This document shows positions 1 to 64,000 of a stretch of DNA of 64,000 nt, piece after piece. The notes under the pieces were generated by a model. It searched no databases and was not told the DNA's origin. It saw only the letters and a list, made by a program, of their open reading frames with translations. Position 1 is the first letter of the stretch, and every line of letters begins with the position of its first letter. This stretch comes from Hyphomicrobiales bacterium (GTDB lineage Bacteria; Pseudomonadota; Alphaproteobacteria; Rhizobiales; Beijerinckiaceae), in the NCBI GenBank assembly GCA_027489955.1, contig JAIXYZ010000002.1:186001-250000 (forward strand), in the 5' to 3' direction. The position numbers were made by a program, and so were the translations under genes.

Positions 1-657
1 CGTGGCGAGGAACACGAGCAGGTAGACGACCCAGACCACGGTCAGGAACAGGTCCGCATACCATTCGGGCTCGGCGTATTCCTTGCCCTGGGTGATGCCG
101 AGCACGTAGCCCGTGCCGGCCACGACGATGAACAGGTTGTAGCCCAGGACCACGAACCAGGGGGCGAGATCGCCCGCCAGCCGCACGCGGCTCGTGCGCT
201 GCACGACGTAGAAGGACGTGGCGAGCAGGACGTTGCCGCCGAAGGCGAAGATGACCGCGGAAGTGTGCAGGGGCCGCAGGCGCCCGAAGCTCGTCCAGGG
301 CAGGCCCAGATTGAGCGCGGGCCAGGCCAGCTGCAGCGCGATGACCAGGCCGACGGTGAAGCCGGCTATGCCCCAGAAGAGCGAGGCGAGCGTCGCGAAC
401 TTGACCGGCCCCATATTGTAGTTGGGCCGGCCGTCGATCTCCTGCGGCGGAAGCATCGCCGGGCGGTCGAAATAGCGGTTGGCGATGGCGAAGACCGAGG
501 CGCCGGCGGCGATGGCGAAGATCGCGGCGTGGAACGCGTATTCCGGGGTGTGGGCCTTGGCCGCGACGACGAGGGCGAACAGCGCGAACACGGCGGCGAC
601 GATCGCCAGCCCCATCTCGCTCGTGGTCATCTGCTTGGTTGGAACTGTGTGCGCCAT
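1..657 (-). CDS. ccoN: cbb3-type cytochrome c oxidase subunit I, N-terminal part
   Basis: The first 219 residues of CcoN, the catalytic subunit of the high-affinity cbb3 oxidase; the rest lies outside the window. CcoN sits in the inner membrane and reduces O2 at a heme b3-CuB centre under low oxygen. The segment [12 protein letters not shown] at about residues 130-141 is a CcoN hallmark and H131 fits the low-spin heme ligand. Hydrophobic helices lie near residues 17-34, 42-60, 88-110 and 133-150. The ATG at 657 gives a normal N-terminus. An FNR box about 95 bases upstream fits oxygen-responsive control. The family call is firm. Confidence 0.95.
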
Positions 658-745
658 GAAGGCCGCCCCCTCGCGTCACGGGGCACCGCTCGGCGATGCC
701 GCCCTATTCGAGGCTTCCGGTTAGGCGCGGGGGGCTCCAGCCACA

Positions 746-759
746 TTGATTTGCGTCAA
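746..759 (-). promoter_or_regulatory. FNR box upstream of ccoN
   Basis: TTGATTTGCGTCAA matches the FNR consensus TTGAT-N4-ATCAA at 9 of 10 positions. Its centre is about 95 bases before the ccoN ATG. A class II activator position (-41.5) would place the transcript start near 711 and give a leader of about 54 bases. The regulator gene lies just upstream. The site is seen directly; the activation is inferred. Confidence 0.8.
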
Positions 760-794
760 GCGGGCACGGACGCCGAGCCGGAATGGGCCGTTTC

Positions 795-832
795 ACGACG
801 AAAGGCGCGTCCGGGGACGCGCCTTTCGTCGT
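795..832 (-). terminator. Strong hairpin after the FNR-type regulator gene
   Basis: An uninterrupted inverted repeat of 18 bases per arm (795-812 and 815-832) with only two bases between the arms. It lies 21 bases beyond the stop codon of the minus-strand regulator. The bases after it are not T-rich, so it may terminate weakly or protect the 3' end. Confidence 0.65.
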
Positions 833-852
833 CTGCAGCGATGCGTTGAAGG

Positions 853-1635
853 CTAGCGGGCCGCGATGGCCTCCAGGTGCTCGGGACGCAGCAGCCGCAC
901 GCCGTCGGGCACGATCAGGATGGCCTTGTCGCGCGCCAGCCGGGTCATCGTGCGGCTCACGGTCTCGATGGTGAGGCCGAGGAAGTCCGCGATGTCCTGC
1001 CGGCTCATGGGCAGGGCGAGGGTCACCGATTTCTGCCCGATGCGGGCGAGGCGCTCGCGCAGGCCCACGAGGAAGGAGGCGACGCGCTCCTCCGCCGAGC
1101 GGCGGCCGAGCAGGACCATCTGGTCCTGGGCAAGACTCAGCTCGTGGCCCGCGAATTCATGCAGGCGGCGCAGCAGATGCGGCTTGGTGTCGATATAGGC
1201 GGCGAAGCCCTTGCGCTGGAAACGGCAGACGGACACGTCGCCCACCGCCTCGGCGGACACGCCGAACCGGTCCATCAGCGCCAGGCCCAGGAAGTCGCCC
1301 GGCAGGGCGAAGCCGACGATCTGGCGCCGGCCGTCGGGCAGGAGCTTGTAGAGCCGCACCATGCCCTCGGTGACGTTGAAGACGCTGTCGGCCGGCTCGT
1401 CCTGGCTGAAGAGCGTGGCCCGGGCGCCGTAGCGCGTGGGGTGGCTCAGCGCCTCGAGGGCGTGGAGCTCGTCCTGTTCCAGCGCGGCGCAGATGGAATG
1501 GAGCCGGACCTTGCAGTCGGCGCAGGCGGTCCGGCCATGGGCGCAATCCTGCCCGGTCTTGGCGCAATGGTCTTCCACGAGCTGCATGATGGCATCCGCC
1601 CGATCGCCGCGTTCGGCGACGCGGCAGTCTCTCAT
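853..1635 (-). CDS. fnrL: FNR/FnrL-type Fe-S oxygen-sensing regulator (Crp family)
   Basis: A Crp/FNR-family transcription factor of about 260 residues. The cysteine pattern C-x2-C-x7-C (C38, C41, C49 from this start), plus a later cysteine in the cyclic-nucleotide-fold domain (SVCRF), matches the 4Fe-4S ligands of alphaproteobacterial FnrL, not cysteine-free FixK. The C-terminal helix-turn-helix carries ETVSR, the residues that read TTGAT half sites. It probably activates the adjacent cco genes and hemN under low oxygen. The start is uncertain: ATG 1635 has a close GAGG, while ATG 1587 gives 244 residues and a leader better suited to the FNR box at 1676-1689. The family is clear; the symbol is by analogy. 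Confidence 0.9.
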   Translation of the reverse strand: MRDCRVAERGDRADAIMQLVEDHCAKTGQDCAHGRTACADCKVRLHSICAALEQDELHALEALSHPTRYGARATLFSQDEPADSVFNVTEGMVRLYKLLPDGRRQIVGFALPGDFLGLALMDRFGVSAEAVGDVSVCRFQRKGFAAYIDTKPHLLRRLHEFAGHELSLAQDQMVLLGRRSAEERVASFLVGLRERLARIGQKSVTLALPMSRQDIADFLGLTIETVSRTMTRLARDKAILIVPDGVRLLRPEHLEAIAAR

Positions 1636-1675
1636 ACCCTCAACCGCGCCGCCAGACCCTGCTTTCGGCGCGGTT

Positions 1676-1689
1676 TTGACGTGCGTCAA
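1676..1689. promoter_or_regulatory. FNR box between the regulator gene and a divergent gene
   Basis: TTGACGTGCGTCAA, an exact palindrome in its two five-base arms and within one base per arm of the FNR consensus. It lies 41-54 bases before the regulator ATG at 1635 and 37-50 bases before the divergent ATG at 1726. It could support autoregulation, control of the divergent gene, or both. Confidence 0.7.
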
Positions 1690-1725
1690 TGTCATGGCGG
1701 GGCCCGATCCGCACTCTCCGCTCCC

Positions 1726-2187
1726 ATGGGATGGAGTGCGGAAACGGGCGTGTTCAGGGTCGAGGCGCTGTCCAGGGCCGCCGCGAACGAGGCTTACCCG
1801 CTCATCCGCATGTGGGACCCGCACTGGACCGCCAGCCGATGGCGCGGCGCGACCCGAACCTTTTGCGGCGGCCGCCGCGACCGCGGGATGATGGCGGTGC
1901 GGGACCGGCGCGGCGTGACGCACGGGCTGTTCACCTATTGCGTTCAGCCCACCCTGCGCCACGGGACGGTGCTGCGGCTGGGGGACGTGGTCGTCGCGCA
2001 GATGCCCGGGCCGAGCCTGGCGGACGTCGTCGTGGAGACGGCCGACGTGCTCCGCCGCGATCTGGGCTGCGATACGCTGGTCATCGATATGCCGGTCGAG
2101 CATCAGGGTCGTCCTCCGTCCGCACCGGGGACCCACCCGTCACGGTTCACGGCTGACGCTATCTCTTTCCGGGCCGAGCCGGATTGA
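1726..2187 (+). CDS. Conserved hypothetical protein, possibly GNAT-like
   Basis: A frame of 153 codons whose composition and amphipathic blocks look like a real protein. The middle (RGMMAVRDRRGVTHGLFTY, then LRHGTVLRLGDVVVAQMPG, then a hydrophobic end with DTLVIDMP) resembles the strand order of a GNAT acetyltransferase core, but no acetyl-CoA loop is clear. It lies between the FNR-type regulator and hemN, both with FNR boxes, which suggests a link to low-oxygen physiology. The start is weak: ATG 1726 lacks a ribosome site and GTG 1750 is an alternative. Its stop overlaps the first bases of the hemN FNR box. The function is not assigned. Confidence 0.55.
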   Translation: MGWSAETGVFRVEALSRAAANEAYPLIRMWDPHWTASRWRGATRTFCGGRRDRGMMAVRDRRGVTHGLFTYCVQPTLRHGTVLRLGDVVVAQMPGPSLADVVVETADVLRRDLGCDTLVIDMPVEHQGRPPSAPGTHPSRFTADAISFRAEPD

Positions 2188-2197
2188 TCGAGATCAA
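2184..2197 (+). promoter_or_regulatory. Perfect FNR box upstream of hemN
   Basis: TTGATCGAGATCAA is the exact FNR consensus. Its centre lies about 80 bases before the hemN ATG at 2271. A -41.5 position would start the transcript near 2232, so the in-frame TTG at 2184, inside the box, cannot be the start codon. Confidence 0.85.
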
Positions 2198-2270
2198 CGA
2201 CCTCCTTCTTGCAGCCGCTGCATGGAGGCAGGCATCCGGGCCGGTCCGCGGCCCATCCGGAAACCGCCCG

Positions 2271-3680
2271 ATGACCTGCGCGCCCACGAGCCTTGCTCCG
2301 CTTCCCGTCCGCGACGGCGAGGACGGACGCAGGCTGGCAGCCCGCCACGGGGCCGCCGTGCCCCGCTACACCAGCTATCCCACCGCCCCGCATTTCCACG
2401 CCGGCATCGACGCGAAGGTCGATGCGGATTGGCTCGCGGCCCTGCCGGACGACCAGCGCCTGTCGCTCTACGTCCACGTGCCCTTCTGCGAGAAGCTGTG
2501 CTGGTATTGCGGGTGCCAGACCCGCGTGGTGAATCGCCACGGGCCGATCGAGCACTATCTCGACACGCTGCTGGTCGAGACCGGCCTCGTCGCCGGCGCC
2601 ATCGGCCGGCGCCTGCCGGTCGACGCGCTCCATCTGGGCGGCGGCACGCCCAACATCCTGACGCCGGACGATCTCGACCGGCTGATGGGCGCCCTCGCCA
2701 CGCACTTCGCCTTCGCGCCGGGCGCCGACATCGCCGCCGAACTCGACCCGCGCACTCTGACGCGGGACTGGGTCGAGGCCGCGGCCCGCAACGGGCTGAC
2801 GCGGGCGAGCCTCGGCGTCCAGGACCTCGATCCGCTCGTGCAGAAGGCGATCAACCGCGTCCAGCCCTTCGAGCGCTCGCGGGACGCCGCCGCATGGCTG
2901 CGGGCGGCAGGTATCCGGTCCATCAATGTCGACCTGATGTACGGCCTGCCCCACCAGACCGTTGCCGGCGTCCTGGAGACGGTGGACCAGGTGCTCGACC
3001 TGCGGCCGGATCGCATCGCGCTGTTCGGCTACGCCCACGTGCCCTGGATGAAGCCGCACCAGCAGCTCCTGCCTCAGGCCGCGCTGCCCGATCTCGGCGA
3101 GCGTTTCGAGCAGCAGGAGGCGGCCGCTGCGCGCCTGTCGGCCGCGGGGTACATCCGCGTCGGGCTCGATCATTTCGCCGCGCCCCACGATCCGATGGCG
3201 CTGGCCGCCGGCGATGGCGGGCTGCGCCGCAACTTCCAGGGCTACACGACCGACGGCGCGGACGCGCTGGTCGGGCTCGGCCCCTCGGCGATCGGCAAGC
3301 TGCCGCAGGGCTACGTCCAGTCCATCGCCGCCACCCGCGACTGGGCGCTCGCCGTCCGCGCGGGGACCCTGCCGGTGGCGCGCGGGCTGGCTCTGACCGC
3401 CGAGGACCGGCTGCGGGCGGATATCATCGAGGCGCTGATGTGCGACCTGTCCGTCGACCTCACGGAGGTTTGCGGCCGGCACGACGCGCATCCCGGCCTG
3501 CTGCAGGAGGATCTCCTGCGCCTGTGTCCGCTGGAGGCGGACGGGCTCGTGGTCAGGCGCGACGGCCGGATCGCGGTGACGCCGCGGGGCCGGCCTTTCG
3601 TGCGCACGATCTGCGCCGCCTTCGACGCCTATCTCCATCGCGGCGAGGCCGCTCCGCGCCGGCACTCCGCCGGCGTCTGA
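2271..3680 (+). CDS. hemN: Oxygen-independent coproporphyrinogen III oxidase
   Basis: A radical-SAM enzyme of 469 residues, normal for HemN, which decarboxylates coproporphyrinogen III to protoporphyrinogen IX without O2 in heme synthesis. The cluster motif C73-x3-C77-x2-C80 lies in HVPFCEKLCWYCGC, followed by the glycine-rich LHLGGGTPN and the HemN stretch RASLGVQDLDPLVQKAINR. The ATG at 2271 was chosen because earlier starts fall within or before the FNR box. It supplies heme when the cbb3 oxidase is made. Beyond the active-site loop, RNFQGYTTDGAD also fits true HemN, not the related HemW. Confidence 0.95.
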   Translation: MTCAPTSLAPLPVRDGEDGRRLAARHGAAVPRYTSYPTAPHFHAGIDAKVDADWLAALPDDQRLSLYVHVPFCEKLCWYCGCQTRVVNRHGPIEHYLDTLLVETGLVAGAIGRRLPVDALHLGGGTPNILTPDDLDRLMGALATHFAFAPGADIAAELDPRTLTRDWVEAAARNGLTRASLGVQDLDPLVQKAINRVQPFERSRDAAAWLRAAGIRSINVDLMYGLPHQTVAGVLETVDQVLDLRPDRIALFGYAHVPWMKPHQQLLPQAALPDLGERFEQQEAAAARLSAAGYIRVGLDHFAAPHDPMALAAGDGGLRRNFQGYTTDGADALVGLGPSAIGKLPQGYVQSIAATRDWALAVRAGTLPVARGLALTAEDRLRADIIEALMCDLSVDLTEVCGRHDAHPGLLQEDLLRLCPLEADGLVVRRDGRIAVTPRGRPFVRTICAAFDAYLHRGEAAPRRHSAGV

Positions 3681-3723
3681 GCGAGCCGAAAGGCAGGACT
3701 GGCGGAAACGCGGGATCGCGCCG

Positions 3724-4116
3724 TCAGGCGGGGCGCACGTCGGCGACGCGGAACGTGTGCATCACGCCGTCGTCGTCGCGGATCGAGATGTAGTCGTTCG
3801 TCCGGAACGTGTGGCTGCCGAGCCGGAAGCCCGCCTCGTCGTCGGCATCGGTCGTCGGGTCGTAGTCGATGCGCCAGGTGGCGCCGCCGGCGCCCCCGGC
3901 CCGGTGCACGAGACGCCCGACGGTCTCGGGCTCCTCGCCCCAGAAGCGGCGGACGCGGCACTGCGACCGCTCCCGCTTCCAGGCCGCCGAATCGAGGCGG
4001 CCTGCCTGATCGAGCGGCGCGACGATCTCGTAGCCGTGGCGGTCGCTTCCGGCGGGAAAATCCCGGCCGCGGGCGAGATGCAGCACGATCCGTTTCAGCA
4101 CGCCGAATATCCCCAT
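3724..4116 (-). CDS. Conserved hypothetical protein of 130 residues with an FNR box
   Basis: A small, probably cytosolic protein beginning MGIFGVLKRIVLHLARGRDF. It is rich in charged and aromatic residues (HGYEIVAPLD, RVRRFWGEEPE, GGATWRIDYDP, SHTFRTNDYISIRDDDG) and has no membrane segment or signal peptide. I recall similar short proteins in other alphaproteobacteria but no function. It is convergent with hemN (43 bases between stops) and an FNR box sits 47-60 bases before its start. It may therefore act in microaerobic metabolism. The ribosome site is weak (AAGGAG about 14 bases upstream), so the exact start is uncertain. Confidence 0.75.
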   Translation of the reverse strand: MGIFGVLKRIVLHLARGRDFPAGSDRHGYEIVAPLDQAGRLDSAAWKRERSQCRVRRFWGEEPETVGRLVHRAGGAGGATWRIDYDPTTDADDEAGFRLGSHTFRTNDYISIRDDDGVMHTFRVADVRPA

Positions 4117-4162
4117 CAGGCTCTTGTCGGCTCCTTGATAGCCAGCGGGGTCGCGGGGAGGC

Positions 4163-4176
4163 TTGACGCAGATCAA
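4163..4176 (-). promoter_or_regulatory. FNR box upstream of the 130-residue hypothetical gene
   Basis: TTGACGCAGATCAA matches the FNR consensus at 9 of 10 positions. Its centre is about 54 bases before the ATG at 4116. It overlaps the stop codon of the upstream AsnC-family gene, so the two minus-strand genes are probably separate transcripts. Confidence 0.7.
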
Positions 4177-4652
4177 TCGCGGCCCGGCAGGGGCAGCCGG
4201 GCGACGGGCTTCAGGTCCTGCAGCACGATGGACGAGCGGACATGGGCAACGCTCTCGTGGGGGAGGATCGTCTCGGCCAGGATGCGCGACAAGGCCGCAA
4301 GGTCGGGCAGGACCATCTTCACGAGATAATCCGCCTCGCCCGTCATGGCATAGGCTTCCTGGATCGCCTCGACGGAGGCGACGAGGTCCAGGAAGCGCCT
4401 GGCATTGTGCGGGGAATGGGTGGCGAGCGTCACCTGCACGAAGACGGCGACGGAGAGGCCGAGCGCGGCCGGATCGAGATCGGCGCGGTAGCCCCGGATC
4501 ACGCCCGCCTGTTCCAGCCGGGTGCGGCGGCGGGAACATTGCGAGGCGGACAGGTTCACGCGCTCGGCAAGCTCGTTGTTGGTGAGGCGGCCGTCGCGTT
4601 GCAGTGCGTCCACCAGGCGCAGGTCGAACGGATCGAGCGCGGGCGAGCCCAT
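4173..4652 (-). CDS. Lrp/AsnC-family transcriptional regulator
   Basis: A regulator of 159 residues with an N-terminal winged helix-turn-helix (LVDALQRDGRLTNNELAERV, then LSASQCSRRRTRLE) and a C-terminal RAM effector domain (VQVTLATHS, AYAMTGEADYLVKMV, SSIVLQDLK). An AAGGA ribosome site lies 7 bases before ATG 4652 but only 1 base before ATG 4658, so 4652 was chosen. It is divergent from hppD, and this arrangement in related bacteria suggests it controls aromatic amino acid breakdown. GTGCA-type elements in the shared spacer are candidate binding sites. Confidence 0.92.
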   Translation of the reverse strand: MGSPALDPFDLRLVDALQRDGRLTNNELAERVNLSASQCSRRRTRLEQAGVIRGYRADLDPAALGLSVAVFVQVTLATHSPHNARRFLDLVASVEAIQEAYAMTGEADYLVKMVLPDLAALSRILAETILPHESVAHVRSSIVLQDLKPVARLPLPGRD

Positions 4653-4670
4653 GGGCATATCCTTCTCATC

Positions 4671-4783
4671 GTGCACGGATCGTGCATCCAGGCGCGGCAA
4701 ACCCAGGTTTCATTGCCGGAGCCTGCCCGCAGTGCATGCACAATGCGAGCACATTGCGTTCTTCTCAAGCTATTCTCGTGCAC
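4671..4783. promoter_or_regulatory. Divergent control region with repeated GTGCA elements
   Basis: The spacer between the AsnC gene and hppD carries GTGCAC at 4671, CGTGCA at 4681, the palindrome GTGCATGCAC at 4732-4741, and GTGCAC at 4778-4783. Near-direct repeats GCACAATGCG and GCACATTGCG lie at 4738-4758. Several spaced half sites suit binding by an octameric Lrp-type protein. No clear -35/-10 pair is seen. The repeats are observed; their role is inferred. Confidence 0.5.
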
Positions 4784-4817
4784 AGAAGTCGCAATCGACG
4801 CGCCGAGGAGAACGTCC

Positions 4818-5933
4818 ATGGGTCCGTTTCCGCACGATGCCGCCCCCGCCACCATCACCGACGATAACCCGGCGGGCACGGATGGGTTCGAGTTCGTCGA
4901 ATTCGCCCATCCCGATCCGCAGGCGCTGCATGCGCTGATGGCGCTGATGGGCTTCACCGCCGTCGCCCGCCATCGCACCCGCGACATCACCCTCTACCGC
5001 CAGGGCGACGTGAACTACCTCGTCAACAACGCGCCCGGCACCCACGGCTACGAGTTCGTCGCCGCCCACGGCCCCTGCGCGCCCTCCATGGCCTTCCGCG
5101 TCGTGGACGCGGCCCATGCTTTCCGGCGCGCGGTCGAGCTCGGCGCGGAGCCCTTCACGGACGATGCGGCCAAGACGCTGAACGTGCCCGCGATCAAGGG
5201 CATCGGCGGCAGCCTGATCTATTTCGTCGACCGGTACGGCGCGAAGGGCTCGCCCTATGGGGACGAGTTCCAGTGGCTCGGCGAGGCGAACCCCGCGCCG
5301 GCCGGCGTCGGGCTCTTCTACCTCGACCACCTGACCCACAACGTCCATCGCGGGCGGATGGGTGTCTGGGCCGGCTTCTACGAGCGCATCTTCAAGTTCC
5401 GGCAGATCCGGTATTTCGACATCTCGGGCAAGGTCACCGGCCTGTTCTCCAAGGCCCTGACGAGCCCGGACGGCAAGATCCGCATCCCGATCAACGAATC
5501 GGCGGACGAGAACAGCCAGATCGAGGAATATCTCCACGCCTATAACGGCGAGGGCATCCAGCACATCGCCTGCGGCTGCCGCGACATCCTTGAGACGATC
5601 GAGCGGCTGCGCGCCGACGGCCTGCCCTTCATGCCCTCCCCGCCGGCGACCTATTACGAGCGGGTCGACGGGCGCGTGCCCGGCCATGGCGAGAACCTGG
5701 CGCGGCTGCAGAAGAACGGCATCCTGATCGACGGCGAGGGCGTCGTGGAGGGCGCCTACACCAAGGTGCTGCTCCAGATCTTCTCGGCCAATGCCATCGG
5801 GCCGATCTTCTTCGAGTTCATCCAGCGCAAGGGCGACGACGGGTTCGGCGAGGGCAATTTCCGCGCGCTGTTCGAATCCATCGAGGAAGACCAGATCCGC
5901 CGCGGCGTCCTGAAGGTCGAGGCGGCCGAGTGA
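4818..5933 (+). CDS. hppD: 4-hydroxyphenylpyruvate dioxygenase
   Basis: A non-heme Fe(II) enzyme of 371 residues that converts 4-hydroxyphenylpyruvate to homogentisate in tyrosine catabolism. The two vicinal-oxygen-chelate halves are visible. The expected iron ligands are H171 (LDHLT), H249 (GIQHIACG) and E333 (FFEFIQRKG). The C-terminal GFGEGNFRALFESIE is typical of HPPD. The ATG at 4818 has a good GAGGAGAA site about 6 bases upstream; longer in-frame extensions cross the promoter. A Rieske ferredoxin gene overlaps its stop codon. No homogentisate dioxygenase lies nearby. Confidence 0.96.
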   Translation: MGPFPHDAAPATITDDNPAGTDGFEFVEFAHPDPQALHALMALMGFTAVARHRTRDITLYRQGDVNYLVNNAPGTHGYEFVAAHGPCAPSMAFRVVDAAHAFRRAVELGAEPFTDDAAKTLNVPAIKGIGGSLIYFVDRYGAKGSPYGDEFQWLGEANPAPAGVGLFYLDHLTHNVHRGRMGVWAGFYERIFKFRQIRYFDISGKVTGLFSKALTSPDGKIRIPINESADENSQIEEYLHAYNGEGIQHIACGCRDILETIERLRADGLPFMPSPPATYYERVDGRVPGHGENLARLQKNGILIDGEGVVEGAYTKVLLQIFSANAIGPIFFEFIQRKGDDGFGEGNFRALFESIEEDQIRRGVLKVEAAE

Positions 5934-6259
5934 GCGGCACGGACCTGCCGCCGCCGCGCTGGGTGGCGGCGGCCGATCTTGCCGCCTTCGGGGACCGCGA
6001 GACGCTCTGCGTCTCGGTCGGCGGCAGCCGCGTGGCCCTGGTGCGCCTTGCGGGCGGCATCTTCGCCATCAGCGACACCTGCCCGCACATGCAGGCGAGC
6101 CTGTCCGGCGGCACGGTGGTGGGCGAGCACATCGAGTGCCCGGCCCATTACGCGCTGTTCGAGATCAGGACGGGCAAGGCCACCGGCGGCCTCGCCTGCC
6201 GGGACCTGCGCACCTGGCCGGTGCGCGTCGACGGCTCTACGGTGATGGTGGGCGTCTGA
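5930..6259 (+). CDS. Rieske [2Fe-2S] ferredoxin
   Basis: A soluble Rieske protein of 109 residues with the full ligand set C51-x-H53 (TCPHM) and C70-x2-H73 (ECPAHY). Length and spacing match the small ferredoxins that feed Rieske oxygenases or nitrite-reductase-like enzymes. Translation starts at a GTG overlapping the hppD TGA by four bases, so the two are almost certainly cotranslated. HPPD itself needs no ferredoxin, so the partner is unclear; it may serve another oxygenase in the pathway or have a protective redox role. Confidence 0.88.
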   Translation: MSGTDLPPPRWVAAADLAAFGDRETLCVSVGGSRVALVRLAGGIFAISDTCPHMQASLSGGTVVGEHIECPAHYALFEIRTGKATGGLACRDLRTWPVRVDGSTVMVGV

Positions 6260-6284
6260 AGGGGAGGCCGCCGACCCTCCGGAG

Positions 6285-6550
6285 CGTCGTCATTGCGAGC
6301 GCGAACCGAGCCTCGAAGCCCGCACCATGGCAGTGAGCGCATCCCCCTCCTCCCGCGCAGCGGCGGGGAGGGAGAAACGCAGCGCCGACCCTCCCACGAC
6401 GAAGGAGACCCGCTGCCGATCCCTCCCCGGCAGGGGAGGGTGGCGCGAAGCGCCAGGTGGGGCCCTGGACCAACGAGAGCCCACCCGTCCGGCGCTGCCG
6501 CGCCGGCCACCCTCACTTGGCAGGGAGGGATCGCGGCGCGGCTGTATGAC
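6285..6550. repeat. Cluster of dispersed palindromic repeat elements
   Basis: Non-coding DNA after the ferredoxin gene. It begins with a GTCATTGCGAGCGCG-type element (6291 on), continues with a CTCC/GGGAGG-rich part (6345-6375) and includes two perfect hairpins: CCCTCCCC-GGCA-GGGGAGGG at 6421-6440 and GGCGC-GAA-GCGCC at 6442-6454. Elements of this type are scattered between genes in many Hyphomicrobiales. No gene is seen. Confidence 0.7.
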
Positions 6551-6558
6551 CCGCGCGT

Positions 6559-6682
6559 GTCATCCCCGGCCGGAGCGGCGGAGCCGCGCAGGGGAAGGGG
6601 ATCCAGACGATGGCTGCCATCCAGTTCCCCGCTCCAACATCCCTCTGGATCCCCTTCCCTCGCTTCGCTCGCCGGGGATGAC
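6559..6682. repeat. Large inverted pair of a GTCATCCCCGGC repeat element
   Basis: One element at 6559-6606 runs from GTCATCCCCGGC to GGGGAAGGGGATCCAG; an inverted copy at 6645-6682 runs from CTGGATCCCCTTCCC to GCCGGGGATGAC. Together they could fold into a long cruciform downstream of uup and the ferredoxin gene. Related single copies occur at 40370-40416 and 55259-55306, so this is a dispersed family. Confidence 0.8.
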
Positions 6683-6722
6683 GTCGCGCGTGATGGCGGC
6701 GGGCGGCGCGGCTGCCGCCGGC

Positions 6723-8543
6723 CTAGCCCTCGATCTCCTCCCGCAGCATCTCGAGCGCCAGCCATTGCTCCTCGGCGGCGGCGAGATCGCCCTGCGCCTT
6801 CGCCGCCTCGGCGCCGAGCCGGTCGAAGCGGGCGCGGTCCCGGGCGTAGAGGTCGGGGTCGGCGAGGGCGGCCTGGATCGCCGCGATGCGCGCCTCCAAA
6901 GCCGCGATGGTCGCGGGGAGCGTTTCCAGCGCGTGCTTGTCCTTGAAGGACAGCTTGCGGCGGGAGGCGTTCTGGCTGGCGGCAGGAGCCGGGCCATCAT
7001 CGGTGCGCGCGGGCGCGGTATCGGGCCGGCGGCCCTTGGGATGCGGCAGGTCGCCCCCGCGCTGGGCCAGCATGTCGGAATAGCCGCCCGCATATTCGCG
7101 CCACCGGCCGTCGCCCTCCGGCACGATGACGGCGTCGACGATGCGGTCGAGGAAGTCGCGGTCGTGGCTGATGAGGATCAGCGTGCCGTCCATGCCGCCC
7201 AGCAGCTCTTCCAGGACGTCCAGCGTCTCGAGATCAAGGTCGTTGGTCGGCTCGTCGAGGACGACGAGGTTGGCGGGCCTGGCCAGGGCGCGGGCGAGCA
7301 TGAGACGCGCGCGCTCGCCGCCGGACAGGACCCGCACCGGGGTCCGCGCCTGCTCGGGCCGGAACAGGAAGTCCGCCATGTAGGACACGACGTGGCGGGC
7401 GGCGCCGCCGACCACGACCTGGTCGCCCCGGCCGCCGGTCAGCGCCTCGGCGAGCGTCCATTCCGGGTCCAGGCTGTCGCGCTTCTGCTCGAGCGTCACC
7501 GCCTCGACGTTCTGGGCGACGCGAACCGTGCCGGAATCGGGCTCCAGCACGCCGGTCAGGAGACCGAGCAGCGTGGTCTTGCCGGCGCCGTTGGGCCCGA
7601 CGATGCCGATCCGGTCTCCCCGCGCAATGCGGATCGAGAACCGGTCGACGATGGGGCGGCCGTCATAGGCCTTGGAGACGTCTTTCGCCTCGATGACGAT
7701 CTTCGAAGAGGTCTCCGCCTCCTGGGCCGAGAGCCGCACCGAGCCCTGGGCCCGCCGTTCCGTCCGGCGCCGGTCGCGCAGGGCGTGGACCTCGGCCAGC
7801 CGCCGCACGTTGCGCTTGCGCCGGCCCGAGACGCCGTGGCGGATCCAGTCCTCCTCGGCGGCGATCTTCCGGTCCAGCTTGTGGCGGTCGGTCTCCTCCT
7901 GCTCCAGGATCCGGTCGCGCCAGGCCTCGAAGCCGGAAAAGCCCACATCCGCCTGCCGCGTGCGGCCGCGATCGAGCCAGACGGTGGAACGGGTGAGGTT
8001 CGACAGGAAGCGCCGGTCGTGGCTGATGAGGACGATGGCCGAGCGCGAGGCTTTCAGCGTCGCCTCCAGCCATTCGATCGTGGGCAGGTCCAGATGGTTG
8101 GTCGGCTCGTCCAGCAGCAGGATATCCGGCTCGGGCGCAAGCGTGCGGGCGAGCGCGGCGCGGCGCGCCTCGCCGCCCGAGAGCTGCGCGGGATCGGCCT
8201 GCGGATCGAGATCGAGCTGCTCCAGCAGGTATCGCGCCCGGTAGGGGTCGTCGCCGGGCCCCAGGCCCGCCTCCACATAGGCGAGCACGCTGTCGAAGCC
8301 CGCGAAGTCCGGCTCCTGGGGCAGGTAGCGAAGCGTCGCGCCGGGCTGCACGAAGCGGGTGCCGCCATCGGCGTCCACGAGGCCGGCGGCGATCTTCAGC
8401 AGCGTCGACTTGCCCGAGCCGTTGCGGCCGACGAGCGCGATGGTCTGGCCGGCCGACACCGAGAGGTCGGCGCGTTCCAGGAGCGCGGGGCCGCCGAAGG
8501 TGAGCCGGATGCCGGTGAGCTGGAGAAGCGGGACCTCCGCCAT
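6723..8543 (-). CDS. uup: ABC-F family ATPase, Uup type
   Basis: A duplicated ABC ATPase of 606 residues without membrane segments. Domain 1 has Walker A GRNGSGKST (39-47), signature LSGGE and LLLDEPTNHLD; domain 2 has GPNGAGKTT, LSGGE and VVLDEPTNDLD. The linker is arginine-rich, and the C-terminal 90 residues form a coiled coil (SFKDKHALETLPATIAALEA) typical of Uup. ABC-F proteins act on ribosomes or, for Uup, on branched nucleic acids. The start ATG overlaps the prfC stop by one base, so it is translationally coupled to release factor 3. Repeat DNA follows its stop. Confidence 0.93.
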   Translation of the reverse strand: MAEVPLLQLTGIRLTFGGPALLERADLSVSAGQTIALVGRNGSGKSTLLKIAAGLVDADGGTRFVQPGATLRYLPQEPDFAGFDSVLAYVEAGLGPGDDPYRARYLLEQLDLDPQADPAQLSGGEARRAALARTLAPEPDILLLDEPTNHLDLPTIEWLEATLKASRSAIVLISHDRRFLSNLTRSTVWLDRGRTRQADVGFSGFEAWRDRILEQEETDRHKLDRKIAAEEDWIRHGVSGRRKRNVRRLAEVHALRDRRRTERRAQGSVRLSAQEAETSSKIVIEAKDVSKAYDGRPIVDRFSIRIARGDRIGIVGPNGAGKTTLLGLLTGVLEPDSGTVRVAQNVEAVTLEQKRDSLDPEWTLAEALTGGRGDQVVVGGAARHVVSYMADFLFRPEQARTPVRVLSGGERARLMLARALARPANLVVLDEPTNDLDLETLDVLEELLGGMDGTLILISHDRDFLDRIVDAVIVPEGDGRWREYAGGYSDMLAQRGGDLPHPKGRRPDTAPARTDDGPAPAASQNASRRKLSFKDKHALETLPATIAALEARIAAIQAALADPDLYARDRARFDRLGAEAAKAQGDLAAAEEQWLALEMLREEIEG

Positions 8544-10153
8544 CAGGCCGCCTTGTCCCGGCGCTGGTAGTCCTTCACGTCCGAGAAGACGATGCCCGGC
8601 GCCCGCTCCTGCTCGTAGGTCAGCGAGAAGGCCGTCGTCGCCATGAAGACCGGCGCGCCGTCGAGGTCGGCCGCGATGGACGAGCCGTGGCTGTCGATGA
8701 AGGCGTCGAGCTTCTGGCGGTCGTCCGCCGTGATCCAGCGGCAGACGGAGAAGCGCGTCTGCTCGTAGTCGATGGGCAGGCCGTATTCGGCCTTCAGCCG
8801 CTCCTTGAGCACGTCCAGCTGCAGCGCGCCGACGACGCCGACGATGGCGGCCGAGCCGTCATGGGGAACGAAGAGCTGCACCACGCCCTCCTCGGCCATC
8901 TGCTGCAGCGCGTCCTTCAGCTTCTTGGCCTTCATCGGGTCGGTGAGCTTGATCCGGCGCAGGATTTCCGGCGCGAAGCTCGGCACGCCGCGGAAGACGA
9001 GGTCCTCGCCCTCGGTCAGCGTGTCGCCGATGCGCAGCGTGCCGTGGTTGGGAATGCCGACGACGTCGCCGGCGAAGGCCTCGTCGGCGATGGAGCGGTC
9101 CTGGGCGAAGAAGAATTGCGGCGCGGACAGCGACATCGGCTTGCCGGTGCGCACCAGCTTGGCCTTCATCCCGCGCTCCAGGCGCCCCGAGCAGACCCGC
9201 AGGAACGCGATGCGGTCGCGGTGGTTCGGGTCCATGTTCGCCTGGATCTTGAAGACGAAGCCGGTCATGCGCGGCTCGTCGGCTTCCACGGTGCGGCCGT
9301 CGGCATCCTGGGCGCGCGGCGGCGGGGCGATATGGGCCAATGCGTCGATGAGGTCGCGCACGCCGAAATCGCGCAGGGCCGAACCGAAGAAGACGGGCGT
9401 GAGGTGTCCCTCGCGGAAGGCTTCCAGATCGAAGGGCTTGCAGCCTTCGCGCGCGAGCATGACCTCCTCCAGCCAGGACTCGCGGTCGGTCTCGGGCAGC
9501 AGCGAAAGGAGGGCCGCGTCGTCCGGGCCGGAGACGGGCGTGCGCTCCCGCTCGGAATCCAGCCGCCGGTAGGCGTTGTCGGCAAGGTGGTAGGTGCCGG
9601 CGAAAGCCCGGCCCCGCCCGATGGGCCAGGTGACCGGCGCGGTGTCGAGGGCGAGCGTCTTCTCGATCTCGTCCAGGAGATCGAACGGGTCGCGGGTTTC
9701 CCGGTCCATCTTGTTTACGAAGGTGACGATGGGGATGTCGCGCAGGCGGCAGACCTCGAAGAGCTTCCTCGTGCGCGCCTCGATGCCGCGGGCGGCGTCG
9801 ATCACCATGACCGCGGAATCCACCGCCGTCAGCGTCCGGTACGTGTCTTCCGAGAAGTCCTCGTGACCCGGCGTGTCGAGCAGGTTGAACACGACGTCAT
9901 CGTATTCGAACGTCATCACCGACGTGACGACGGAGATGCCGCGCTCGCGCTCGATGCCCATCCAGTCCGAGCGGGTTGCGGCGCCGTTGCGCTTGGCCTT
10001 CACCGCACCGGCGAGCTGGATGGCGCCGCCGAACAGGAGCAGCTTCTCGGTCAGCGTGGTCTTGCCCGCGTCCGGGTGCGAGATGATCGCGAAGGTGCGG
10101 CGGCGGGAGGCGGGGGATTGGGACGGACGGGGTCCTGATGCGGGCGCGGTCAT
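8543..10153 (-). CDS. prfC: Peptide chain release factor 3
   Basis: A translational GTPase of 536 residues that recycles RF1 and RF2 from the ribosome after termination. The G motifs are SHPDAGKTT (25-33), DTPGHEDF and FVNKMD. The insert KRNGAATRSDWMGIERERGISV and the C-terminal half (PIDYEQTRFSVCRWI) are specific to RF3, not EF-G. The ATG at 10153 gives the usual short leader before the P-loop; upstream in-frame starts would add a low-complexity extension. Uup is coupled downstream through TGATG. Confidence 0.96.
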   Translation of the reverse strand: MTAPASGPRPSQSPASRRRTFAIISHPDAGKTTLTEKLLLFGGAIQLAGAVKAKRNGAATRSDWMGIERERGISVVTSVMTFEYDDVVFNLLDTPGHEDFSEDTYRTLTAVDSAVMVIDAARGIEARTRKLFEVCRLRDIPIVTFVNKMDRETRDPFDLLDEIEKTLALDTAPVTWPIGRGRAFAGTYHLADNAYRRLDSERERTPVSGPDDAALLSLLPETDRESWLEEVMLAREGCKPFDLEAFREGHLTPVFFGSALRDFGVRDLIDALAHIAPPPRAQDADGRTVEADEPRMTGFVFKIQANMDPNHRDRIAFLRVCSGRLERGMKAKLVRTGKPMSLSAPQFFFAQDRSIADEAFAGDVVGIPNHGTLRIGDTLTEGEDLVFRGVPSFAPEILRRIKLTDPMKAKKLKDALQQMAEEGVVQLFVPHDGSAAIVGVVGALQLDVLKERLKAEYGLPIDYEQTRFSVCRWITADDRQKLDAFIDSHGSSIAADLDGAPVFMATTAFSLTYEQERAPGIVFSDVKDYQRRDKAA

Positions 10154-10361
10154 GGCGTTGAAGCGTTTAGAGCCTCCGCGCCCGGAAGGGAATGGCGGGC
10201 ATCGCCCCGGCCCGCCCGATCCGTCGCATTTGCCAAGCGCAACCGCAATCCGCGAGCCCTTTCCGGGGCTTCCACCACGATCGATCAAGTGCCGCCGCGC
10301 TCGCCAACGGAATCTTCACGCCTTCGTGGTGGGATGAACGCTCACAGGGACGTGCGGCCTC

Positions 10362-12689
10362 ATGCTCATCACCAAGCTCGCCCAGACGCGCAAGATCGAC
10401 CGCGAGCTCTCGCGCGACGTGCGCAGCGCGCTCGTGGAGTCGCTCTACGCGCCATTCGCCTCGCTGGTCGTGGGTGCGATTTCGGGCGTGATCGTGGGGC
10501 TGATGGCCTCGTACCGCGCCGCCGATCCCTGGCTGGTCGCCTGCTCCGCCGCCATCTTCCTGATCGGCGTCGCCCGCGTCGTCTCGGCCATGATGTACCG
10601 CCGGTACAAGCCGGGCCTGAGCCCCGACGAGGTGCGCCGCTGGGAGCGGATCTACGAGGTCGGCGCCTGGTCCTATTCCGCCCTGCTCGGCCTCATGTGC
10701 TTCCTGGCGATCCATCGCTCCGAGGACGCGGCCGTGCACCTGGCCGTCGCCACCACGACCGCCGGCTATGCCGCGGGCATCACGGGCCGCAATGCCGGCC
10801 GGCCGATCATCGCCATCGGGCAGCTCGCCCTCGCCGCGCTGCCGCTGGCCATCGCGCTCCTGATCTACGGCGACGCCTTCCATCTCATGCTGGGCATCGT
10901 CATCCTGCTCTTCGTCTACGGCATGACCGACATCACCCTGTCGATCCACGACGTGGTGATCCAGGCCCTCGTCAACACCCGCGCCAAGGCGGCTCTGGCG
11001 GTGAAATACGAGGAGCAGGCCAAGCAGTTCGACGCCGCGCTCAACAACATGTCCCACGGCCTGTGCATGTTCGATCCGAACGGGCGGCTGGTGGTGTGGA
11101 ACGAGCAGCTCTTCCAGGTCACGGGCCTCGACCGGCGGATGATCCGCGCGGGCATGGCGTCGATGGAATTGCTTCGGCTGGCGGAGACCAGCGGCATCCT
11201 CAGCTCGCGGCGCGCGCGGCGGCTCCTGGTGGAGCTCCAGCGCGAGCGCGCGAGCCGCCGGGGCGGCCAGGTGGACGTGGACCTGGCGGACGGGCGCACG
11301 CTCGCCCTGTCGGAAAGCATGATGCCCGGCGGCGAGGCCGTGACGATCTTCGAGGACATCACCGACCGCCGCCGCGCCGAGCGCCAGGTCGAGCGCATGG
11401 CCCGCTTCGACGAGCTGACGGGCCTGCCCAACCGCGGCTCCTTCCGCGAGCGCATGCATGCCGAGATCGGCCTGCTCCAGCGCCGCGGCGCGCAGTTCGC
11501 GATCCACTGGATCGACCTCGACCGGTTCAAGGTCGTCAACGACACGCTGGGCCATCCGGTGGGCGACCGCCTGCTCCAGGCCGTGGCCGAGCGCCTGCGG
11601 TCGGCGGTGCGCAAGACCGACCTCGTGGCCCGCTTCGGCGGCGACGAGTTCGTGGTCGTCCAGACGCCGATCTCCCGGCGCCGGGAAGCGGCCGCCCTCG
11701 CCGAGCGCCTGGTCGAGGCGCTGGCGATCCCGTTCGAGATCGATGGCCAGCGCATCGACGTCGGCGGCTCGGTCGGCGTGTGCCTCGCTCCCTCGGACGG
11801 CACCGATGCCGACACGCTGCAGAAGAACGCCGACATGGCGCTCTACGCCGCCAAGACCGACGGCGGCGGCTGCTTCCACTTCTTCGAGAAGACCATGAGC
11901 GCGGCGGCCCAGGCGCGCCGCTCGCTGGAGCTGGACCTGCGCGAGGCGCTCGCCCGCGGCGAGTTCGAGCTCTATTTCCAGCCGCTCGTCGACCTGAAGA
12001 GCGACGACATCACCGGCTGCGAGGCGCTGCTGCGCTGGAAGCATCCGGAGCGCGGCTTCGTTTCCCCGGCCGAGTTCATCCCCATCGCCGAGGAGACCGG
12101 GCTGATCATCCCGCTCAGCGAGTGGGTGCTGCGCGCGGCGTGCCAGGAGGCGGCGAGCTGGCCGCACGACATCCGCGTGGCGGTGAACATCTCGCCGGTC
12201 CACTTCAAGGATCCGACGCTGGTGGCCTGCGTGACGGCCGCCCTCTCCCAGTCCGGCCTGCCCGCCAGCCGCCTGGAGCTGGAGGTGACCGAGACGGTGC
12301 TGCTGCAGGACAGCGAGATGACGCTGTCGGTGATGCAGCAATTGCGCAGCCTCGGCCTTGCCATGTCGCTGGACGATTTCGGCACCGGCTACTCGTCGCT
12401 GAGCTACCTGCGCACCTATCCGTTCGACAAGATCAAGATCGACGCGTCCTTCACCCGCGGGCTGGAGAACGACGACGGGTCCATCGCCATCGTGCGCGCG
12501 GTGGCGGGAATGGGCACCGACCTCGGGATGACCATCGTGGCGGAAGGCATCGAGACGCTGGACGAGCTCGACTGCGTAAAGCGCGAAGGCTGCACGCAGG
12601 GCCAGGGCTACCTGCTCGGCCGGCCCATGCCCGCGGCGAATATCCGCGAGACGCTCGGGCGCATGCACGAGATCCGCTACGTCGCCTGA
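10362..12689 (+). CDS. Membrane GGDEF-EAL cyclic-di-GMP enzyme
   Basis: A 775-residue protein. Residues 1 to about 210 hold four to six hydrophobic helices that match no sensor domain I can name. A PAS-like segment follows (FDAALNNMSHGLCMFDPNGRL). The GGDEF domain has GGDEF at 426-430 and the inhibitory site R417-x2-D420. The EAL domain has EAL at 554-556, NISPVHF, EVTET, DDFGTGYSS and VAEGIET. Both catalytic sites look intact, so it may both make and degrade c-di-GMP. The convergent neighbour is an RpfF-like crotonase, so this protein is a candidate partner in a fatty-acid signal circuit. Confidence 0.94.
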   Translation: MLITKLAQTRKIDRELSRDVRSALVESLYAPFASLVVGAISGVIVGLMASYRAADPWLVACSAAIFLIGVARVVSAMMYRRYKPGLSPDEVRRWERIYEVGAWSYSALLGLMCFLAIHRSEDAAVHLAVATTTAGYAAGITGRNAGRPIIAIGQLALAALPLAIALLIYGDAFHLMLGIVILLFVYGMTDITLSIHDVVIQALVNTRAKAALAVKYEEQAKQFDAALNNMSHGLCMFDPNGRLVVWNEQLFQVTGLDRRMIRAGMASMELLRLAETSGILSSRRARRLLVELQRERASRRGGQVDVDLADGRTLALSESMMPGGEAVTIFEDITDRRRAERQVERMARFDELTGLPNRGSFRERMHAEIGLLQRRGAQFAIHWIDLDRFKVVNDTLGHPVGDRLLQAVAERLRSAVRKTDLVARFGGDEFVVVQTPISRRREAAALAERLVEALAIPFEIDGQRIDVGGSVGVCLAPSDGTDADTLQKNADMALYAAKTDGGGCFHFFEKTMSAAAQARRSLELDLREALARGEFELYFQPLVDLKSDDITGCEALLRWKHPERGFVSPAEFIPIAEETGLIIPLSEWVLRAACQEAASWPHDIRVAVNISPVHFKDPTLVACVTAALSQSGLPASRLELEVTETVLLQDSEMTLSVMQQLRSLGLAMSLDDFGTGYSSLSYLRTYPFDKIKIDASFTRGLENDDGSIAIVRAVAGMGTDLGMTIVAEGIETLDELDCVKREGCTQGQGYLLGRPMPAANIRETLGRMHEIRYVA

Positions 12690-12697
12690 CGGCGGCC

Positions 12698-12714
12698 GGG
12701 CTGCAGCGCAGCCC
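12698..12714. terminator. Short bidirectional hairpin between convergent genes
   Basis: GGGCTGC-AGC-GCAGCCC, seven paired bases with a three-base loop, centred in the 39-base gap between the GGDEF-EAL gene and the RpfF-like gene. There is no T tract, so this is a modest terminator candidate for both strands. Confidence 0.45.
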
Positions 12715-12728
12715 AGCGGCCCCGTCGG

Positions 12729-13682
12729 CTATTCGGCCGCCTGGGCGATGCCCAGCAGGCGGTTCTGCGCCGAGACCAGCCGCTCCATCACCTTCAGGTT
12801 CTGCTCCGACAGCTCCAGCGAGCTGTCGGCCCAGATGTCGACGATGCGCTCCAGCTCGGGCAGCGTGACGGGGTTCACCTCGCGGCTGGCGCGGTAGATC
12901 GCGCGCTGGCCGGCATGGCGGCGGCGGTTGCGCTCGATATACTCGCGCACCGCGTCCTCGCCCTGCCCGGGCTCGGCGAGGACATGGACGATGCCGAGCT
13001 CGTGCATCTCCTCGGCCGAATAGCTGGCGCCCGACATGATCATCGCCTCGGCCTTGGCCGCGCCGAGCTTGCGGGCGAGGAAGCTGGTGGCGCCCATGCC
13101 GGGGAAGAGTCCGAACATCTGCTCCGGCAGCCCGAACTTCGCGCCCTTCTCGGCGACGATGACGTTGAAGGACAGGAGCGACTCGAACCCGCCGCCCAGG
13201 GCGTCGCCCTGGACGAGGCCGATCGTGACCATCGGCAGGTTCAGGCCCTGGAGGTTCCGGTGAAGGATCCGGACGCAGGACCGGCCGTAATGGACGAGGC
13301 CGCGGCGGTCCCGGTTGCGGATCAGGCGGGTGAAGAGATTGAGGTCGCCGCCGAGGCAGAACACGCCCGGGAAGCGGGAGCCCAGCACGAGATAGCGCAG
13401 GTCGGTCTCGCGGCCCTTGAAGTGGTCCTCGATCCCGTCCTGCCAGGCGCGGAAATCGAGCAGCATCTCGGGATTGTAGCAGGGGCGGCCGCGGGGCCGC
13501 ATATGGGTCCAGAGCGTCCCGGTCTCGCCCTCGAAGCCGACCTCGAGCTGCTCGAGGCTGAAGAGCGTGCGCTCGCGCCGCTCCACCAGCCGCGGGCCCT
13601 CGGGCTTGGGCACGCCGTCCGCGCCGGTGCGGCGCGCGGCATCGAAGGGAACGACGGAAGATTCAACCGGTTTGTACGCCAT
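12729..13682 (-). CDS. Crotonase-family protein resembling DSF synthase RpfF
   Basis: A 317-residue crotonase whose core follows RpfF, the enzyme that makes diffusible signal factor (cis-2-enoic fatty acids) from acyl-ACP. Recalled RpfF features are present: FCLGGDLNLF, SCVRILH, LVQGDALGGGFE, FGLPEQMFGLFPGMGA, and a C-terminus MERLVSAQNRL. The glutamates expected to be catalytic are E167 (GGGFE) and E187 (GLPE), 20 residues apart as in RpfF. The N-terminus is about 40 residues longer. ATG 13682 has AAGGGG nine bases upstream; a TTG three codons earlier is unlikely. A simple enoyl-CoA hydratase is the alternative. Confidence 0.8.
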   Translation of the reverse strand: MAYKPVESSVVPFDAARRTGADGVPKPEGPRLVERRERTLFSLEQLEVGFEGETGTLWTHMRPRGRPCYNPEMLLDFRAWQDGIEDHFKGRETDLRYLVLGSRFPGVFCLGGDLNLFTRLIRNRDRRGLVHYGRSCVRILHRNLQGLNLPMVTIGLVQGDALGGGFESLLSFNVIVAEKGAKFGLPEQMFGLFPGMGATSFLARKLGAAKAEAMIMSGASYSAEEMHELGIVHVLAEPGQGEDAVREYIERNRRRHAGQRAIYRASREVNPVTLPELERIVDIWADSSLELSEQNLKVMERLVSAQNRLLGIAQAAE

Positions 13683-13868
13683 CTGACGCAACCCCTTAAC
13701 AATAAATCAACCATAGCAAAGTCGTTCCCAAGGCACCATCGGCGCAGGCGGGACGAAATCGGCGTAACGGCCGCGGAAAATGCTTGAGCGATCCGTATTT
13801 CGACGATCGATCAAGACGTTAACAGAAAGTAACCATAATTCCAGTTAATTTTTTGCAGTGCAAAAGAA

Positions 13869-13894
13869 GCCCGCCGCGGCGTCCCGCGGCGGGC
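13869..13894 (-). terminator. Terminator of the TRAP transporter operon
   Basis: A perfect 11-base stem GCCCGCCGCGG with a four-base loop. On the minus strand it is followed by TTCTTTT. It lies about 40 bases beyond the dctM stop codon. The DNA from 13690 to 13868 is unusually AT-rich for this window and probably holds the promoter of the RpfF-like gene, but no clear promoter pair can be picked. Confidence 0.8.
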
Positions 13895-13932
13895 GTTTCG
13901 GGGGTGGCGCTGCGGCGCTCGTCCGGAGCGGT

Positions 13933-15222
13933 TCAGGGGCTCGAGACGACCGAGGGCAGCCAGAGCGCGATGCCGGGGAAGAGCGCCAGTAGCAGGATCA
14001 TGAACAGCATGGCGCCGACGAAGGGCAGCGCCCCCACGATGACGTCGTCCAGCCGGCCGCTCGTGCGCAGGGACTGCACGACGTAGAGGTTGAGGCCGAC
14101 CGGCGGCGTGATCAACGCGGCCTCGATCAGGATGACGATGACGATGCCGAGCCACAGGGGATCGAAGCCGAGCGCGATCATCACGGGCGCGACGATGGGG
14201 ATCGTGGTGATCATCATGGAGAGCGTCTCCATGAAGCAGCCGAGCACGAGGTAGAACAGCACGATGGCGATGAGCATCTGGTACTGCGACAGGCCCAGGC
14301 CCGAAACCGTGCTGGTGAGGAGCTGCGTCAGCCCGATGGCAGTGATGACGAAGTTGAGGAAGTAGGCCGCGATGATGATCAGCATGATCATCGCGGTGGT
14401 GCGCATCGTGTTCTCGAAGGCCTCGATGAGCATAGCCACCGAGAGCCGCCGGAACAGGGCCGCCAGGAGCAGCGCCGCCATAACGCCGAGCGAGGCCGCC
14501 TCCGTCGGCGTCGCGATGCCGGCATAGATCGATCCCACGACGACCAGGAAGATGAAGAGCGGCGGGACGAGATCGGGCAGGACGCGGATGCGGTCGGCCC
14601 AGCTCGTCTCCACCTTCCGCCCGCCCCAGCCCGGCCGGGCAAGGCAGGCGATGACGACCAGCCCCATGAACGTCGCGGCCATGGCCAGGCCGGGCAGGAT
14701 GCCGGCCAGGTACAGTTTGGGGATCGAGGTGTCCGTCAGCACCGCGTAGACGATCATGTTGATCGAGGGCGGGATGAGGATGCCGAGCGTGCCGCCGGCC
14801 GCCAGCGTGCCGAGGAACAGCCGCTCGTTGTAGCCGTGGCGCCTGACCAGCGGCAGGGCCACCGTGCCGACCGTGGCGGCGGTCGCCACCGACGATCCCG
14901 ACGTCGCGGCGAAGATCGAGCAGGCGCCGATATTGGAGTGCATGAGCCCGCCGGGGAGCCAGGAGAGCCATTTCACCATGGCCTGGTACATGCGCTCGGC
15001 GACGCCGGAGCGCAGGAGGATCTCCCCCAGCAGCACGAACATGGGGATGGAGACGAGGAGGAAGTCGCGGCCGGCGGACCAGGCGATCTCGCCCAGGGCG
15101 AGGCTGAGCGGAGCCCGCGAGAAGAGCTGTTCCAGCACGAGGCCGAGGACGCCCAGCGCCGCCGCGACGGGGATGGAGAGGGCGAGGAGCCCGACGAGGA
15201 GAAGAAGCGATGTGCCGAGCAT
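13933..15222 (-). CDS. dctM: TRAP transporter large permease, DctM family
   Basis: A 429-residue membrane protein with about 12 hydrophobic helices, the ion-coupled permease of a tripartite uptake system. Family features include SIPMFVLLGEILLRSG, SIFAATSGSSVATAATVG and ILIPPSINMIVYAVLT. ATG 15222 lies two bases past the dctQ stop, showing tight operon organisation in the order dctP-dctQ-dctM. The substrate cannot be read from this subunit. The operon ends at the hairpin downstream. Confidence 0.95.
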   Translation of the reverse strand: MLGTSLLLLVGLLALSIPVAAALGVLGLVLEQLFSRAPLSLALGEIAWSAGRDFLLVSIPMFVLLGEILLRSGVAERMYQAMVKWLSWLPGGLMHSNIGACSIFAATSGSSVATAATVGTVALPLVRRHGYNERLFLGTLAAGGTLGILIPPSINMIVYAVLTDTSIPKLYLAGILPGLAMAATFMGLVVIACLARPGWGGRKVETSWADRIRVLPDLVPPLFIFLVVVGSIYAGIATPTEAASLGVMAALLLAALFRRLSVAMLIEAFENTMRTTAMIMLIIIAAYFLNFVITAIGLTQLLTSTVSGLGLSQYQMLIAIVLFYLVLGCFMETLSMMITTIPIVAPVMIALGFDPLWLGIVIVILIEAALITPPVGLNLYVVQSLRTSGRLDDVIVGALPFVGAMLFMILLLALFPGIALWLPSVVSSP

Positions 15223-15223
15223 G

Positions 15224-15832
15224 TCAGGCGTCTCCCGCAACGGGTTTCAGGCTGGCCGTATGGGAACTTTCCGAGGCGGCCTCTTCCTCCAGCGAGCGGG
15301 CGCCGGCAAGGGCCCGGACGCGGGCGAGATCGCCCGCGGCGAGGGCGATCGCGACCCGCAGGGTCAGGGGCACGACGGTGAAGATGAACAGCGCCAGGCC
15401 CGCCAGCCAGAGCGATTGGGGGATCCAGAGCGGCGTGGCGAGCGGGGTCGTCGCGCGGGTCGCAAAGAGCAGCGTGTCGCCAAGGACGGCGTGGGCGCGC
15501 ACGGTCAGGTAGCCGACGAAGACCGTCAGCGACAGGAGCGAGAGCAGGTCCAGCACGGCGGCGACCCGTAGCGGCAGCCGGGAATACAGGGCATCGACCC
15601 GCACATGGCCGCGCTGCAGCAGCGTGAAGGACAGCGCCCAGGCCGTGCCGACGGCGAAGGCGTAGCCGGTCAGCTCGTCGGCGCCGCCGAGGGTGATGGA
15701 GAAGAGCTTGCGGACCAGCACGTCGAAGCCGACGAGCGCCGCCGCCAGCAGCATGACCGCGCCGGCGACGCGCACCGCGATCCGCGAGAGGCGCTCGGCC
15801 AGGGCCAGCCAGGTGTCCAGGAATGAGGTCAT
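15224..15832 (-). CDS. dctQ: TRAP transporter small permease, DctQ family
   Basis: A 202-residue protein with four hydrophobic helices. The DctQ signature is visible: an N-terminal helix followed by DVLVRKLFS, then GADELTGYAFAVGTAWAL and a hydrophilic HVRVDALYSRLP. It pairs with DctM in the membrane. The C-terminal 35 residues are charged and longer than usual. It lies between dctP (94 bases upstream) and dctM (essentially abutting). Confidence 0.92.
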   Translation of the reverse strand: MTSFLDTWLALAERLSRIAVRVAGAVMLLAAALVGFDVLVRKLFSITLGGADELTGYAFAVGTAWALSFTLLQRGHVRVDALYSRLPLRVAAVLDLLSLLSLTVFVGYLTVRAHAVLGDTLLFATRATTPLATPLWIPQSLWLAGLALFIFTVVPLTLRVAIALAAGDLARVRALAGARSLEEEAASESSHTASLKPVAGDA

Positions 15833-15926
15833 GACGGGTCGCCCCTCCTCGCGCAGGGTGGAAAAGGGGCGGCGGCCGGGGTCCGACCGCCGCCAGTCGA
15901 TCGGTCAAGGCGGCTAGGGGGTCAGG

Positions 15927-16988
15927 TCACTTGACGGGAGCCGCGATGCCGACGATCTCTCCGACCGTCTTGTTCCACTCCGCGGCGCACTCGGCGCCGC
16001 AGCGCGCGGCCCATTTGGGCACGACCACCTCGGACAGGGCCTTCTTCAGCACCTGGCGGTCCGCATTGTTGACCTGGACGAGGGTCATCTTCGCTTTCGT
16101 GCCCATCGTGCAGGTGTCCTTGCCGATGTTGCAGTCGATGCCCTGGCGCGTCTCCTCGTCGGTGGCGCTCCAGATGCGATCCTCGAAGGCGGAGATTTCC
16201 TTCTGGAGGAAGTCGCGGACCTTGGGATCCAGCCCGTCCCAGCGGCGCTTGTTGACGGCGAACATCACCTGGCTCCAGCCCAGCGGCAGGGCGTGGATGT
16301 GGGTCGCGACCTCGTGCCACTTGGCCGAATTGCCCGACAGGGTGCCGGTGACCGCGCAATCCACCACCTTGTTCTGCATGGCCGGCACGACCTCGTTGAA
16401 CGCGAGCGTGATGCCGGTGCCGCCGAGCGAGTCGATGAACTCGGCGAGCGAGGTTCCGGCGACGCGCACCTTCTTGCCCTTGATGTCGGCGAGGCTCCTG
16501 ATCTCGGCGTTGCAGTAGAGGACCTGCGCCGGATAGGGCCAGATGCCCAGGACCTTGATGCCGAACTTCTCGCCGTAGAACTTGTCGTAGACCGGCTTGT
16601 AGGCATCGGAGACCTGGCGCGCCGTGCCGATGTCGGGGGCGATGCCGGCCAGATCGATCGCCTCGTTGCGCGGATCGTCGCCGGCGACGTAGCCCAGCAC
16701 GGTGGCGCCGAAATCCACGACGCCGAGGCGCATCAGGCGGAAGATCTCGGGGCCCTTCAGACCCATCTCGTTGAACGGGGTGATCTCGGCGGTGATGGCG
16801 CCCCTGGACTTCTCCGTGATCTCCTTGGACCAGAAGGGCTGTTCGAAATTCTTGTACTGGGAGAGGTTGCCCCAGGCGCCGAGCACCTTCAGCTGGGTGC
16901 GGGGCAGGTCCTGCGCGGCGGCTGGCAGGGCGAGAAGGGCAAGGCCGGCGCAGGCCGCCATGCCGACGGCACGGGTCAGGGTCTTCAT
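15927..16988 (-). CDS. dctP: TRAP transporter periplasmic solute receptor, DctP family
   Basis: A 353-residue secreted binding protein. Residues 1-26 are a signal peptide (hydrophobic AGLALLALPAAAQ). Family features are ARQVSDAYKPVYDKF, the SLADIKGKKVRVAG stretch with the conserved arginine that usually binds a carboxylate, and PLGWSQVMFAVNKRRWDGL. The mature part has six cysteines (YCNAE, DCAVTG, DCNIGKDTC, RCGAEC), unusual for the family and compatible with disulfides. AGGAGA lies just before ATG 16988. The carboxylate ligand is unknown; the adjacent D-glutamate cyclase-like gene offers a hint. Confidence 0.93.
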   Translation of the reverse strand: MKTLTRAVGMAACAGLALLALPAAAQDLPRTQLKVLGAWGNLSQYKNFEQPFWSKEITEKSRGAITAEITPFNEMGLKGPEIFRLMRLGVVDFGATVLGYVAGDDPRNEAIDLAGIAPDIGTARQVSDAYKPVYDKFYGEKFGIKVLGIWPYPAQVLYCNAEIRSLADIKGKKVRVAGTSLAEFIDSLGGTGITLAFNEVVPAMQNKVVDCAVTGTLSGNSAKWHEVATHIHALPLGWSQVMFAVNKRRWDGLDPKVRDFLQKEISAFEDRIWSATDEETRQGIDCNIGKDTCTMGTKAKMTLVQVNNADRQVLKKALSEVVVPKWAARCGAECAAEWNKTVGEIVGIAAPVK

Positions 16989-17025
16989 CACGTTCTCCTC
17001 TGGTTTTCGATTGTAGGGGGCGCGC

Positions 17026-17835
17026 TTATGGGACGGCGAGCCTGCTGTTGCGCACATCCGTCACGAGCATCGAACCGGGCGCGTGGGTGATGGCGAAGCT
17101 GGGATTGGCGGCGGCGATCACGGCCTGGGGCGTGACCCCGCATGCCCAGAAGACGGGGATGTCGCCGCTGCGGACCTCGACCGGGTCGCCGTAATCGGGC
17201 CGGGCCAGATCGGCGATGCCGATGGCGGCCGGGTCGCCGATATGGACCGGGGCGCCATGCACGGCGGGATAGCGCGAGGTGATCTGGATCGCGCGGATCG
17301 CGTCGGCCGCGCCCATGGGGCGCATGGAGACCACCATCGGCCCCGCGAACGGGCCGGCGGGGCGGCAGGGGATCGTGGTGCGGTACATCGGGACGTTGCC
17401 GCCCCCCTCCAGGTGGCGCACCCCGACGCCCTCCACGGCCAGCGCCTCCTCGAAGGTGAACGAGCAGCCGATCAGGAAGGCGACGAGGTCGTCCCGCCAC
17501 CAGCGCAGGATGTCGGTCGGCTCGTCGACGAGCTTGCCGTCCTGCCACACGCGAAACCGGGGCAGGTCGGTGCGCACGTCGATCCCCTCGCCCGCGTCGG
17601 GGACGGTGGGATCGCCGGGCTCGGTCACCGCGATCAGCGGGCAGGGCTTGGGATTGCGCTGGCAGAAGCGCAGGAAATCCGCCGCCTGCCGCTCGGACAG
17701 GACGACGAGGTTGCACTGGACGAAGCCGGGCGCCAGGCCTGCCGTGTGCCCCGTCAGCCGCCCGGACCGGGCCCCGAGCCGGACGGACCGGGCATCGGGA
17801 TAACGATGGGGAGCGGGATCGACTTCGACGAGCAT
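17026..17835 (-). CDS. D-glutamate cyclase-like / DUF1445 (UPF0317) protein
   Basis: A 269-residue member of the DUF1445 family, recognised by [21 protein letters not shown], the central SFTFEEAL with GCS, and the C-terminal [12 protein letters not shown]. Bacterial members are usually annotated as putative hydro-lyases; the mammalian homologue converts D-glutamate to 5-oxo-D-proline. It lies upstream of dctP (37 bases) in the same direction, so the TRAP system probably imports its substrate or a relative of it. Cytosolic; no signal peptide. Confidence 0.88.
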
Positions 17836-17901
17836 CGGTGCGTGGCCTCAAGGCGGTGCACCCCATGCAAGCAAAGCGAGCCGATCAGTTCCAATCGTCT
17901 T

Positions 17902-18834
17902 TCACGATCCTTTGCGATAAGACTGCCTTATCACGGACGCTGTTTCGGCGTGGTTTTCCGCCGCGATCGTGCGCGCGATCTCGGCGAGTGCGCGCGCCAG
18001 CATGTTGTCCGGCGCCACCGGATAGGTCGCGGTGAAGACGAGGTCCGGCAGGTCGACTTCGCTGCGCACCAGGCGCAGGAGCCCCTCCTCCAGCTCGCGC
18101 GCGATCACGACAGGCGGGATGACGCTGACGCCGATCCCGTCCAGCGTCATGCGCACGATCGTGGAGAGGGACGCGTTCGGATAGAGCCGCGGCGGCGGCA
18201 GGTCGGCGCGGGTCAGGAGGTCCTTGAGCGCGAGATAGGGGCGGGTCGTGCGGGGATAGGTGATGATCGGCGTCGCGATCAGCGCCGAGACCGGGACGGG
18301 ATCGGGCGGGAGCGGGAAGTCGGGCCGGGCCGCGAAGGCGAGCGGGTAGCGCGCGAGCTCCGCATTGGCCATGCGCGGGTCGCTGACCGGGCCCAGGAGG
18401 AAGGCGAGGTCGATCTCGTGCGCCACCAGCGCGTCCCTCAGGTTGGGCGAGATGTCGACGTCGATGTCCAGGGTCACGGAGGGGTAGACCGCGTGCACCC
18501 GCTCCACGAACCGCGACAGCCACATGTGCACGATGGTCTCGGCGACGCCCACCCGCACCACGCCCGACAGCGCGGCGGGCTCGGCGAGCGCTGCCATCAT
18601 CTCGGTGCGCAAAAGCAGCATGCGCTCGGCGTAGGAGAGCAGTTCCAGCCCCTTGCCGGTGAGGGAGACGCCGCGGCTGGCCCGGTCGAACAGCCGCACG
18701 CCCAGCTCCTGCTCGAGCCCGGCGATCCGCTGCGAGACGGCCGGCTGGGTCGTGTTCAGCTTCTCGGACGCGCGGCGGAAGCTCTTGAGCCGCGCGACCC
18801 AGTAGAAGACTTCGAGGCTGCGCAGGTCCGGCAT
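17902..18834 (-). CDS. LysR-family regulator of the TRAP/DUF1445 cluster
   Basis: A 310-residue LysR protein with the N-terminal winged helix (LEVFYWVARLKSFRRASEKL, TQPAVSQRIAGLEQELG) and a C-terminal effector-binding fold. It is the first gene of a same-strand run with DUF1445 and dctPQM and is 66 bases from the DUF1445 gene, so it may be cotranscribed with or regulate that cluster. The effector is unknown. Confidence 0.92.
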   Translation of the reverse strand: MPDLRSLEVFYWVARLKSFRRASEKLNTTQPAVSQRIAGLEQELGVRLFDRASRGVSLTGKGLELLSYAERMLLLRTEMMAALAEPAALSGVVRVGVAETIVHMWLSRFVERVHAVYPSVTLDIDVDISPNLRDALVAHEIDLAFLLGPVSDPRMANAELARYPLAFAARPDFPLPPDPVPVSALIATPIITYPRTTRPYLALKDLLTRADLPPPRLYPNASLSTIVRMTLDGIGVSVIPPVVIARELEEGLLRLVRSEVDLPDLVFTATYPVAPDNMLARALAEIARTIAAENHAETASVIRQSYRKGS

Positions 18835-18936
18835 GGCTGGCGTCGGTCGTGTCCGGAGGCGAGAATGGCAGGAGCGTGCGGTCTCCGGCGCCGGCCGAAT
18901 CGGCTAGCGTCGGGAACCGTCCATCCGGATCATGCC

Positions 18937-19764
18937 ATGTTTCGACTGCTGCGATGGCTTCGTGCCTGCCTGCAAGCGCCCCGCCCTGCGGCGGAGGCGG
19001 GCGGCCCGGCCGTCGCCGTTGAGCGGCGCGAATGGCTTCCGGCCATCCGGGCTCTGCCGCCCGGCACGCTGGCGGTGGCGATCGGCGACGTCCACGGCCG
19101 CGCCGACCTGCTGGCGGCCCTCCACGACGAGATCGCCGATCTGGCGGCCTCGCTGATGCCGCGCGACGCGCATCTGGTCCATCTGGGCGACCTCGTGGAC
19201 CGCGGCCCGGGCAGCATCGCGGCCCTGCGCCTGGCGCGGGCGGGCATCAGGGGCATGCGGTCGGTGTCGCTGGTGGGCAACCACGAGGAGCGGATGCTGG
19301 GCGTGCTGGACACGCCCGACCCGGTGGAGATGGAGGCCTGGCTCGGCTATGGCGGCCTGCCGGTCCTGCGCGAGGCCGGCATCGATCCGGACGGGGACTG
19401 GCGGGCGCCTTTGTCTGCGGCCCTGGGGCCGGACCTCGTCGCGTGGATGCGGGCCAATCCCCGCAGCCACCGGGTCGGCGACATCCTGTTCGTCCATGCC
19501 GGGATCGATCCCGCCCGGCCGCTCGCGCGGCAGGAGCCGCGCGACCTCGTCTGGATCCGCAAGCCGTTTGTGGACAGCCCGGGCCCCTATGACGAGAACG
19601 TCGCCATCGTCCACGGGCACACGCCGGTGAAGATGCTCGACCTCGCCCATCCCCATCGCATCGACATCGACACGGCGGCCTACGCCTCGGGCCGGCTCAC
19701 AGCGCTCGTCGTGTTCGAGGATCGCATGCGCATCGTCCAGGCCGTGGGGCCATCCACCCGCTGA
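18937..19764 (+). CDS. Calcineurin-like metallophosphoesterase
   Basis: A 275-residue phosphoesterase of the bacterial serine/threonine protein phosphatase or diadenosine tetraphosphatase type. The metal motifs appear in order: GDVHGR, GDLVDRG, GNHEER, then HAGID and HGHTPV. No signal peptide is clear, although the first 16 residues ([16 protein letters not shown]) are basic and amphipathic. It is divergent from the LysR gene and followed after 40 bases by a DUF2256 gene. The physiological substrate cannot be told from sequence. Confidence 0.9.
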
Positions 19765-19804
19765 GCGCTTGCGTAAGCCGGCAGGACGAGACCGGAGACG
19801 GGCC

Positions 19805-19978
19805 ATGCCGAGGATGCGCCGCAAGGGCGACCTTCCGACCAAGACCTGCGCCACCTGCGGGCGGCCCTTCGCATGGCGAAAAGCCTGGGCGAAAGTCTGG
19901 GAGGATGTGCGCTACTGTTCCGATCGCTGCCGCGGCGAGCGCCCCCGCGCAAAGGCGCAGGAGCCCCGGCCTCGCTGA
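19805..19978 (+). CDS. DUF2256 small zinc-ribbon-like protein
   Basis: A 57-residue protein with CATCGRPF and YCSDRC forming a CxxC...CxxxC set that could bind one zinc ion. The sequence [20 protein letters not shown] is the conserved core of DUF2256. The family often lies near cryptochrome or photolyase-like genes in other bacteria, but none is seen here. The ATG at 19805 gives the usual N-terminus; a longer TTG frame is not needed. The function is unknown. Confidence 0.85.
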
Positions 19979-20082
19979 GACGCGCGCGTGATGTCGGTCG
20001 CTAGTCACCGGCTGGCGCCGTCATGCAGGCGTCATCGGACCGTCACGCCGCCGTCGCCTGAATCTGGTCAGAAGCAGCCCCG

Positions 20083-21285
20083 ATGGAACCGCTGCCGCTG
20101 GCCCTCTCCGCGCTCTGCGCGACCACGACCTCGCTGCATTTCGCCAGCCTCGCCCTGGCCCTGCGCAAGGCCAGGGCCGGCGCGCCCTACCCTGAACACG
20201 GCACGCCGCCGGTCACGATCCTGCGGCCCGTCTGCGGGCTGGAACACCGGATCGAGGAGACGTTGGGTTCCACCTTCGCGCTCGACTGGCCGGACTACGA
20301 GATCGTGTTCTGCGTCGCGCGCGGCGACGACCCCGTCGTCACCGTCGTCGAACGACTGATCGCGCGCCACCCGCAGGTCCCCGCCCGCCTGCTGGTGGGC
20401 GCCGAGCGGCCGAGCGGCAACCCCAAGCTCGACAACCTCTTCAAGGGCTGGGCGGCGGCGCGCCACGACTGGATCGTCATGGCGGACAGCAACGTCCTGC
20501 TGCCGCCGGACTACCTGCGGCTGCTGCTGGCGAGCTGGGGGCCGCGGACGGGTCTCGTTTGCTCGCCGCCCGTCGGCAGCGACCCCGACGGGTTCGCGGC
20601 GGAGATCGAGGCCGCGTTCCTCAACAGCCACGCCGCGCGCTGGCAGATGACGGCGGATGCGGTCGGCCTGGGCTTCGCGCAGGGCAAGACGATGCTGTGG
20701 CGCCGGGAGATCCTGGACGAAGCGGGCGGACCGATGGCCATCGGCCGCGAGGCGGCGGAGGATGCCGCGTCGACGCGGCTCGTGCGCGCCGCGGGACTGT
20801 CCGTCTCGCTCGTGCCGTCCCCGTTCCCGCAGCCCCTCGGCCGGCGGGCCTGGCGCGACGTGTGGCGGAGGCAGGTGCGCTGGGCGCGGCTGCGACGGGC
20901 CGCGTTCCCGGCGGCCTATGCGCCCGAACTGCTGTCGGGAAGCCTGCCCTCCGCCCTGCTGGCGGCGGGCGCGCTCCTTGCCGCGGGCTCCGGCCCGTTT
21001 GCCGCCGCGGCCGGCGCGTTTGCCCTGCTGGCGCTCTGGTACGGGGCGGAGGCCGCCTTCACGCGCGCCATGGGCTGGGCTCCGGCGCGCCGCACGCTGG
21101 CCGCGATGGCGGTGCGCGACGCGCTCATCCCGGTGCTATGGCTCGCGGGCCTTGGCGACCGGTTCGAATGGCGCGGCAATGCCATGACGGCGGAGGCGGG
21201 CGCCGGGTCCGCGGCCGCGATCGCAAACGGACCCTGGCGCGCCATCACCGCGCGCCTCACCGCGGGAGCGGGCGCTCCCCGCTGA
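20083..21285 (+). CDS. GT21-family (ceramide glucosyltransferase-like) glycosyltransferase
   Basis: A 400-residue membrane glycosyltransferase. One helix is at residues 1-28 and two or three are near 278-335 and 345-360. The processive GT2/GT21 set is present: D117 (KLDN), D135 (MADSN), D227 (AEDAAS) and R263-x2-R266-W267. Such enzymes add a sugar to a lipid such as ceramide or, as HpnI, to bacteriohopanetetrol. There is no hopanoid cluster nearby. A UDP-diacylglucosamine hydrolase-like gene follows after 22 bases, pointing to envelope glycolipid work. Confidence 0.87.
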   Translation: MEPLPLALSALCATTTSLHFASLALALRKARAGAPYPEHGTPPVTILRPVCGLEHRIEETLGSTFALDWPDYEIVFCVARGDDPVVTVVERLIARHPQVPARLLVGAERPSGNPKLDNLFKGWAAARHDWIVMADSNVLLPPDYLRLLLASWGPRTGLVCSPPVGSDPDGFAAEIEAAFLNSHAARWQMTADAVGLGFAQGKTMLWRREILDEAGGPMAIGREAAEDAASTRLVRAAGLSVSLVPSPFPQPLGRRAWRDVWRRQVRWARLRRAAFPAAYAPELLSGSLPSALLAAGALLAAGSGPFAAAAGAFALLALWYGAEAAFTRAMGWAPARRTLAAMAVRDALIPVLWLAGLGDRFEWRGNAMTAEAGAGSAAAIANGPWRAITARLTAGAGAPR

Positions 21286-21307
21286 CGGGGACGCCCCTGG
21301 AGGGCAT

Positions 21308-22102
21308 ATGAAGGACGCCACGCGCCGCTACAGGACGCTGTTCATCTCCGACGTGCATCTGGGCACGCGCGGGTGCCAGGCCGAGCACTTGCTGGACTTC
21401 CTCAAGCACCACGAGGCGGAGACGATCTACCTCGTCGGCGACATCGTCGACACCTGGCAGCTCAAGTCCACCTGGTACTGGCCCCAGGCCCACAACGACG
21501 TGGTCCAGAAGCTTCTGCGCAAGGCGCGCAAGGGCACGCGGGTCGTGTACGTGCCCGGCAACCACGACGAGTTCCTGCGCGATTATTGCGGCACCCATTT
21601 CGGCGGGATCGAGGTGGTGGAGAGCACGATCCACCGCGCTGCCGACGGCCGCCGGTACCTCGTCATCCACGGCGACCATTTCGACATGGTGGTGCGCCAC
21701 GCCCGCTGGCTCGCCTATCTGGGCGACCACGCCTATGTCTGGGCGCTCGCGGCGAACACGATCTTCAACCGGGTGCGCCGCCGGCTCGGCTTCCCCTACT
21801 GGTCGCTCTCGCAATGGGCGAAGCTGAAGGTGAAGTCCGCGGTGAACCATATCGGCGCGTTCGAGACCAACCTCGTCGGCGAGGCGCGGCGGGCCGACGC
21901 GGACGGCGTGATCTGCGGCCACATCCACCACGCCGACATCCACGACCGCTACGGCCCGACCTATGTCAATTGCGGGGACTGGGTGGAGACCTGCTCGGCG
22001 GTCGCGGAGCATCCGGACGGGCGGCTGGAGATCATCGTGTGGCACGCCAGGCCCGACCGCATGCCGGACCTCCAGGCCGCGGGAGCGCTGCAGGCGGCCT
22101 GA
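21308..22102 (+). CDS. LpxH-like UDP-2,3-diacylglucosamine diphosphatase family protein
   Basis: A 264-residue metallophosphoesterase of the COG2908 type. The motifs are D15-x-H17 (SDVHLG), GDIVD, GNHDEF, IHGDHFD and CGHIHHAD. It follows the GT21 gene in the same direction, probably as an operon. True LpxH hydrolyses UDP-2,3-diacylglucosamine to lipid X in lipid A synthesis. Many alphaproteobacteria use LpxI instead, so this paralogue may act on another lipid-linked pyrophosphate. Stop codons are convergent with ppk. Confidence 0.85.
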   Translation: MKDATRRYRTLFISDVHLGTRGCQAEHLLDFLKHHEAETIYLVGDIVDTWQLKSTWYWPQAHNDVVQKLLRKARKGTRVVYVPGNHDEFLRDYCGTHFGGIEVVESTIHRAADGRRYLVIHGDHFDMVVRHARWLAYLGDHAYVWALAANTIFNRVRRRLGFPYWSLSQWAKLKVKSAVNHIGAFETNLVGEARRADADGVICGHIHHADIHDRYGPTYVNCGDWVETCSAVAEHPDGRLEIIVWHARPDRMPDLQAAGALQAA

Positions 22103-22132
22103 CGGGCTCCCCGCCCGGCACGCATGCCCGGC

Positions 22133-24361
22133 TCAGACCCGGGCGTCGCGGCGGCGCTTGCGGGCGAGGGCCCCGGGGCTCGATGTCTTGAGGGCCTTGC
22201 CCCGCCCCGAGAGGCTGGGATTGGTCATGAAGTACTTGTGGGCGTTGAACGGCTCCTCGCCGTCGGGCGTGTGCACCCGCTCGCCGTGTCCGTCGGCGGT
22301 CAGCGTCCAGCTCTGCTCGGTGTCGATCAGGTTGGCCAGCATGATCTGGTCGAGGATCTGCCGGTGCACGGTCTTGTTCAGGATCGGCACCAGCACCTCG
22401 ACGCGGCGGTCGAGGTTGCGCGGCATGAGGTCCGCGGACGAGATGTAGAGATGCGCGTCCGCGCTCGGCAGGCCCTTGCCGCCGCCGAAGGCGTAGATAC
22501 GCGAATGCTCCAGGAAGCGCCCGACGACCGACTTGACCCGGATGTGCTCCGACAGGCCCGGCACGCCGGGGCGGAGGCAGCATATGCCGCGCACGACAAG
22601 GTCGATCTCCACGCCGGCGCCGCTGGCGTCGTACAGCGCGTCGATAATGGCGGGATCGACGAGGGAATTGCACTTGAGCCAGATGGCGGCCGGACGCCCC
22701 GCGCGGGCATGGGCCGCCTCCTCGGCGATATGGTCCAGCAGCGTCGTCTTGAGCGTCAGCGGCGACACGGCGACCCGGCGCGTCTGCGAGGGGGTGGCGT
22801 AGCCGGTGATGAAATTGAAGATCAGCGCCACGTCGCCGGCGATCTCGGGGCTGGCGGTGAAGAAGGACAGGTCCTGGTAGATGCGGGCGGTGACCGGGTG
22901 GTAATTGCCCGTCCCCACGTGGCAATAGCTGACGAGGGACCCCGCCTCGCGCCGCACGACGAGCGAGAGCTTGGCGTGGGTCTTCAGCTCCACGAAGCCG
23001 AACACGACCTGCACGCCGGCGCGCTCCAGGTCCCGCGCCCAGCGGATGTTCGCCTCCTCGTCGAAGCGCGCCTTCAGCTCCACCAGCGCAGTCACCGACT
23101 TGCCGGCCTCAGCCGCTTCCGCCAGGGCCGCCACGATCGGGCTGTCGTAGGAGGTGCGGTACAGCGTCTGCTTGATGGCGATGACGTTGGGATCGCGCGC
23201 CGCCTGGCGGAGGAACTGCACGACGACGTCGAACGTCTCGTAGGGGTGGTGGACCACGAGGTCCTTCTCGCGGATGGCGGCGAAACAATCCCCGCCATGC
23301 TCGCGGATGCGCTCGGGGAAGCGCGGCGTGTAGGGCGGAAACTTCAATTCCGGCCGGTCGAGCGCGACGAGGTCCTTCAGGTCCGCGAGCGCCAGCATGC
23401 CCTGGACGATGGCGACCTCCCCGTCGCCGATCTCGGTCTCCGCGGCGATGAGCTGGCGCAGCTCCTCGCCCATGGCGGCCTCCACCTCCAGGCGGATGAC
23501 CCGGCCGCGGCGGCGGCGCTTCACGGCGGTCTCGTAGACGCGCACGAGATCCTCGGCCTCCTCCTCCACCTCCAGGTCGCTGTCGCGCAGGACGCGGAAG
23601 CCGGCGCTGGCCGCGACCTTGAAGCCGGGAAACAGCATGTCGGCATAGAGCAGGACGACGTTCTCCAGCGGCACGTAGCCGGTGCGGCCCGAGCCGTCGA
23701 AATCCGGCACGGCGGCGAAGCGCTGGATGTTGCCGGGCATGCGCACGAGGGCGTGCTGGACCCGGCCGTCGGCGGGCCGCACCAGCTTGAGCGCGATGGT
23801 GAAGCCGAGATTGGGGATGAACGGGAACGGATGGGCCGGGTCCATGGCCAGCGGCGTCAGGACCGGGAAGACCGCCTGCATGAAGTGATCGTCCAGACGC
23901 CGGCGCGCGGCCTCTGCCAGGCCGGTGCCGTCGATGACCACGATGCCGTTGGCGGCGAGCTCGGCCGACAGGTCCTGCCAGCGCGCCTGCTGGTCGGCGA
24001 CGAGCCGGTCGAGGTCGACGGCGATGGCGGCGAGCTGGTCGGCGGGCGTGAGCCCGTCCTGGGAGGGTGTGGTGACGCGGGAACGGGCCTGCGCCATGAG
24101 GCCGGCGACCCGGACCATGATGAATTCGTCGAGGTTCCCGGCCGAGATGGACAGGAAGCGCAGGCGCTCCAGCAGGGGATGGGCGGGGTTGGCCGATTCC
24201 TCGAGCACCCGGCGGTTGAACTGCAGCCAGGACAGTTCGCGGTTCATGAACCGGCCCGGACGCTCGCGCAGCGGCGTCTCCAGCCCGGGAATGGAGACGC
24301 CGGGCACCGGCGCGATCCCCGCACCGGAGCCGTTCAGCAGCGGCGACGCCTGTTCCGACAT
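22133..24361 (-). CDS. ppk: Polyphosphate kinase 1
   Basis: A 742-residue cytosolic or membrane-associated enzyme that polymerises ATP gamma-phosphate into polyphosphate. The N-terminal domain [20 protein letters not shown] is diagnostic. The catalytic histidine motif [10 protein letters not shown] lies near residue 480, and later [11 protein letters not shown] and DLMPRNLD follow the PPK1 pattern. ATG 24361 was chosen over a GTG two codons earlier. The gene faces away from a fumarylacetoacetate hydrolase-family gene, and the spacer holds a perfect 20-base palindrome. Confidence 0.96.
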
Positions 24362-24395
24362 TCCCACCCGGCCTTGACCAACTTAAGCTACGCTC

Positions 24396-24415
24396 CGTCG
24401 CAAAAGTTTGCGACG
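24396..24415. promoter_or_regulatory. Perfect palindrome in the ppk divergent promoter region
   Basis: Nine-base arms CGTCGCAAA and TTTGCGACG separated by AG. It lies 35-54 bases before the ppk ATG and 55-74 bases before the divergent hydrolase ATG. Its placement between divergent starts favours an operator over a terminator. The cognate regulator is unknown. Confidence 0.55.
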
Positions 24416-24469
24416 TCTGGATGACACTTCCGTGAAGCCCGCCTGCGCCGGGCAGGAGACTTGCCCGCC

Positions 24470-25345
24470 ATGAAATTCGTGACCTTCCGCATCCGGGACA
24501 ACCTCGCCTTCGGCGTCGTGGTGCAGGAGGGCGTGGCCCTGCTGGGCGGCCTTCCCGGCGCCCGCTGGTCCGGCGTGCGGGACCTCTTGGAGAACGGCGG
24601 GGTCGAGGCCGCTACGGAGGCCCTGCGGGACGCGCCGCGCCTGCCGATGGAGGGCCTGTCCTACGCACCCGTCATCCCCGATCCGGGGCTCATCTATTGC
24701 GTCGGCATGAACTACGCGCCGCACGTGGCCGAGATGGGACGCGACATGCCGACCCATCCCGCCATCTTCGTGCGCACGCCGCGCAGCCAGGTCGGCCACG
24801 GCGAGCCGCTGGTCGTGCCGTCCGTGTCCTCGCAGCTGGACTACGAGGGCGAGCTGGCGGTGGTGATCGGCCGGCGCGGACGGTACATCGCGGCCGAGGC
24901 CGCCATGGACCACGTGGCGGGCTATGCCTGCTACAACGACGGCAGCGTGCGGGATTTCCAGCGTCATTCCAGCCAGTTCACCCCGGGCAAGAACTTCTGG
25001 GCCACGGGCGCGTTCGGGCCGTTCCTCGTGACCCCGGACGAGACCGGGGACATCATGGAGCGCACCATCACCACGCGGCTCAACGGCCAGGTCATGCAGC
25101 AGGCGCCGTTCACGGACCTGATCTTCAAGATCCCCGAGCTGATCGCCTACATGTCCACCTTCGTGGAGCTGAAGCCGGGCGACGTGATCGTCACGGGCAC
25201 GCCCGGCGGCGTGGGCGTCGCCCGCAAGCCGCCGGTCTTCATGAAGCCCGGCGACACGGTCGAGGTGGAGATCGGCGGGATCGGCGTGCTGCGCAATCCC
25301 GTCGTCGCGGAAGCGGACGTCGTGGTGCCGGGCCGCGCCGCCTGA
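24470..25345 (+). CDS. Fumarylacetoacetate hydrolase-family protein
   Basis: A 291-residue enzyme of the FAH superfamily, which covers acylpyruvate hydrolases, 2-hydroxyhepta-2,4-diene-1,7-dioate isomerases and oxaloacetate decarboxylases. The core is VGMNYAPHVAEMG, then DYEGELAVVIG (metal-binding glutamates), GYACYNDGSVRDFQ and VIVTGTPGGVGVAR. A ribosome site GGAG lies 12 bases before ATG 24470. Although hppD is in the window, this gene is about 18 kb away and is not clearly FahA, so tyrosine breakdown is not implied. Substrate unassigned. Confidence 0.9.
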   Translation: MKFVTFRIRDNLAFGVVVQEGVALLGGLPGARWSGVRDLLENGGVEAATEALRDAPRLPMEGLSYAPVIPDPGLIYCVGMNYAPHVAEMGRDMPTHPAIFVRTPRSQVGHGEPLVVPSVSSQLDYEGELAVVIGRRGRYIAAEAAMDHVAGYACYNDGSVRDFQRHSSQFTPGKNFWATGAFGPFLVTPDETGDIMERTITTRLNGQVMQQAPFTDLIFKIPELIAYMSTFVELKPGDVIVTGTPGGVGVARKPPVFMKPGDTVEVEIGGIGVLRNPVVAEADVVVPGRAA

Positions 25346-25351
25346 ACGCTT

Positions 25352-26308
25352 TCAGCGCGCGGTCACGACGCCCTGGCTCGTGACCACGACCCAACCCGTG
25401 CCGCGGCGCTCGATCGACTGGATGCGCCCGAGGCCGGGGACGCTGGCGCCCTTCTCCACCTCGAACAGGCCGTTGCGGCCGTTCTCGAGAAGGGCGACGC
25501 CGCGGCTCACCTCGACGAGCGACCAGCCCTTCACCACAGGGTCGGCATCGGCCGCCTTGGCCGGAGCGGGAGCGGGAGCGGGCGCAGCGGGGCTCGGCGC
25601 GATGGAGCCGGTGGCGCCCTGCTTCTCCAGCTTCTCCAGTCGGTCGGCGATCTGGGCCAGGCGCTGGGCAGCCTCGCGCTGCTGGCGGTCCATCTGCTCG
25701 AAGCGCCCGACGAGCGGCGCGACCGCCGCGGCGAGGTCGTTGCGCGACTTGTCGAGCCCGCTCTCCAGCTTCTCGACGCTGGCCTTCAGCGCCCGCACCT
25801 CGGGCACCTCGCGCGGGCGCTGGACGGCCGAGGCCATCGCCTCCACGCGGATCGAGAGCCGGTCCACGGTCTCGTGCAGGGCCTTGGTCGCGATCGCCTG
25901 ATCGCGGGCGATCGTGGCGACCGTCTCGGGCGAGACGCCCGGCTGGGCCGGTCGCAGGGCGGTGGCCGCACCGCCACCCACCACGAGGGCAAGCGCGACG
26001 CAGGCGGCCAGCGGCGCGTGGCGCCGGGCGGCGGCGCGCAGCCCGGACGGCGCGGCGCTGGGCGCCGGTGGCGCCGGACGCGGCGTCTTCTTCACGACGT
26101 CGATCAGGGCCGACAGGTCCGGCGCGGGGCGGGCGGCTGCCGGGGCTGCGTCCGGAACCGGGAGCACGGGCGCGAAGGTCTTTTCGGGAGCGACGGCCTG
26201 CGCGGGGCCTGAGGCGGCGGTGCCGGCGGCGGCTTCCACGGGGGCGGATCCGGTGCGCGTCTCGGCCTTGCGGCGGGCGCGCTTCTCGACGGGGGAGGAC
26301 GTGGTCAT
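25352..26308 (-). CDS. Hypothetical membrane-anchored coiled-coil protein
   Basis: A 318-residue protein. An alanine/proline-rich cytoplasmic part (1 to about 95) is followed by one hydrophobic helix (PLAACVALALVVGGGAATAL, near 98-117). A long helical stretch with heptad character follows (VRALKASVEKLESGLDKSRN and ERLAQIADRLEKLEKQ type). After a proline linker, a compact C-terminal domain begins VVKGWSLVEVSRGVALLENG and ends GWVVVTSQGVVTAR. The C-terminal domain is the most ordered part. I recall similar proteins in Hyphomicrobiales but know no function. It is convergent with the hydrolase gene, six bases between stops. Confidence 0.75.
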   Translation of the reverse strand: MTTSSPVEKRARRKAETRTGSAPVEAAAGTAASGPAQAVAPEKTFAPVLPVPDAAPAAARPAPDLSALIDVVKKTPRPAPPAPSAAPSGLRAAARRHAPLAACVALALVVGGGAATALRPAQPGVSPETVATIARDQAIATKALHETVDRLSIRVEAMASAVQRPREVPEVRALKASVEKLESGLDKSRNDLAAAVAPLVGRFEQMDRQQREAAQRLAQIADRLEKLEKQGATGSIAPSPAAPAPAPAPAKAADADPVVKGWSLVEVSRGVALLENGRNGLFEVEKGASVPGLGRIQSIERRGTGWVVVTSQGVVTAR

Positions 26309-26448
26309 CGGCGGCCCTTTCCAAGGCGCGTGAGCAGTCCTCAAGGGCTACGCCCGATCCGTTAGCGACCGGTTAACCATAAAGCGCCGGGCTGTTGCCG
26401 CGACCGCGCGGCAAGGCTAGAGCTTCGATATCCCGCACAGGCGACCCG

Positions 26449-27426
26449 ATGGCGCAGACCGATCCGAGTTCAGACCGCCCGTCATCCGCCACCGATCCGC
26501 TCGACCTGAGGGTGCGGGCGGCCTGGCTCTACTACATTGAGGGACTGACGCAGGAGCAGGTCGCGGCGCGGCTCGGCATCAGCCGGATCAAGGTGCTGCG
26601 GCTGCTGGCCTCGGCCCGCGAAGAGGGCCTCGTCCAGATCCGGATCAACGCCAAGGCCGGGCACCAGATCGCGCTGGAACGCAAGCTCGAGGCGCGCTTC
26701 GGGCTGTCGGAGGCGATCGTCGTGCCGTCGGGGCCGGACGACATCGTCACCGCCCACCTGATCGGCCATGCGGCGGGCGTCCACCTGTCCGAGCAGATCC
26801 GCGACGGCATGACGGTCGGCATCGGCTGGGGGGCGACGCTGCAGGCCAGCCTGAAGTCGCTCGCCTGGCGGGATGTCTCGGACGTGACGGTCATCTCGCT
26901 GCTGGGCGGCCTGACCCACGCAACGGCCCTGAACCCGTCCGCCGTGGCCTGGCTGCTGGCGGACTATTTCAAGGCCGAGTGCTACCAGATCACCGCGCCC
27001 GCCTACGTGCCGGACGAGGGCCTGGCGACCGCCCTGTGGGGGCAGCCGGACCTGAAGGAATTGCGGCGCCGGGCGGGGACGATCGACATCGCGCTCGTCA
27101 GCGTCGGCGACGTCAGCGAGGTCGCCACGATCTTCCGCCAGAACATGCTGCCCTGGAGCGAGGGCAAGGGGCTGAAGGCGGCGGGCGCCGTGGGCGACCT
27201 GCTGGGCCATTTCATCGACGCGGCGGGGCAGATCGTCGACCATCCGGTCAACCGGAGGGTCATGGCCATCTCGCCGGCCGAGATCGGGCGCGTGCCCAAG
27301 GTGGTCATCGCCTCGGGCGGCATCCGCAAGGTCCAGGCGATCCGGGCGGGCATCGCTGCCTGCCGGGCCGCGACGCTCATCACCGACGAGGCGACCGCGG
27401 AGACGCTGCTGGAAAGCCCCGTCTGA
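26449..27426 (+). CDS. SorC/DeoR-type sugar-sensing transcriptional regulator
   Basis: A 325-residue SorC-family regulator. The N-terminal helix-turn-helix reads AAWLYYIEGLTQEQVAARLG and SRIKVLRLLASAREEGLV. The C-terminal sugar-phosphate-binding domain shows GIGWGATLQ, VISLLGGLTH and a closing GGIRKVQAIRAGI. Such proteins usually sit beside a sugar uptake or catabolic operon; none is next to it here, so the target is elsewhere or unrecognised. The chosen ATG 26449 gives a standard N-terminus. Confidence 0.92.
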   Translation: MAQTDPSSDRPSSATDPLDLRVRAAWLYYIEGLTQEQVAARLGISRIKVLRLLASAREEGLVQIRINAKAGHQIALERKLEARFGLSEAIVVPSGPDDIVTAHLIGHAAGVHLSEQIRDGMTVGIGWGATLQASLKSLAWRDVSDVTVISLLGGLTHATALNPSAVAWLLADYFKAECYQITAPAYVPDEGLATALWGQPDLKELRRRAGTIDIALVSVGDVSEVATIFRQNMLPWSEGKGLKAAGAVGDLLGHFIDAAGQIVDHPVNRRVMAISPAEIGRVPKVVIASGGIRKVQAIRAGIAACRAATLITDEATAETLLESPV

Positions 27427-27477
27427 CCGGAACATCGGGACCTAAGCCGGGATTGCCCTTCTGCCAAGGAGAGCATC

Positions 27478-27738
27478 ATGCCGGACCCCCGCGAGCCTAC
27501 CGAAATCCCGCCGATGCCGGCGCCAGACACGCCCGATCCGGTCGTGCCTACCCGCCAGCCGGACGATCCGCCGGCGCCGCAGCCCGGCGACGATCCGGCC
27601 TACGTGCCCGGCACGCAGCCGATCCGCGAGCCCGGGGACGATCCCGGCACGCTGCCCGACCGCCAGCCTTCCGATCCGGTCGAGGTTCCGCCCCATACGC
27701 CGCCGGACATGCCATCGGGGCCGGTGGCGCAGGCCTGA
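27478..27738 (+). CDS. Small proline/aspartate-rich repeat protein
   Basis: An 86-residue protein with an AAGGAG ribosome site 6 bases before its ATG. Nearly a quarter of the residues are proline. Short units such as PGDDPAYVPGTQP and PGDDPGTLPDRQP recur, along with DPVVPTRQPDDP. It has no hydrophobic segment or cysteine and is probably disordered and acidic. It follows the SorC gene after 51 bases and could share its transcript. The good ribosome site favours a real gene; the function is unknown. Confidence 0.6.
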   Translation: MPDPREPTEIPPMPAPDTPDPVVPTRQPDDPPAPQPGDDPAYVPGTQPIREPGDDPGTLPDRQPSDPVEVPPHTPPDMPSGPVAQA

Positions 27739-27821
27739 CGGACGGGCGCCCGCCCTTCAGCGCCTCCACCCTGTTTTTGCCACGAGGCATGACTACATGG
27801 AGGCGTCCAAGGGAGGATGAC

Positions 27822-28133
27822 ATGCCGTTCGGCCAGGCCCGGTTCAGCGGGCGCATCGTGAGGATACCGGCCTGGGCCATGGTGCTCGGCGCCATGGCAG
27901 CGCTCGCGCTGATGGCCGTCCTGGCGGTCGTGGCCGCGGGCGTCGCGCTCGTCGCCATCCCGCTCGCCCTCGGCGGCGCGTTCATCGCCCGCAAGTTCGG
28001 CGGCTTTAGGACCCCGTCCCGCACGATGGACGCCGACAGGTTCGATCCGGCGCGCCGGCGCCGGGCCGAGGCCGTCGTGATCGAGACCACCTGGGAAGAC
28101 GTGACGGACAAGCCCCGCAATCCGGAGCGGTAG
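27822..28133 (+). CDS. Small single-pass membrane protein, hypothetical
   Basis: A 103-residue protein with GGGAGG 6 bases before its ATG. A long hydrophobic stretch at residues 15-47 (AMVLGAMAALALMAVLAVVA and onward) could span the membrane once or form a hairpin. A basic segment follows (ARKFGGF), then an acidic-aromatic C-terminus VVIETTWEDVTDKP. I do not recognise the family. It abuts the convergent AbrB permease gene (3 bases between stops). Confidence 0.65.
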   Translation: MPFGQARFSGRIVRIPAWAMVLGAMAALALMAVLAVVAAGVALVAIPLALGGAFIARKFGGFRTPSRTMDADRFDPARRRRAEAVVIETTWEDVTDKPRNPER

Positions 28134-28136
28134 GCG

Positions 28137-29198
28137 TCACTCGTCGTCGACGCCGCGCCGGGTGCGCATGGCGATCGGCAGGATGAAGTTGATCCCGATG
28201 GCGCGCGCCAGATGGTGCGTGCCGACATAGAGCGGGTCGAGCCCCATCACGAGGGCGAGCACGACCATCGCCTCGAGCCCGCCGGGCGCGAAGGCGACGA
28301 AGGCAGCCTCGAAGCCGATCCCGGCCACCATGACCGTGAGCCCGGCGAAGGCGCCGGCCACCGCCAGCCCGATGAGGAAGGAAACCGCCGCGTCCGGCAG
28401 CACGGCCTGCAGGCTCTGCCGGTTCACGCCGCGCATGCGCGATCCGATGAAGCAGCCGATGAGGACGAGCGCGGTCGCCAGCGCGAAGGGCGGCAGGCCG
28501 CCGGTCACCAGGCCGCCGGCATGGACCGCCGCGCTCACCGTCAGTGCGCCCAGCATCATGGCGGCGGCGAAGCGGAGCTTGCGATACCCGATGCTGACGA
28601 CGGCGCCGCCCAGCAGGATGAGGGCCAGTTCGCCCAGACCCATGGAGCCGGCCGCGTTGGCGCCCAGCGGCGGGGTTCCCGACACGGCGTTGATGGCGCT
28701 CGGCAGGACGAGGACGAGCGCCAGGAGCCGGAAGAGCTGGACCACCACGATGGGGCTCAGGCGCGCCCGCCGGTCCACCGCGACCGCCAGAACGGCGGCG
28801 AGCGCGCCGGGCACGGAGGCGAGGATCGCCTCCTCCCAGGTCCAGCCGGGCCGGGTGCGCAGATAGGCGGCGCAGGCGAAGGTCACCGCGAGCATCGCCA
28901 GGGCGAGCAGGGCAAGGCTCGCCGGATAGCGGCTCATGGCGGCGATGGCCTCGGGCGTCGCGCCGGCGCCCATGGACACGCCCGCCAGCAGCATGGCGAG
29001 ATCGGCCAGGAGCGGCGGCAGCGGCCGCGAGCGGCCCGACACCACGAAGACCGCACTGACGGCGACCGCGCCCGAGAGCCAGCCGGCGGGGACGCCGATC
29101 AGCGCGAAGACGTAGCCGCCCAGCGCGGCCAGGCCGAGCTGGAGGATCTGGGCGCCGATCTCGCGCCAGGCAGGCAGGCGTCGGGGAAAATCGAGCAT
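28137..29198 (-). CDS. AbrB-family membrane protein
   Basis: A 353-residue integral membrane protein with about 10 helices arranged in two similar halves, the pattern of the AbrB duplication family (often misnamed ammonia monooxygenase). Clues are LGGYVFALIGVPAGWLSGAV in the first half, PFALATALVLIGCFIGSRM in the second, and GIGFEAAFVAFAPGGLEAM near the end. The family is thought to transport or regulate small solutes but its role is not settled. It may be transcribed after the aminotransferase gene, 91 bases upstream. Confidence 0.88.
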   Translation of the reverse strand: MLDFPRRLPAWREIGAQILQLGLAALGGYVFALIGVPAGWLSGAVAVSAVFVVSGRSRPLPPLLADLAMLLAGVSMGAGATPEAIAAMSRYPASLALLALAMLAVTFACAAYLRTRPGWTWEEAILASVPGALAAVLAVAVDRRARLSPIVVVQLFRLLALVLVLPSAINAVSGTPPLGANAAGSMGLGELALILLGGAVVSIGYRKLRFAAAMMLGALTVSAAVHAGGLVTGGLPPFALATALVLIGCFIGSRMRGVNRQSLQAVLPDAAVSFLIGLAVAGAFAGLTVMVAGIGFEAAFVAFAPGGLEAMVVLALVMGLDPLYVGTHHLARAIGINFILPIAMRTRRGVDDE

Positions 29199-29289
29199 GA
29201 GCGGACCAAGGCTATATCGCCCGCCGCCACGCCCGGCCAGCGGGCGGGGCGCATGCCCGCATAAGCCACCGGCATGGCAGCCGCGCCGG

Positions 29290-30477
29290 TCAGGCGCTCC
29301 TGCGCAGCCCCGGAGCGCCGAGCGCCGCCACCAGACGGCGCGTGGCCTCGGCGATGTCTTCCTCCCGCCGCCCGTAGCAGAGGCGCAGATAGGCCTCGCC
29401 GCCGGGACCGAAGGCCGTGCCGGGCGCGATGCCGACATTGGCCTCGTCCACCAGCCGCAGGGCGAGGCGGCGGGTGTCGGTCTCCCCGTCCACCTGGAAG
29501 AACAGGTAGAACGCGCCGGCCATGGGCGCGAAGCGGACGCGTCCGGTCGCGGACAGGCCCTCGGCCACGATGCGCCCGCTGCGCTCGGCGGCGGCGACCT
29601 GCTCGGCGATGAAGGCGTCGCCCTCATCCAGCGCCGCGACGGCGCCGCGCTGCATGAAGGCGGCGACGCCGGAGGTGGAATACTGGATCAGGTTCTCGAT
29701 CACGTCGCCCAAGGCGGGCGGGGCCTCCAGCCAGCCGATGCGCCAGCCGGTCATCGCCCAGTTCTTCGAGAAGGTCTGGATGTAGAGGATGCGCTCGTCC
29801 GGGTCGGCGACGTCCCGGAACGAGGCGGCGCGCGGGGAGCCGTCATAAACGAAGCGGCCGTAGATCTCGTCCGCCACGATCCACAGCCCGTGGCGGCGCG
29901 CGACCGCCAGGATCGCGGCGAGGTCGTCGCGGGAGGCCGTCCAGCCGGTGGGATTGGCGGGCGAGTTGATGACGATGACGCGGGTGCGCGGGGTGACGGA
30001 CGCAGCGAGGCGGTCGACGTCCAGATGCCAGCCCGAAGGCTCCAGCGTCATCGGCACAGGCACCGCGACGGCCCCGGCAATGCCGATCGCCGCGGCAAAG
30101 TTCGGCCAGGCGGGCGTCGGCACGAGGACCTCGTCGCCCGCGCCGGCGATCATGCGCATCGCGATCTGGACCGACTGCATGCCGGAGCCGGTGACGAAGA
30201 ACCGCTCCATGGGGACGGGCACGCCGTAGAGGCGCTGGTGGTAGCGCGAGAGCGCCTCGCGCAGCTCAGGGATGCCGCGCTGCCAGGTGTAGAAGGTCTC
30301 GCCGGCGCGCATGGATGCGATGGCGGCGTCCATGATGAAGGCCGGCGTCGGCCGATCGCCCTCGCCCGCCCAGAGCGGGATCATGCCGGGCCGGCCGCGG
30401 CCGTAATTCATCACCTCGACGATGCCGGAGGCGGGCGCGGCCAGGGCTTCCGGCGTCAGACCTTCAAGCAGATTCAT
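29290..30477 (-). CDS. Pyridoxal-phosphate aminotransferase, class I/II
   Basis: A 395-residue fold-type I aminotransferase. Visible motifs: NSPANPTGW, DEIYGRFVYDG (D-x2-Y of the PLP site), the Schiff-base lysine in TFSKNWAMTGWRIGW, and a C-terminal arginine in YLRLCYG that binds the substrate carboxylate. Length and motifs fit the aspartate/aromatic group; the exact amino acid cannot be told. It precedes the AbrB permease gene on the same strand. Confidence 0.92.
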   Translation of the reverse strand: MNLLEGLTPEALAAPASGIVEVMNYGRGRPGMIPLWAGEGDRPTPAFIMDAAIASMRAGETFYTWQRGIPELREALSRYHQRLYGVPVPMERFFVTGSGMQSVQIAMRMIAGAGDEVLVPTPAWPNFAAAIGIAGAVAVPVPMTLEPSGWHLDVDRLAASVTPRTRVIVINSPANPTGWTASRDDLAAILAVARRHGLWIVADEIYGRFVYDGSPRAASFRDVADPDERILYIQTFSKNWAMTGWRIGWLEAPPALGDVIENLIQYSTSGVAAFMQRGAVAALDEGDAFIAEQVAAAERSGRIVAEGLSATGRVRFAPMAGAFYLFFQVDGETDTRRLALRLVDEANVGIAPGTAFGPGGEAYLRLCYGRREEDIAEATRRLVAALGAPGLRRSA

Positions 30478-30606
30478 GAGTCACATCACGTCCCGTAGCG
30501 GCAACGCGCCGCCGCCCGAGCATAACCCCGGACGGCGGCGGGACTCATGAAAAGATCGAACGTCCGCCATCGACGCCGCTGAACGATCGGCAATCGGGCG
30601 AGCGGA

Positions 30607-31020
30607 TCAGCGCTGCGCCAGAAGGTCCCGGATCTCGGTCAGCAGCTTCACGTCGGCAGGCGCCTCGGCGGGCTTCTCGTCGACCTTCTGCTGGGCGCGC
30701 AGGCGGTTGATCGCCTTGACCACGAGGAACAGGACCCAGGCGATGATGATGAAGTTCACCGCGACGGTGATGAACTGGCCGTAGCCGAGCACGGCGCCCT
30801 GCTTCTTGGCCTCCTCGTAGGCGATGGCGGTGACGCCCGAGCCCAGGGCCGCGAAATAGTTGGAGAAATCGAGCCCGCCCGTGACCCAGCCCAGAAGGGG
30901 CATGAAGATGTCGTTGACCAGGGAGTCGACGATCTTGCCGAAGGCCGCGCCGATGATGACGCCGATCGCGAGATCGACGACATTGCCCTTGAGAGCGAAG
31001 GTCTTGAATTCGTTGAGCAT
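30607..31020 (-). CDS. mscL: Large-conductance mechanosensitive channel
   Basis: A 137-residue inner-membrane channel protein that opens under membrane tension in osmotic downshock. It begins [20 protein letters not shown], the typical MscL amphipathic helix and first membrane helix, followed by [21 protein letters not shown]. The second helix is at about residues 75-100 ([20 protein letters not shown]), and the C-terminus ends with a helical bundle [15 protein letters not shown] 31020 was chosen over an upstream TTG because it gives the family N-terminus. Confidence 0.96.
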
Positions 31021-31177
31021 TGCTTGGTGTCCCCCTCGAACGCGGCGGATGGCCGACGCTGCGAGGTTAGCCAAGCCTGCGCCGGGCCGGAAGTCCCCTC
31101 GCCCGCTGCTGGCCTTGGGCGGCCTGCGGCGCTAGGCTTTCCCCCGTCGTGTCATCGGGAAGGCAGCGGAAGAGGCC

Positions 31178-34100
31178 ATGATCGCGGGTTGGGCCGTCGT
31201 CCTGTGCGCGCTGCTGTATCTGTGCGCGCTGTTCGCGGTCGCCCATTACGGCGACAAGTCGGGCGGGCGGCTGATCTCCGGGCCCGCGCGCCCGACCGTC
31301 TATGCGCTCGCGCTCGCGGTCTACTGCACCTCCTGGACGTTCTACGGATCGGTGGGCCTTGCCTCCCGCACCGGGCTCGACTTCCTGGCGATCTATCTCG
31401 GCCCCATCCTCGTCGTCGGCTTCGGCTGGCGCTGGATCGCCCGGCTGGTGGACATCGCCAAGTCGCAGAACATCACCTCGATCGCGGACTTCCTGGCCGC
31501 CCGCTACGGCAAGAGCGAGCGTGTCGCCGCCATCGTCTGCATCATCGCCGTGATCGGCGCGATCCCCTACATCTCGCTCCAGCTCAAGGCGGTGTCCTCC
31601 TCGCTGACCGTGCTCCTGGCGGGGCTCAACGGCGAACCGGCGCCGACGCCGCCCTTCCTGGGCGACCTCGCGCTCGTGGTGGCGCTCGTCCTGGCCGCCT
31701 TCGCCATGGCCTTCGGCACGCGCCACATCGACGCGACGGAACACCAGGACGGGCTCGTCCTGGCCATCGCGCTGGAATCGGTGGTGAAGCTCGTCGCCTT
31801 CCTCGCGGTCGGCCTCTTCGTCACCTACTGGATGTTCGGCGGCATCGGCGACCTGGCGACGCGGCTGGCCGCCACCGGCGCGCCGGACATGGCGGAGCGG
31901 ACCTCGGACCTGGGGTCATTCCTCACCAACATGGTGCTGTCGGCCTTCGCCATCGTGCTGCTGCCGCGCCAGTTCCACGTGGGCGTCGTCGAGAACCGCT
32001 CGCTGGGCGACATCCGGCGCGCGGCGTGGATGTTCCCGCTCTACCTCGTCGCCATCAACATCTTCGTCCTGCCCATCGCCATGGCGGGCGAATTGATGTT
32101 CGGGCCCGGCGAGATCGACCGGGACATGACGGTGCTCGCCCTGCCGCGGCTGGCGGGCGCGGACCTGCCGGCGCTCGTCGCGTTCATCGGCGGCCTGTCG
32201 GCGGCCACCGCCATGGTGATCGTGGAATCGGTCGCCATCGCGATCATGATCTCCAACCACCTGGTCATGCCGCTCGTGGTGCGGCGCAGGGGCGTCGCCT
32301 CCGATCGCGGGGACGACCTTTCGGGCGTGCTGCTGTTCGTGCGGCGGCTGTCCATCATGGTCGTCATCCTGCTCGGCTACCTCTATTACCGCTCGGCCGG
32401 GGCGGCGGAGCTGGCGGCGATCGGCCTCCTGTCCTTCGCCGCCATCGCGCAGATCGGCCCGGCCTTCCTCGGCGGGCTGGTCTGGCGGCGCGGCACCGCG
32501 CTCGGCGCCACGGCGGGCCTGGTCGGCGGCTTCACGGTCTGGGCCTACACCCTGCTCCTGCCCAGCCTCGCGCCCGATCCCGGCACGGCGCATTTCGCCG
32601 CCCACGTGATCGCCGACGGGCCGTTCGGCTTTGCCGCCCTCAAGCCCACGGCCCTGTTCGGCACGGACATGCCGCGGCTGGTGCACGGCGTCGTCTGGTC
32701 GCTGGCGATCAACACGCTCCTGTATGTCGCAGGATCGCTGCTGCGGCCCGTCTCGGGCCTGGAGAAGCTGCAGGCCTCGATCTTCGCCGGGCGGCAGGTG
32801 GCGCCGGCGGCGCAGAACCTGCGGCTGTGGGGCGCGTCGGTCTCGGTGGACGAGCTGCGCGCCACCATCGCCCGCTATATCGGGCAGGACCGCGCGCAGC
32901 GGGCCTTCGAGGATTACGGGCACCGCTCGGCCGCGCTCGACGGCAAGGCGGAAGCGGACGCGCACATGCTGCGCTTTGCTGAGCACCTCCTCGCCTCGGC
33001 GATCGGCGCGGCGTCCTCTCGCCTCGTCCTGTCGCTCCTGCTGCGCCGCAGGAGCGTCTCGACCAAGGCGGCGCTCAAGCTCCTGGACGATGCCTCGGCG
33101 GCCATCCAGTACAACCGCGACATGCTCCAGCACGCGCTCGACCACGCGCGGCAGGGCATCACGATCATCGACCGGGACCTGCGGGTCGTGGCGTGGAACC
33201 GCGCCTTCACCGACCTCTACGCGCTGCCCCAGGACCTGGTGCGCGTGGGGACCGACCTCGAAGACATCCTGCGCTTCAACGCCGAGCGGGGCACCTACGG
33301 GCCGGGGATGGTGGAGGACCTGATCGCCGCGCGGCTGACGAGCTTCACCCAGGATCGCGAGCCGGTGCGCCTCAAGCTCTTCCCCGAGGAGAAGGTGATC
33401 GAGCTGCGCACCAACCACCTGCCCGACGGCGGCCTGGTGACCACCTATACCGACATCACCGACAGCGTGGAGGCCGAGGAGGCGCTGGCGCGCGCCAACG
33501 AGACCCTGGAGCGGCGCGTCCGCGAGCGCACCGAGGAATTGCTGCGCGTGAACGCCGACCTCGCCCGGGCGAAGGCGCAGGCCGAGGAGGCCAACGCCTC
33601 CAAGACGCGCTTCCTCGCGGCGGCGAGCCACGACATCCTGCAGCCGCTCAACGCCGCGCGGCTCTACATCACGGCGCTCGTGGAGCGCGACCGCAAGGCC
33701 GGGATCCCGGATCTGGCGGAGAACGTCGATGCCTCGCTCGATGCGGTGGAGGAAATCCTCACGGCGCTGCTGGACATCTCGCGGCTCGACGCCGGCGCCA
33801 TGAAGGCCGAGGTCACGACGTTCCGCATCGACGAGCTCACGCGCCAGCTCCAGCGCGAGTTCGAGCCCATGGCGGCGGAAAAGAAGCTCGACCTCGTCGT
33901 CGTGCATTCGTCGCTGACGGTGCGCTCGGACCGGCGGCTGCTGCGCCGCCTGATGCAGAACCTCGTCTCCAACGCGATCAAGTACACGCCCGCCGGCAAG
34001 GTCGTGGTCGGGGTCAGGCGCCGGGGCGGCAAGGCCCGCTTCGAGGTGTGGGACACCGGCATCGGCATCCCGCTGTCGAAGCAGAAGGCCGTGTTCCAGG

Positions 34101-34699
34101 AGTTCGAGCGGCTCGACCAGGCGGCCCGCGTGGCCCGGGGCATCGGCCTTGGCCTTTCGATCGTGGAGCGCATCGCCCGCGTGCTGGGCCATCCGCTCAC
34201 CCTCCGGTCCAAGGTGGGCAAGGGCTCTGGCTTCCTGCTGGAGGTGCCGGTGGCGGCACCGCTCCCCGAGCTGGTCCCGGTGCTGGAATCCAAGCCGACA
34301 CCGGGCGCGCCGCTGGCCGGCATGACGGTGCTCGCGATCGACAACGAGCCGACCATCCTGGAGGGCATGCGCCTGCTGCTCGCGGGCTGGGGCTGCCGCA
34401 TTCTCACGGCGGAGAGCCTGAAGGGCGCCCGGCAGGTGCTGAAGCGGCCTGGCACCAAGGTCGACGTCATCATCGCCGACTACCACCTGGACGACGGCGA
34501 CGGGATCGAGGCGATCACCGCGCTGCGCTGGACGCTCGGCCAGGGCCTGCCGGCCATCCTCCTCACCGCCGACCGCACGCCGGAGGTGCGCGAGAAGGCG
34601 GAAGGGCGCGACATCCACGTCCTGACCAAGCCGCTGAAGCCGGCCACGCTGCGGGCCCTGCTGGCGCAATGGCGCGCGACGCGGATCGCGGCGGAATAG
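31178..34699 (+). CDS. Sodium/solute symporter-hybrid histidine kinase
   Basis: A 1173-residue membrane hybrid sensor. Residues 1 to about 500 form a sodium/solute-symporter fold with roughly 13 helices (WTFYGSVGLASRTGLDF, GDKSGGRLISGPARPTVYAL). Next come a PAS-like region (QGITIIDRDLRVVAWN, about 655-770), a coiled coil, a kinase with phospho-acceptor H818 (ASHDILQPLNA) and ATP-binding motifs VSNAIKYTP, DTGIGIP and GIGLGLSIVERI, and a receiver domain with D1101 (IIADYHLDDGDG). It resembles CbrA/ErcS-type sensors that link transport with nutrient control. No partner response regulator is adjacent; the following gene is a TetR regulator. Confidence 0.94.
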   Translation: MIAGWAVVLCALLYLCALFAVAHYGDKSGGRLISGPARPTVYALALAVYCTSWTFYGSVGLASRTGLDFLAIYLGPILVVGFGWRWIARLVDIAKSQNITSIADFLAARYGKSERVAAIVCIIAVIGAIPYISLQLKAVSSSLTVLLAGLNGEPAPTPPFLGDLALVVALVLAAFAMAFGTRHIDATEHQDGLVLAIALESVVKLVAFLAVGLFVTYWMFGGIGDLATRLAATGAPDMAERTSDLGSFLTNMVLSAFAIVLLPRQFHVGVVENRSLGDIRRAAWMFPLYLVAINIFVLPIAMAGELMFGPGEIDRDMTVLALPRLAGADLPALVAFIGGLSAATAMVIVESVAIAIMISNHLVMPLVVRRRGVASDRGDDLSGVLLFVRRLSIMVVILLGYLYYRSAGAAELAAIGLLSFAAIAQIGPAFLGGLVWRRGTALGATAGLVGGFTVWAYTLLLPSLAPDPGTAHFAAHVIADGPFGFAALKPTALFGTDMPRLVHGVVWSLAINTLLYVAGSLLRPVSGLEKLQASIFAGRQVAPAAQNLRLWGASVSVDELRATIARYIGQDRAQRAFEDYGHRSAALDGKAEADAHMLRFAEHLLASAIGAASSRLVLSLLLRRRSVSTKAALKLLDDASAAIQYNRDMLQHALDHARQGITIIDRDLRVVAWNRAFTDLYALPQDLVRVGTDLEDILRFNAERGTYGPGMVEDLIAARLTSFTQDREPVRLKLFPEEKVIELRTNHLPDGGLVTTYTDITDSVEAEEALARANETLERRVRERTEELLRVNADLARAKAQAEEANASKTRFLAAASHDILQPLNAARLYITALVERDRKAGIPDLAENVDASLDAVEEILTALLDISRLDAGAMKAEVTTFRIDELTRQLQREFEPMAAEKKLDLVVVHSSLTVRSDRRLLRRLMQNLVSNAIKYTPAGKVVVGVRRRGGKARFEVWDTGIGIPLSKQKAVFQEFERLDQAARVARGIGLGLSIVERIARVLGHPLTLRSKVGKGSGFLLEVPVAAPLPELVPVLESKPTPGAPLAGMTVLAIDNEPTILEGMRLLLAGWGCRILTAESLKGARQVLKRPGTKVDVIIADYHLDDGDGIEAITALRWTLGQGLPAILLTADRTPEVREKAEGRDIHVLTKPLKPATLRALLAQWRATRIAAE

Positions 34700-34762
34700 C
34701 CTTTAAGCCCACGACCGCCCGGACCGGCATCCGGTGGACGGGCGCAAGCCTCCCGGTGCAGG

Positions 34763-35419
34763 ATGGCAGGCATGGGGACAGGACAGACGGCAGGACGCGC
34801 CGGCGGCGCGGAGCGGCCCTATCACCACGGCGACCTGCGGCGCGCGCTCGTGGCGGCGGCGGTCGAGCTGGTGGCGGAAGCCGGCGTCGAGGCGGTGAGC
34901 GTGCGCGAGGTCGCGCGGCGGGCGGGCGTCTCCCCGGGCGCGCCGTTCCGGCATTTTCCCCACCGCACCGCCCTGCTGACGGCGGTCGCAGAAGAGGCCA
35001 TGGACCGGCTGTCCATAAGCGTTCGCGACGCGCTCGAGGCGGCGGCGGGCGAGCCCGCGCTGCGCCGCTTCCGCGCCATCGGCGTCGCGTTCCTCGGCTG
35101 GGCGCTCGCCAACCCGGCGCATTTCGAGGTGATCTCGACGCGGGCGGTGATCGACTATGCGGCGTCCACGATCCCGGAGCGCAACGCGGCGATCCGGGCC
35201 GTGATGACGTCGCTCCTGGCCGAGGCGCAGGCGGCGGGCGCCTTGGGCAGGCAGGACCCGGAGACGGTGCTGCTGAACGGCCGCGCGTTGGTCTACGGCC
35301 TGGCGCGGATGCACCTGGACGGGCAGTTCCCGAGCTGGGGCCTGCCCCAGGACGAGCCGCTCGCCGCCAGCATCGCGCTGCTGGACGGCTATATCGACGC
35401 CATCGCCCGGCCGGCCTGA
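34763..35419 (+). CDS. TetR-family regulator with WHG-type C-terminal domain
   Basis: A 218-residue TetR repressor. The DNA-binding helix-turn-helix is HHGDLRRALVAAAVELVAEA, then VSVREVARRAGVSPGAPFRHF. The ligand domain begins LRRFRAIGVAFLGWALANPAHFEVI, which matches the WHG/TetR_C_33 type often linked to fatty-acid genes. It is convergent with the beta-oxidation cluster. ATG 34763 and ATG 34772 are both possible starts. Confidence 0.9.
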   Translation: MAGMGTGQTAGRAGGAERPYHHGDLRRALVAAAVELVAEAGVEAVSVREVARRAGVSPGAPFRHFPHRTALLTAVAEEAMDRLSISVRDALEAAAGEPALRRFRAIGVAFLGWALANPAHFEVISTRAVIDYAASTIPERNAAIRAVMTSLLAEAQAAGALGRQDPETVLLNGRALVYGLARMHLDGQFPSWGLPQDEPLAASIALLDGYIDAIARPA

Positions 35420-35423
35420 CGCC

Positions 35424-36050
35424 TCAGCCGGTGCGCGCTGAATAGGGCGCGCGCCCGCTCACGAGCATGTCCTCCAGCAGATCGAGCCGGTCCTGGCCCC
35501 AGAAGATCTCGCCGTCGACCACGTAGGCGGGCGAGCCGAAGACGCCCGCCTCGACGGCGTTCTCCACGTTGAGGGCATAGATCGCCTCGGCCGCAGCGCC
35601 GGCCGCGATTTCCGCCAGCCGGCTGCCGTCGAGGCCGGCGGCGTCGGCGATCGACACCAGGGTCGCGGCATCCGCCAGGTTCTGCTCGCGTTCCCAGACG
35701 CCGGCGAAGCATGCGCGCAGGAGGCCGTCCACGTCCCCGCCGACGGTGATCGCCGCGATGACAAACCGGTCGGCGAGGGAAGGATTGAACGGCACGTGGC
35801 GCGGCTCGATGACGAAGGACTGCCCGCGCTTCTCCCGCCAGCGCTGCAATTCCATCAGCCGGTAGCGCTGGCGCGCGGGATGGCGCCTGGCGAGCGGCAG
35901 GCCGCCTGTCTGCTCGAACACGTCGCCGAGGAAGACCGGCTTGAAGTTCACCTCCAGCCCGTGGCGGGCGGCGATCTCCATGAACGGCGCGTGGCCGAGA
36001 TAGGCCCAGGGCGATGCGAGGGAGAAATAGTAGTCGACGCTGCGCGACAT
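35424..36050 (-). CDS. 2-hydroxychromene-2-carboxylate isomerase-like DsbA-fold protein
   Basis: A 208-residue thioredoxin-fold protein of the HCCA isomerase / kappa-class glutathione transferase family. It begins MSRSVDYYFSLASPWAYLG, where serine occupies the usual catalytic position, and ends with GVFGSPAYVVDGEIFWGQDRLD, the glutathione-binding cis-proline signature. HCCA isomerase itself acts in naphthalene breakdown; in this beta-oxidation context a detoxifying or acyl-intermediate role is equally likely. It lies 73 bases after the thioesterase gene on the same strand. Confidence 0.9.
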   Translation of the reverse strand: MSRSVDYYFSLASPWAYLGHAPFMEIAARHGLEVNFKPVFLGDVFEQTGGLPLARRHPARQRYRLMELQRWREKRGQSFVIEPRHVPFNPSLADRFVIAAITVGGDVDGLLRACFAGVWEREQNLADAATLVSIADAAGLDGSRLAEIAAGAAAEAIYALNVENAVEAGVFGSPAYVVDGEIFWGQDRLDLLEDMLVSGRAPYSARTG

Positions 36051-36123
36051 GACGGACCCTTACCGTGAGGAACCCATCAGACCCCGCCGGCGCCCGCGGG
36101 GCAAGCCGTGCCGTCGCCTCCGC

Positions 36124-36675
36124 TCAGCCGCCCTTGCGCATGGCGGTCTCGGCGTCCAGGAACGCCTTGACGTCCCGGCGCAGCGGGGGACGGTCGGCGG
36201 CGACGATTTCGACCTCGGCCATCATCCGGTCCACGGGCACGAAGGCCTTGGCCTTGCGGTCGTAGAGGCCGGCCCGGATGAGCGCCATGGCGGCGACGAC
36301 GGGGCTGCCGTCACGCGCCCGCGACACGATGCGGTGCTCCATCACGAGCCAGGTGTCGGCCCAGGCGACGATGCGCGTCTCCAGCCGGAACGGCCGGAAG
36401 AGGCGCATCTCGCGGCGGAAGCGGATCTTGGCGGCGGTGACCACCGGCAGCCAGCGATAGCGGCGCACCGCCTTCCACAGGCCGGACCGGACCATCAGGT
36501 CGAACCGGCCGAGGTCCATCAGCGTCCAGTACCGCCCGTTGTTCATATGGGCGGAGATGTCGAGGTCCGTCGGCCAGACGCGGAAGGCCAGCTCCGAAAC
36601 GCCGCGCGGCGGCACGATGCGGGGCCGTCTCCAGGCGGTGAGGAGAAGCCAGAGGAGACGGAACCACAGGTTCAT
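36124..36675 (-). CDS. Thioesterase-family protein (hotdog fold)
   Basis: A 183-residue hotdog-fold thioesterase of the THEM6/4-hydroxybenzoyl-CoA type. A short hydrophobic N-terminus (LWFRLLWLLLTAW) may anchor it to the membrane. The active-site helix is DLDISAHMNNGRYWTLMDLG, followed by strands KIRFRREMRLFRPFRLETRI. It probably hydrolyses acyl-CoA. It follows the FadJ-like gene by 34 bases in the same operon. Confidence 0.9.
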   Translation of the reverse strand: MNLWFRLLWLLLTAWRRPRIVPPRGVSELAFRVWPTDLDISAHMNNGRYWTLMDLGRFDLMVRSGLWKAVRRYRWLPVVTAAKIRFRREMRLFRPFRLETRIVAWADTWLVMEHRIVSRARDGSPVVAAMALIRAGLYDRKAKAFVPVDRMMAEVEIVAADRPPLRRDVKAFLDAETAMRKGG

Positions 36676-36709
36676 CGGCGCGGCCGCGGGGCGAAGGCTG
36701 GAAGGCCGC

Positions 36710-38935
36710 TCAAGCGGCCTTCGCCTGTGCCGCCTTCGCGGGCGCTGCATAGAAGCTTCCGCCGTCCTTGGCCATCCTGCGCAGCAGCCGCGGCGGCTTG
36801 AAGCGCTCGCCGTGCTTCTTCTGCAACGAGGCCGCCAGGTCGACGAAGGCCTTGGCGCCCATCCCGTCGATGTAGGACAGGGTGCCGCCGGTGAACGGCG
36901 CGAAGCCGAAGCCGATGATCGAGCCGACATCGGCCTCGCGCGGGTCGGTGACCACCTTCTCCTCCACAGAGCGCGCCGCCTCCAGCGCCTGGGCGACGAG
37001 AAGGCGGTTCTTCAGTTCCGCCATGTCGACGTCCTCGGGCCTGAGGGGCTTGGGCGCGATGTCCGATAGGCCCTGCCACAGCCGCTTCTCGCCGCCTTCG
37101 GGGTAATCGTAGAAGCCCTTGCCGTTCTTGCGGCCGGCGCGGCCCTTGTCCTCGACCATGAAGGTCAGGAGCTTTTCCTGCTGGGGATCGACGGCATCCG
37201 CGCCCACCTGCGCCTTGGTGGCCTTGACGATCCGCAGGGCGAGATCGAGCGCGACCTCGTCGTTGAGCGAAAGCGGCCCGACAGGCATGCCGGCCTGCTT
37301 GCCGGCGGCCTCGATCATGGCGGGCGGCACGCCTTCCATGAGCATCAGGTGCCCCTCGCGGATATAGGCGCCCACGCAGCGATTGGCGTAGAAGCCGCGG
37401 GCGTCGTTCACGACGATCGGCGTCTTCTTGATGGCGCGGACGAAATCGAGGGCGACGGCCAGCGCGCGCTTGCCGGTCTTCTTGCCCATGATGATCTCGA
37501 CCAGCAGCATCTTCTCCACGGGCGAGAAGAAGTGCACGCCCACGAACTGGTTGGGGCGCTTGGAGCTCTGCGCCAGGCCCGAGATCGGCAGGGTCGAGGT
37601 GTTGGAGCCGAAGATCGTCTTGGGGCCGATCACGGCCTCCACCTTCGCGATCACCTCGGCCTTGACCTTGGGGTCCTCGAACACGGCCTCAACGACCAGG
37701 TCGCAGCCCTTCAGCTCCGCATAATCGGCGGTGGCCTTGATGCGGGCGAGGAGCGCGTCGCGGTCGGCGGTCTTGGCACGGCCCTTCATGATCTGGCCGG
37801 ACATGAGCTTGTGCGAATAGTCCCTGCCCTTGTCGGCGGCCTCTTGATCGCGGTCGACCAGGACGACGTTGAGCCCGGCGAGCGCCGAGACATAGGCGAT
37901 GCCGGCGCCCATGAAGCCGGCGCCGACGACGCCGACCTTCTTCAGCTTGGTCGGCGGCACGTCGGACGGGCGGCGGGCGCCCTTGTTCAGCTCCTGCATG
38001 GAGATGAACAGGGTGCGGATCATCGCCGCCGCTTCCTTCGAGCGCAGGATCTTGGCGAAGTACCGGCTCTCCACCTTCAGCGCGAGGTCCATGGGGAGCT
38101 GGAGCCCCTCATAGACGGCGGAGAGGATCGCCTGCGCGGCGGGGTAATTCCCTTGGGTCTCGCGGCGATAGATCGCGTTGGCCGGCGGCCAGATCTGCAT
38201 CCCCGCCGGGGAATGGACCTTGTTGGAGGGCAGCTTGAAGCCCTTCTCGTCCCAGGGCTGCACGCCCTTGGCAGCCGAGCCCTCTCCCGCCTTGATCCAC
38301 TCCTTCGCCTTGGCGACGATCTCGTCCTTCGGCGCCACCGCGTGGACGAGGCCCATGTTGCGGGCCATGAGGCCGCGGATCTGCTCGCCCTTGAACAGCA
38401 TCTGCAGGGCATCGCCCGTCTGCATCAGGCGCGCCACGCGCTGGGTGCCGCCGGCGCCGGGGAAGAGGCCGACCTTGATCTCGGGCAGGCCGACGCGCGT
38501 CTTGTCGTCGTCGGACGCGATGCGGAAATGGCAGGCGAGCGCGAGCTCGAACGCGCCCCCTAAGCACACGCCGTGGATCGCGGCGGCGAAGGGCTTTCCG
38601 CAGGTTTCCAGCTGCCGGTAGAGCAGCGACAGGCGGCGCGATTCCTCGAAGAAGACGCGCATCGCCTCCTCCTCGCCCTTCGCCGTGCGCAGCCTGGCGT
38701 ATTCCACGCCGAGGCCCTGGAGCATGGTGAGGTCGGCGCCGCCGGAGAACGCATCCTTGCCGGAGGCGATGACGCAGCCCTTGATGGCGCCGTCGCCGGC
38801 GACCGTCTCGATGATCTGCGCCAGCTCGGCCATCACCTCCGGGGTGATGACGTTCATGGAGCGGCCGGGCATGTCCCAGGTGGCCAGCGCGATGCCGTCG
38901 CTGTCGGTCTCGAAGCGGAAATGGGTGAGGTTCAT
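36710..38935 (-). CDS. fadJ: Bifunctional enoyl-CoA hydratase / 3-hydroxyacyl-CoA dehydrogenase
   Basis: A 741-residue FadJ/FadB-type beta-oxidation enzyme. The N-terminal crotonase domain has CLGGAFELALACH and VGLPEIKVGLFPGAGG; the central dehydrogenase has a Rossmann motif GVVGAGFMGAGIA and the catalytic histidine in GVHFFSPVEKM. ATG 38935 follows GGAGG by 8 bases; a slightly earlier ATG (38950) lies in repeat DNA. Thiolase and acyl-CoA dehydrogenase genes precede it. The repeat block 38951-39106 separates it from the thiolase gene but probably does not end the operon. Confidence 0.94.
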   Translation of the reverse strand: MNLTHFRFETDSDGIALATWDMPGRSMNVITPEVMAELAQIIETVAGDGAIKGCVIASGKDAFSGGADLTMLQGLGVEYARLRTAKGEEEAMRVFFEESRRLSLLYRQLETCGKPFAAAIHGVCLGGAFELALACHFRIASDDDKTRVGLPEIKVGLFPGAGGTQRVARLMQTGDALQMLFKGEQIRGLMARNMGLVHAVAPKDEIVAKAKEWIKAGEGSAAKGVQPWDEKGFKLPSNKVHSPAGMQIWPPANAIYRRETQGNYPAAQAILSAVYEGLQLPMDLALKVESRYFAKILRSKEAAAMIRTLFISMQELNKGARRPSDVPPTKLKKVGVVGAGFMGAGIAYVSALAGLNVVLVDRDQEAADKGRDYSHKLMSGQIMKGRAKTADRDALLARIKATADYAELKGCDLVVEAVFEDPKVKAEVIAKVEAVIGPKTIFGSNTSTLPISGLAQSSKRPNQFVGVHFFSPVEKMLLVEIIMGKKTGKRALAVALDFVRAIKKTPIVVNDARGFYANRCVGAYIREGHLMLMEGVPPAMIEAAGKQAGMPVGPLSLNDEVALDLALRIVKATKAQVGADAVDPQQEKLLTFMVEDKGRAGRKNGKGFYDYPEGGEKRLWQGLSDIAPKPLRPEDVDMAELKNRLLVAQALEAARSVEEKVVTDPREADVGSIIGFGFAPFTGGTLSYIDGMGAKAFVDLAASLQKKHGERFKPPRLLRRMAKDGGSFYAAPAKAAQAKAA

Positions 38936-38950
38936 AAGCGTTGCCTCCAT

Positions 38951-39106
38951 CGGATCTCCCCTCCCCCTTGCGGGGAGGGGCTGGGGGTGGGGGTCGGTGC
39001 CGGAGGAGCCTCGTCGGCTCCGACCCCCCTCCGTCCGCTTCGCGGACACCTCCCCCGCAAGGGGGGAGGAGAAATCAGACCTCCGCCCGCAAGGGGGGAG
39101 GAGAAA
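38951..39106. repeat. Palindrome-rich repeat block with a tandem 24-base unit
   Basis: Between the FadJ-like and thiolase genes. It contains GC-rich hairpins (CCCCTCCCCCTTGCGGGGAGGGG near 38958, TCCGCTTCGCGGA near 39032) and two identical 24-base copies at 39054-39077 and 39086-39109. The second copy contains the thiolase stop codon. It belongs to the same general class of dispersed elements as the 6.3 kb cluster. Confidence 0.7.
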
Positions 39107-40315
39107 TCACACGCGCTCGATGATCGTCGCGACGCCCATGCCGGCGGCGACGCAGAGCGTGACGAGGGCGGTCTGCTTGTCCGTGCGTTCCAGCTCGTCC
39201 AGCACCGTGCCCAGGATCATCGCGCCGGTGGCGCCCAGCGGATGGCCCATGGCGATGGCGCCGCCATTCACGTTGAGAATCTCGTCGTCGATGTCGAAGG
39301 CCTGCTGGAAGCGCAGGACGACCGAGGAGAACGCCTCGTTCAGCTCGAACAGGTCGATGTCCTTCGTCGTCATGCCCGCCTTCTTGAGCACGCGCTCGGT
39401 CACGTCGACCGGGCCGGTGAGCATGAGCGCGAGGTCGGAACCGATCGTGGCGAAGGCGCGGATGCGGGCGCGGGGCTTCAGACCTGCGGCGCGGCCGGCG
39501 CGCTTGGAGCCGACGAGCACGGCGGCGGCGCCGTCGACGATGCCGGACGAATTGCCGGCATGGTGGACGTGGTTGACCTTCTCCACATCCGGATGGGCAT
39601 AGGTCGCGACCGCGTCGAAGCCACCCATCTCGCCCATCTGGACGAAGGACGGCTTCAGCGCGGCCAGCGCCTGCATGTCGGTGTTGGGGCGGATCGTCTC
39701 GTCGCGGTCGAGGATGGTCAGGCCGTTCACGTCGCGGACGGTGATGACCGAATCCTTGAAGCGGCCGGCCTCCCAGGCCTTGGCGGCGCGCTTGTGGGAG
39801 CGCACCGCATAGGCGTCCACGTCGTCGCGGGAGAAGCCGTACTTGGTGGCGATGAGGTCTGCGGCCACGCCCTGCGGCACGAAATAGGTGTCGATGGCGA
39901 CGGAGGGGTCGACGGCGATGCCGAAGCCCGAGGCGCCCATGCCGACGCGGCTCATGCTCTCCACGCCGCCGCCGATCGCCATCTCCTTCTGGCCGGACAT
40001 GACCTGCGCCGCGGCGAGGTTCACCGCATCCAGGCCCGAGGCGCAGAAGCGGTTGATCTGCACGCCCGGCACTTCCTTGCCGTAGCCGGCCTTGAGGGCG
40101 ACCGTGCGGGCGATGTCGGCGCCGGCCTCGCCGACGGGGTCGACGCAGCCGAACACCACGTCCTCCACCAGCACCGGGTCGAGGCCGTTGCGGTCCTTGA
40201 CCGCCTTCAGCACCTGCGTGCCGAGCTCGATCGCCGTCACCTCGTGCAGGGCGCCGTCGGGCTTGCCCTTCCCGCGCGGCGTACGGACGTGGTCGTAGAT
40301 GAAGGCCTCGGCCAT
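39107..40315 (-). CDS. Acetyl-CoA acyltransferase (thiolase)
   Basis: A 402-residue thiolase that cleaves 3-ketoacyl-CoA in the last step of beta-oxidation. The nucleophile is C91 in NRFCASGLDA; the other catalytic residues lie in NGGAIAMGHPLGATGA (histidine) and LCVAAGMG (second cysteine). It is closest to the FadI/FadA-type group. The gene lies between the acyl-CoA dehydrogenase and FadJ-like genes on the same strand. The stop codon falls within a duplicated 24-base element. Confidence 0.94.
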   Translation of the reverse strand: MAEAFIYDHVRTPRGKGKPDGALHEVTAIELGTQVLKAVKDRNGLDPVLVEDVVFGCVDPVGEAGADIARTVALKAGYGKEVPGVQINRFCASGLDAVNLAAAQVMSGQKEMAIGGGVESMSRVGMGASGFGIAVDPSVAIDTYFVPQGVAADLIATKYGFSRDDVDAYAVRSHKRAAKAWEAGRFKDSVITVRDVNGLTILDRDETIRPNTDMQALAALKPSFVQMGEMGGFDAVATYAHPDVEKVNHVHHAGNSSGIVDGAAAVLVGSKRAGRAAGLKPRARIRAFATIGSDLALMLTGPVDVTERVLKKAGMTTKDIDLFELNEAFSSVVLRFQQAFDIDDEILNVNGGAIAMGHPLGATGAMILGTVLDELERTDKQTALVTLCVAAGMGVATIIERV

Positions 40316-40369
40316 CGGCTTTCTCCTTGTGAATTTCAGTCGGCTTCGGCAGCGCGGATGGACATGTCT

Positions 40370-40416
40370 GTCATCCCCGGCCGGAGCGGCAAGGCCGCGA
40401 AGGGGAAGGGGATGAC
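40370..40416. repeat. Single copy of the GTCATCCCCGGC repeat element
   Basis: Starts GTCATCCCCGGCCGGAGCGG and ends GGGGATGAC, so the two ends pair. It lies in the spacer between the acyl-CoA dehydrogenase and thiolase genes. It matches the elements at 6559-6682 and 55259-55306. Confidence 0.75.
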
Positions 40417-40450
40417 ACCGAGATGATCGGTCCCTTGGTCACGGCCTGTC

Positions 40451-42244
40451 TCAGAACGCCTCGACGGGCAGCGCCATCACGGCCTCGGAGCCGGCCGAGA
40501 TGCGGGCGAGCTGGGCGCCGGTCTCCGGCAGCATCCGCTCCATGAAGAAGCGGGCGGTGACGAGGCGGGTATCCATGCGCGCGGCAACGCCGTTGCCCTG
40601 CGCCTTCCGGCCGAGCGCCGCCTTGGCGATCTTGGCATGCATGAAGCCCAGCGCCACCAGGCCGAACATGTGCATGTAGTCGGTCGCGCCGGCGCCCGCA
40701 TTGTCGGGATTGCCCATGGCGTTGTTCATGAACCACATGGTCGCCTGCTGCAGGTCGCCGAGGGCCTTCTGGAGCGGGGCGACGTAAGGCTTCATCGCCT
40801 CCTCGCCGGCGTTCTCCTTACAGAAGCCGCCGACCTCGTTGAAGAAGGCCATGACGGCGCGGCCGCCGTCGCGGGGCAGCTTGCGGCCGACGAGGTCCAT
40901 GGCCTGGATGCCGTTGGCGCCCTCGTAGATCATGGCGATGCGGGCATCGCGCACGAACTGCTCCATGCCCCATTCGGCGATGTAGCCGTGGCCGCCGAAC
41001 ATCTGCTGGGCCTTCACCGTGTTCTCGAAGCCGACATCGGTCAGGACGCCCTTCAGGACCGGCGTCAGCAGGCCGAGATAGTCGTCCGCGGTCTGCTTCA
41101 CCGGCGCCGAATCCGAGCGGTGGGCGACGTCGGACTGGAGCGCGGTCCAGAGCACCAGTGCCCGGGCGGCCTCGTTGAATGCCTTGATCGACAGGAGCGT
41201 GCGACGCACGTCCGGGTGGACCATGATGGAATCGGCGGGCTTGTCCGGGCTCTTCGCGCCGGTGAGCGCGCGACCCTGGAGGCGGTCCTTCGCGTAGGCG
41301 AGCGCGTTCTGGTACGCGACCTCGGACTGGGACAGGCCCTGGATCGCGACGCCGAGGCGCGCCTCGTTCATCATGACGAACATGGCGGCAAGGCCGCGGT
41401 TCTCCTCGCCGATGAGCCAGCCCCTGGCCCCGTCATAGTTCATGACGCAGGTGGAGTTCCCGTGGATGCCCATCTTGTGCTCGATGGAGCCGCACGCCAC
41501 GCCGTTGCGCTCGCCGAGCGAGCCGTCCTCGTTGACGAGGAACTTCGGCACCACGAAGAGCGAGATGCCCTTCACGCCGGCGGGCGCGCCTTCGATCCGC
41601 GCCAGGACGAGGTGGACGATGTTCTCCGACAGGTCGTGCTCGCCGGCGGAGATGAAGATCTTGGTGCCGGAAATGGCATAGGAGCCGTCGCCGTTCGGCA
41701 CGGCCTTGGACTTGATGAGGCCCAGATCCGTGCCGCAATGGGGCTCGGTCAGGTTCATCGTGCCGGTCCACTTCCCCGACACCATGTTGGGCAGGTAGGT
41801 GCGCTTCTGCTCGTCGGAGGCGTGGACCAGGAGGGCGGCGATCGCGCCCATCGTCAGGCCCGGATACATGGAGAACGCCATGTTCGCCGAGGAGGCGAAC
41901 TCGTTCATGATGACGCCGAGCGTATAGGGCAGGCCCTGGCCGCCATATTCCTCCGGCACCGCAAGACCCATCCAGCCGCCCTGCGCATAGGCGTCGTACG
42001 CTTCCTTGAAGCCCTTGGGGGTCGTGACCGAGCCGTCCTCGCGGCGCTTGCAGCCTTCCAGGTCGCCGACCCGGTTCAGCGGCTGCAGGACCTCCTCGCA
42101 GAGCTTGGCGCCCTCGCCCAGGATCGCCTCCAGCATGTCCGGCGACATGTCGGCGAAGCCGGGCAGGTTGTTGTAGCGCTCGATGGAGAACACGTCGGAA
42201 AGGAGGAACTGAACCTCCTCCACCGGGGCCTTGTAGCTCGGCAT
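40451..42244 (-). CDS. Acyl-CoA dehydrogenase, long (DmdC-like) type
   Basis: A 597-residue flavoenzyme that oxidises acyl-CoA to enoyl-CoA. It has the longer acyl-CoA dehydrogenase layout with a C-terminal extension. Motifs: [56 protein letters not shown] and [13 protein letters not shown] with the likely catalytic glutamate. It is similar to DmdC/FadE5-like enzymes; the acyl chain is unknown. It is the first of a five-gene run (dehydrogenase, thiolase, FadJ-like, thioesterase, HCCA isomerase-like). A candidate MerR-controlled promoter lies upstream. Confidence 0.93.
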
Positions 42245-42359
42245 GGCACTTCCTCCTCGGATGCGGGCCGGACGCGTCGTTGCGGAATGCGCGTCCTGGC
42301 GGGCAGCCTTGCGGTTCAGACTGCGCCGACGGCGCGGCCGCCGCAAGCGGCTTGCCCTA

Positions 42360-42397
42360 AGATAGTTCACATATAAACTATCTCGCTCCGATGGCAA
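42360..42397 (-). promoter_or_regulatory. Candidate promoter and operator of the acyl-CoA dehydrogenase operon
   Basis: An exact inverted repeat AGATAGTT / AACTATCT with eight bases between (42360-42383). On the minus strand TTGCCA (42397-42392) and TATATG (42375-42370), 16 bases apart, could be -35 and -10, with the -10 inside the palindrome. This AT-rich site stands out in GC-rich DNA. The adjacent MerR regulator is the natural candidate to bind it. Confidence 0.55.
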
Positions 42398-42444
42398 GAG
42401 AGGAAGTGAGCGCGCGGCCGAAGGGAGCGTACACGGAAACGCGA

Positions 42445-42470
42445 ACGGCCGGCCCGTGGGGGCCGGCCGT
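42445..42470 (-). terminator. Hairpin after the MerR-family gene
   Basis: Perfect 11-base arms ACGGCCGGCCC and GGGCCGGCCGT with a four-base loop, 34 bases beyond the merR-type stop codon. No T tract follows on the minus strand, so termination is likely but not certain. Confidence 0.55.
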
Positions 42471-42504
42471 CGCATGTCCTCGCGGGGTGCGCGAAGCGGG
42501 CGCC

Positions 42505-42927
42505 TCACGCCGCCGCGCGGCGCGCCTTCTCCAGTTCCTTGATCGCTTCGTCGATCTCGGTGCGCTGCTTCTTTAGATGCGCGATCTGCGCCTCGATCTG
42601 CTCGGGCGAGAGGACGAGACGGGGGGCGCTGGCGCCACCCTCCTCGGCCGCGATCATCGACTGGATCTCGGTCAGCGTGAAGCCGAGCTGCTTGCCGCGC
42701 AGGATGGTTTCCAGCCGCGCCCGGTCCCGGGCGCTGTAGAGGCGCGCCGAACCGTTGCGCCGCGGATTGAGCAGGCGGCGATCCTCGTAGAAGCGCAGCG
42801 TGCGCAGCGTGACGCCATAATCCCGCGCCAGTTCGCCGATCGTGTACGTCGCGTCCGTATCGCCCGAGGGCCGGCGCGCTGCGCGGACATCGGCGACCGT
42901 GGCGGCCCTCTCTTCGGTGAGGCTCAT
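42505..42927 (-). CDS. MerR-family regulator of fatty-acid oxidation
   Basis: A 140-residue MerR protein. The winged helix [20 protein letters not shown] with [11 protein letters not shown] is followed by a dimerisation helix and a coiled-coil C-terminus ([20 protein letters not shown]). No metal-binding cysteines are present, so it is not a metal sensor. Its position before the acyl-CoA dehydrogenase operon matches MerR-type controllers of acyl-CoA breakdown such as LiuR. ATG 42927 was preferred to an upstream in-frame ATG at 42966. Confidence 0.9.
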
Positions 42928-43064
42928 CGGTGTCCACTCCCTTGTCGGTCCATGCCGTAACGGCACCGCGCCACTGAAGCCTGCTTCGGGAGCCTGACGG
43001 AAGGTTACTTACGGTAAGGCGGGGGCGCGGCAGGGGGGATGCGTTAAGGTTTCCGCAAGCGGTC

Positions 43065-43081
43065 TTAACCGCGCGTTTACC
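43065..43081 (+). promoter_or_regulatory. CtrA-like box before the PodJ/SEL1-type gene
   Basis: TTAACCGCGCGTTTACC: TTAA, seven bases, then TTTA, one mismatch from the CtrA consensus TTAA-N7-TTAA. It lies 45-61 bases before the ATG at 43126. A GANTC methylation site (GATTC, 43128-43132) overlaps the start codon. Both are short, so chance is possible. Confidence 0.4.
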
Positions 43082-43125
43082 ATGATTGCCAAAGTGTTCC
43101 GGCCTGGAGGCCACGGCGCGCGGAC

Positions 43126-46100
43126 ATGATTCGCCGCCGGCAGCCTCCGCGGTGGCAAACGCGGAACCGGCACATGAGACAGAAGGTCCAGCGCAGTCTC
43201 GACGACCTCGACCCGTCGATCCGCGAGGCTGCCCGCCGGGCGGCGCGGCGCGCGGGCGTGCCGCTCGCCGACTGGATCAATCAGGCCGTCGCCGAACAGG
43301 CCGGCGCCGATCCCCATCCCGCCGGCAATCCGGTGGGCGACCGGATCGACGAGATCGCCGAGCGCCTTGAAAGCATCACCCGGCCGGCCCGGGCGCGGCC
43401 TGCGCGGCCCGCCGCCGACGACCTGATGCACGAGACCTCGCTCAAGACCGCGTCTGCGCTGGATTCGGTCGCGCGCTGGATCGAGGATGCCGACGCGCGC
43501 TGGGCCGGCCTGTCCCGCGAGTCCGAGGAGCGCCAGGAGCGCGCCACGCTCGTCTTCGGCCGCGCCTTCGACCTTCTCACCCGCCGCCTCGATTCCATCG
43601 AGACGCGCATCGCCGAGGGCGGCGAGGCTCCGGCCCTGAAGCCCGTCTGGACCGCGCTTCAGGCGATCGAGGGCAAGATCGCGGCTCTGGCCTCCCAGGG
43701 CAACGACGTGGAGCGGCTGGAGCGGACGCTGTCCGGCTTCGAGGGCCGGCTGGCCACGATCGCCGAGCGGCTCGCCGCGACCCCGGCCCGCCGGCCGATC
43801 CGCCGGGATGACCTCGGCGGCGCGCTGGCCGACATCCGCGCCCGCCAGGCCGAGCTGGACGGGAGCGCGACCGCCTCCCGCCCGCGGCCCGAGGCCCCCG
43901 TCGCGCCCGTTCGCACGCCCTCGCCCGCCGAAAGCGAGGCGCTGGCGAGCCTGAACGCCAAGCTCGCGCGCATCGCCGAGCGCCTGGACATGCCCGCCCC
44001 GGCGCCGGCCGCCGACGCCTCCCTGACCCGCGAAATGGCCCGCCTGCGCGAGGCGCTGGAAGGCGTCGCGCCGCGATCGAGCGTGGATGCGCTGGAAGGC
44101 GCGGTGCGCGACCTCGGCGCCCTCCTGCGCGAGGGCCTGCTCGAGGACGCGCCCCGCCAGGTCTCCACCGCCATCGAGCGGCTGCACCAGGACATCCGCC
44201 ACGTCGCCGTGATGCTGGGCGACGGCGGCGCGGCCGTCACGGCCGACATCCGCCAGATCGTCGACCGGCTCGACCGGATCGAGCCCGCCGATACCGCCCG
44301 GATCGCGAACGAGATCGCCGAACTGCGCCGCTTCGTCGGCGGCGGCGGGGACGGGGACCGCATCCGCCTGCTGGCCGACCAGATGGTGGACCTCAACCGC
44401 CAGATCGCCCGCCTGTCGGACATGCAGGTCGACGGCGCGGCCTTCGCCGAGCTCAAGGGTGCTGTGGAGGACATCCGCACCGGGCTCATGGCCCCCGCCA
44501 AAGGCGGCCGGCGCACGGCCGGACCGCTCGATCTCGTGGACGGCCTCAAGGGGCACATCGAGGCGATGGAGGCCCGGCTCGAGGCCAAGATCGACGCGCT
44601 GTCCGCCACGGCCCAGGTTCCGGTCCAGGCTCCCGCGCAGGACCCCCGCCTGGGCGACCTGCTCTCCCAGCTCGTGGCGCGCCTCGACACGATGGACGCG
44701 CAGCCCGCCGCCGGGATCGACCGGCTGGAGGGCCGCATCGGCGAGATCGCCGCGCGCCTCGACCGGCCGCGCGCCGACGACGATCTCCACCGGGCGGTGG
44801 CGACGCTGACCGACCGCATCGACGAGATGCGGGTGTCCGGCGGTTCCGACAGGGGCGGCGAGGCGCTGGAGCGCGCCATCGAGGCGCTCGCGGCGCGCAT
44901 CGACGGGCTGTCCGCCCCCGCATCCGTCTCCGAGGAGGCGACCCGCCAGATCGTGGGCGAGGTGCTGAAGTCCACCCGCCAGGTGCCCGACGGGCGGATC
45001 GAGCAGACCTTCGCCGCCATCAGCGGCGCGCTGGAACAGGTGGTCACGCGCCTGTCCGCGCTGGAGCGCGAGGGCGCGCCGGCCTCGCCGCGCGCCGCCC
45101 AGGCGCTCGGCACCGACATCATCCCGCCGGAGGACGACCTGCCGCTGGAGCCGGGCTCCGGGCGGCCCGTGCCCTCGGCCCGCATGGCCGCCGACACGGC
45201 CGCCGAGCCGGCCCCAGCTTCGCCGAGCCCTGCGGGCGCACCGGTCCACGCCGCGGCGCCGCTGCCGCGCCGGGCCGCCCCCGCGCCGGCCGCGCCCGCT
45301 CCCGCCATCGCCCCCGCTGCCGCCGAAGCCGGCGGCGCCAACGAGGCACGGGCGATCATCGCCGCCGCGCGCCGCGCGGCCCAGGCCGCGGCGGCGGAGA
45401 CCGCGGCCAAGGCCTCCGGAGGCCGCGACGCAAGCCTGACGGACCGCATCCGCGCCGCCGCCCGCGTGTCGCGCAAGGCCGAAGCGGACATGCCCTCCGC
45501 CCCGGCCGCCCACGAGCGCATCGCGGTTCCGTCCGCGGACGGCGCGGCGCCTTCGGGCTCCGTCCTGTCGCGGATCGGCGCCGCCATCGGCACGCGCCGC
45601 CGGCCGATCCTGCTCGCGGTCGGCGCCATCGTGCTGGCGCTCGGCGTCGCGCAGATCCTGCGCTCGGAATTCGGCGGCAGGTCCGCGCCCGTCGCCCCGG
45701 TCGTCACGCCGAGCCAGCCGGTGCCGGCCGATCCCGACGTCACCAATTCCGTCCGCCCCGCCCCGGGCGGGGACGTGTTTTCGCCCCAGCGCCAGCCGGA
45801 GGTGCAGACCACGCCCCTCGGGCGCACGCTGCCCTCGACCGGCTCGGACGCCTTTGGCAAGACCCAGGACCGGGCGGGCGAACCCGTGGCGGCGGTGCCC
45901 GCTCCGGCGCAGGCGCCCGTCACCGCACCCGCGGCCCAGCCGCCGGCGGCCGCGCCCGTCCAGGCCGCGGTCCCCGACAAGCCCATCGTCGTTGCGGGCA
46001 TCAAGCCGGCCGACCTGCCCGCCGCCCTCGCCAAGCCCGGCCTGCGCAAGGCCGCGCTCGCGGGCGACCCGGTGGCGCTCTACGACGTCGCGGCGCGCCT

Positions 46101-46683
46101 GGCCGAAGGCCGGGAGATCGCCCGCGATCCCAAGGCGGCGATCCGGCTGCTGGAGAAGATCGCTGCCGAGGGCTTCGCCCCCGCCCAGTACCGCCTCGCC
46201 AACATGTTCGAGAAGGGTGCGGCCGGAGAGCGCGACGCCACGCTGGCGCGCGCCTGGTACGAGCGGGCGGCCGAGCGCGGCAACGTGCGCGCCATGCACA
46301 ATCTCGCCGTCCTCTACGCCGAGGGCGGGCCGAGCTCGCCCGATTACGGCCGCGCGGTGTCCTGGTTCGAGCGCGCGGCGCAGGCCGGCGTGCGCGACAG
46401 CCAGTACAACCTCGCCATCCTCAAGGCCCGGGGCCTCGGCACCGCCCGCGATCTGCCTGCCTCCTATACCTGGTTCGCCGTCGCGGCCGATGCGGGGGAC
46501 GGTGATGCCGCCTCCAAGCGCGACGAGGTCGCCGCGCGGCTGACGCCGGCCGAGCTCGCCGCGGCCAAGGCCGCCGTCGCGGCCTTCCGCCCCGCGCCGC
46601 TCGACCGCCTTGCCAACGAGGTCGTCCTCCCCGAGAACGGCTTCGAGGAGCCTCCGGCGCGCAAGGTGCAGAAGCGCGCCTGA
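43126..46683 (+). CDS. PodJ-like polar organiser / SEL1-repeat membrane protein
   Basis: A 1185-residue protein. The N-terminus [19 protein letters not shown] with LADWINQAV is the start seen in PodJ/localisation-factor proteins of Hyphomicrobiales. Residues of about 60-680 are long helical, coiled-coil segments, followed by an alanine/proline-rich linker. One membrane helix lies at about 825-846 ([18 protein letters not shown]). A second proline-rich linker leads to four SEL1-type repeats at about 974-1138 ([42 protein letters not shown]). It probably scaffolds polar complexes. An alternative start is ATG 43174. Confidence 0.85.
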
Positions 46684-46760
46684 CGGAGCGCCGCGCGGCA
46701 GGCTCTTGAGGATCGAACGCCGCCCGGCCCTGCCGCCGGCGGCCGGGGAGCGTGCCGGAC

Positions 46761-47678
46761 GTGCAGATCTACCTGCCCATCGCCGAGATGCCGGTCGACA
46801 TGTTCCTGATCGCGGCCATCGGGGCCGCCGTCGGGTTCCTGTCGGGCATGTTCGGCGTGGGCGGCGGCTTCCTGATGACGCCACTCCTCATCTTCCTCGG
46901 CATCCCGCCCGCCATCGCCGTCGCCACCCAGGCGGCGCAGATCGCGGCGGCCTCAACGACGGGCACGCTCGCGGCCCTGCGGCGGGACGCGGTCGACATG
47001 CGCCTGGGGCTCGTCCTGCTCGGCGGCGGCCTGCTCGGCACCGCCATCGGCGTCGCGATCTTCAACATGCTGCGCCGCCTCGGCCAGCTCGATATCGTCA
47101 TCGTCGTCTCGTACGTGACGCTGTTCGGCGTGGTCGGCACGCTGATGCTGGTGGAGAGCATCAAGGCCCTGACCGCCCGGCGCCGCGGCGTGCAGCCGCT
47201 GCCGCCCAAGCCGCCCTGGCACCGGGACCTGCCCTGGCGCATGGCGTTCCCCCGGGCGGGGCTGGAGGCGAGCCTCATCCCGCTGGTGGGGATCGCGATG
47301 CTGATCGGCATCGCCGGGTCCGTGCTCGGCATCGGCGGCGGCTTCATCATGGTGCCGGTCCTGATTTACATGTTCCGGGTGCCGGTCGCGCTGGTGGTCG
47401 GGACCTCGCAGTTCCAGATCCTCTTCACGATGCTGGGCGCGACCGTGCTCCACGCCGCCACGAACCAGACCGTCGACATCGTTCTGGCGATGCTGCTGAC
47501 CGTGGGCGGCGTCTTCGGTGCCCAGTTCGGCGCGCGCGCGGGCCGCAACCTCAAGGGAGAGGCCTTCCGGCTGCTGCTGGCGCTGCTGATCCTGGCGGTG
47601 GGCCTGCGTTTCGCCTTCGAGCTGACGGCGACGCCCCAGGACCGCTACACGATCGCCCCGGTGGAGGTGAGCGGATGA
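46761..47678 (+). CDS. Sulfite exporter TauE/SafE-family (TSUP) permease
   Basis: A 305-residue permease with about eight helices in two repeated halves, each with a glycine motif (GMFGVGGGFLMTPLLIF and LGIGGGFIMVPVLIYMF). TSUP proteins move sulfite, sulfoacetate or other organosulfur anions. The GTG at 46761 gives the N-terminus MQIYLPIAE that I recall for this subgroup and has GGGGAG ten bases upstream; GTG 46752 is also possible. It overlaps the TIGR02186 gene by four bases. Confidence 0.9.
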   Translation: MQIYLPIAEMPVDMFLIAAIGAAVGFLSGMFGVGGGFLMTPLLIFLGIPPAIAVATQAAQIAAASTTGTLAALRRDAVDMRLGLVLLGGGLLGTAIGVAIFNMLRRLGQLDIVIVVSYVTLFGVVGTLMLVESIKALTARRRGVQPLPPKPPWHRDLPWRMAFPRAGLEASLIPLVGIAMLIGIAGSVLGIGGGFIMVPVLIYMFRVPVALVVGTSQFQILFTMLGATVLHAATNQTVDIVLAMLLTVGGVFGAQFGARAGRNLKGEAFRLLLALLILAVGLRFAFELTATPQDRYTIAPVEVSG

Positions 47679-48442
47679 GCCGCGCCGCCGCGATCCTGCT
47701 CGCGATGGCCGCCGCGGCGGCGCCGGCGGCCGCGCGGGCCGAGCAGATGGTGACCGCGCTCTCGGGCTCGCGGGTGGAGATCACCTCGACCTATACGGGC
47801 GCGGAGATCGTCGCCTTCGGCGTCATCGAGCGGGACCTCAAGACCGTGTCGCGCGCCGGCGCCTACGACGTCGTGGTGACGGTGCGGGGCCCTGCGCGCA
47901 ATTTCATCGTCCGGCAGAAAGAGCGCGTCGGCTTCGCCTGGCTCAACCGCGAGCAGCGGCGCTTCATCGGCGTGCCGTCCTACCTGTCGGTGCTGTCCTC
48001 GCGCCCGCTGCCCGACATCACCTCCCCGCAATTGCAGCGCCGGCTGCGGGTGGGCGTCGACACCCACCTGTCGGTCATTCCCGACGAATTGCTGCCCGAG
48101 CGCGAGCGCGCCTATCGCGTCGCGCTGCGCCGCATCGAGGGCGAGGCCGGACGCTTCGTGGAGGACCCGGCGGGCGTCGCCTTCCTGACGCCGACCCTGT
48201 TCCGGGCGTCCATCTACCTGCCCGCCACGGCGCGGACCGGCCTCTACGAGGTGGAGACGCAGCTCTTCGCCGACGGCACGCCGCTGGCGCGCGCGGTCAA
48301 CACGTTCGAGGTGGCAAAGACCGGGTTCGAGCAGCGGATCGCGGAAGCGGCGCACCAGGCGCGATGGGCCTACGGGTTCGCCGTCGCCGCCATCTCGCTC
48401 CTGTTCGGCTGGCTCGCCAGCATCGTGTTCCGCCGCGACTGA
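47675..48442 (+). CDS. TIGR02186-family membrane-anchored periplasmic protein
   Basis: A 255-residue protein with a signal peptide ending AAARAEQ, a central beta-rich domain (VEITSTYTGAEIVAFGVIER, YDVVVTVRGP, RVGFAWLN) and a C-terminal anchor helix AYGFAVAAISLLFGWLASIVF. This alphaproteobacterial family is nearly always beside a TSUP permease, as here, and its ATG overlaps the permease TGA. It probably assists export across or near the periplasm; the mechanism is unknown. Its last 73 bases overlap the convergent LysR gene. Confidence 0.88.
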   Translation: MSRAAAILLAMAAAAAPAAARAEQMVTALSGSRVEITSTYTGAEIVAFGVIERDLKTVSRAGAYDVVVTVRGPARNFIVRQKERVGFAWLNREQRRFIGVPSYLSVLSSRPLPDITSPQLQRRLRVGVDTHLSVIPDELLPERERAYRVALRRIEGEAGRFVEDPAGVAFLTPTLFRASIYLPATARTGLYEVETQLFADGTPLARAVNTFEVAKTGFEQRIAEAAHQARWAYGFAVAAISLLFGWLASIVFRRD

Positions 48443-49335
48443 AACCAGTCGCGCGCCTCCCGGCGGATCCAGTCCATCACGAAGGCGCTGGCGGCGCTGG
48501 TCGGCCGCGAGCGGTGCGGCACCACGAGCTGGTAGCAGGCGCGGCTCGTGATCGACAGCCCGAGCGGGTTCACGAGCGTGCCCGTCTGCAATTCCTCCTC
48601 GATCAGGCAGCGCGGGACGAGGCCGATGCCGAGCCCGACGCGCGCGGCGCGGATCATGACGTGGAACATCTCGTAATCCTGGATCGGCAGCCCGGAATAC
48701 GGCTCCTCCAGGTCATGGGCGGCGCAGAATTCCCGCCACGCGTCGCGGGCCTGGATATGCTCCAGCCGCGGCATGGACAGGCAGTCGCGGGCGGTCGCGA
48801 TGCGCGCGGCCATGGCAGGGCTGGCCACCAGGACCTGCTCCTGTCCGATCAGCGGCTCGCAGTCGGCGTCGGTCCAGGGGCCGGGACCGTACCGGATCTC
48901 GATGTCGGCATCGCCGAGCTGGAGATCGGAATGGGCCAGGAACGTCGCGAACCGGATTTCGATGTCCGGGCGCGCCGAGAGAAGGCGCGGCAGGCGCGGC
49001 ATGAGCCACCGGTCGCCGAGGACCGCGAGCACGCGCAGCACCACGATCTTGCGCCCGTGCGCCTCGCCCGCCAGCCTAAGGCTCGCTCCGGCGAGCGCGT
49101 CCAGCAGCGGGCCGATATCGGCGAGATAGCGCTCGGCCGCGGCTGTCGGGACCAGCCCGCCCTTCACGCGCACGAAAAGCTGCCTGCCGAGGAAATCCTC
49201 CAGGGCGCGCACCTGCTTGCTGACCGCGCTCTGGGTCAGGTTGAGCGCCGCGGCGGCCTCGCTGCAGGAACGGCGGCGGGCGACGGCCTCGAAGGCGACG
49301 AGCGCTGAGGTCGGTGGAATGAGGCGCCGGCGCAT
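48370..49335 (-). CDS. LysR-family regulator (GcvA-like)
   Basis: A 321-residue LysR protein. The winged helix is IPPTSALVAFEAVARRRSCS and LTQSAVSKQVRALEDFLGRQ; the effector domain follows with typical LIGQEQVLVASPAMA and VGLGIGLVPRCLIEEE. The C-terminal tail of about 20 residues (FQSRRNTMLASQPNRSEM) runs past the family end and is encoded opposite the 3' end of the TIGR02186 gene. It is divergent from a peptide ABC transporter operon and a T-N11-A palindrome lies beside its start, so it probably controls itself and that operon. Confidence 0.9.
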   Translation of the reverse strand: MRRRLIPPTSALVAFEAVARRRSCSEAAAALNLTQSAVSKQVRALEDFLGRQLFVRVKGGLVPTAAAERYLADIGPLLDALAGASLRLAGEAHGRKIVVLRVLAVLGDRWLMPRLPRLLSARPDIEIRFATFLAHSDLQLGDADIEIRYGPGPWTDADCEPLIGQEQVLVASPAMAARIATARDCLSMPRLEHIQARDAWREFCAAHDLEEPYSGLPIQDYEMFHVMIRAARVGLGIGLVPRCLIEEELQTGTLVNPLGLSITSRACYQLVVPHRSRPTSAASAFVMDWIRREARDWFQSRRNTMLASQPNRSEMAATANP

Positions 49336-49343
49336 GGGTGAGA

Positions 49344-49358
49344 ATTCCAGAATGGAAT
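49344..49358. promoter_or_regulatory. LysR-type operator (ATTCCA-N3-TGGAAT)
   Basis: A perfect palindrome with six-base arms and the LysR pattern T-N11-A (T49345 to A49357). It begins 9 bases before the lysR start codon and lies in the divergent spacer with the ABC transporter operon. This is the expected position for autoregulation and control of the neighbour. Confidence 0.6.
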
Positions 49359-49537
49359 AACTGCACGCACATTGGTCGTTTTTGGACTGTTTGTCATCCG
49401 GCTAAGGTTGAAACACTCAGCCATTGGGTCCGCCGTGAATGTGGACTTATGCTGGTAGCTTCGTGCACGCGGAAAGCGAGCAGGCGGACCAACCGCCTCC
49501 ACCGCTGCGGGACGGTGATAAACAGGGGAACTGACAC

Positions 49538-51127
<1,590 letters not shown>

Positions 51128-51146
51128 TCCGGTCCATGTCGCGGCC

Positions 51147-51175
51147 GGCGGCGGAGCGTCTCCCGCTCCGCCGCC
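51147..51175 (+). terminator. Intra-operon hairpin after the binding-protein gene
   Basis: A 12-base perfect stem (GGCGGCGGAGCG / CGCTCCGCCGCC) with a five-base loop; TCTTTT follows eight bases later at 51183-51188. It lies in the 115-base gap between the binding-protein and permease genes. Such partial terminators commonly give the binding protein a higher level than the membrane part. Confidence 0.6.
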
Positions 51176-51242
51176 GCGCCGGTCTTTTGCCGGGGGACCG
51201 CGGCGGCGCAATCATGCCTTCGCGGCCGGGGGAACCGATCCC

Positions 51243-52223
51243 ATGACCGCCTTCATCCTGCGACGCCTGCTGCAATCGCTGGGCGTGCTGATCGCCGTGG
51301 CGCTGATCGCCTTCCTGATGTTCCGGTTCGTCGGCGATCCGGTGAACCAGATGGTCGGCATCGACACGCCGCAGGCGGAGGTCGCGCGCCTTCGCCAGGA
51401 GCTCGGCCTGAACGACCCGATCCTCGTCCAGATCGCGCGCTTCATCGCCAACGCGGCGCGGTTCGAGTTCGGCATCTCCTACCAGTTCCGGCTGCCGGTG
51501 ACGCAGCTTCTGGCGGAGCGCGCGCCCGCCACGCTGGAACTGGCGCTGGTCTCCGCGATCTTCTCGCTCGCCGTCGGCATCCCCATGGGCGTCTACACCG
51601 CCCTTCGGCGCGACAGCGCCCTCGCCAAGGCCTTCCAGGCGGTCTCGCTCATCGGGGTGAGCCTGCCGACCTTCCTGATCGGCATCCTGCTGATCTACCT
51701 GTTCGCGGTGACGCTCGGCTGGCTGCCGTCCTTCGGGCGCGGGCAGGTGGTGCGGCTCGGCAGCGGCTGGTCCACGGGCCTGCTCACGGTGTCGGGCCTG
51801 AAGGCGCTCATCCTGCCCTCCATCACGCTCGGCCTCTTCCAGATGACGCTGATCATGCGCCTGGTGCGCGCCGAGATGCTGGAAGTGCTGCGCACCGACT
51901 ACATCAAGTTCGCCCGCGCCCGCGGCCTGAAGACCCGCGCCATCCATTTCGGCCACGCGCTGAAGAACACCCTCGTTCCGGTCATCACCATCGCGGGGCT
52001 GCAGCTGGGCTCCATCATCGCCTTCGCCATCATCACGGAGACGGTGTTCCAGTGGCCGGGCATGGGCCTGCTGTTCCTGAAGGCGGTGCAGAGCGTCGAT
52101 ATCCCGATCATGGCCGCCTACCTGATGATGATCGGCTTCCTCTTCGTGGTGATCAACCTGGTGGTCGACCTGCTCTACGCGCTGGTGGACCCGCGGCTGC
52201 GCGCCACGATCGGCTCGGCGTGA
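51243..52223 (+). CDS. ABC transporter permease, DppB type
   Basis: A 326-residue inner-membrane permease with six helices. The N-terminal helix MTAFILRRLLQSLGVLIAVA and the long periplasmic loop are typical of DppB/OppB. The EAA loop is visible as EVLRTDYIKFARARGLKTRA followed by H-x-LKNTLVP. It pairs with the DppC-type permease immediately downstream (10 bases). Confidence 0.94.
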   Translation: MTAFILRRLLQSLGVLIAVALIAFLMFRFVGDPVNQMVGIDTPQAEVARLRQELGLNDPILVQIARFIANAARFEFGISYQFRLPVTQLLAERAPATLELALVSAIFSLAVGIPMGVYTALRRDSALAKAFQAVSLIGVSLPTFLIGILLIYLFAVTLGWLPSFGRGQVVRLGSGWSTGLLTVSGLKALILPSITLGLFQMTLIMRLVRAEMLEVLRTDYIKFARARGLKTRAIHFGHALKNTLVPVITIAGLQLGSIIAFAIITETVFQWPGMGLLFLKAVQSVDIPIMAAYLMMIGFLFVVINLVVDLLYALVDPRLRATIGSA

Positions 52224-52233
52224 GGAGGGGACG

Positions 52234-53184
52234 ATGAGCAGCATCGATACGCCTGCCGCCGCTCCCGTCCGCACGAGCCGCCTGAGACGGATCCTGGACA
52301 GCGACATCTATGCCAGCTTCCGCTCCTCGCGGGTCACGATGGCGGCCGCCTTCATCGTCGCCGCCATGATGCTGGCGGCCCTGTTCGCGCCGCTCCTGGC
52401 GACGATGAACCCGTTCGATCCGGCGCAGGTCTTCCTGATGAACGCGAGCCTGCCGCCGTCCTGGCTGGCCAACGGCGACGCGCAGTTCATCATCGGCACC
52501 GACGACCAGGGCCGCGACCTCTATTCCGCGATCCTCTACGGCCTCAGGGTCTCGCTGGCGGTGGGCTTTGCCGGGGTCGCGCTCGCAGCGACGCTCGGCA
52601 TCGGCCTTGGCCTCATCGCCGGCTATTTCGGCGGCCGGATCGACGCGATCATCATGCGCATCGCGGACATCCAGCTCACCTTCCCGGCGATCCTGATCGC
52701 GCTCCTGGTCGACGGCGTGGTCCATGCCCTGCTCAAGGGCACGAGCCGCGAGGACACGGCCTTCTGGGTGCTGGCCCTCTCGATCGGCCTGTCCTTCTGG
52801 GTGCAGTACGCCCGCACGATCCGCGGCTCCACCCTGGTGGAGCGCAACAAGGACTACGTGCAGGCCGCCCGGCTCGTGGGCCTGCCGGCGCCGCTGATCA
52901 TGATCCGCCACGTCCTGCCCAACGTGATCGGGCCGGTCCTGGTGATCCTCACCATCAATCTGGGCCTGGCCATCATCACCGAGGCCACGCTCTCCTTCCT
53001 GGGCGTCGGCCTGCCGCCGACGCAGCCCTCGCTCGGCACGCTGATCAATATCGGGAACCAGTACCTGTTCTCCGGCGACTGGTGGATCGTGGCCTTTCCC
53101 GGCACGACGCTGGCGGTGCTCGTCCTGGCGGTGAACCTGCTCGGCGACTGGCTGCGCGACGCCCTCAACCCGAGGCTGCGATGA
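52234..53184 (+). CDS. ABC transporter permease, DppC type
   Basis: A 316-residue permease with six helices and an N-terminal tail typical of DppC/OppC. Clues are IGTDDQGRDLYSAILYGLRV, the EAA loop ERNKDYVQAARLVG with IMIRHVLPNVIGPVLV, and the C-terminal NLLGDWLRDALNPRL. AGGAGGGG precedes the ATG. Its stop overlaps the first ATPase start by four bases. Confidence 0.94.
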   Translation: MSSIDTPAAAPVRTSRLRRILDSDIYASFRSSRVTMAAAFIVAAMMLAALFAPLLATMNPFDPAQVFLMNASLPPSWLANGDAQFIIGTDDQGRDLYSAILYGLRVSLAVGFAGVALAATLGIGLGLIAGYFGGRIDAIIMRIADIQLTFPAILIALLVDGVVHALLKGTSREDTAFWVLALSIGLSFWVQYARTIRGSTLVERNKDYVQAARLVGLPAPLIMIRHVLPNVIGPVLVILTINLGLAIITEATLSFLGVGLPPTQPSLGTLINIGNQYLFSGDWWIVAFPGTTLAVLVLAVNLLGDWLRDALNPRLR

Positions 53185-54193
53185 GTTCCCCCCTTCCCGG
53201 CCAGCCCGTCCTGTCCGTGCGCGACCTGCGCGTCGAGTTCGCCACAAGGCGCGGCGTGCTCAAGGCCATCGACGGCGTCTCCTTCGACATCGCCCGCGGC
53301 GAGGTGCTCGGCGTCGTCGGCGAATCCGGCGCCGGAAAGTCGGTCACCGGATCGGCCGTGATCGGCCTGATCGAGCCCCCGGGTCGCATCGCCGGCGGCG
53401 AGATCGTCCTGTCCGGCGAGCGCATCGACAACCTGCCCGCGGAAGCCCTGCGCCGCATCCGCGGCAAGCGGATCGGCATGATCTTCCAGGACCCGCTCAC
53501 GAGCCTGAATCCGCTCTACACCGTGGCGGAACAGCTCGTGGAGACGATCCGCACCCACGAGGACATGACCGCGCGACAGGCCCGCACCCGGGCGATCGAC
53601 CTCCTGGCGGAGGTCGGCATTCCCGCCCCCGAGCGGCGGATCGATTCCTATCCGCACGAATTCTCGGGCGGCATGCGCCAGCGCGTGGTCATCGCGCTCG
53701 CCCTCTGCGCCGGGCCGGAGCTGATCATCGCCGACGAGCCGACCACGGCGCTGGACGTCTCGGTCCAGGCGCAGATCATCACGCTCCTCAAGAAGCTCTG
53801 CCGCGATCACGGCACCGCCGTCATGCTCGTCACCCACGACATGGGCGTCATCGCCGAGACGGCCGACCGCGTGGCGGTGATGTATGCCGGCCGCATCGCC
53901 GAGATCGGCCCCGTGCGCGAGGTCGTGTCGCGGCCGCTCCATCCCTATGCCGCCGGCCTGATGGGCGCGATCCCGACCCTCGACCAGGACATCGGGCGGC
54001 TGGTGCAGATCCCCGGCTCGATGCCGCGTCTGACGGCGATCCCGCCGGGATGCGCGTTCAATCCGCGCTGCCCCAGGGTCTTCGACCGCTGCCGCGTCGA
54101 CCGGCCCGAGCCCATCGAGCATCGGCCGGCCCACAAGGTCGCGTGCCATCTCTACGATCCCGCCGAGCGGTCCGCCGCCCTGGAGGCCCAGCC

Positions 54194-54197
<4 letters not shown>
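53181..54197 (+). CDS. ABC transporter ATP-binding protein, DppD type
   Basis: A 338-residue ATPase. Walker A GESGAGKS, signature FSGGMRQR, Walker B with [10 protein letters not shown] and the H-loop VTHDMG are all present. The C-terminal oligopeptide-transporter extension has the cysteines of [14 protein letters not shown] and [10 protein letters not shown], a possible Fe-S or zinc site. ATG 53181 overlaps the permease stop by four bases and its own stop overlaps the next ATPase start, showing full translational coupling. Confidence 0.95.
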
Positions 54198-55180
<983 letters not shown>

Positions 55181-55258
55181 GGCGACGTTTGGCGAATGCG
55201 GACTGTTTTCGTCGGCGCGATGAGCCCGAAAGCCGATCAGCCTGACGCCTGGCCTTTC

Positions 55259-55306
55259 CTGGATCCCCTTCCCCTTCGCGCCTTCGGCGCTCCGGCCGGG
55301 GATGAC
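55259..55306. repeat. Inverted copy of the GTCATCCCCGGC repeat element
   Basis: CTGGATCCCCTTCCCC at the left end and CGGCCGGGGATGAC at the right, the reverse complement of the element at 6559-6606. It lies in the 154-base spacer between the convergent dppF-type and lutA-like genes and may serve as a shared terminator. Confidence 0.75.
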
Positions 55307-55334
55307 GAGGGAGGCTGGCGAAGATTTTTTGCCG

Positions 55335-56117
55335 TCAGCCCTGCTTGGCCGGCGCGGCGATGCCGGGAGCGTCGGTCACGCCCGCCAGCACCTCGGCGAC
55401 GTGGCGGACCTCGATAGCCTTGCCCTGGCGGGTCAGCTTGCCGGCCATGTTCATGAGGCAGCCGAGATCGCCCGCCAGCAGCACGTCCGGCTGCACGGCC
55501 GCGATATTGGCCGCCTTCTGCGTGACGATGGCGTCGGAGAGTTCGCCGTACTTGACGGCGAAGGTGCCGCCGAAGCCGCAGCACACGTCGGGATCGGCCA
55601 TCTCCACGAGGTCCAGTCCCTCGACCGTCGCCAGGAGCTGGCGCGGCTGGCCCTTGATGCCGAGTTCGCGCAGGCCCGAGCAGCTGTCGTGATAGGTGAC
55701 CTTGCGCGGGAAGGAGGCGGCGACGCGCTCCACCTTCATCACGTCCACCAGGAAGCTGACGAGCTCGTGGACCTTGGCGGAGAAGGCATTCGCGCGGCCC
55801 GCCATGTTGGGATCGCCGGCGAACAGCTCCGGATAGTGCCTCGCGACCATGCCCCCGCAGGAGCCGGACGGGACCACGACGTAATCGTAGGGCTCGAAGG
55901 CCGCGATCACCTGTTCGGCGAGGGCCCGCGCGGTCGCCCGGTCGCCGGAGTTGAAGGCCGGCTGCCCGCAGCAGGTCTGGGACGGAACGTCCACCTGGCA
56001 TCCGGCATCCTCGAGCAGCTTCACCGCCGCGAAGCCGACCGAGGGGCGCATGAGATCGACCAGGCAGGTGGCGAGCAGCGCGACGCGGGGCCGCTTCTCG
56101 GCAGGGTGTGCGGACAA
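55335..56117 (-). CDS. (Fe-S)-binding protein, LutA/GlcF-C-terminal type
   Basis: A 260-residue cytosolic protein with two CCG domains, each binding part of an Fe-S cluster: QTCCGQPAFNSG with GSCGG, and YHDSCSGLRELG with VCCGFGGTF. It resembles LutA/YkgE, part of an L-lactate-oxidising complex, but no LutB or LutC gene is adjacent. TTG 56117 is preferred: GGAGA lies six bases upstream and it gives the family N-terminus (MSAHPAEKRPRVALLATC). ATG 56162 would add 15 residues with no ribosome site. Confidence 0.85.
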   Translation of the reverse strand: MSAHPAEKRPRVALLATCLVDLMRPSVGFAAVKLLEDAGCQVDVPSQTCCGQPAFNSGDRATARALAEQVIAAFEPYDYVVVPSGSCGGMVARHYPELFAGDPNMAGRANAFSAKVHELVSFLVDVMKVERVAASFPRKVTYHDSCSGLRELGIKGQPRQLLATVEGLDLVEMADPDVCCGFGGTFAVKYGELSDAIVTQKAANIAAVQPDVLLAGDLGCLMNMAGKLTRQGKAIEVRHVAEVLAGVTDAPGIAAPAKQG

Positions 56118-56266
56118 GGAACGTCTCCACGAAACTGCCGGACGATTGCCGATGGGCGTCATGCTGGCAAGCCCGCTCATGCCTAGCGGCAACCGCAGAA
56201 TCTCGTTAGACCTTCGTCGTATTGATGCCGGCGGCATGCGGCTTGCCGCTCCAGGAGACAGCACTC

Positions 56267-57532
56267 GTGCATCTGCACCCGGAACGCGGCCAGGTCCTCG
56301 GCGAGGTCCATGCCCGCCCCTTCGTGCCCCTGAAGACGCCGGCCCGCCTCATCCATTTCGCGTTCATGACGGAGGCGGCCCATGCCGCGGCCGAGCATGC
56401 CCGTCTGTCGGCCTTCTGCCGCGCGCGCGGCAAGCCGGAGCCACAGCCCGGCGCCCGCTACCACCGGGTGGTACTGACCGATGCGAGCCTGCGCTGGGAG
56501 CAGCACAGCGAGTTCACCACCTATACCTGGGAGATCGCCGGGGGCGACGCCGGGCCGTTCCAGCGCCCGGCGGCCACGCTGACGGGACCGATGCGGGCGA
56601 TGGAGCAGCCCGGACCGCTCCTTGTGGCCGCCGATCTCCATCTCCTGCCCGGCGACAGGGCTCCCCCGGACCTGGAAACCCTGTTCGATCCGTCGTCCCT
56701 GGCCGCCTCGAGCGTCGACAAGGATGCGGCCATCGCCGCGACGGACTTCCAGCCGTGCAGCGACGGTTTCGTGCGGATCCTGGTTCTCGACAGGGGGCTG
56801 ACGCCGCCCCGCGCCGGAGCGCTCTGCCAGCGGCTCCTGGAAGTGGAGACCTACCGCACGCTGGCGCTCCTCGGCCTGCCGGAGGCGCAGCGCATCGCGC
56901 CGTCCGTGCGCGCGATCGAGGAGGCGCTGAACCGGATCGCGGGGGCGATGACCGCGACCGAGGGACTGGCCGCCGACAACGACCTTCTGGACGAGCTCAC
57001 CGCGCTTGCCGCCTCGCTGGAGGCGGATGCGGCGGTGTCCGGATACCGGTTCGGCGCCAGCCGCGCCTATGACGGCATCGTCTCCCAGCGGCTGGTCGCC
57101 ATCGGCGAGACCGTGCACGAGGGCCGCTCGACCATCGCCGCCTTCCTGAACCGGCGGATGGCGCCGGCGATGCGCACCTGCGCCATGCTGGAGGAACGGC
57201 AGGCGAACCTCTCGCGCAAGCTGACGCGCGCCGCCAACCTCCTGCGCACCCGCGTCGACGTCGCCATCGAGAAGCAGAACCGCGACCTTCTGGCGGCGAT
57301 GAACGAGCGCACGCGCCTGCAACTGCGCCTGCAGCAGACGGTGGAGGGGCTCTCCATCGCGGCCGTGTCCTATTACGTCGTCGGGCTGATCGGATATCTC
57401 CTGAAGGGCGCCAAGGATGCCGGGGCGCCGATCGAGCCGGGCCTGGCGACGGCGCTCTCGGTTCCGCTGGCGGTGCTGGCGGTCGCGGCCGTCGTACTGC
57501 GCATCCGGCGGCGGCACGCCGAGGGCGGCTGA
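56267..57532 (+). CDS. DUF3422-family membrane protein
   Basis: A 421-residue protein of the DUF3422 family. It opens with GEVHARPFVPLKTPARLIHF. The middle is largely helical with an extended coiled coil (AAMNERTRLQLRLQQTVEGL). Two C-terminal membrane helices end it (SIAAVSYYVVGLIGYLLKG and ALSVPLAVLAVAAVVL), so most of the protein faces the cytosol. GTG 56267 has AGGAG nine bases upstream; ATG 56225 would add 14 residues without a ribosome site. It lies between the LutA-like and glcD genes, in a region of 2-hydroxyacid oxidation. The function is unknown. Confidence 0.82.
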   Translation: MHLHPERGQVLGEVHARPFVPLKTPARLIHFAFMTEAAHAAAEHARLSAFCRARGKPEPQPGARYHRVVLTDASLRWEQHSEFTTYTWEIAGGDAGPFQRPAATLTGPMRAMEQPGPLLVAADLHLLPGDRAPPDLETLFDPSSLAASSVDKDAAIAATDFQPCSDGFVRILVLDRGLTPPRAGALCQRLLEVETYRTLALLGLPEAQRIAPSVRAIEEALNRIAGAMTATEGLAADNDLLDELTALAASLEADAAVSGYRFGASRAYDGIVSQRLVAIGETVHEGRSTIAAFLNRRMAPAMRTCAMLEERQANLSRKLTRAANLLRTRVDVAIEKQNRDLLAAMNERTRLQLRLQQTVEGLSIAAVSYYVVGLIGYLLKGAKDAGAPIEPGLATALSVPLAVLAVAAVVLRIRRRHAEGG

Positions 57533-57661
57533 GGTCCCGATCGGGTTGCGGCATCCGCGCGCGGCGGACCAGCCTATCCGCCTATGGCCCGGCAGGCCCG
57601 CTTGGGCCTAATCTGTCGCCGCAACGGCCTCGTTTCGAGAAGGCCGGCCGGAGGCCTGACC

Positions 57662-59098
57662 ATGTCGACCATCGCCTTCCCCACGCCGGATCCCGGGATC
57701 CTCGCGCGGCGCGACGGGATCGTCGCCGGCCTGCGGGCCATCCTGCCGCGGGACGCCGTGATCGACAGCGAGGACGAGCGCCGCGCCTTCGAGACCGACG
57801 CGCTGACCGCGTACCGCCGGATGCCGCTTGCGGTCGTGCTGCCCTCCACCACGGCGGAGGTCTCGGCCGTGCTCGCCTTCCTCAACCGCGAGGGCGTGCG
57901 GATCGTGCCGCGCGGCGCCGGGACGTCCCTGGCGGGCGGGGCGATCCCGCAAGAGGACGCGGTCGTCGTCGGCCTGTCCAAGATGAACCGCATCCTGGAC
58001 GTGAACCTCTCCGACCGCACGATGCGCGTGGAGGCGGGCGTCACCAACCTCGCAATCACCGCCGCGGTCGCGCATGAAGGCTTCTTCTACGCGCCCGACC
58101 CATCCTCGCAGCTCGCCTGCACCATTGCCGGCAACATCGCGATGAATTCCGGCGGCGCCCATTGCCTGAAATACGGGGTGACGACCAACAATATCCTGGG
58201 TGTCACGCTGGTCCTGCTCGACGGCACGGTCGTGGAGATCGGCGGGGATGCGCTGGACGCGCCCGGCTACGATCTCCTCGGCCTGATCTGCGGCTCGGAA
58301 GGCCAGCTCGGCATCGTCACGGAAGCGACCGTCCGCATCCTGCGGCAGGCGGAGGGCGCGCGGCCGGTCCTGTTCGGATTTTCCACGAGCGAGGAGGCGG
58401 GCGCGGCGGTCGCCGCCATCATCGGGGCGGGCATCGTCCCGGTGGCGATGGAGTTCATGGACAAGCCGGCCATCGAAATCTGCGAGGCTTTCGCCAAGGC
58501 GGGCTACCCGCTCGACGTGGAGGCGCTGCTGATCATCGAGGTCGAGGGCTCGGACGCGGAGATGGACGCCGCGCTCGCCCGGATCGTCGAGATCGCCCGT
58601 CGCCACGGCGTGAAGACGGTGAAGGAATCGAAATCGGCCATGGAGACCGCCGCCATCTGGAAGGGGCGCAAGTCGGCCTTCGGCGCCACGGGTCGCATCG
58701 CCGACTATATCTGCATGGACGGCACGATCCCCACCGGGCAGCTCCCGCTCGTGCTGCGCCGGATCGACGAGATCGTGAAGGGGCACGGGCTGCGCGTCGC
58801 CAACGTCTTCCATGCCGGCGATGGCAACCTGCACCCGCTCATCCTCTACAATTGCAACGATCCCAACGAGGCGGCGCGCGCCGAGGAGGCGGGCAACGAC
58901 ATCCTGAAACTGTGCGTGGAGGTCGGCGGCTGCCTCACCGGCGAGCACGGCGTCGGCATCGAGAAGCGCGACCTGATGCGCCACCAGTTCAACGAGGACG
59001 ACCTTGCCCAGCAGATGCGGGTGCGGGCCGTGTTCGACCCGGCCTGGCTGATGAACCCGGCCAAGGTCTTCCCCCTCGACGGGCGGGTGGCGGCGTGA
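57662..59098 (+). CDS. glcD: Glycolate oxidase FAD subunit
   Basis: A 478-residue FAD-linked oxidase subunit that oxidises glycolate (and often D-lactate) to glyoxylate. The FAD-binding part has PRGAGTSLAGGAIPQEDAV, then AGNIAMNSGGAHCLKYG; the C-terminal cap includes NVFHAGDGNLHPLI and GEHGVGIEKRDLM. GGAGG lies 7 bases before the ATG. It is followed by glcE and glcF on the same strand; together they feed electrons to quinone at the inner membrane. Confidence 0.96.
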   Translation: MSTIAFPTPDPGILARRDGIVAGLRAILPRDAVIDSEDERRAFETDALTAYRRMPLAVVLPSTTAEVSAVLAFLNREGVRIVPRGAGTSLAGGAIPQEDAVVVGLSKMNRILDVNLSDRTMRVEAGVTNLAITAAVAHEGFFYAPDPSSQLACTIAGNIAMNSGGAHCLKYGVTTNNILGVTLVLLDGTVVEIGGDALDAPGYDLLGLICGSEGQLGIVTEATVRILRQAEGARPVLFGFSTSEEAGAAVAAIIGAGIVPVAMEFMDKPAIEICEAFAKAGYPLDVEALLIIEVEGSDAEMDAALARIVEIARRHGVKTVKESKSAMETAAIWKGRKSAFGATGRIADYICMDGTIPTGQLPLVLRRIDEIVKGHGLRVANVFHAGDGNLHPLILYNCNDPNEAARAEEAGNDILKLCVEVGGCLTGEHGVGIEKRDLMRHQFNEDDLAQQMRVRAVFDPAWLMNPAKVFPLDGRVAA

Positions 59099-59138
59099 GC
59101 GCGGCCCCCGGCGCCCTTGCGCGGACTACGAGGCGCGG

Positions 59139-60323
59139 ATGACGATCCTTCACCAGCCCGGGACCGAAGCCGAGGCCGCGACCATCGTCGCCGACGCCGC
59201 CGCGGCGCGCCGGCCGCTCCTCGTCCAGGGCAACGGCACCAAGGCGGCGCTGGGCCGTCCGGTCCAGGCCGAGGCCATATTGTCGGCGCGCCGGCTGGAC
59301 GGCATCACGCTGTACGAGCCGTCCGAAATGGTGATCGCCGCCAGGGCCGGGACGCCGCTTGCCGCGATCGAGGCGGCGCTCGCGGCCCATGGCCAGATGC
59401 TGCCCTTCGAGCCGATGGACTACCGCCCCCTGCTGGGCTCGCAGGGCGAGCCGACCATCGGCGCCGTCGCCGCCTGCAACCTGTCAGGTCCGCGCCGGAT
59501 CATGGCGGGCGCGGCGCGGGACAGCCTGATCGGCGTGCGCTTCGTCAACGGACGCGGCGAGGCGGTGAAGTCCGGCGGGCGGGTGATGAAGAACGTCACG
59601 GGGCTCGACCTCGTGAAGCTGATGGCGGGCTCGTTCGGCACGCTCGGCTTCCTGACGGAGGTGACGTTCAAGGTCCTGCCCCGGCCTGAGACCGAGGCGA
59701 CGCTCGTCCTGCTGGGACTGGCGGAGCGGGAGGCGGTGGCGGCCATGTCCGCCGCGCTCGGCTCGCCCTTCGAGGTCTCGGGCGCCGCCCACCTGCCGGA
59801 GGGACCGGAAGGGCCCGCGCGCACCTTCATCCGGATCGAGAATTTCGCGGCGTCGGTGGACTACCGGATCGGCGAGCTGAGGACGATCGCCGGCGCGGCC
59901 CGGACGGAGACGCTGGAGCGGGAGGCCTCCGCCGGGCTCTGGTCCTCCATCCGCGACGCCCGGCCGCTCGCCGCCCCCACCGAGCGGGCGATCTGGCGCA
60001 TCGCGGTCGCCCCTTCCCGGGCCGCGGACCTCGTCGCGGGATTGCGGCGGCGCTTGGCGCTGGAGGCGCTCTACGACCTCGGCGGAAGCCTCGTCTGGCT
60101 GGCGGTGCCGCCGGAGGACGATGCGGGCGCGGCCGCGATCCGCGCCGCCGTGCGCAGCGCGCGGGGCCATGCGATGCTGGTGCGCGCACCCGAGCCCGTG
60201 CGCGCGGCCATCGACGTGTTCGATCCCCAGAGCCCGGCCGTCCAGGCGATCCAGGCGCGGATCAAGGCGGCCCACGATCCGGCGGGAATCCTCTCGCCGG
60301 GGCGGATGTATGCGGGGATGTGA
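59139..60323 (+). CDS. glcE: Glycolate oxidase FAD-binding subunit
   Basis: A 394-residue FAD-binding protein with the typical two-part p-cresol-methylhydroxylase fold: LLVQGNGTKAALG, then GSQGEPTIGAVAACNLSGPR and GGRVMKNVTGLDLVKLMAGSFGTLGF. It is shorter than GlcD, as usual. It lies 40 bases after glcD and 6 bases before glcF, so all three subunits are probably made together. Confidence 0.95.
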   Translation: MTILHQPGTEAEAATIVADAAAARRPLLVQGNGTKAALGRPVQAEAILSARRLDGITLYEPSEMVIAARAGTPLAAIEAALAAHGQMLPFEPMDYRPLLGSQGEPTIGAVAACNLSGPRRIMAGAARDSLIGVRFVNGRGEAVKSGGRVMKNVTGLDLVKLMAGSFGTLGFLTEVTFKVLPRPETEATLVLLGLAEREAVAAMSAALGSPFEVSGAAHLPEGPEGPARTFIRIENFAASVDYRIGELRTIAGAARTETLEREASAGLWSSIRDARPLAAPTERAIWRIAVAPSRAADLVAGLRRRLALEALYDLGGSLVWLAVPPEDDAGAAAIRAAVRSARGHAMLVRAPEPVRAAIDVFDPQSPAVQAIQARIKAAHDPAGILSPGRMYAGM

Positions 60324-60329
60324 GGACCG

Positions 60330-61688
60330 ATGCAGACCAATTTCGCGCCCGAGGCCCTCGCCGATCCCGCCATCGCGACCTCCGAGACGATCCTGCGGTC
60401 CTGCGTGCATTGCGGGTTCTGCACGGCGACCTGCCCGACCTACCTGACGCTCGGCGACGAGCTCGACAGTCCGCGCGGGCGCATCTACCTCATCAAGGAC
60501 ATGCTGGAGGGCGGAAAGCCCGCCTCCCCCGAGGTGGTCAAGCATATCGACCGCTGCCTCTCGTGCCTGGCATGCATGACGACCTGCCCGTCCGGCGTCC
60601 ACTACATGCACCTCGTCGACCACGCGCGGGCCTATATCGAGGCGACCTACCGGCGGCCTTGGCACGACCGGCTGATGCGCGCGGTGCTGGCGGCGATCCT
60701 GCCCTATCCCGGGCGTTTCCGCCTGGCGCTGGGGGCGGCCCGGCTCGGGCGCCCCTTCGCGGCGCTGGCGGGCGCGGTGCCGCTCCTCGGCCCGCGGCTG
60801 AAGGCGATGCTGGAACTGGCGCCCGCCGCGCTTCCCCCATCTCCGCGCCAGACGCTGCGCCGCTTCCCCGCGGACGGGCCGCGCCGGGGTCGCGTCGCCC
60901 TGCTTTCCGGATGCGCCCAGCAGGTGCTCGACCCCGGGATCAACGCCGCCACGATCCGCGTCCTCAACCGCCACGGGGTCGAGGTGGTGGTGCCCGAGGG
61001 CGAAGGCTGCTGCGGCGCGCTGGTCCACCATATGGGCCGGGAGGGCGAGAGCCACGGGCAGGCGGCGCGCAACATCGCGGCGTGGACCCGCGAGATCGAG
61101 GGCGATGGGCTCGATGCCATCATCGTGACCACGTCCGGCTGCGGCACCACGGTGAAGGATTACGGCTTCATGTTCCGGGAGGATCCGCGCTGGGCGGACC
61201 GCGCGGCGCGGGTAGCGGGGCTGGCCAGGGACGTCACCGAATATCTCGCGACGCTGGAGCTGCTCCCCGCCCTGCGGCCGGGCTTTTCCGTCACCTACCA
61301 TTCGGCCTGCTCGATGCAGCATGGACAGAAGATCACCGACGGGCCCAAGAAGCTGCTGAAATCGCTTGGCTTTGCGGTCAAGGACGTGCCGGAGGGACAC
61401 ATCTGCTGCGGCTCGGCGGGCGTCTACAACATCATGCAGCCGGAGATCGCCGGCGCCCTGCGCGAGCGCAAGGTCGGCAATATCGAGAAGACCCGGCCCG
61501 AGGTGATCGCGGCCGGCAATATCGGATGTATGACGCAGATCGGCAAAGGCTTCGCCGATCGCGGCCGCGCGGTGCCGATCGTCCACACGGTGGAACTGAT
61601 CGACTGGGCGACGGGCGGGCCGCTGCCGGCGGCTTTGGCGGGCGCGGACGTGATGCTTCAAGCCCCGCAGGCGGCAGGCGCGACCTGA
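60330..61688 (+). CDS. glcF: Glycolate oxidase iron-sulfur subunit
   Basis: A 452-residue protein carrying two 4Fe-4S ferredoxin motifs, C25-x2-C28-x2-C31-x3-C35 and C76-x2-C79-x2-C82-x3-C86, followed by two CCG domains (EGCCGALVHH and HICCGSAGVYN, with SACSMQHGQ). It passes electrons from GlcD/GlcE to the membrane. The start ATG 60330 lies 6 bases after the glcE stop with GAGG just before it. Confidence 0.95.
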   Translation: MQTNFAPEALADPAIATSETILRSCVHCGFCTATCPTYLTLGDELDSPRGRIYLIKDMLEGGKPASPEVVKHIDRCLSCLACMTTCPSGVHYMHLVDHARAYIEATYRRPWHDRLMRAVLAAILPYPGRFRLALGAARLGRPFAALAGAVPLLGPRLKAMLELAPAALPPSPRQTLRRFPADGPRRGRVALLSGCAQQVLDPGINAATIRVLNRHGVEVVVPEGEGCCGALVHHMGREGESHGQAARNIAAWTREIEGDGLDAIIVTTSGCGTTVKDYGFMFREDPRWADRAARVAGLARDVTEYLATLELLPALRPGFSVTYHSACSMQHGQKITDGPKKLLKSLGFAVKDVPEGHICCGSAGVYNIMQPEIAGALRERKVGNIEKTRPEVIAAGNIGCMTQIGKGFADRGRAVPIVHTVELIDWATGGPLPAALAGADVMLQAPQAAGAT

Positions 61689-61739
61689 GGGTGTGCGACG
61701 CCGGACGCTTTGCCGAAGCGGCCCGAACTGCGCTAGAGC

Positions 61740-63866
61740 ATGGATTCTGACGGACCCTTCCTGTCCCGCCCGGTGCCCTGCATGCTCCAGCTCAGCCTGA
61801 TCGTCGCGGCCTATTCCCTGGCCGCCCTCGCCGGCCTCGCGGCGGGGGGGAGTTTCGCGCCCTATTACCTGCCCATCTCCGGCCTGTTCCTCGCCGCGGT
61901 GCTCTGGCAGGCGCGCACGATCTCGAAGTTCCTGCGGATCTTCGTGGCCATGTACGCGCTGGGCTTCCTCCTGCTCGCCAGCGGCACGATCGGCTCCGGC
62001 CTCGGCATCCTGCCCCAGACCATCACCGCCCTCCTGCCGCCGCCCTTCATGGCGAGCGCGTCGGCGGTCTTCGCGCTCATCGTCCTCCTCATCTCGCGGC
62101 TGAAGGTCATCCGTACGATCACGGCGCTGGCCGATCCGTTCTTCGAATCGAAGGAGCCCGCGACGCTGCGGATCTGGCGGTTCGGCCATATCCGCGGCGG
62201 CGAGGGCCGCATCGGGGCGATGCTGCTGGGGCTCATCATCGCCATCAACTTCTTCCAGGTGGCGATGCAGATCCGCCTGAACCTCTGGTACCGCGACCTG
62301 TTCAACGCCTTCGAGCAGAAGGACGTGTCGGCCTTCTGGGTCCAGCTCCTCTGGATCTTCGTGCCGCTGGCGACGGTCTGGATCACCGTCGCGATCTTCG
62401 AGGTGCTGGTCTACGACGTGGCGCGCATGCGCTGGCGCTCGTGGATGACCGAGCGCTACGTGGCGCGGTGGATGTCCAACGGCACCCATTACCGCATGCA
62501 GACGCTGGGCCTGGATGCCGACAACCCCGACCAGCGCATCCAGACCGACATCAACGTCTTCCTGACCCGCACCATCGATCTGTCGACGCAGCTCCTGTCG
62601 CAGGCCGCGACGCTCGTGTCGTTCACGGTCGTGCTGTGGATGCTGTCGAAGGACTTCACCCTGCCGGGCACGTCCATCGCCGTGCCGGGTTTCCTGGTCT
62701 GGCTCGCCATCGGCTACGCGGTGATCGGCACCTGGCTCACCCACGTCATCGGCAAGCCGCTCATCGGCCTCGACTTCCGGCAGGAGAAGGTGGAAGCCGA
62801 CTTCCGCTTCTCGCTGGCGCGCCTGCGCGAATATGGCGAGCAGGTCGCCCTGATGCGCGGCGGCGAGGCCGAGCGGGAGCGGCTCGGCGGCTCCTTCGGC
62901 GCGGTGGTGACCAACTATTACCAGATCCTGCGCCGGCGCATGAAGATCATCGGCTTCACGGCCTCCTACAGCCAGGCGAGCGTGATCTTCCCGTATCTCG
63001 TCGCCGGTCCCTACTATTTCATCGGGCAGCTCACGCTCGGGCAGCTTCAGCAGACGGTCAGCGCCTATAGCCGCGTGGACACGGCGATGTCGTTCTTCGT
63101 GAACGCCTATACCACGCTGGCGGCCTACAAGGCGGTGGTGGACCGCCTGACGACCTTCAACATCGCGATGGCCGGGGCCGAGACCTCGCGCGGCCACCAG
63201 TCCAGCGTCTCGCTGGGCCGCCATGGCTCGCGCGACCTCGCGGTCCGCGACCTGACGCTGGGGCTGCCCGACGGCCGGCCGCTCCTGGGCATTCCCTCCA
63301 TGCTGCTGAAGCGCGGGGAGAGCGCGCTGATCACCGGGCCTTCGGGCTCGGGCAAGTCGACGCTGCTGCGCGCGATCGGGGGCATCTGGCCCTATGGCCG
63401 GGGCGACGTCCTGGTCCCGGAAGGCGACAGCGTGCTGGTCCTGCCCCAGCGCCCCTATGTGCCGATGGGCACGCTGCGCACGGCAGTGGCCTATCCGGGC
63501 CTGTCGGACGCCTATGCCGACGCCGACATCCGGGCGGCGCTGGAAGCCGCGCGCCTGCCCCATCTGGCGGACCGGCTCGACGAGGAGAATGCCTGGGCCC
63601 GCACGCTCTCGCTCGGCGAGCAGCAGCGGCTGGCCGTGGCGCGCGCAATCCTGGCCAAGCCGGACTGGCTCTTCCTGGACGAGGCGACGGCGGCCCTGGA
63701 CGAGCCGACCGAGGAGGCGATCTACGCGGTGCTGAAGCGCGAGCTGCCGGACGCCACGATCGTGTCCATCGGCCATCGCTCCACGCTTCTGGCGATGCAC
63801 GACCGGCGCATCGAGATGCGCGCCGACGGTCAGACCTTCACGCTGGGCGAGACGGCGCCCGCCTGA
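61740..63866 (+). CDS. ABC transporter ATP-binding/permease protein, BacA/SbmA type
   Basis: A 708-residue fused transporter of the ABC_membrane_2 (BacA/SbmA/YddA) group. The N-terminal half has several helices with the family segments INFFQVAMQIRLNLWYRDLF and AFEQKDVSAFW. The ATPase has Walker A GPSGSGKST, signature LSLGEQQRL and Walker B FLDEATAALDE. Such proteins export or import peptides or very-long-chain lipids. It lies 51 bases after glcF but is probably a separate unit. In-frame start ATG 61740 lacks a clear ribosome site, so a later methionine (MLQLSLIV, residue 15) is possible. Confidence 0.9.
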   Translation: MDSDGPFLSRPVPCMLQLSLIVAAYSLAALAGLAAGGSFAPYYLPISGLFLAAVLWQARTISKFLRIFVAMYALGFLLLASGTIGSGLGILPQTITALLPPPFMASASAVFALIVLLISRLKVIRTITALADPFFESKEPATLRIWRFGHIRGGEGRIGAMLLGLIIAINFFQVAMQIRLNLWYRDLFNAFEQKDVSAFWVQLLWIFVPLATVWITVAIFEVLVYDVARMRWRSWMTERYVARWMSNGTHYRMQTLGLDADNPDQRIQTDINVFLTRTIDLSTQLLSQAATLVSFTVVLWMLSKDFTLPGTSIAVPGFLVWLAIGYAVIGTWLTHVIGKPLIGLDFRQEKVEADFRFSLARLREYGEQVALMRGGEAERERLGGSFGAVVTNYYQILRRRMKIIGFTASYSQASVIFPYLVAGPYYFIGQLTLGQLQQTVSAYSRVDTAMSFFVNAYTTLAAYKAVVDRLTTFNIAMAGAETSRGHQSSVSLGRHGSRDLAVRDLTLGLPDGRPLLGIPSMLLKRGESALITGPSGSGKSTLLRAIGGIWPYGRGDVLVPEGDSVLVLPQRPYVPMGTLRTAVAYPGLSDAYADADIRAALEAARLPHLADRLDEENAWARTLSLGEQQRLAVARAILAKPDWLFLDEATAALDEPTEEAIYAVLKRELPDATIVSIGHRSTLLAMHDRRIEMRADGQTFTLGETAPA

Positions 63867-63901
63867 GCGGCGCGGCGTCTGCCGGCCTTAAAAATCAGGT
63901 A

Positions 63902-64000
63902 TCAAAGCGTCCGCTCGAAGCGCAGCGTCGCGCCGCGCTCGGTCTTCAGGATGAGGGCGCCCTGGTCGAAGCCCCAGCTGTCGGTCGCCCGCAGCGCCGT
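63902..64000 (-). CDS. 3' end of an unidentified gene, possibly a META/Inh-like protein
   Basis: The minus strand has an open frame of 32 residues from the window edge to TGA at 63902, ending TERGATLRFERTL. The segment DSWGFDQGALILKTERG resembles the beta-strand core of META or protease-inhibitor Inh domains, but this is weak. It is convergent with the ABC transporter, 35 bases between stops. The rest lies outside the window. Confidence 0.5.
   Translation of the reverse strand, partial: TALRATDSWGFDQGALILKTERGATLRFERTL

Follow-up and report, generated by a model that had tools for sequence, protein, structure and literature searches.

An rpfF-like gene convergent with a membrane GGDEF-EAL gene in an alphaproteobacterium suggests a compact, as yet undescribed version of the DSF-type circuit

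Within the stretch of Hyphomicrobiales DNA analysed here (64,000 nucleotides, referred to as the window), an rpfF-like gene and a gene for a membrane GGDEF-EAL protein lie tail to tail on opposite strands (Table 1), both at the positions proposed for them in a first-pass annotation made from the sequence. The rpfF reading frame begins with an ATG at 13682, with AAGGGG ahead of it, and its stop ends at 12729; a TTG at 13691 is also a possible start. A convergent arrangement of rpfF with rpfR or rpfC is described for known systems in the available part of a review (PMC4504480).

Table 1. Features of the rpfF / membrane GGDEF-EAL locus (window coordinates)
Feature	Position	Strand	Basis
Membrane protein of 775 aa with 6TM-PAS_7-GGDEF-EAL layout, tail to tail with rpfF	10362..12689	+	Pfam, active-site table, predicted helices, conserved neighbour
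Six-helix membrane domain at the N-terminus (residues 1-225), a candidate for signal input	10362..11036	+	AF2 helices, relatives, fold comparison
PAS_7 domain, about residues 226-345 (Pfam 227-341)	11037..11396	+	Pfam
GGDEF domain, Pfam 348-502; active site and RxxD I-site intact	11397..11876	+	Pfam, motif and column checks
EAL domain, Pfam 525-755; catalytic residues checked intact	11907..12686	+	Pfam, motif and column checks
Gap between the two convergent stops, 39 bases, G+C-rich, short inverted repeat	12690..12728	.	Sequence reading
RpfF-like DSF synthase (crotonase superfamily), 317 aa	12729..13682	-	phmmer, NCBIfam, tree, structure model, Glu pair

The reverse-strand gene encodes an RpfF-type crotonase. 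Its product shares 34-41% identity with the solved DSF synthases, and phmmer matched it to the RpfF structures 7zq7 (E 3.7e-54) and 3m6m (8.4e-52) as well as to 6dgn and 5fus. The first-pass annotation had called the protein RpfF-like and noted two glutamates, E167 and E187 in ATG numbering (E170/E190 if counted from the TTG); these do align with E141/E161 of Xanthomonas RpfF, which we take to be the catalytic pair. Across the family alignment W258 is kept in 73 of 73 rows, E161 in 72 and E141 in 69, the exceptions being Asp. When the structure model was compared with solved proteins, ranks 1-12 were filled by 5fus, 3m6n, 3m6m, 7zq7 and 6dgn (target TM 0.90-0.93, rmsd 1.6-2.0 A; for 3m6n, 0.93 and 1.6 A), with other crotonases at a target TM of 0.84 or less among the best 50 matches listed. 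Placement in a tree had been set beforehand as a test, and in a tree of 76 rows, with long branches and an unsettled bootstrap, the crotonase sits with three PDB RpfF proteins and apart from six hydratases of its own genome (support 100/98). A sub-threshold fragment (L008) was left out of this hydratase set, and L040, on the same contig as L078, was left out of trees and tallies.

It might be argued that the RpfF-like protein produces no signal and serves instead as a housekeeping hydratase or thioesterase, its linkage to c-di-GMP proteins reflecting a coupling of fatty-acid metabolism to c-di-GMP. The NCBIfam assignments lean this way, as the model that was passed, NF006452 (374 bits against a cut-off of 177), bears no more specific name than ‘crotonase/enoyl-CoA hydratase family protein’, while the strict RpfF equivalog, NF053515, gave 209.5 bits against a cut-off of 550. 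The latter cut-off is narrow, because a relative (L047) that adjoins an RpfC-like kinase and a REC-HD-GYP regulator also falls below it, at 224.2 bits. Retention of W258 and the Glu pair across the family and the grouping with solved RpfF proteins speak against a housekeeping role, as do the patchy presence of RpfF within the order (53 of 397 genomes at E <= 1e-40), unlike that of a core hydratase, and the occurrence of signalling proteins (c-di-GMP or RpfC-type) beside rpfF in 47 of these 53; we consider such a role quite improbable.

The membrane protein had been described in the first-pass annotation as retaining intact cyclase and phosphodiesterase motifs, and this holds for the GGDEF motif, the RxxD I-site and the EAL residues checked, the last being invariant in 25 of 25 rpfF-linked proteins (L205 taken as linked). 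A pattern count had returned several odd EAL motifs, which a check of the alignment columns identified as pattern misses. Residues 2-231 are predicted by AF2 to be all-helical and to include six membrane-length helices, the first starting at residue 32 (32-53, 56-85, 88-119, 123-143, 148-168 and 172-231). At two loci of the same clade, L042 and L044, the partner protein has no room for a PAS domain and the membrane domain is kept.

The pairing of rpfF with a membrane GGDEF-EAL gene is not accidental. Conservation of the pair, a further test of the initial reading, is borne out within the window's RpfF clade (16 rows, support 100/100), where a membrane TM-GGDEF-EAL gene lies convergent with rpfF and within about 60 bases of it in 13 rows; among the others, L080 has a GGDEF-EAL gene cut by the contig end, L084 is unreadable at a contig edge, and L043 has a different gene, and no recognised partner, beside rpfF. 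Eight other window genes were sought in the fetched flanks of the clade loci: seven are present in the sister genome (L078), and outside it only weak matches to DctM (36%) were found, in L080 and L082. The pair recurs in differing flanks, in convergent and tandem arrangements and across several lineages, and distances within the pair correlate (r=0.908, 13 loci), with none of 2000 permutations as high when the shared ancestry of the hosts is ignored. In these comparisons L080 and L110 were classed as having a GGDEF-EAL protein whose TM part was not recognised. The tally of 53 genomes does not include G033, the genome to which both L105 and L110 belong, and the GGDEF-EAL tree was built without the own-genome EAL loci L120 and L122 (no usable frame) and L123. 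A chance or hitch-hiking adjacency would suit a tail-to-tail pair, which is not an operon, and would suit L043 and the 6 of 53 genomes of the order in which no recognised partner lies beside rpfF. Nevertheless, with six EAL matches in the genome and the same pair found again amid different neighbouring genes, the pairing goes beyond chance; already disfavoured by the conservation of the pair and its differing flanks, mere adjacency is an extremely improbable explanation.

The slot beside rpfF is shared with other signalling proteins. In 29 of the 53 RpfF genomes the convergent slot is taken by an RpfC-like kinase and a REC-GGDEF-EAL regulator, and in a wider set of 40 loci, taken from a longer list of matches, seven have an RpfC-like protein and a REC-HD-GYP protein beside rpfF. 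As a control, RpfC/RpfG and RpfR loci are likewise picked up by this procedure; at L241 the slot is confirmed to hold RpfR, the partner matching the FI chain 6dga at 1.5e-31 and RpfR 6dgg at 7.5e-64. Among the classed loci, none was found to have both an RpfC-like protein and a membrane GGDEF-EAL protein next to a single rpfF. The position of the membrane protein is thereby equivalent to that of rpfC or rpfR, and the occurrence of differing partners in the same slot within the order implies that partners were exchanged.

Two core routes of DSF perception, RpfC/RpfG and RpfR, are set out in the accessible text of the review (PMC4504480). The RpfF/RpfR system (BDSF, Burkholderia and Cronobacter) resembles the window pair in that an RpfF-type synthase is convergent with a single PAS-bearing GGDEF-EAL protein, with a one-component logic. 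However, RpfR, which the same review describes as soluble, begins with an FI domain and binds DSF through its PAS (PMC6361424), whereas in the window protein the place of FI is taken by six predicted membrane helices, and some partners in the window's clade are without PAS. At the sequence level, the PAS_7 domain returned 17 matches at E values up to 10, none of them RpfR. Xanthomonas RpfF with RpfC/RpfG likewise combines a synthase convergent with a sensor gene, a membrane input and a c-di-GMP output, but by Pfam the window partner lacks histidine kinase, REC, Hpt and HD-GYP domains. Elsewhere in the genome the RpfC-like kinase finds 37 matches, all of them outside its sensor residues 1-181, and there is one HD-GYP match (L147); another EAL region of this genome is L148. 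The RpfC-like/REC-GGDEF-EAL type shares with the window pair the bacterial order, the convergent slot and the output domains, yet it is a two-component relay, its response regulators forming their own clade in the GGDEF-EAL tree, whereas the window has a direct membrane GGDEF-EAL protein. The suggestion in the first-pass annotation that the receptor architecture departs from both RpfC/RpfG and RpfR thus fits a genome with no match to the RpfC-like sensor, membrane helices in place of FI and a PAS unmatched to RpfR. Judged by titles and abstract openings, the open literature yielded no account of an RpfF from alphaproteobacteria with a membrane GGDEF-EAL protein as its neighbour, and the work on Bradyrhizobium (PMC10226988), in its accessible part, treats an RpfB homologue only.

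As to the membrane domain itself, its predicted fold is, on weak evidence, most like that of membrane adenylyl cyclases. The best alignment is to membrane adenylyl cyclase 5 (Z 11.9, rmsd 4.4, 217 residues), and ImcA also aligns (Z 10.7, rmsd 3.8, 188 aligned), both under the Z of about 13 below which helical-bundle matches may reflect a mere common arrangement; a Foldseek search with the TM-PAS model found nothing at E <= 0.001, and the Z alignments only re-rank the weaker Foldseek matches. In the sections available, the hexahelical domains of membrane adenylyl cyclases are reported as lipid receptors (PMC11606603, PMC12505454) and ImcA is described as a 6-TM diguanylate cyclase (PMC10904736). 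In these, as in the window protein, a nucleotide-messenger output follows a predicted six-helix domain, although the catalytic domains of the adenylyl cyclases differ from those of the window protein, and no sequence relation to them or to ImcA is shown.

The domain is also widespread, being present in 106 of 397 genomes of the order (E <= 1e-6), of which 19 carry both it and RpfF; in G500 and G560 it occurs only elsewhere, not beside rpfF. The TM-PAS-GGDEF-EAL type is found away from RpfF too, mostly in genomes without RpfF at the threshold used. With so many RpfF-less genomes carrying the domain, a ligand other than DSF is conceivable for it. This distribution is in keeping with a scenario in which the synthase does make DSF and its neighbour is a regulated target or controller that, for example, responds to redox, to the state of the membrane or to some other ligand and in parallel tunes RpfF or c-di-GMP, with the DSF receptor lying elsewhere. 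The absence of profile similarity between the membrane domain and the RpfC-like sensor (probability 0.6% in a profile comparison) and the unmatched PAS_7 agree with such a role. It is harder to reconcile with a slot that otherwise holds mostly an RpfC-like protein or RpfR, with the finding of no classed locus that has both an RpfC-like and a membrane GGDEF-EAL protein beside one rpfF, and with a genome in which the RpfC-like sensor region finds no match, and we hold it to be unlikely.

The pair suggests an abridged version, as yet undescribed, of the known DSF-type circuit. What is observed is the family of the synthase, active sites that are intact, a pair conserved over the long term and a slot equivalent to that of rpfC or rpfR; from these we infer a cis-2-enoic product, its binding by the membrane protein and the direction of the c-di-GMP change. 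That the two genes constitute a DSF-type circuit, in which the cis-2 acid of the synthase is sensed by the membrane partner and shifts c-di-GMP, is on balance probable. The RpfF-like enzyme would make a cis-2-unsaturated fatty acid, the substrate, to judge from the family, probably being 3-hydroxyacyl-ACP as in known RpfF. The acid would partition into or cross the membrane and then be sensed by the partner, most likely through the six-helix domain, which is the likeliest sensor because it is kept where PAS is missing. The state of the sensor would be passed along the long helix to the PAS/GGDEF/EAL part, with a resulting shift in c-di-GMP for which the EAL phosphodiesterase is the more likely regulated output. 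One membrane protein would in this way replace the RpfC-RpfG phosphorelay or the soluble receptor RpfR.

More tentatively, the membrane protein might represent a third type of DSF receptor, whose six-helix domain, comparable to the lipid-receptor domains of membrane adenylyl cyclases, binds the cis-2-enoic acid that the cell itself makes and acts directly on GGDEF-EAL; membrane GGDEF-EAL proteins form a broad family in alphaproteobacteria, from which RpfF would have acquired such a partner on more than one occasion. We regard this as possible but somewhat doubtful. If it is true, relatives in genomes lacking RpfF might listen to the fatty-acid signals of other species. RpfF is in any case found in one alphaproteobacterial order in designs for which the literature searched holds no account. 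If the membrane protein is the receptor, a single membrane protein would link fatty-acid cell-to-cell signalling with c-di-GMP, and a candidate class of ligand would emerge for the sensing domain of a large family that is so far uncharacterised.

The gene pair that the first-pass annotation had read as a candidate DSF-type circuit, an RpfF-like crotonase beside a membrane GGDEF-EAL protein, lies in a genome of 3.13 Mb in 13 contigs (G000), and the two genes stand tail to tail with their stops separated by 39 bases. A near relative, a pond MAG (Hyphomicrobiales bacterium, L040), encodes a crotonase 92% identical to that of the window. In the sister-genome flank the best match to DctM of the neighbouring transporter set is only 48% identical, versus 91% for prfC.

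Features of the window, its genome and the compared RpfF loci
Feature	Location	Strand	Remarks
RpfF-like crotonase gene	window 12729..13682	minus	ATG start, AAGGGG upstream
Membrane GGDEF-EAL gene	window 10362..12689	plus	convergent with crotonase gene
TRAP transporter set	window 13933-17057		DctM, DctQ, DctP-like, named by sequence reading; upstream of rpfF
HD-GYP (PF13487)	G000 contig 4, 139529-139990 (L039 / L147)		single match in G000
RpfC-like locus	L087 3919-9693		RpfF convergent with RpfC-like kinase and REC-GGDEF-EAL regulator
RpfC-like kinase with REC protein	L113 10419-14587; L116 4558-8738		REC protein of 529-694 aa adjoins kinase
Extra ORF, 233-234 aa	L104 12063-12764; L134 12395-13099		weak RpfF/crotonase match; follows tandem RpfF and membrane GGDEF-EAL genes in both loci
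GGDEF-EAL gene beside RpfF	L235 9688-11625	same as RpfF	N-terminus resembles MerR-type DNA-binding helix-turn-helix (sequence reading)

In phmmer searches of solved structures the top matches of the crotonase were RpfF (7zq7, 3.7e-54; 3m6m, 8.4e-52), followed by 6dgn and 5fus near 1e-44 and then by a hydratase at 1.1e-17. Aligned identity was 40.6% to 7zq7, 39.0% to 3m6m and 34.1% to 6dgn; for six hydratases encoded by G000 it was 16-24%. The alignment retains the RpfF Glu pair in the window protein, and across 73 family rows Glu occupies the E141 position in 69 and Asp in four, the E161 position has Glu in 72 and Asp in one, and the W258 position is invariably Trp; E141 and E161 are the catalytic Glu pair of Xanthomonas RpfF. 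The predicted model (mean pLDDT 85) superimposes on RpfF 3m6n with a target TM of 0.93 and rmsd of 1.6 A, and on DfsA 5fus with 0.92 and 1.7 A. An 82-row tree, in which branches are long and the bootstrap unsettled, sets 76 RpfF-type rows (three PDB RpfF included) apart from the six G000 hydratases at 100/98. Speaking against an RpfF identity, the score of 209.5 bits falls below the 550-bit NCBIfam RpfF equivalog cut-off, as does that of the RpfF of L047, a locus where genes for a REC-HD-GYP regulator and an RpfC-like kinase adjoin rpfF. The enzyme is classed as an RpfF-like crotonase of the RpfF branch, with a putative product, and it is very probably a DSF-type synthase.

The gene pair is real and conserved. 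RpfF occurs at E <= 1e-40 in 53 of the 397 sampled genomes of the order, and its neighbours were assigned to classes by blastp comparison with window and L087 domains. A TM-GGDEF-EAL gene lies beside it in 15 genomes, a GGDEF-EAL gene cut by the contig end in one, an RpfC-like kinase with a REC-GGDEF-EAL regulator in 29 (counting L092, whose regulator is split over frames, and L101, where the kinase lies 1.4 kb from rpfF), an RpfC-like kinase with a different partner in two, and no recognised partner in six. One of these six, G213, has an RpfF locus that stops at a contig edge and a membrane gene at the edge of another contig (L205). Within the 16-row RpfF clade of the window (support 100/100), among whose members are Methylobacterium soli, Maritalea mediterranea and a Sphingobium MAG, the membrane gene adjoins rpfF in 13; the other three are one cut gene, one contig-edge case and one different gene, an ORF following rpfF in L043 whose sequence resembles an RTX repeat protein. 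Of eight other window genes looked for in the flanking sequence fetched for this clade, seven were found in the sister genome (L078) alone, the exception being weak DctM matches (36%) in L080 and L082; it is the pair that stays together. Within-pair distances correlate (r = 0.908 for 13 loci, 0.877 for 24), with none of 2000 permutations as high in a test that ignores host phylogeny. The synthase is probably tied functionally to the membrane c-di-GMP protein.

Wider samples served as controls. In a phylum sample of 398 genomes 63 had RpfF at E <= 1e-30, and in a class sample of 337 genomes 22 did; 40 loci taken from them were classed by the same procedure: RpfC-like with REC-HD-GYP in seven, with another REC protein in 14 (by neighbour classing alone), with REC-GGDEF-EAL in two, RpfC-like alone in four, a kinase fragment at the edge of a contig in one, a GGDEF-EAL gene that lacks a TM match in seven, and no recognised neighbour in five. 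The window-type pair appeared in none of the 40. The one GGDEF-EAL protein checked among the seven (L241) matches RpfR (6dgg, 7.5e-64; 6dga, 1.5e-31). Among ten genomes picked for an RpfF locus with no recognised partner, three encode the TM domain at E <= 1e-5: in G500 and G560, where rpfF is solitary, the domain is encoded elsewhere in the genome, and in G033 it belongs to a GGDEF-EAL gene adjoining a second RpfF (L110).

Partners have evidently been exchanged. Mapped on the RpfF tree, the label for a membrane partner requires eight changes, at least five forced by starred branches, and the RpfC with REC-GGDEF-EAL label ten, at least six forced. On a quick GGDEF-EAL tree the linked membrane proteins require seven changes (at least four forced), five of them (f29) fall among 18 unlinked ones, and the REC-GGDEF-EAL regulators form one clade. 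For 17 of the 18 unlinked proteins the source genome lacks RpfF at E <= 1e-40; the remaining one, L197, is from G375, a genome with an RpfC-type RpfF locus elsewhere, and another, L200, sits on a 3.7-kb contig too short to show neighbours. The simplest reading is that the membrane partner was recruited to RpfF more than once, loss and gain being indistinguishable. TM-PAS-GGDEF-EAL proteins form a broad family, to which L187-L201, L203, L204 and L206 add members for which no RpfF neighbour was found; among the linked members scanned, Pfam gave no match to the TM domain.

The L087 kinase has HisKA-HATPase-REC-Hpt behind an N-terminal region reading as membrane, and its regulator carries a PAS domain. 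The arrangement of L113 and L116, an RpfC-like kinase beside a REC protein, is possibly shared by L209-L221 and L223; the REC protein of L113, the one locus covered by the domain scan, is REC-PAS-HisKA-HATPase, so a second kinase may be the last step of this relay. Three genomes of genus g69 (L131, L133, L137) have RpfF-like genes without a recognised signalling neighbour, and their relatives have the RpfC type.

The membrane partner matches Pfam PAS_7, GGDEF and EAL, and its residues 1-226 have no Pfam match at E <= 0.001. Counting L205 as linked, the checked EAL catalytic residues and the GGDEF Asp and Glu are invariant across 25 linked proteins; Ala replaces the first GGDEF Gly in two, and the I-site Arg is present in 15. 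An AF2 model, built from only six sequences (mean pLDDT 78), has six membrane-length helices, the last continuing into a long helix that reaches the PAS. Profile comparison gave no similarity of the TM domain to the RpfC-like sensor (probability 0.6%) and a clear relationship to the TM domains of unlinked GGDEF-EAL proteins (100%). The domain occurs at E <= 1e-6 in 106 of the 397 genomes, 19 of which also have RpfF at E <= 1e-40. Because L042 and L044, both of the window clade, keep the TM domain but show no PAS match, the stretch before GGDEF being too short for one, the TM domain is the better candidate sensor, if the partner senses DSF. In structural alignment its model came closest to the human adenylyl cyclase 5 membrane domain (8sl3; Z 11.9, rmsd 4.4, 217 residues), then to ImcA (Z 10.7) and AC9/AC8, although helical bundles with Z below about 13 may have only arrangement in common, and Foldseek with the TM-PAS model gave no match at E <= 0.001. 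ImcA is described as a six-TM diguanylate cyclase (PMC10904736). Two further papers report the membrane domains of mammalian adenylyl cyclases and bacterial Rv1625c as lipid receptors, that of Rv1625c for C18 mono-unsaturated acids (PMC11606603; PMC12505454). The modelled likeness to these lipid-receptor domains is suggestive only, and that the membrane partner is itself the receptor is a tentative proposal.

According to one review there are two core perception routes, by RpfC/RpfG and by RpfR, each with a gene order convergent with rpfF (PMC4504480); another lists RpfR, widespread in Beta- and Gammaproteobacteria, as the c-di-GMP receptor for BDSF (PMC8846402), and in Leptospirillum rpfF, rpfC and rpfG are said to run all in one direction (PMC8357829). 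In L087 and in 29 of the 53 RpfF genomes of the order, where RpfF is convergent with an RpfC-like kinase, a REC-GGDEF-EAL regulator takes the place of the HD-GYP protein RpfG. The literature searched, judged by titles and abstract starts, yielded no description of RpfF with a membrane GGDEF-EAL protein, and the search likewise found none of an RpfC-like kinase with REC-GGDEF-EAL beside RpfF. The pair is classed as a new form of the DSF/c-di-GMP circuit, neither RpfF/RpfR nor RpfF/RpfC.
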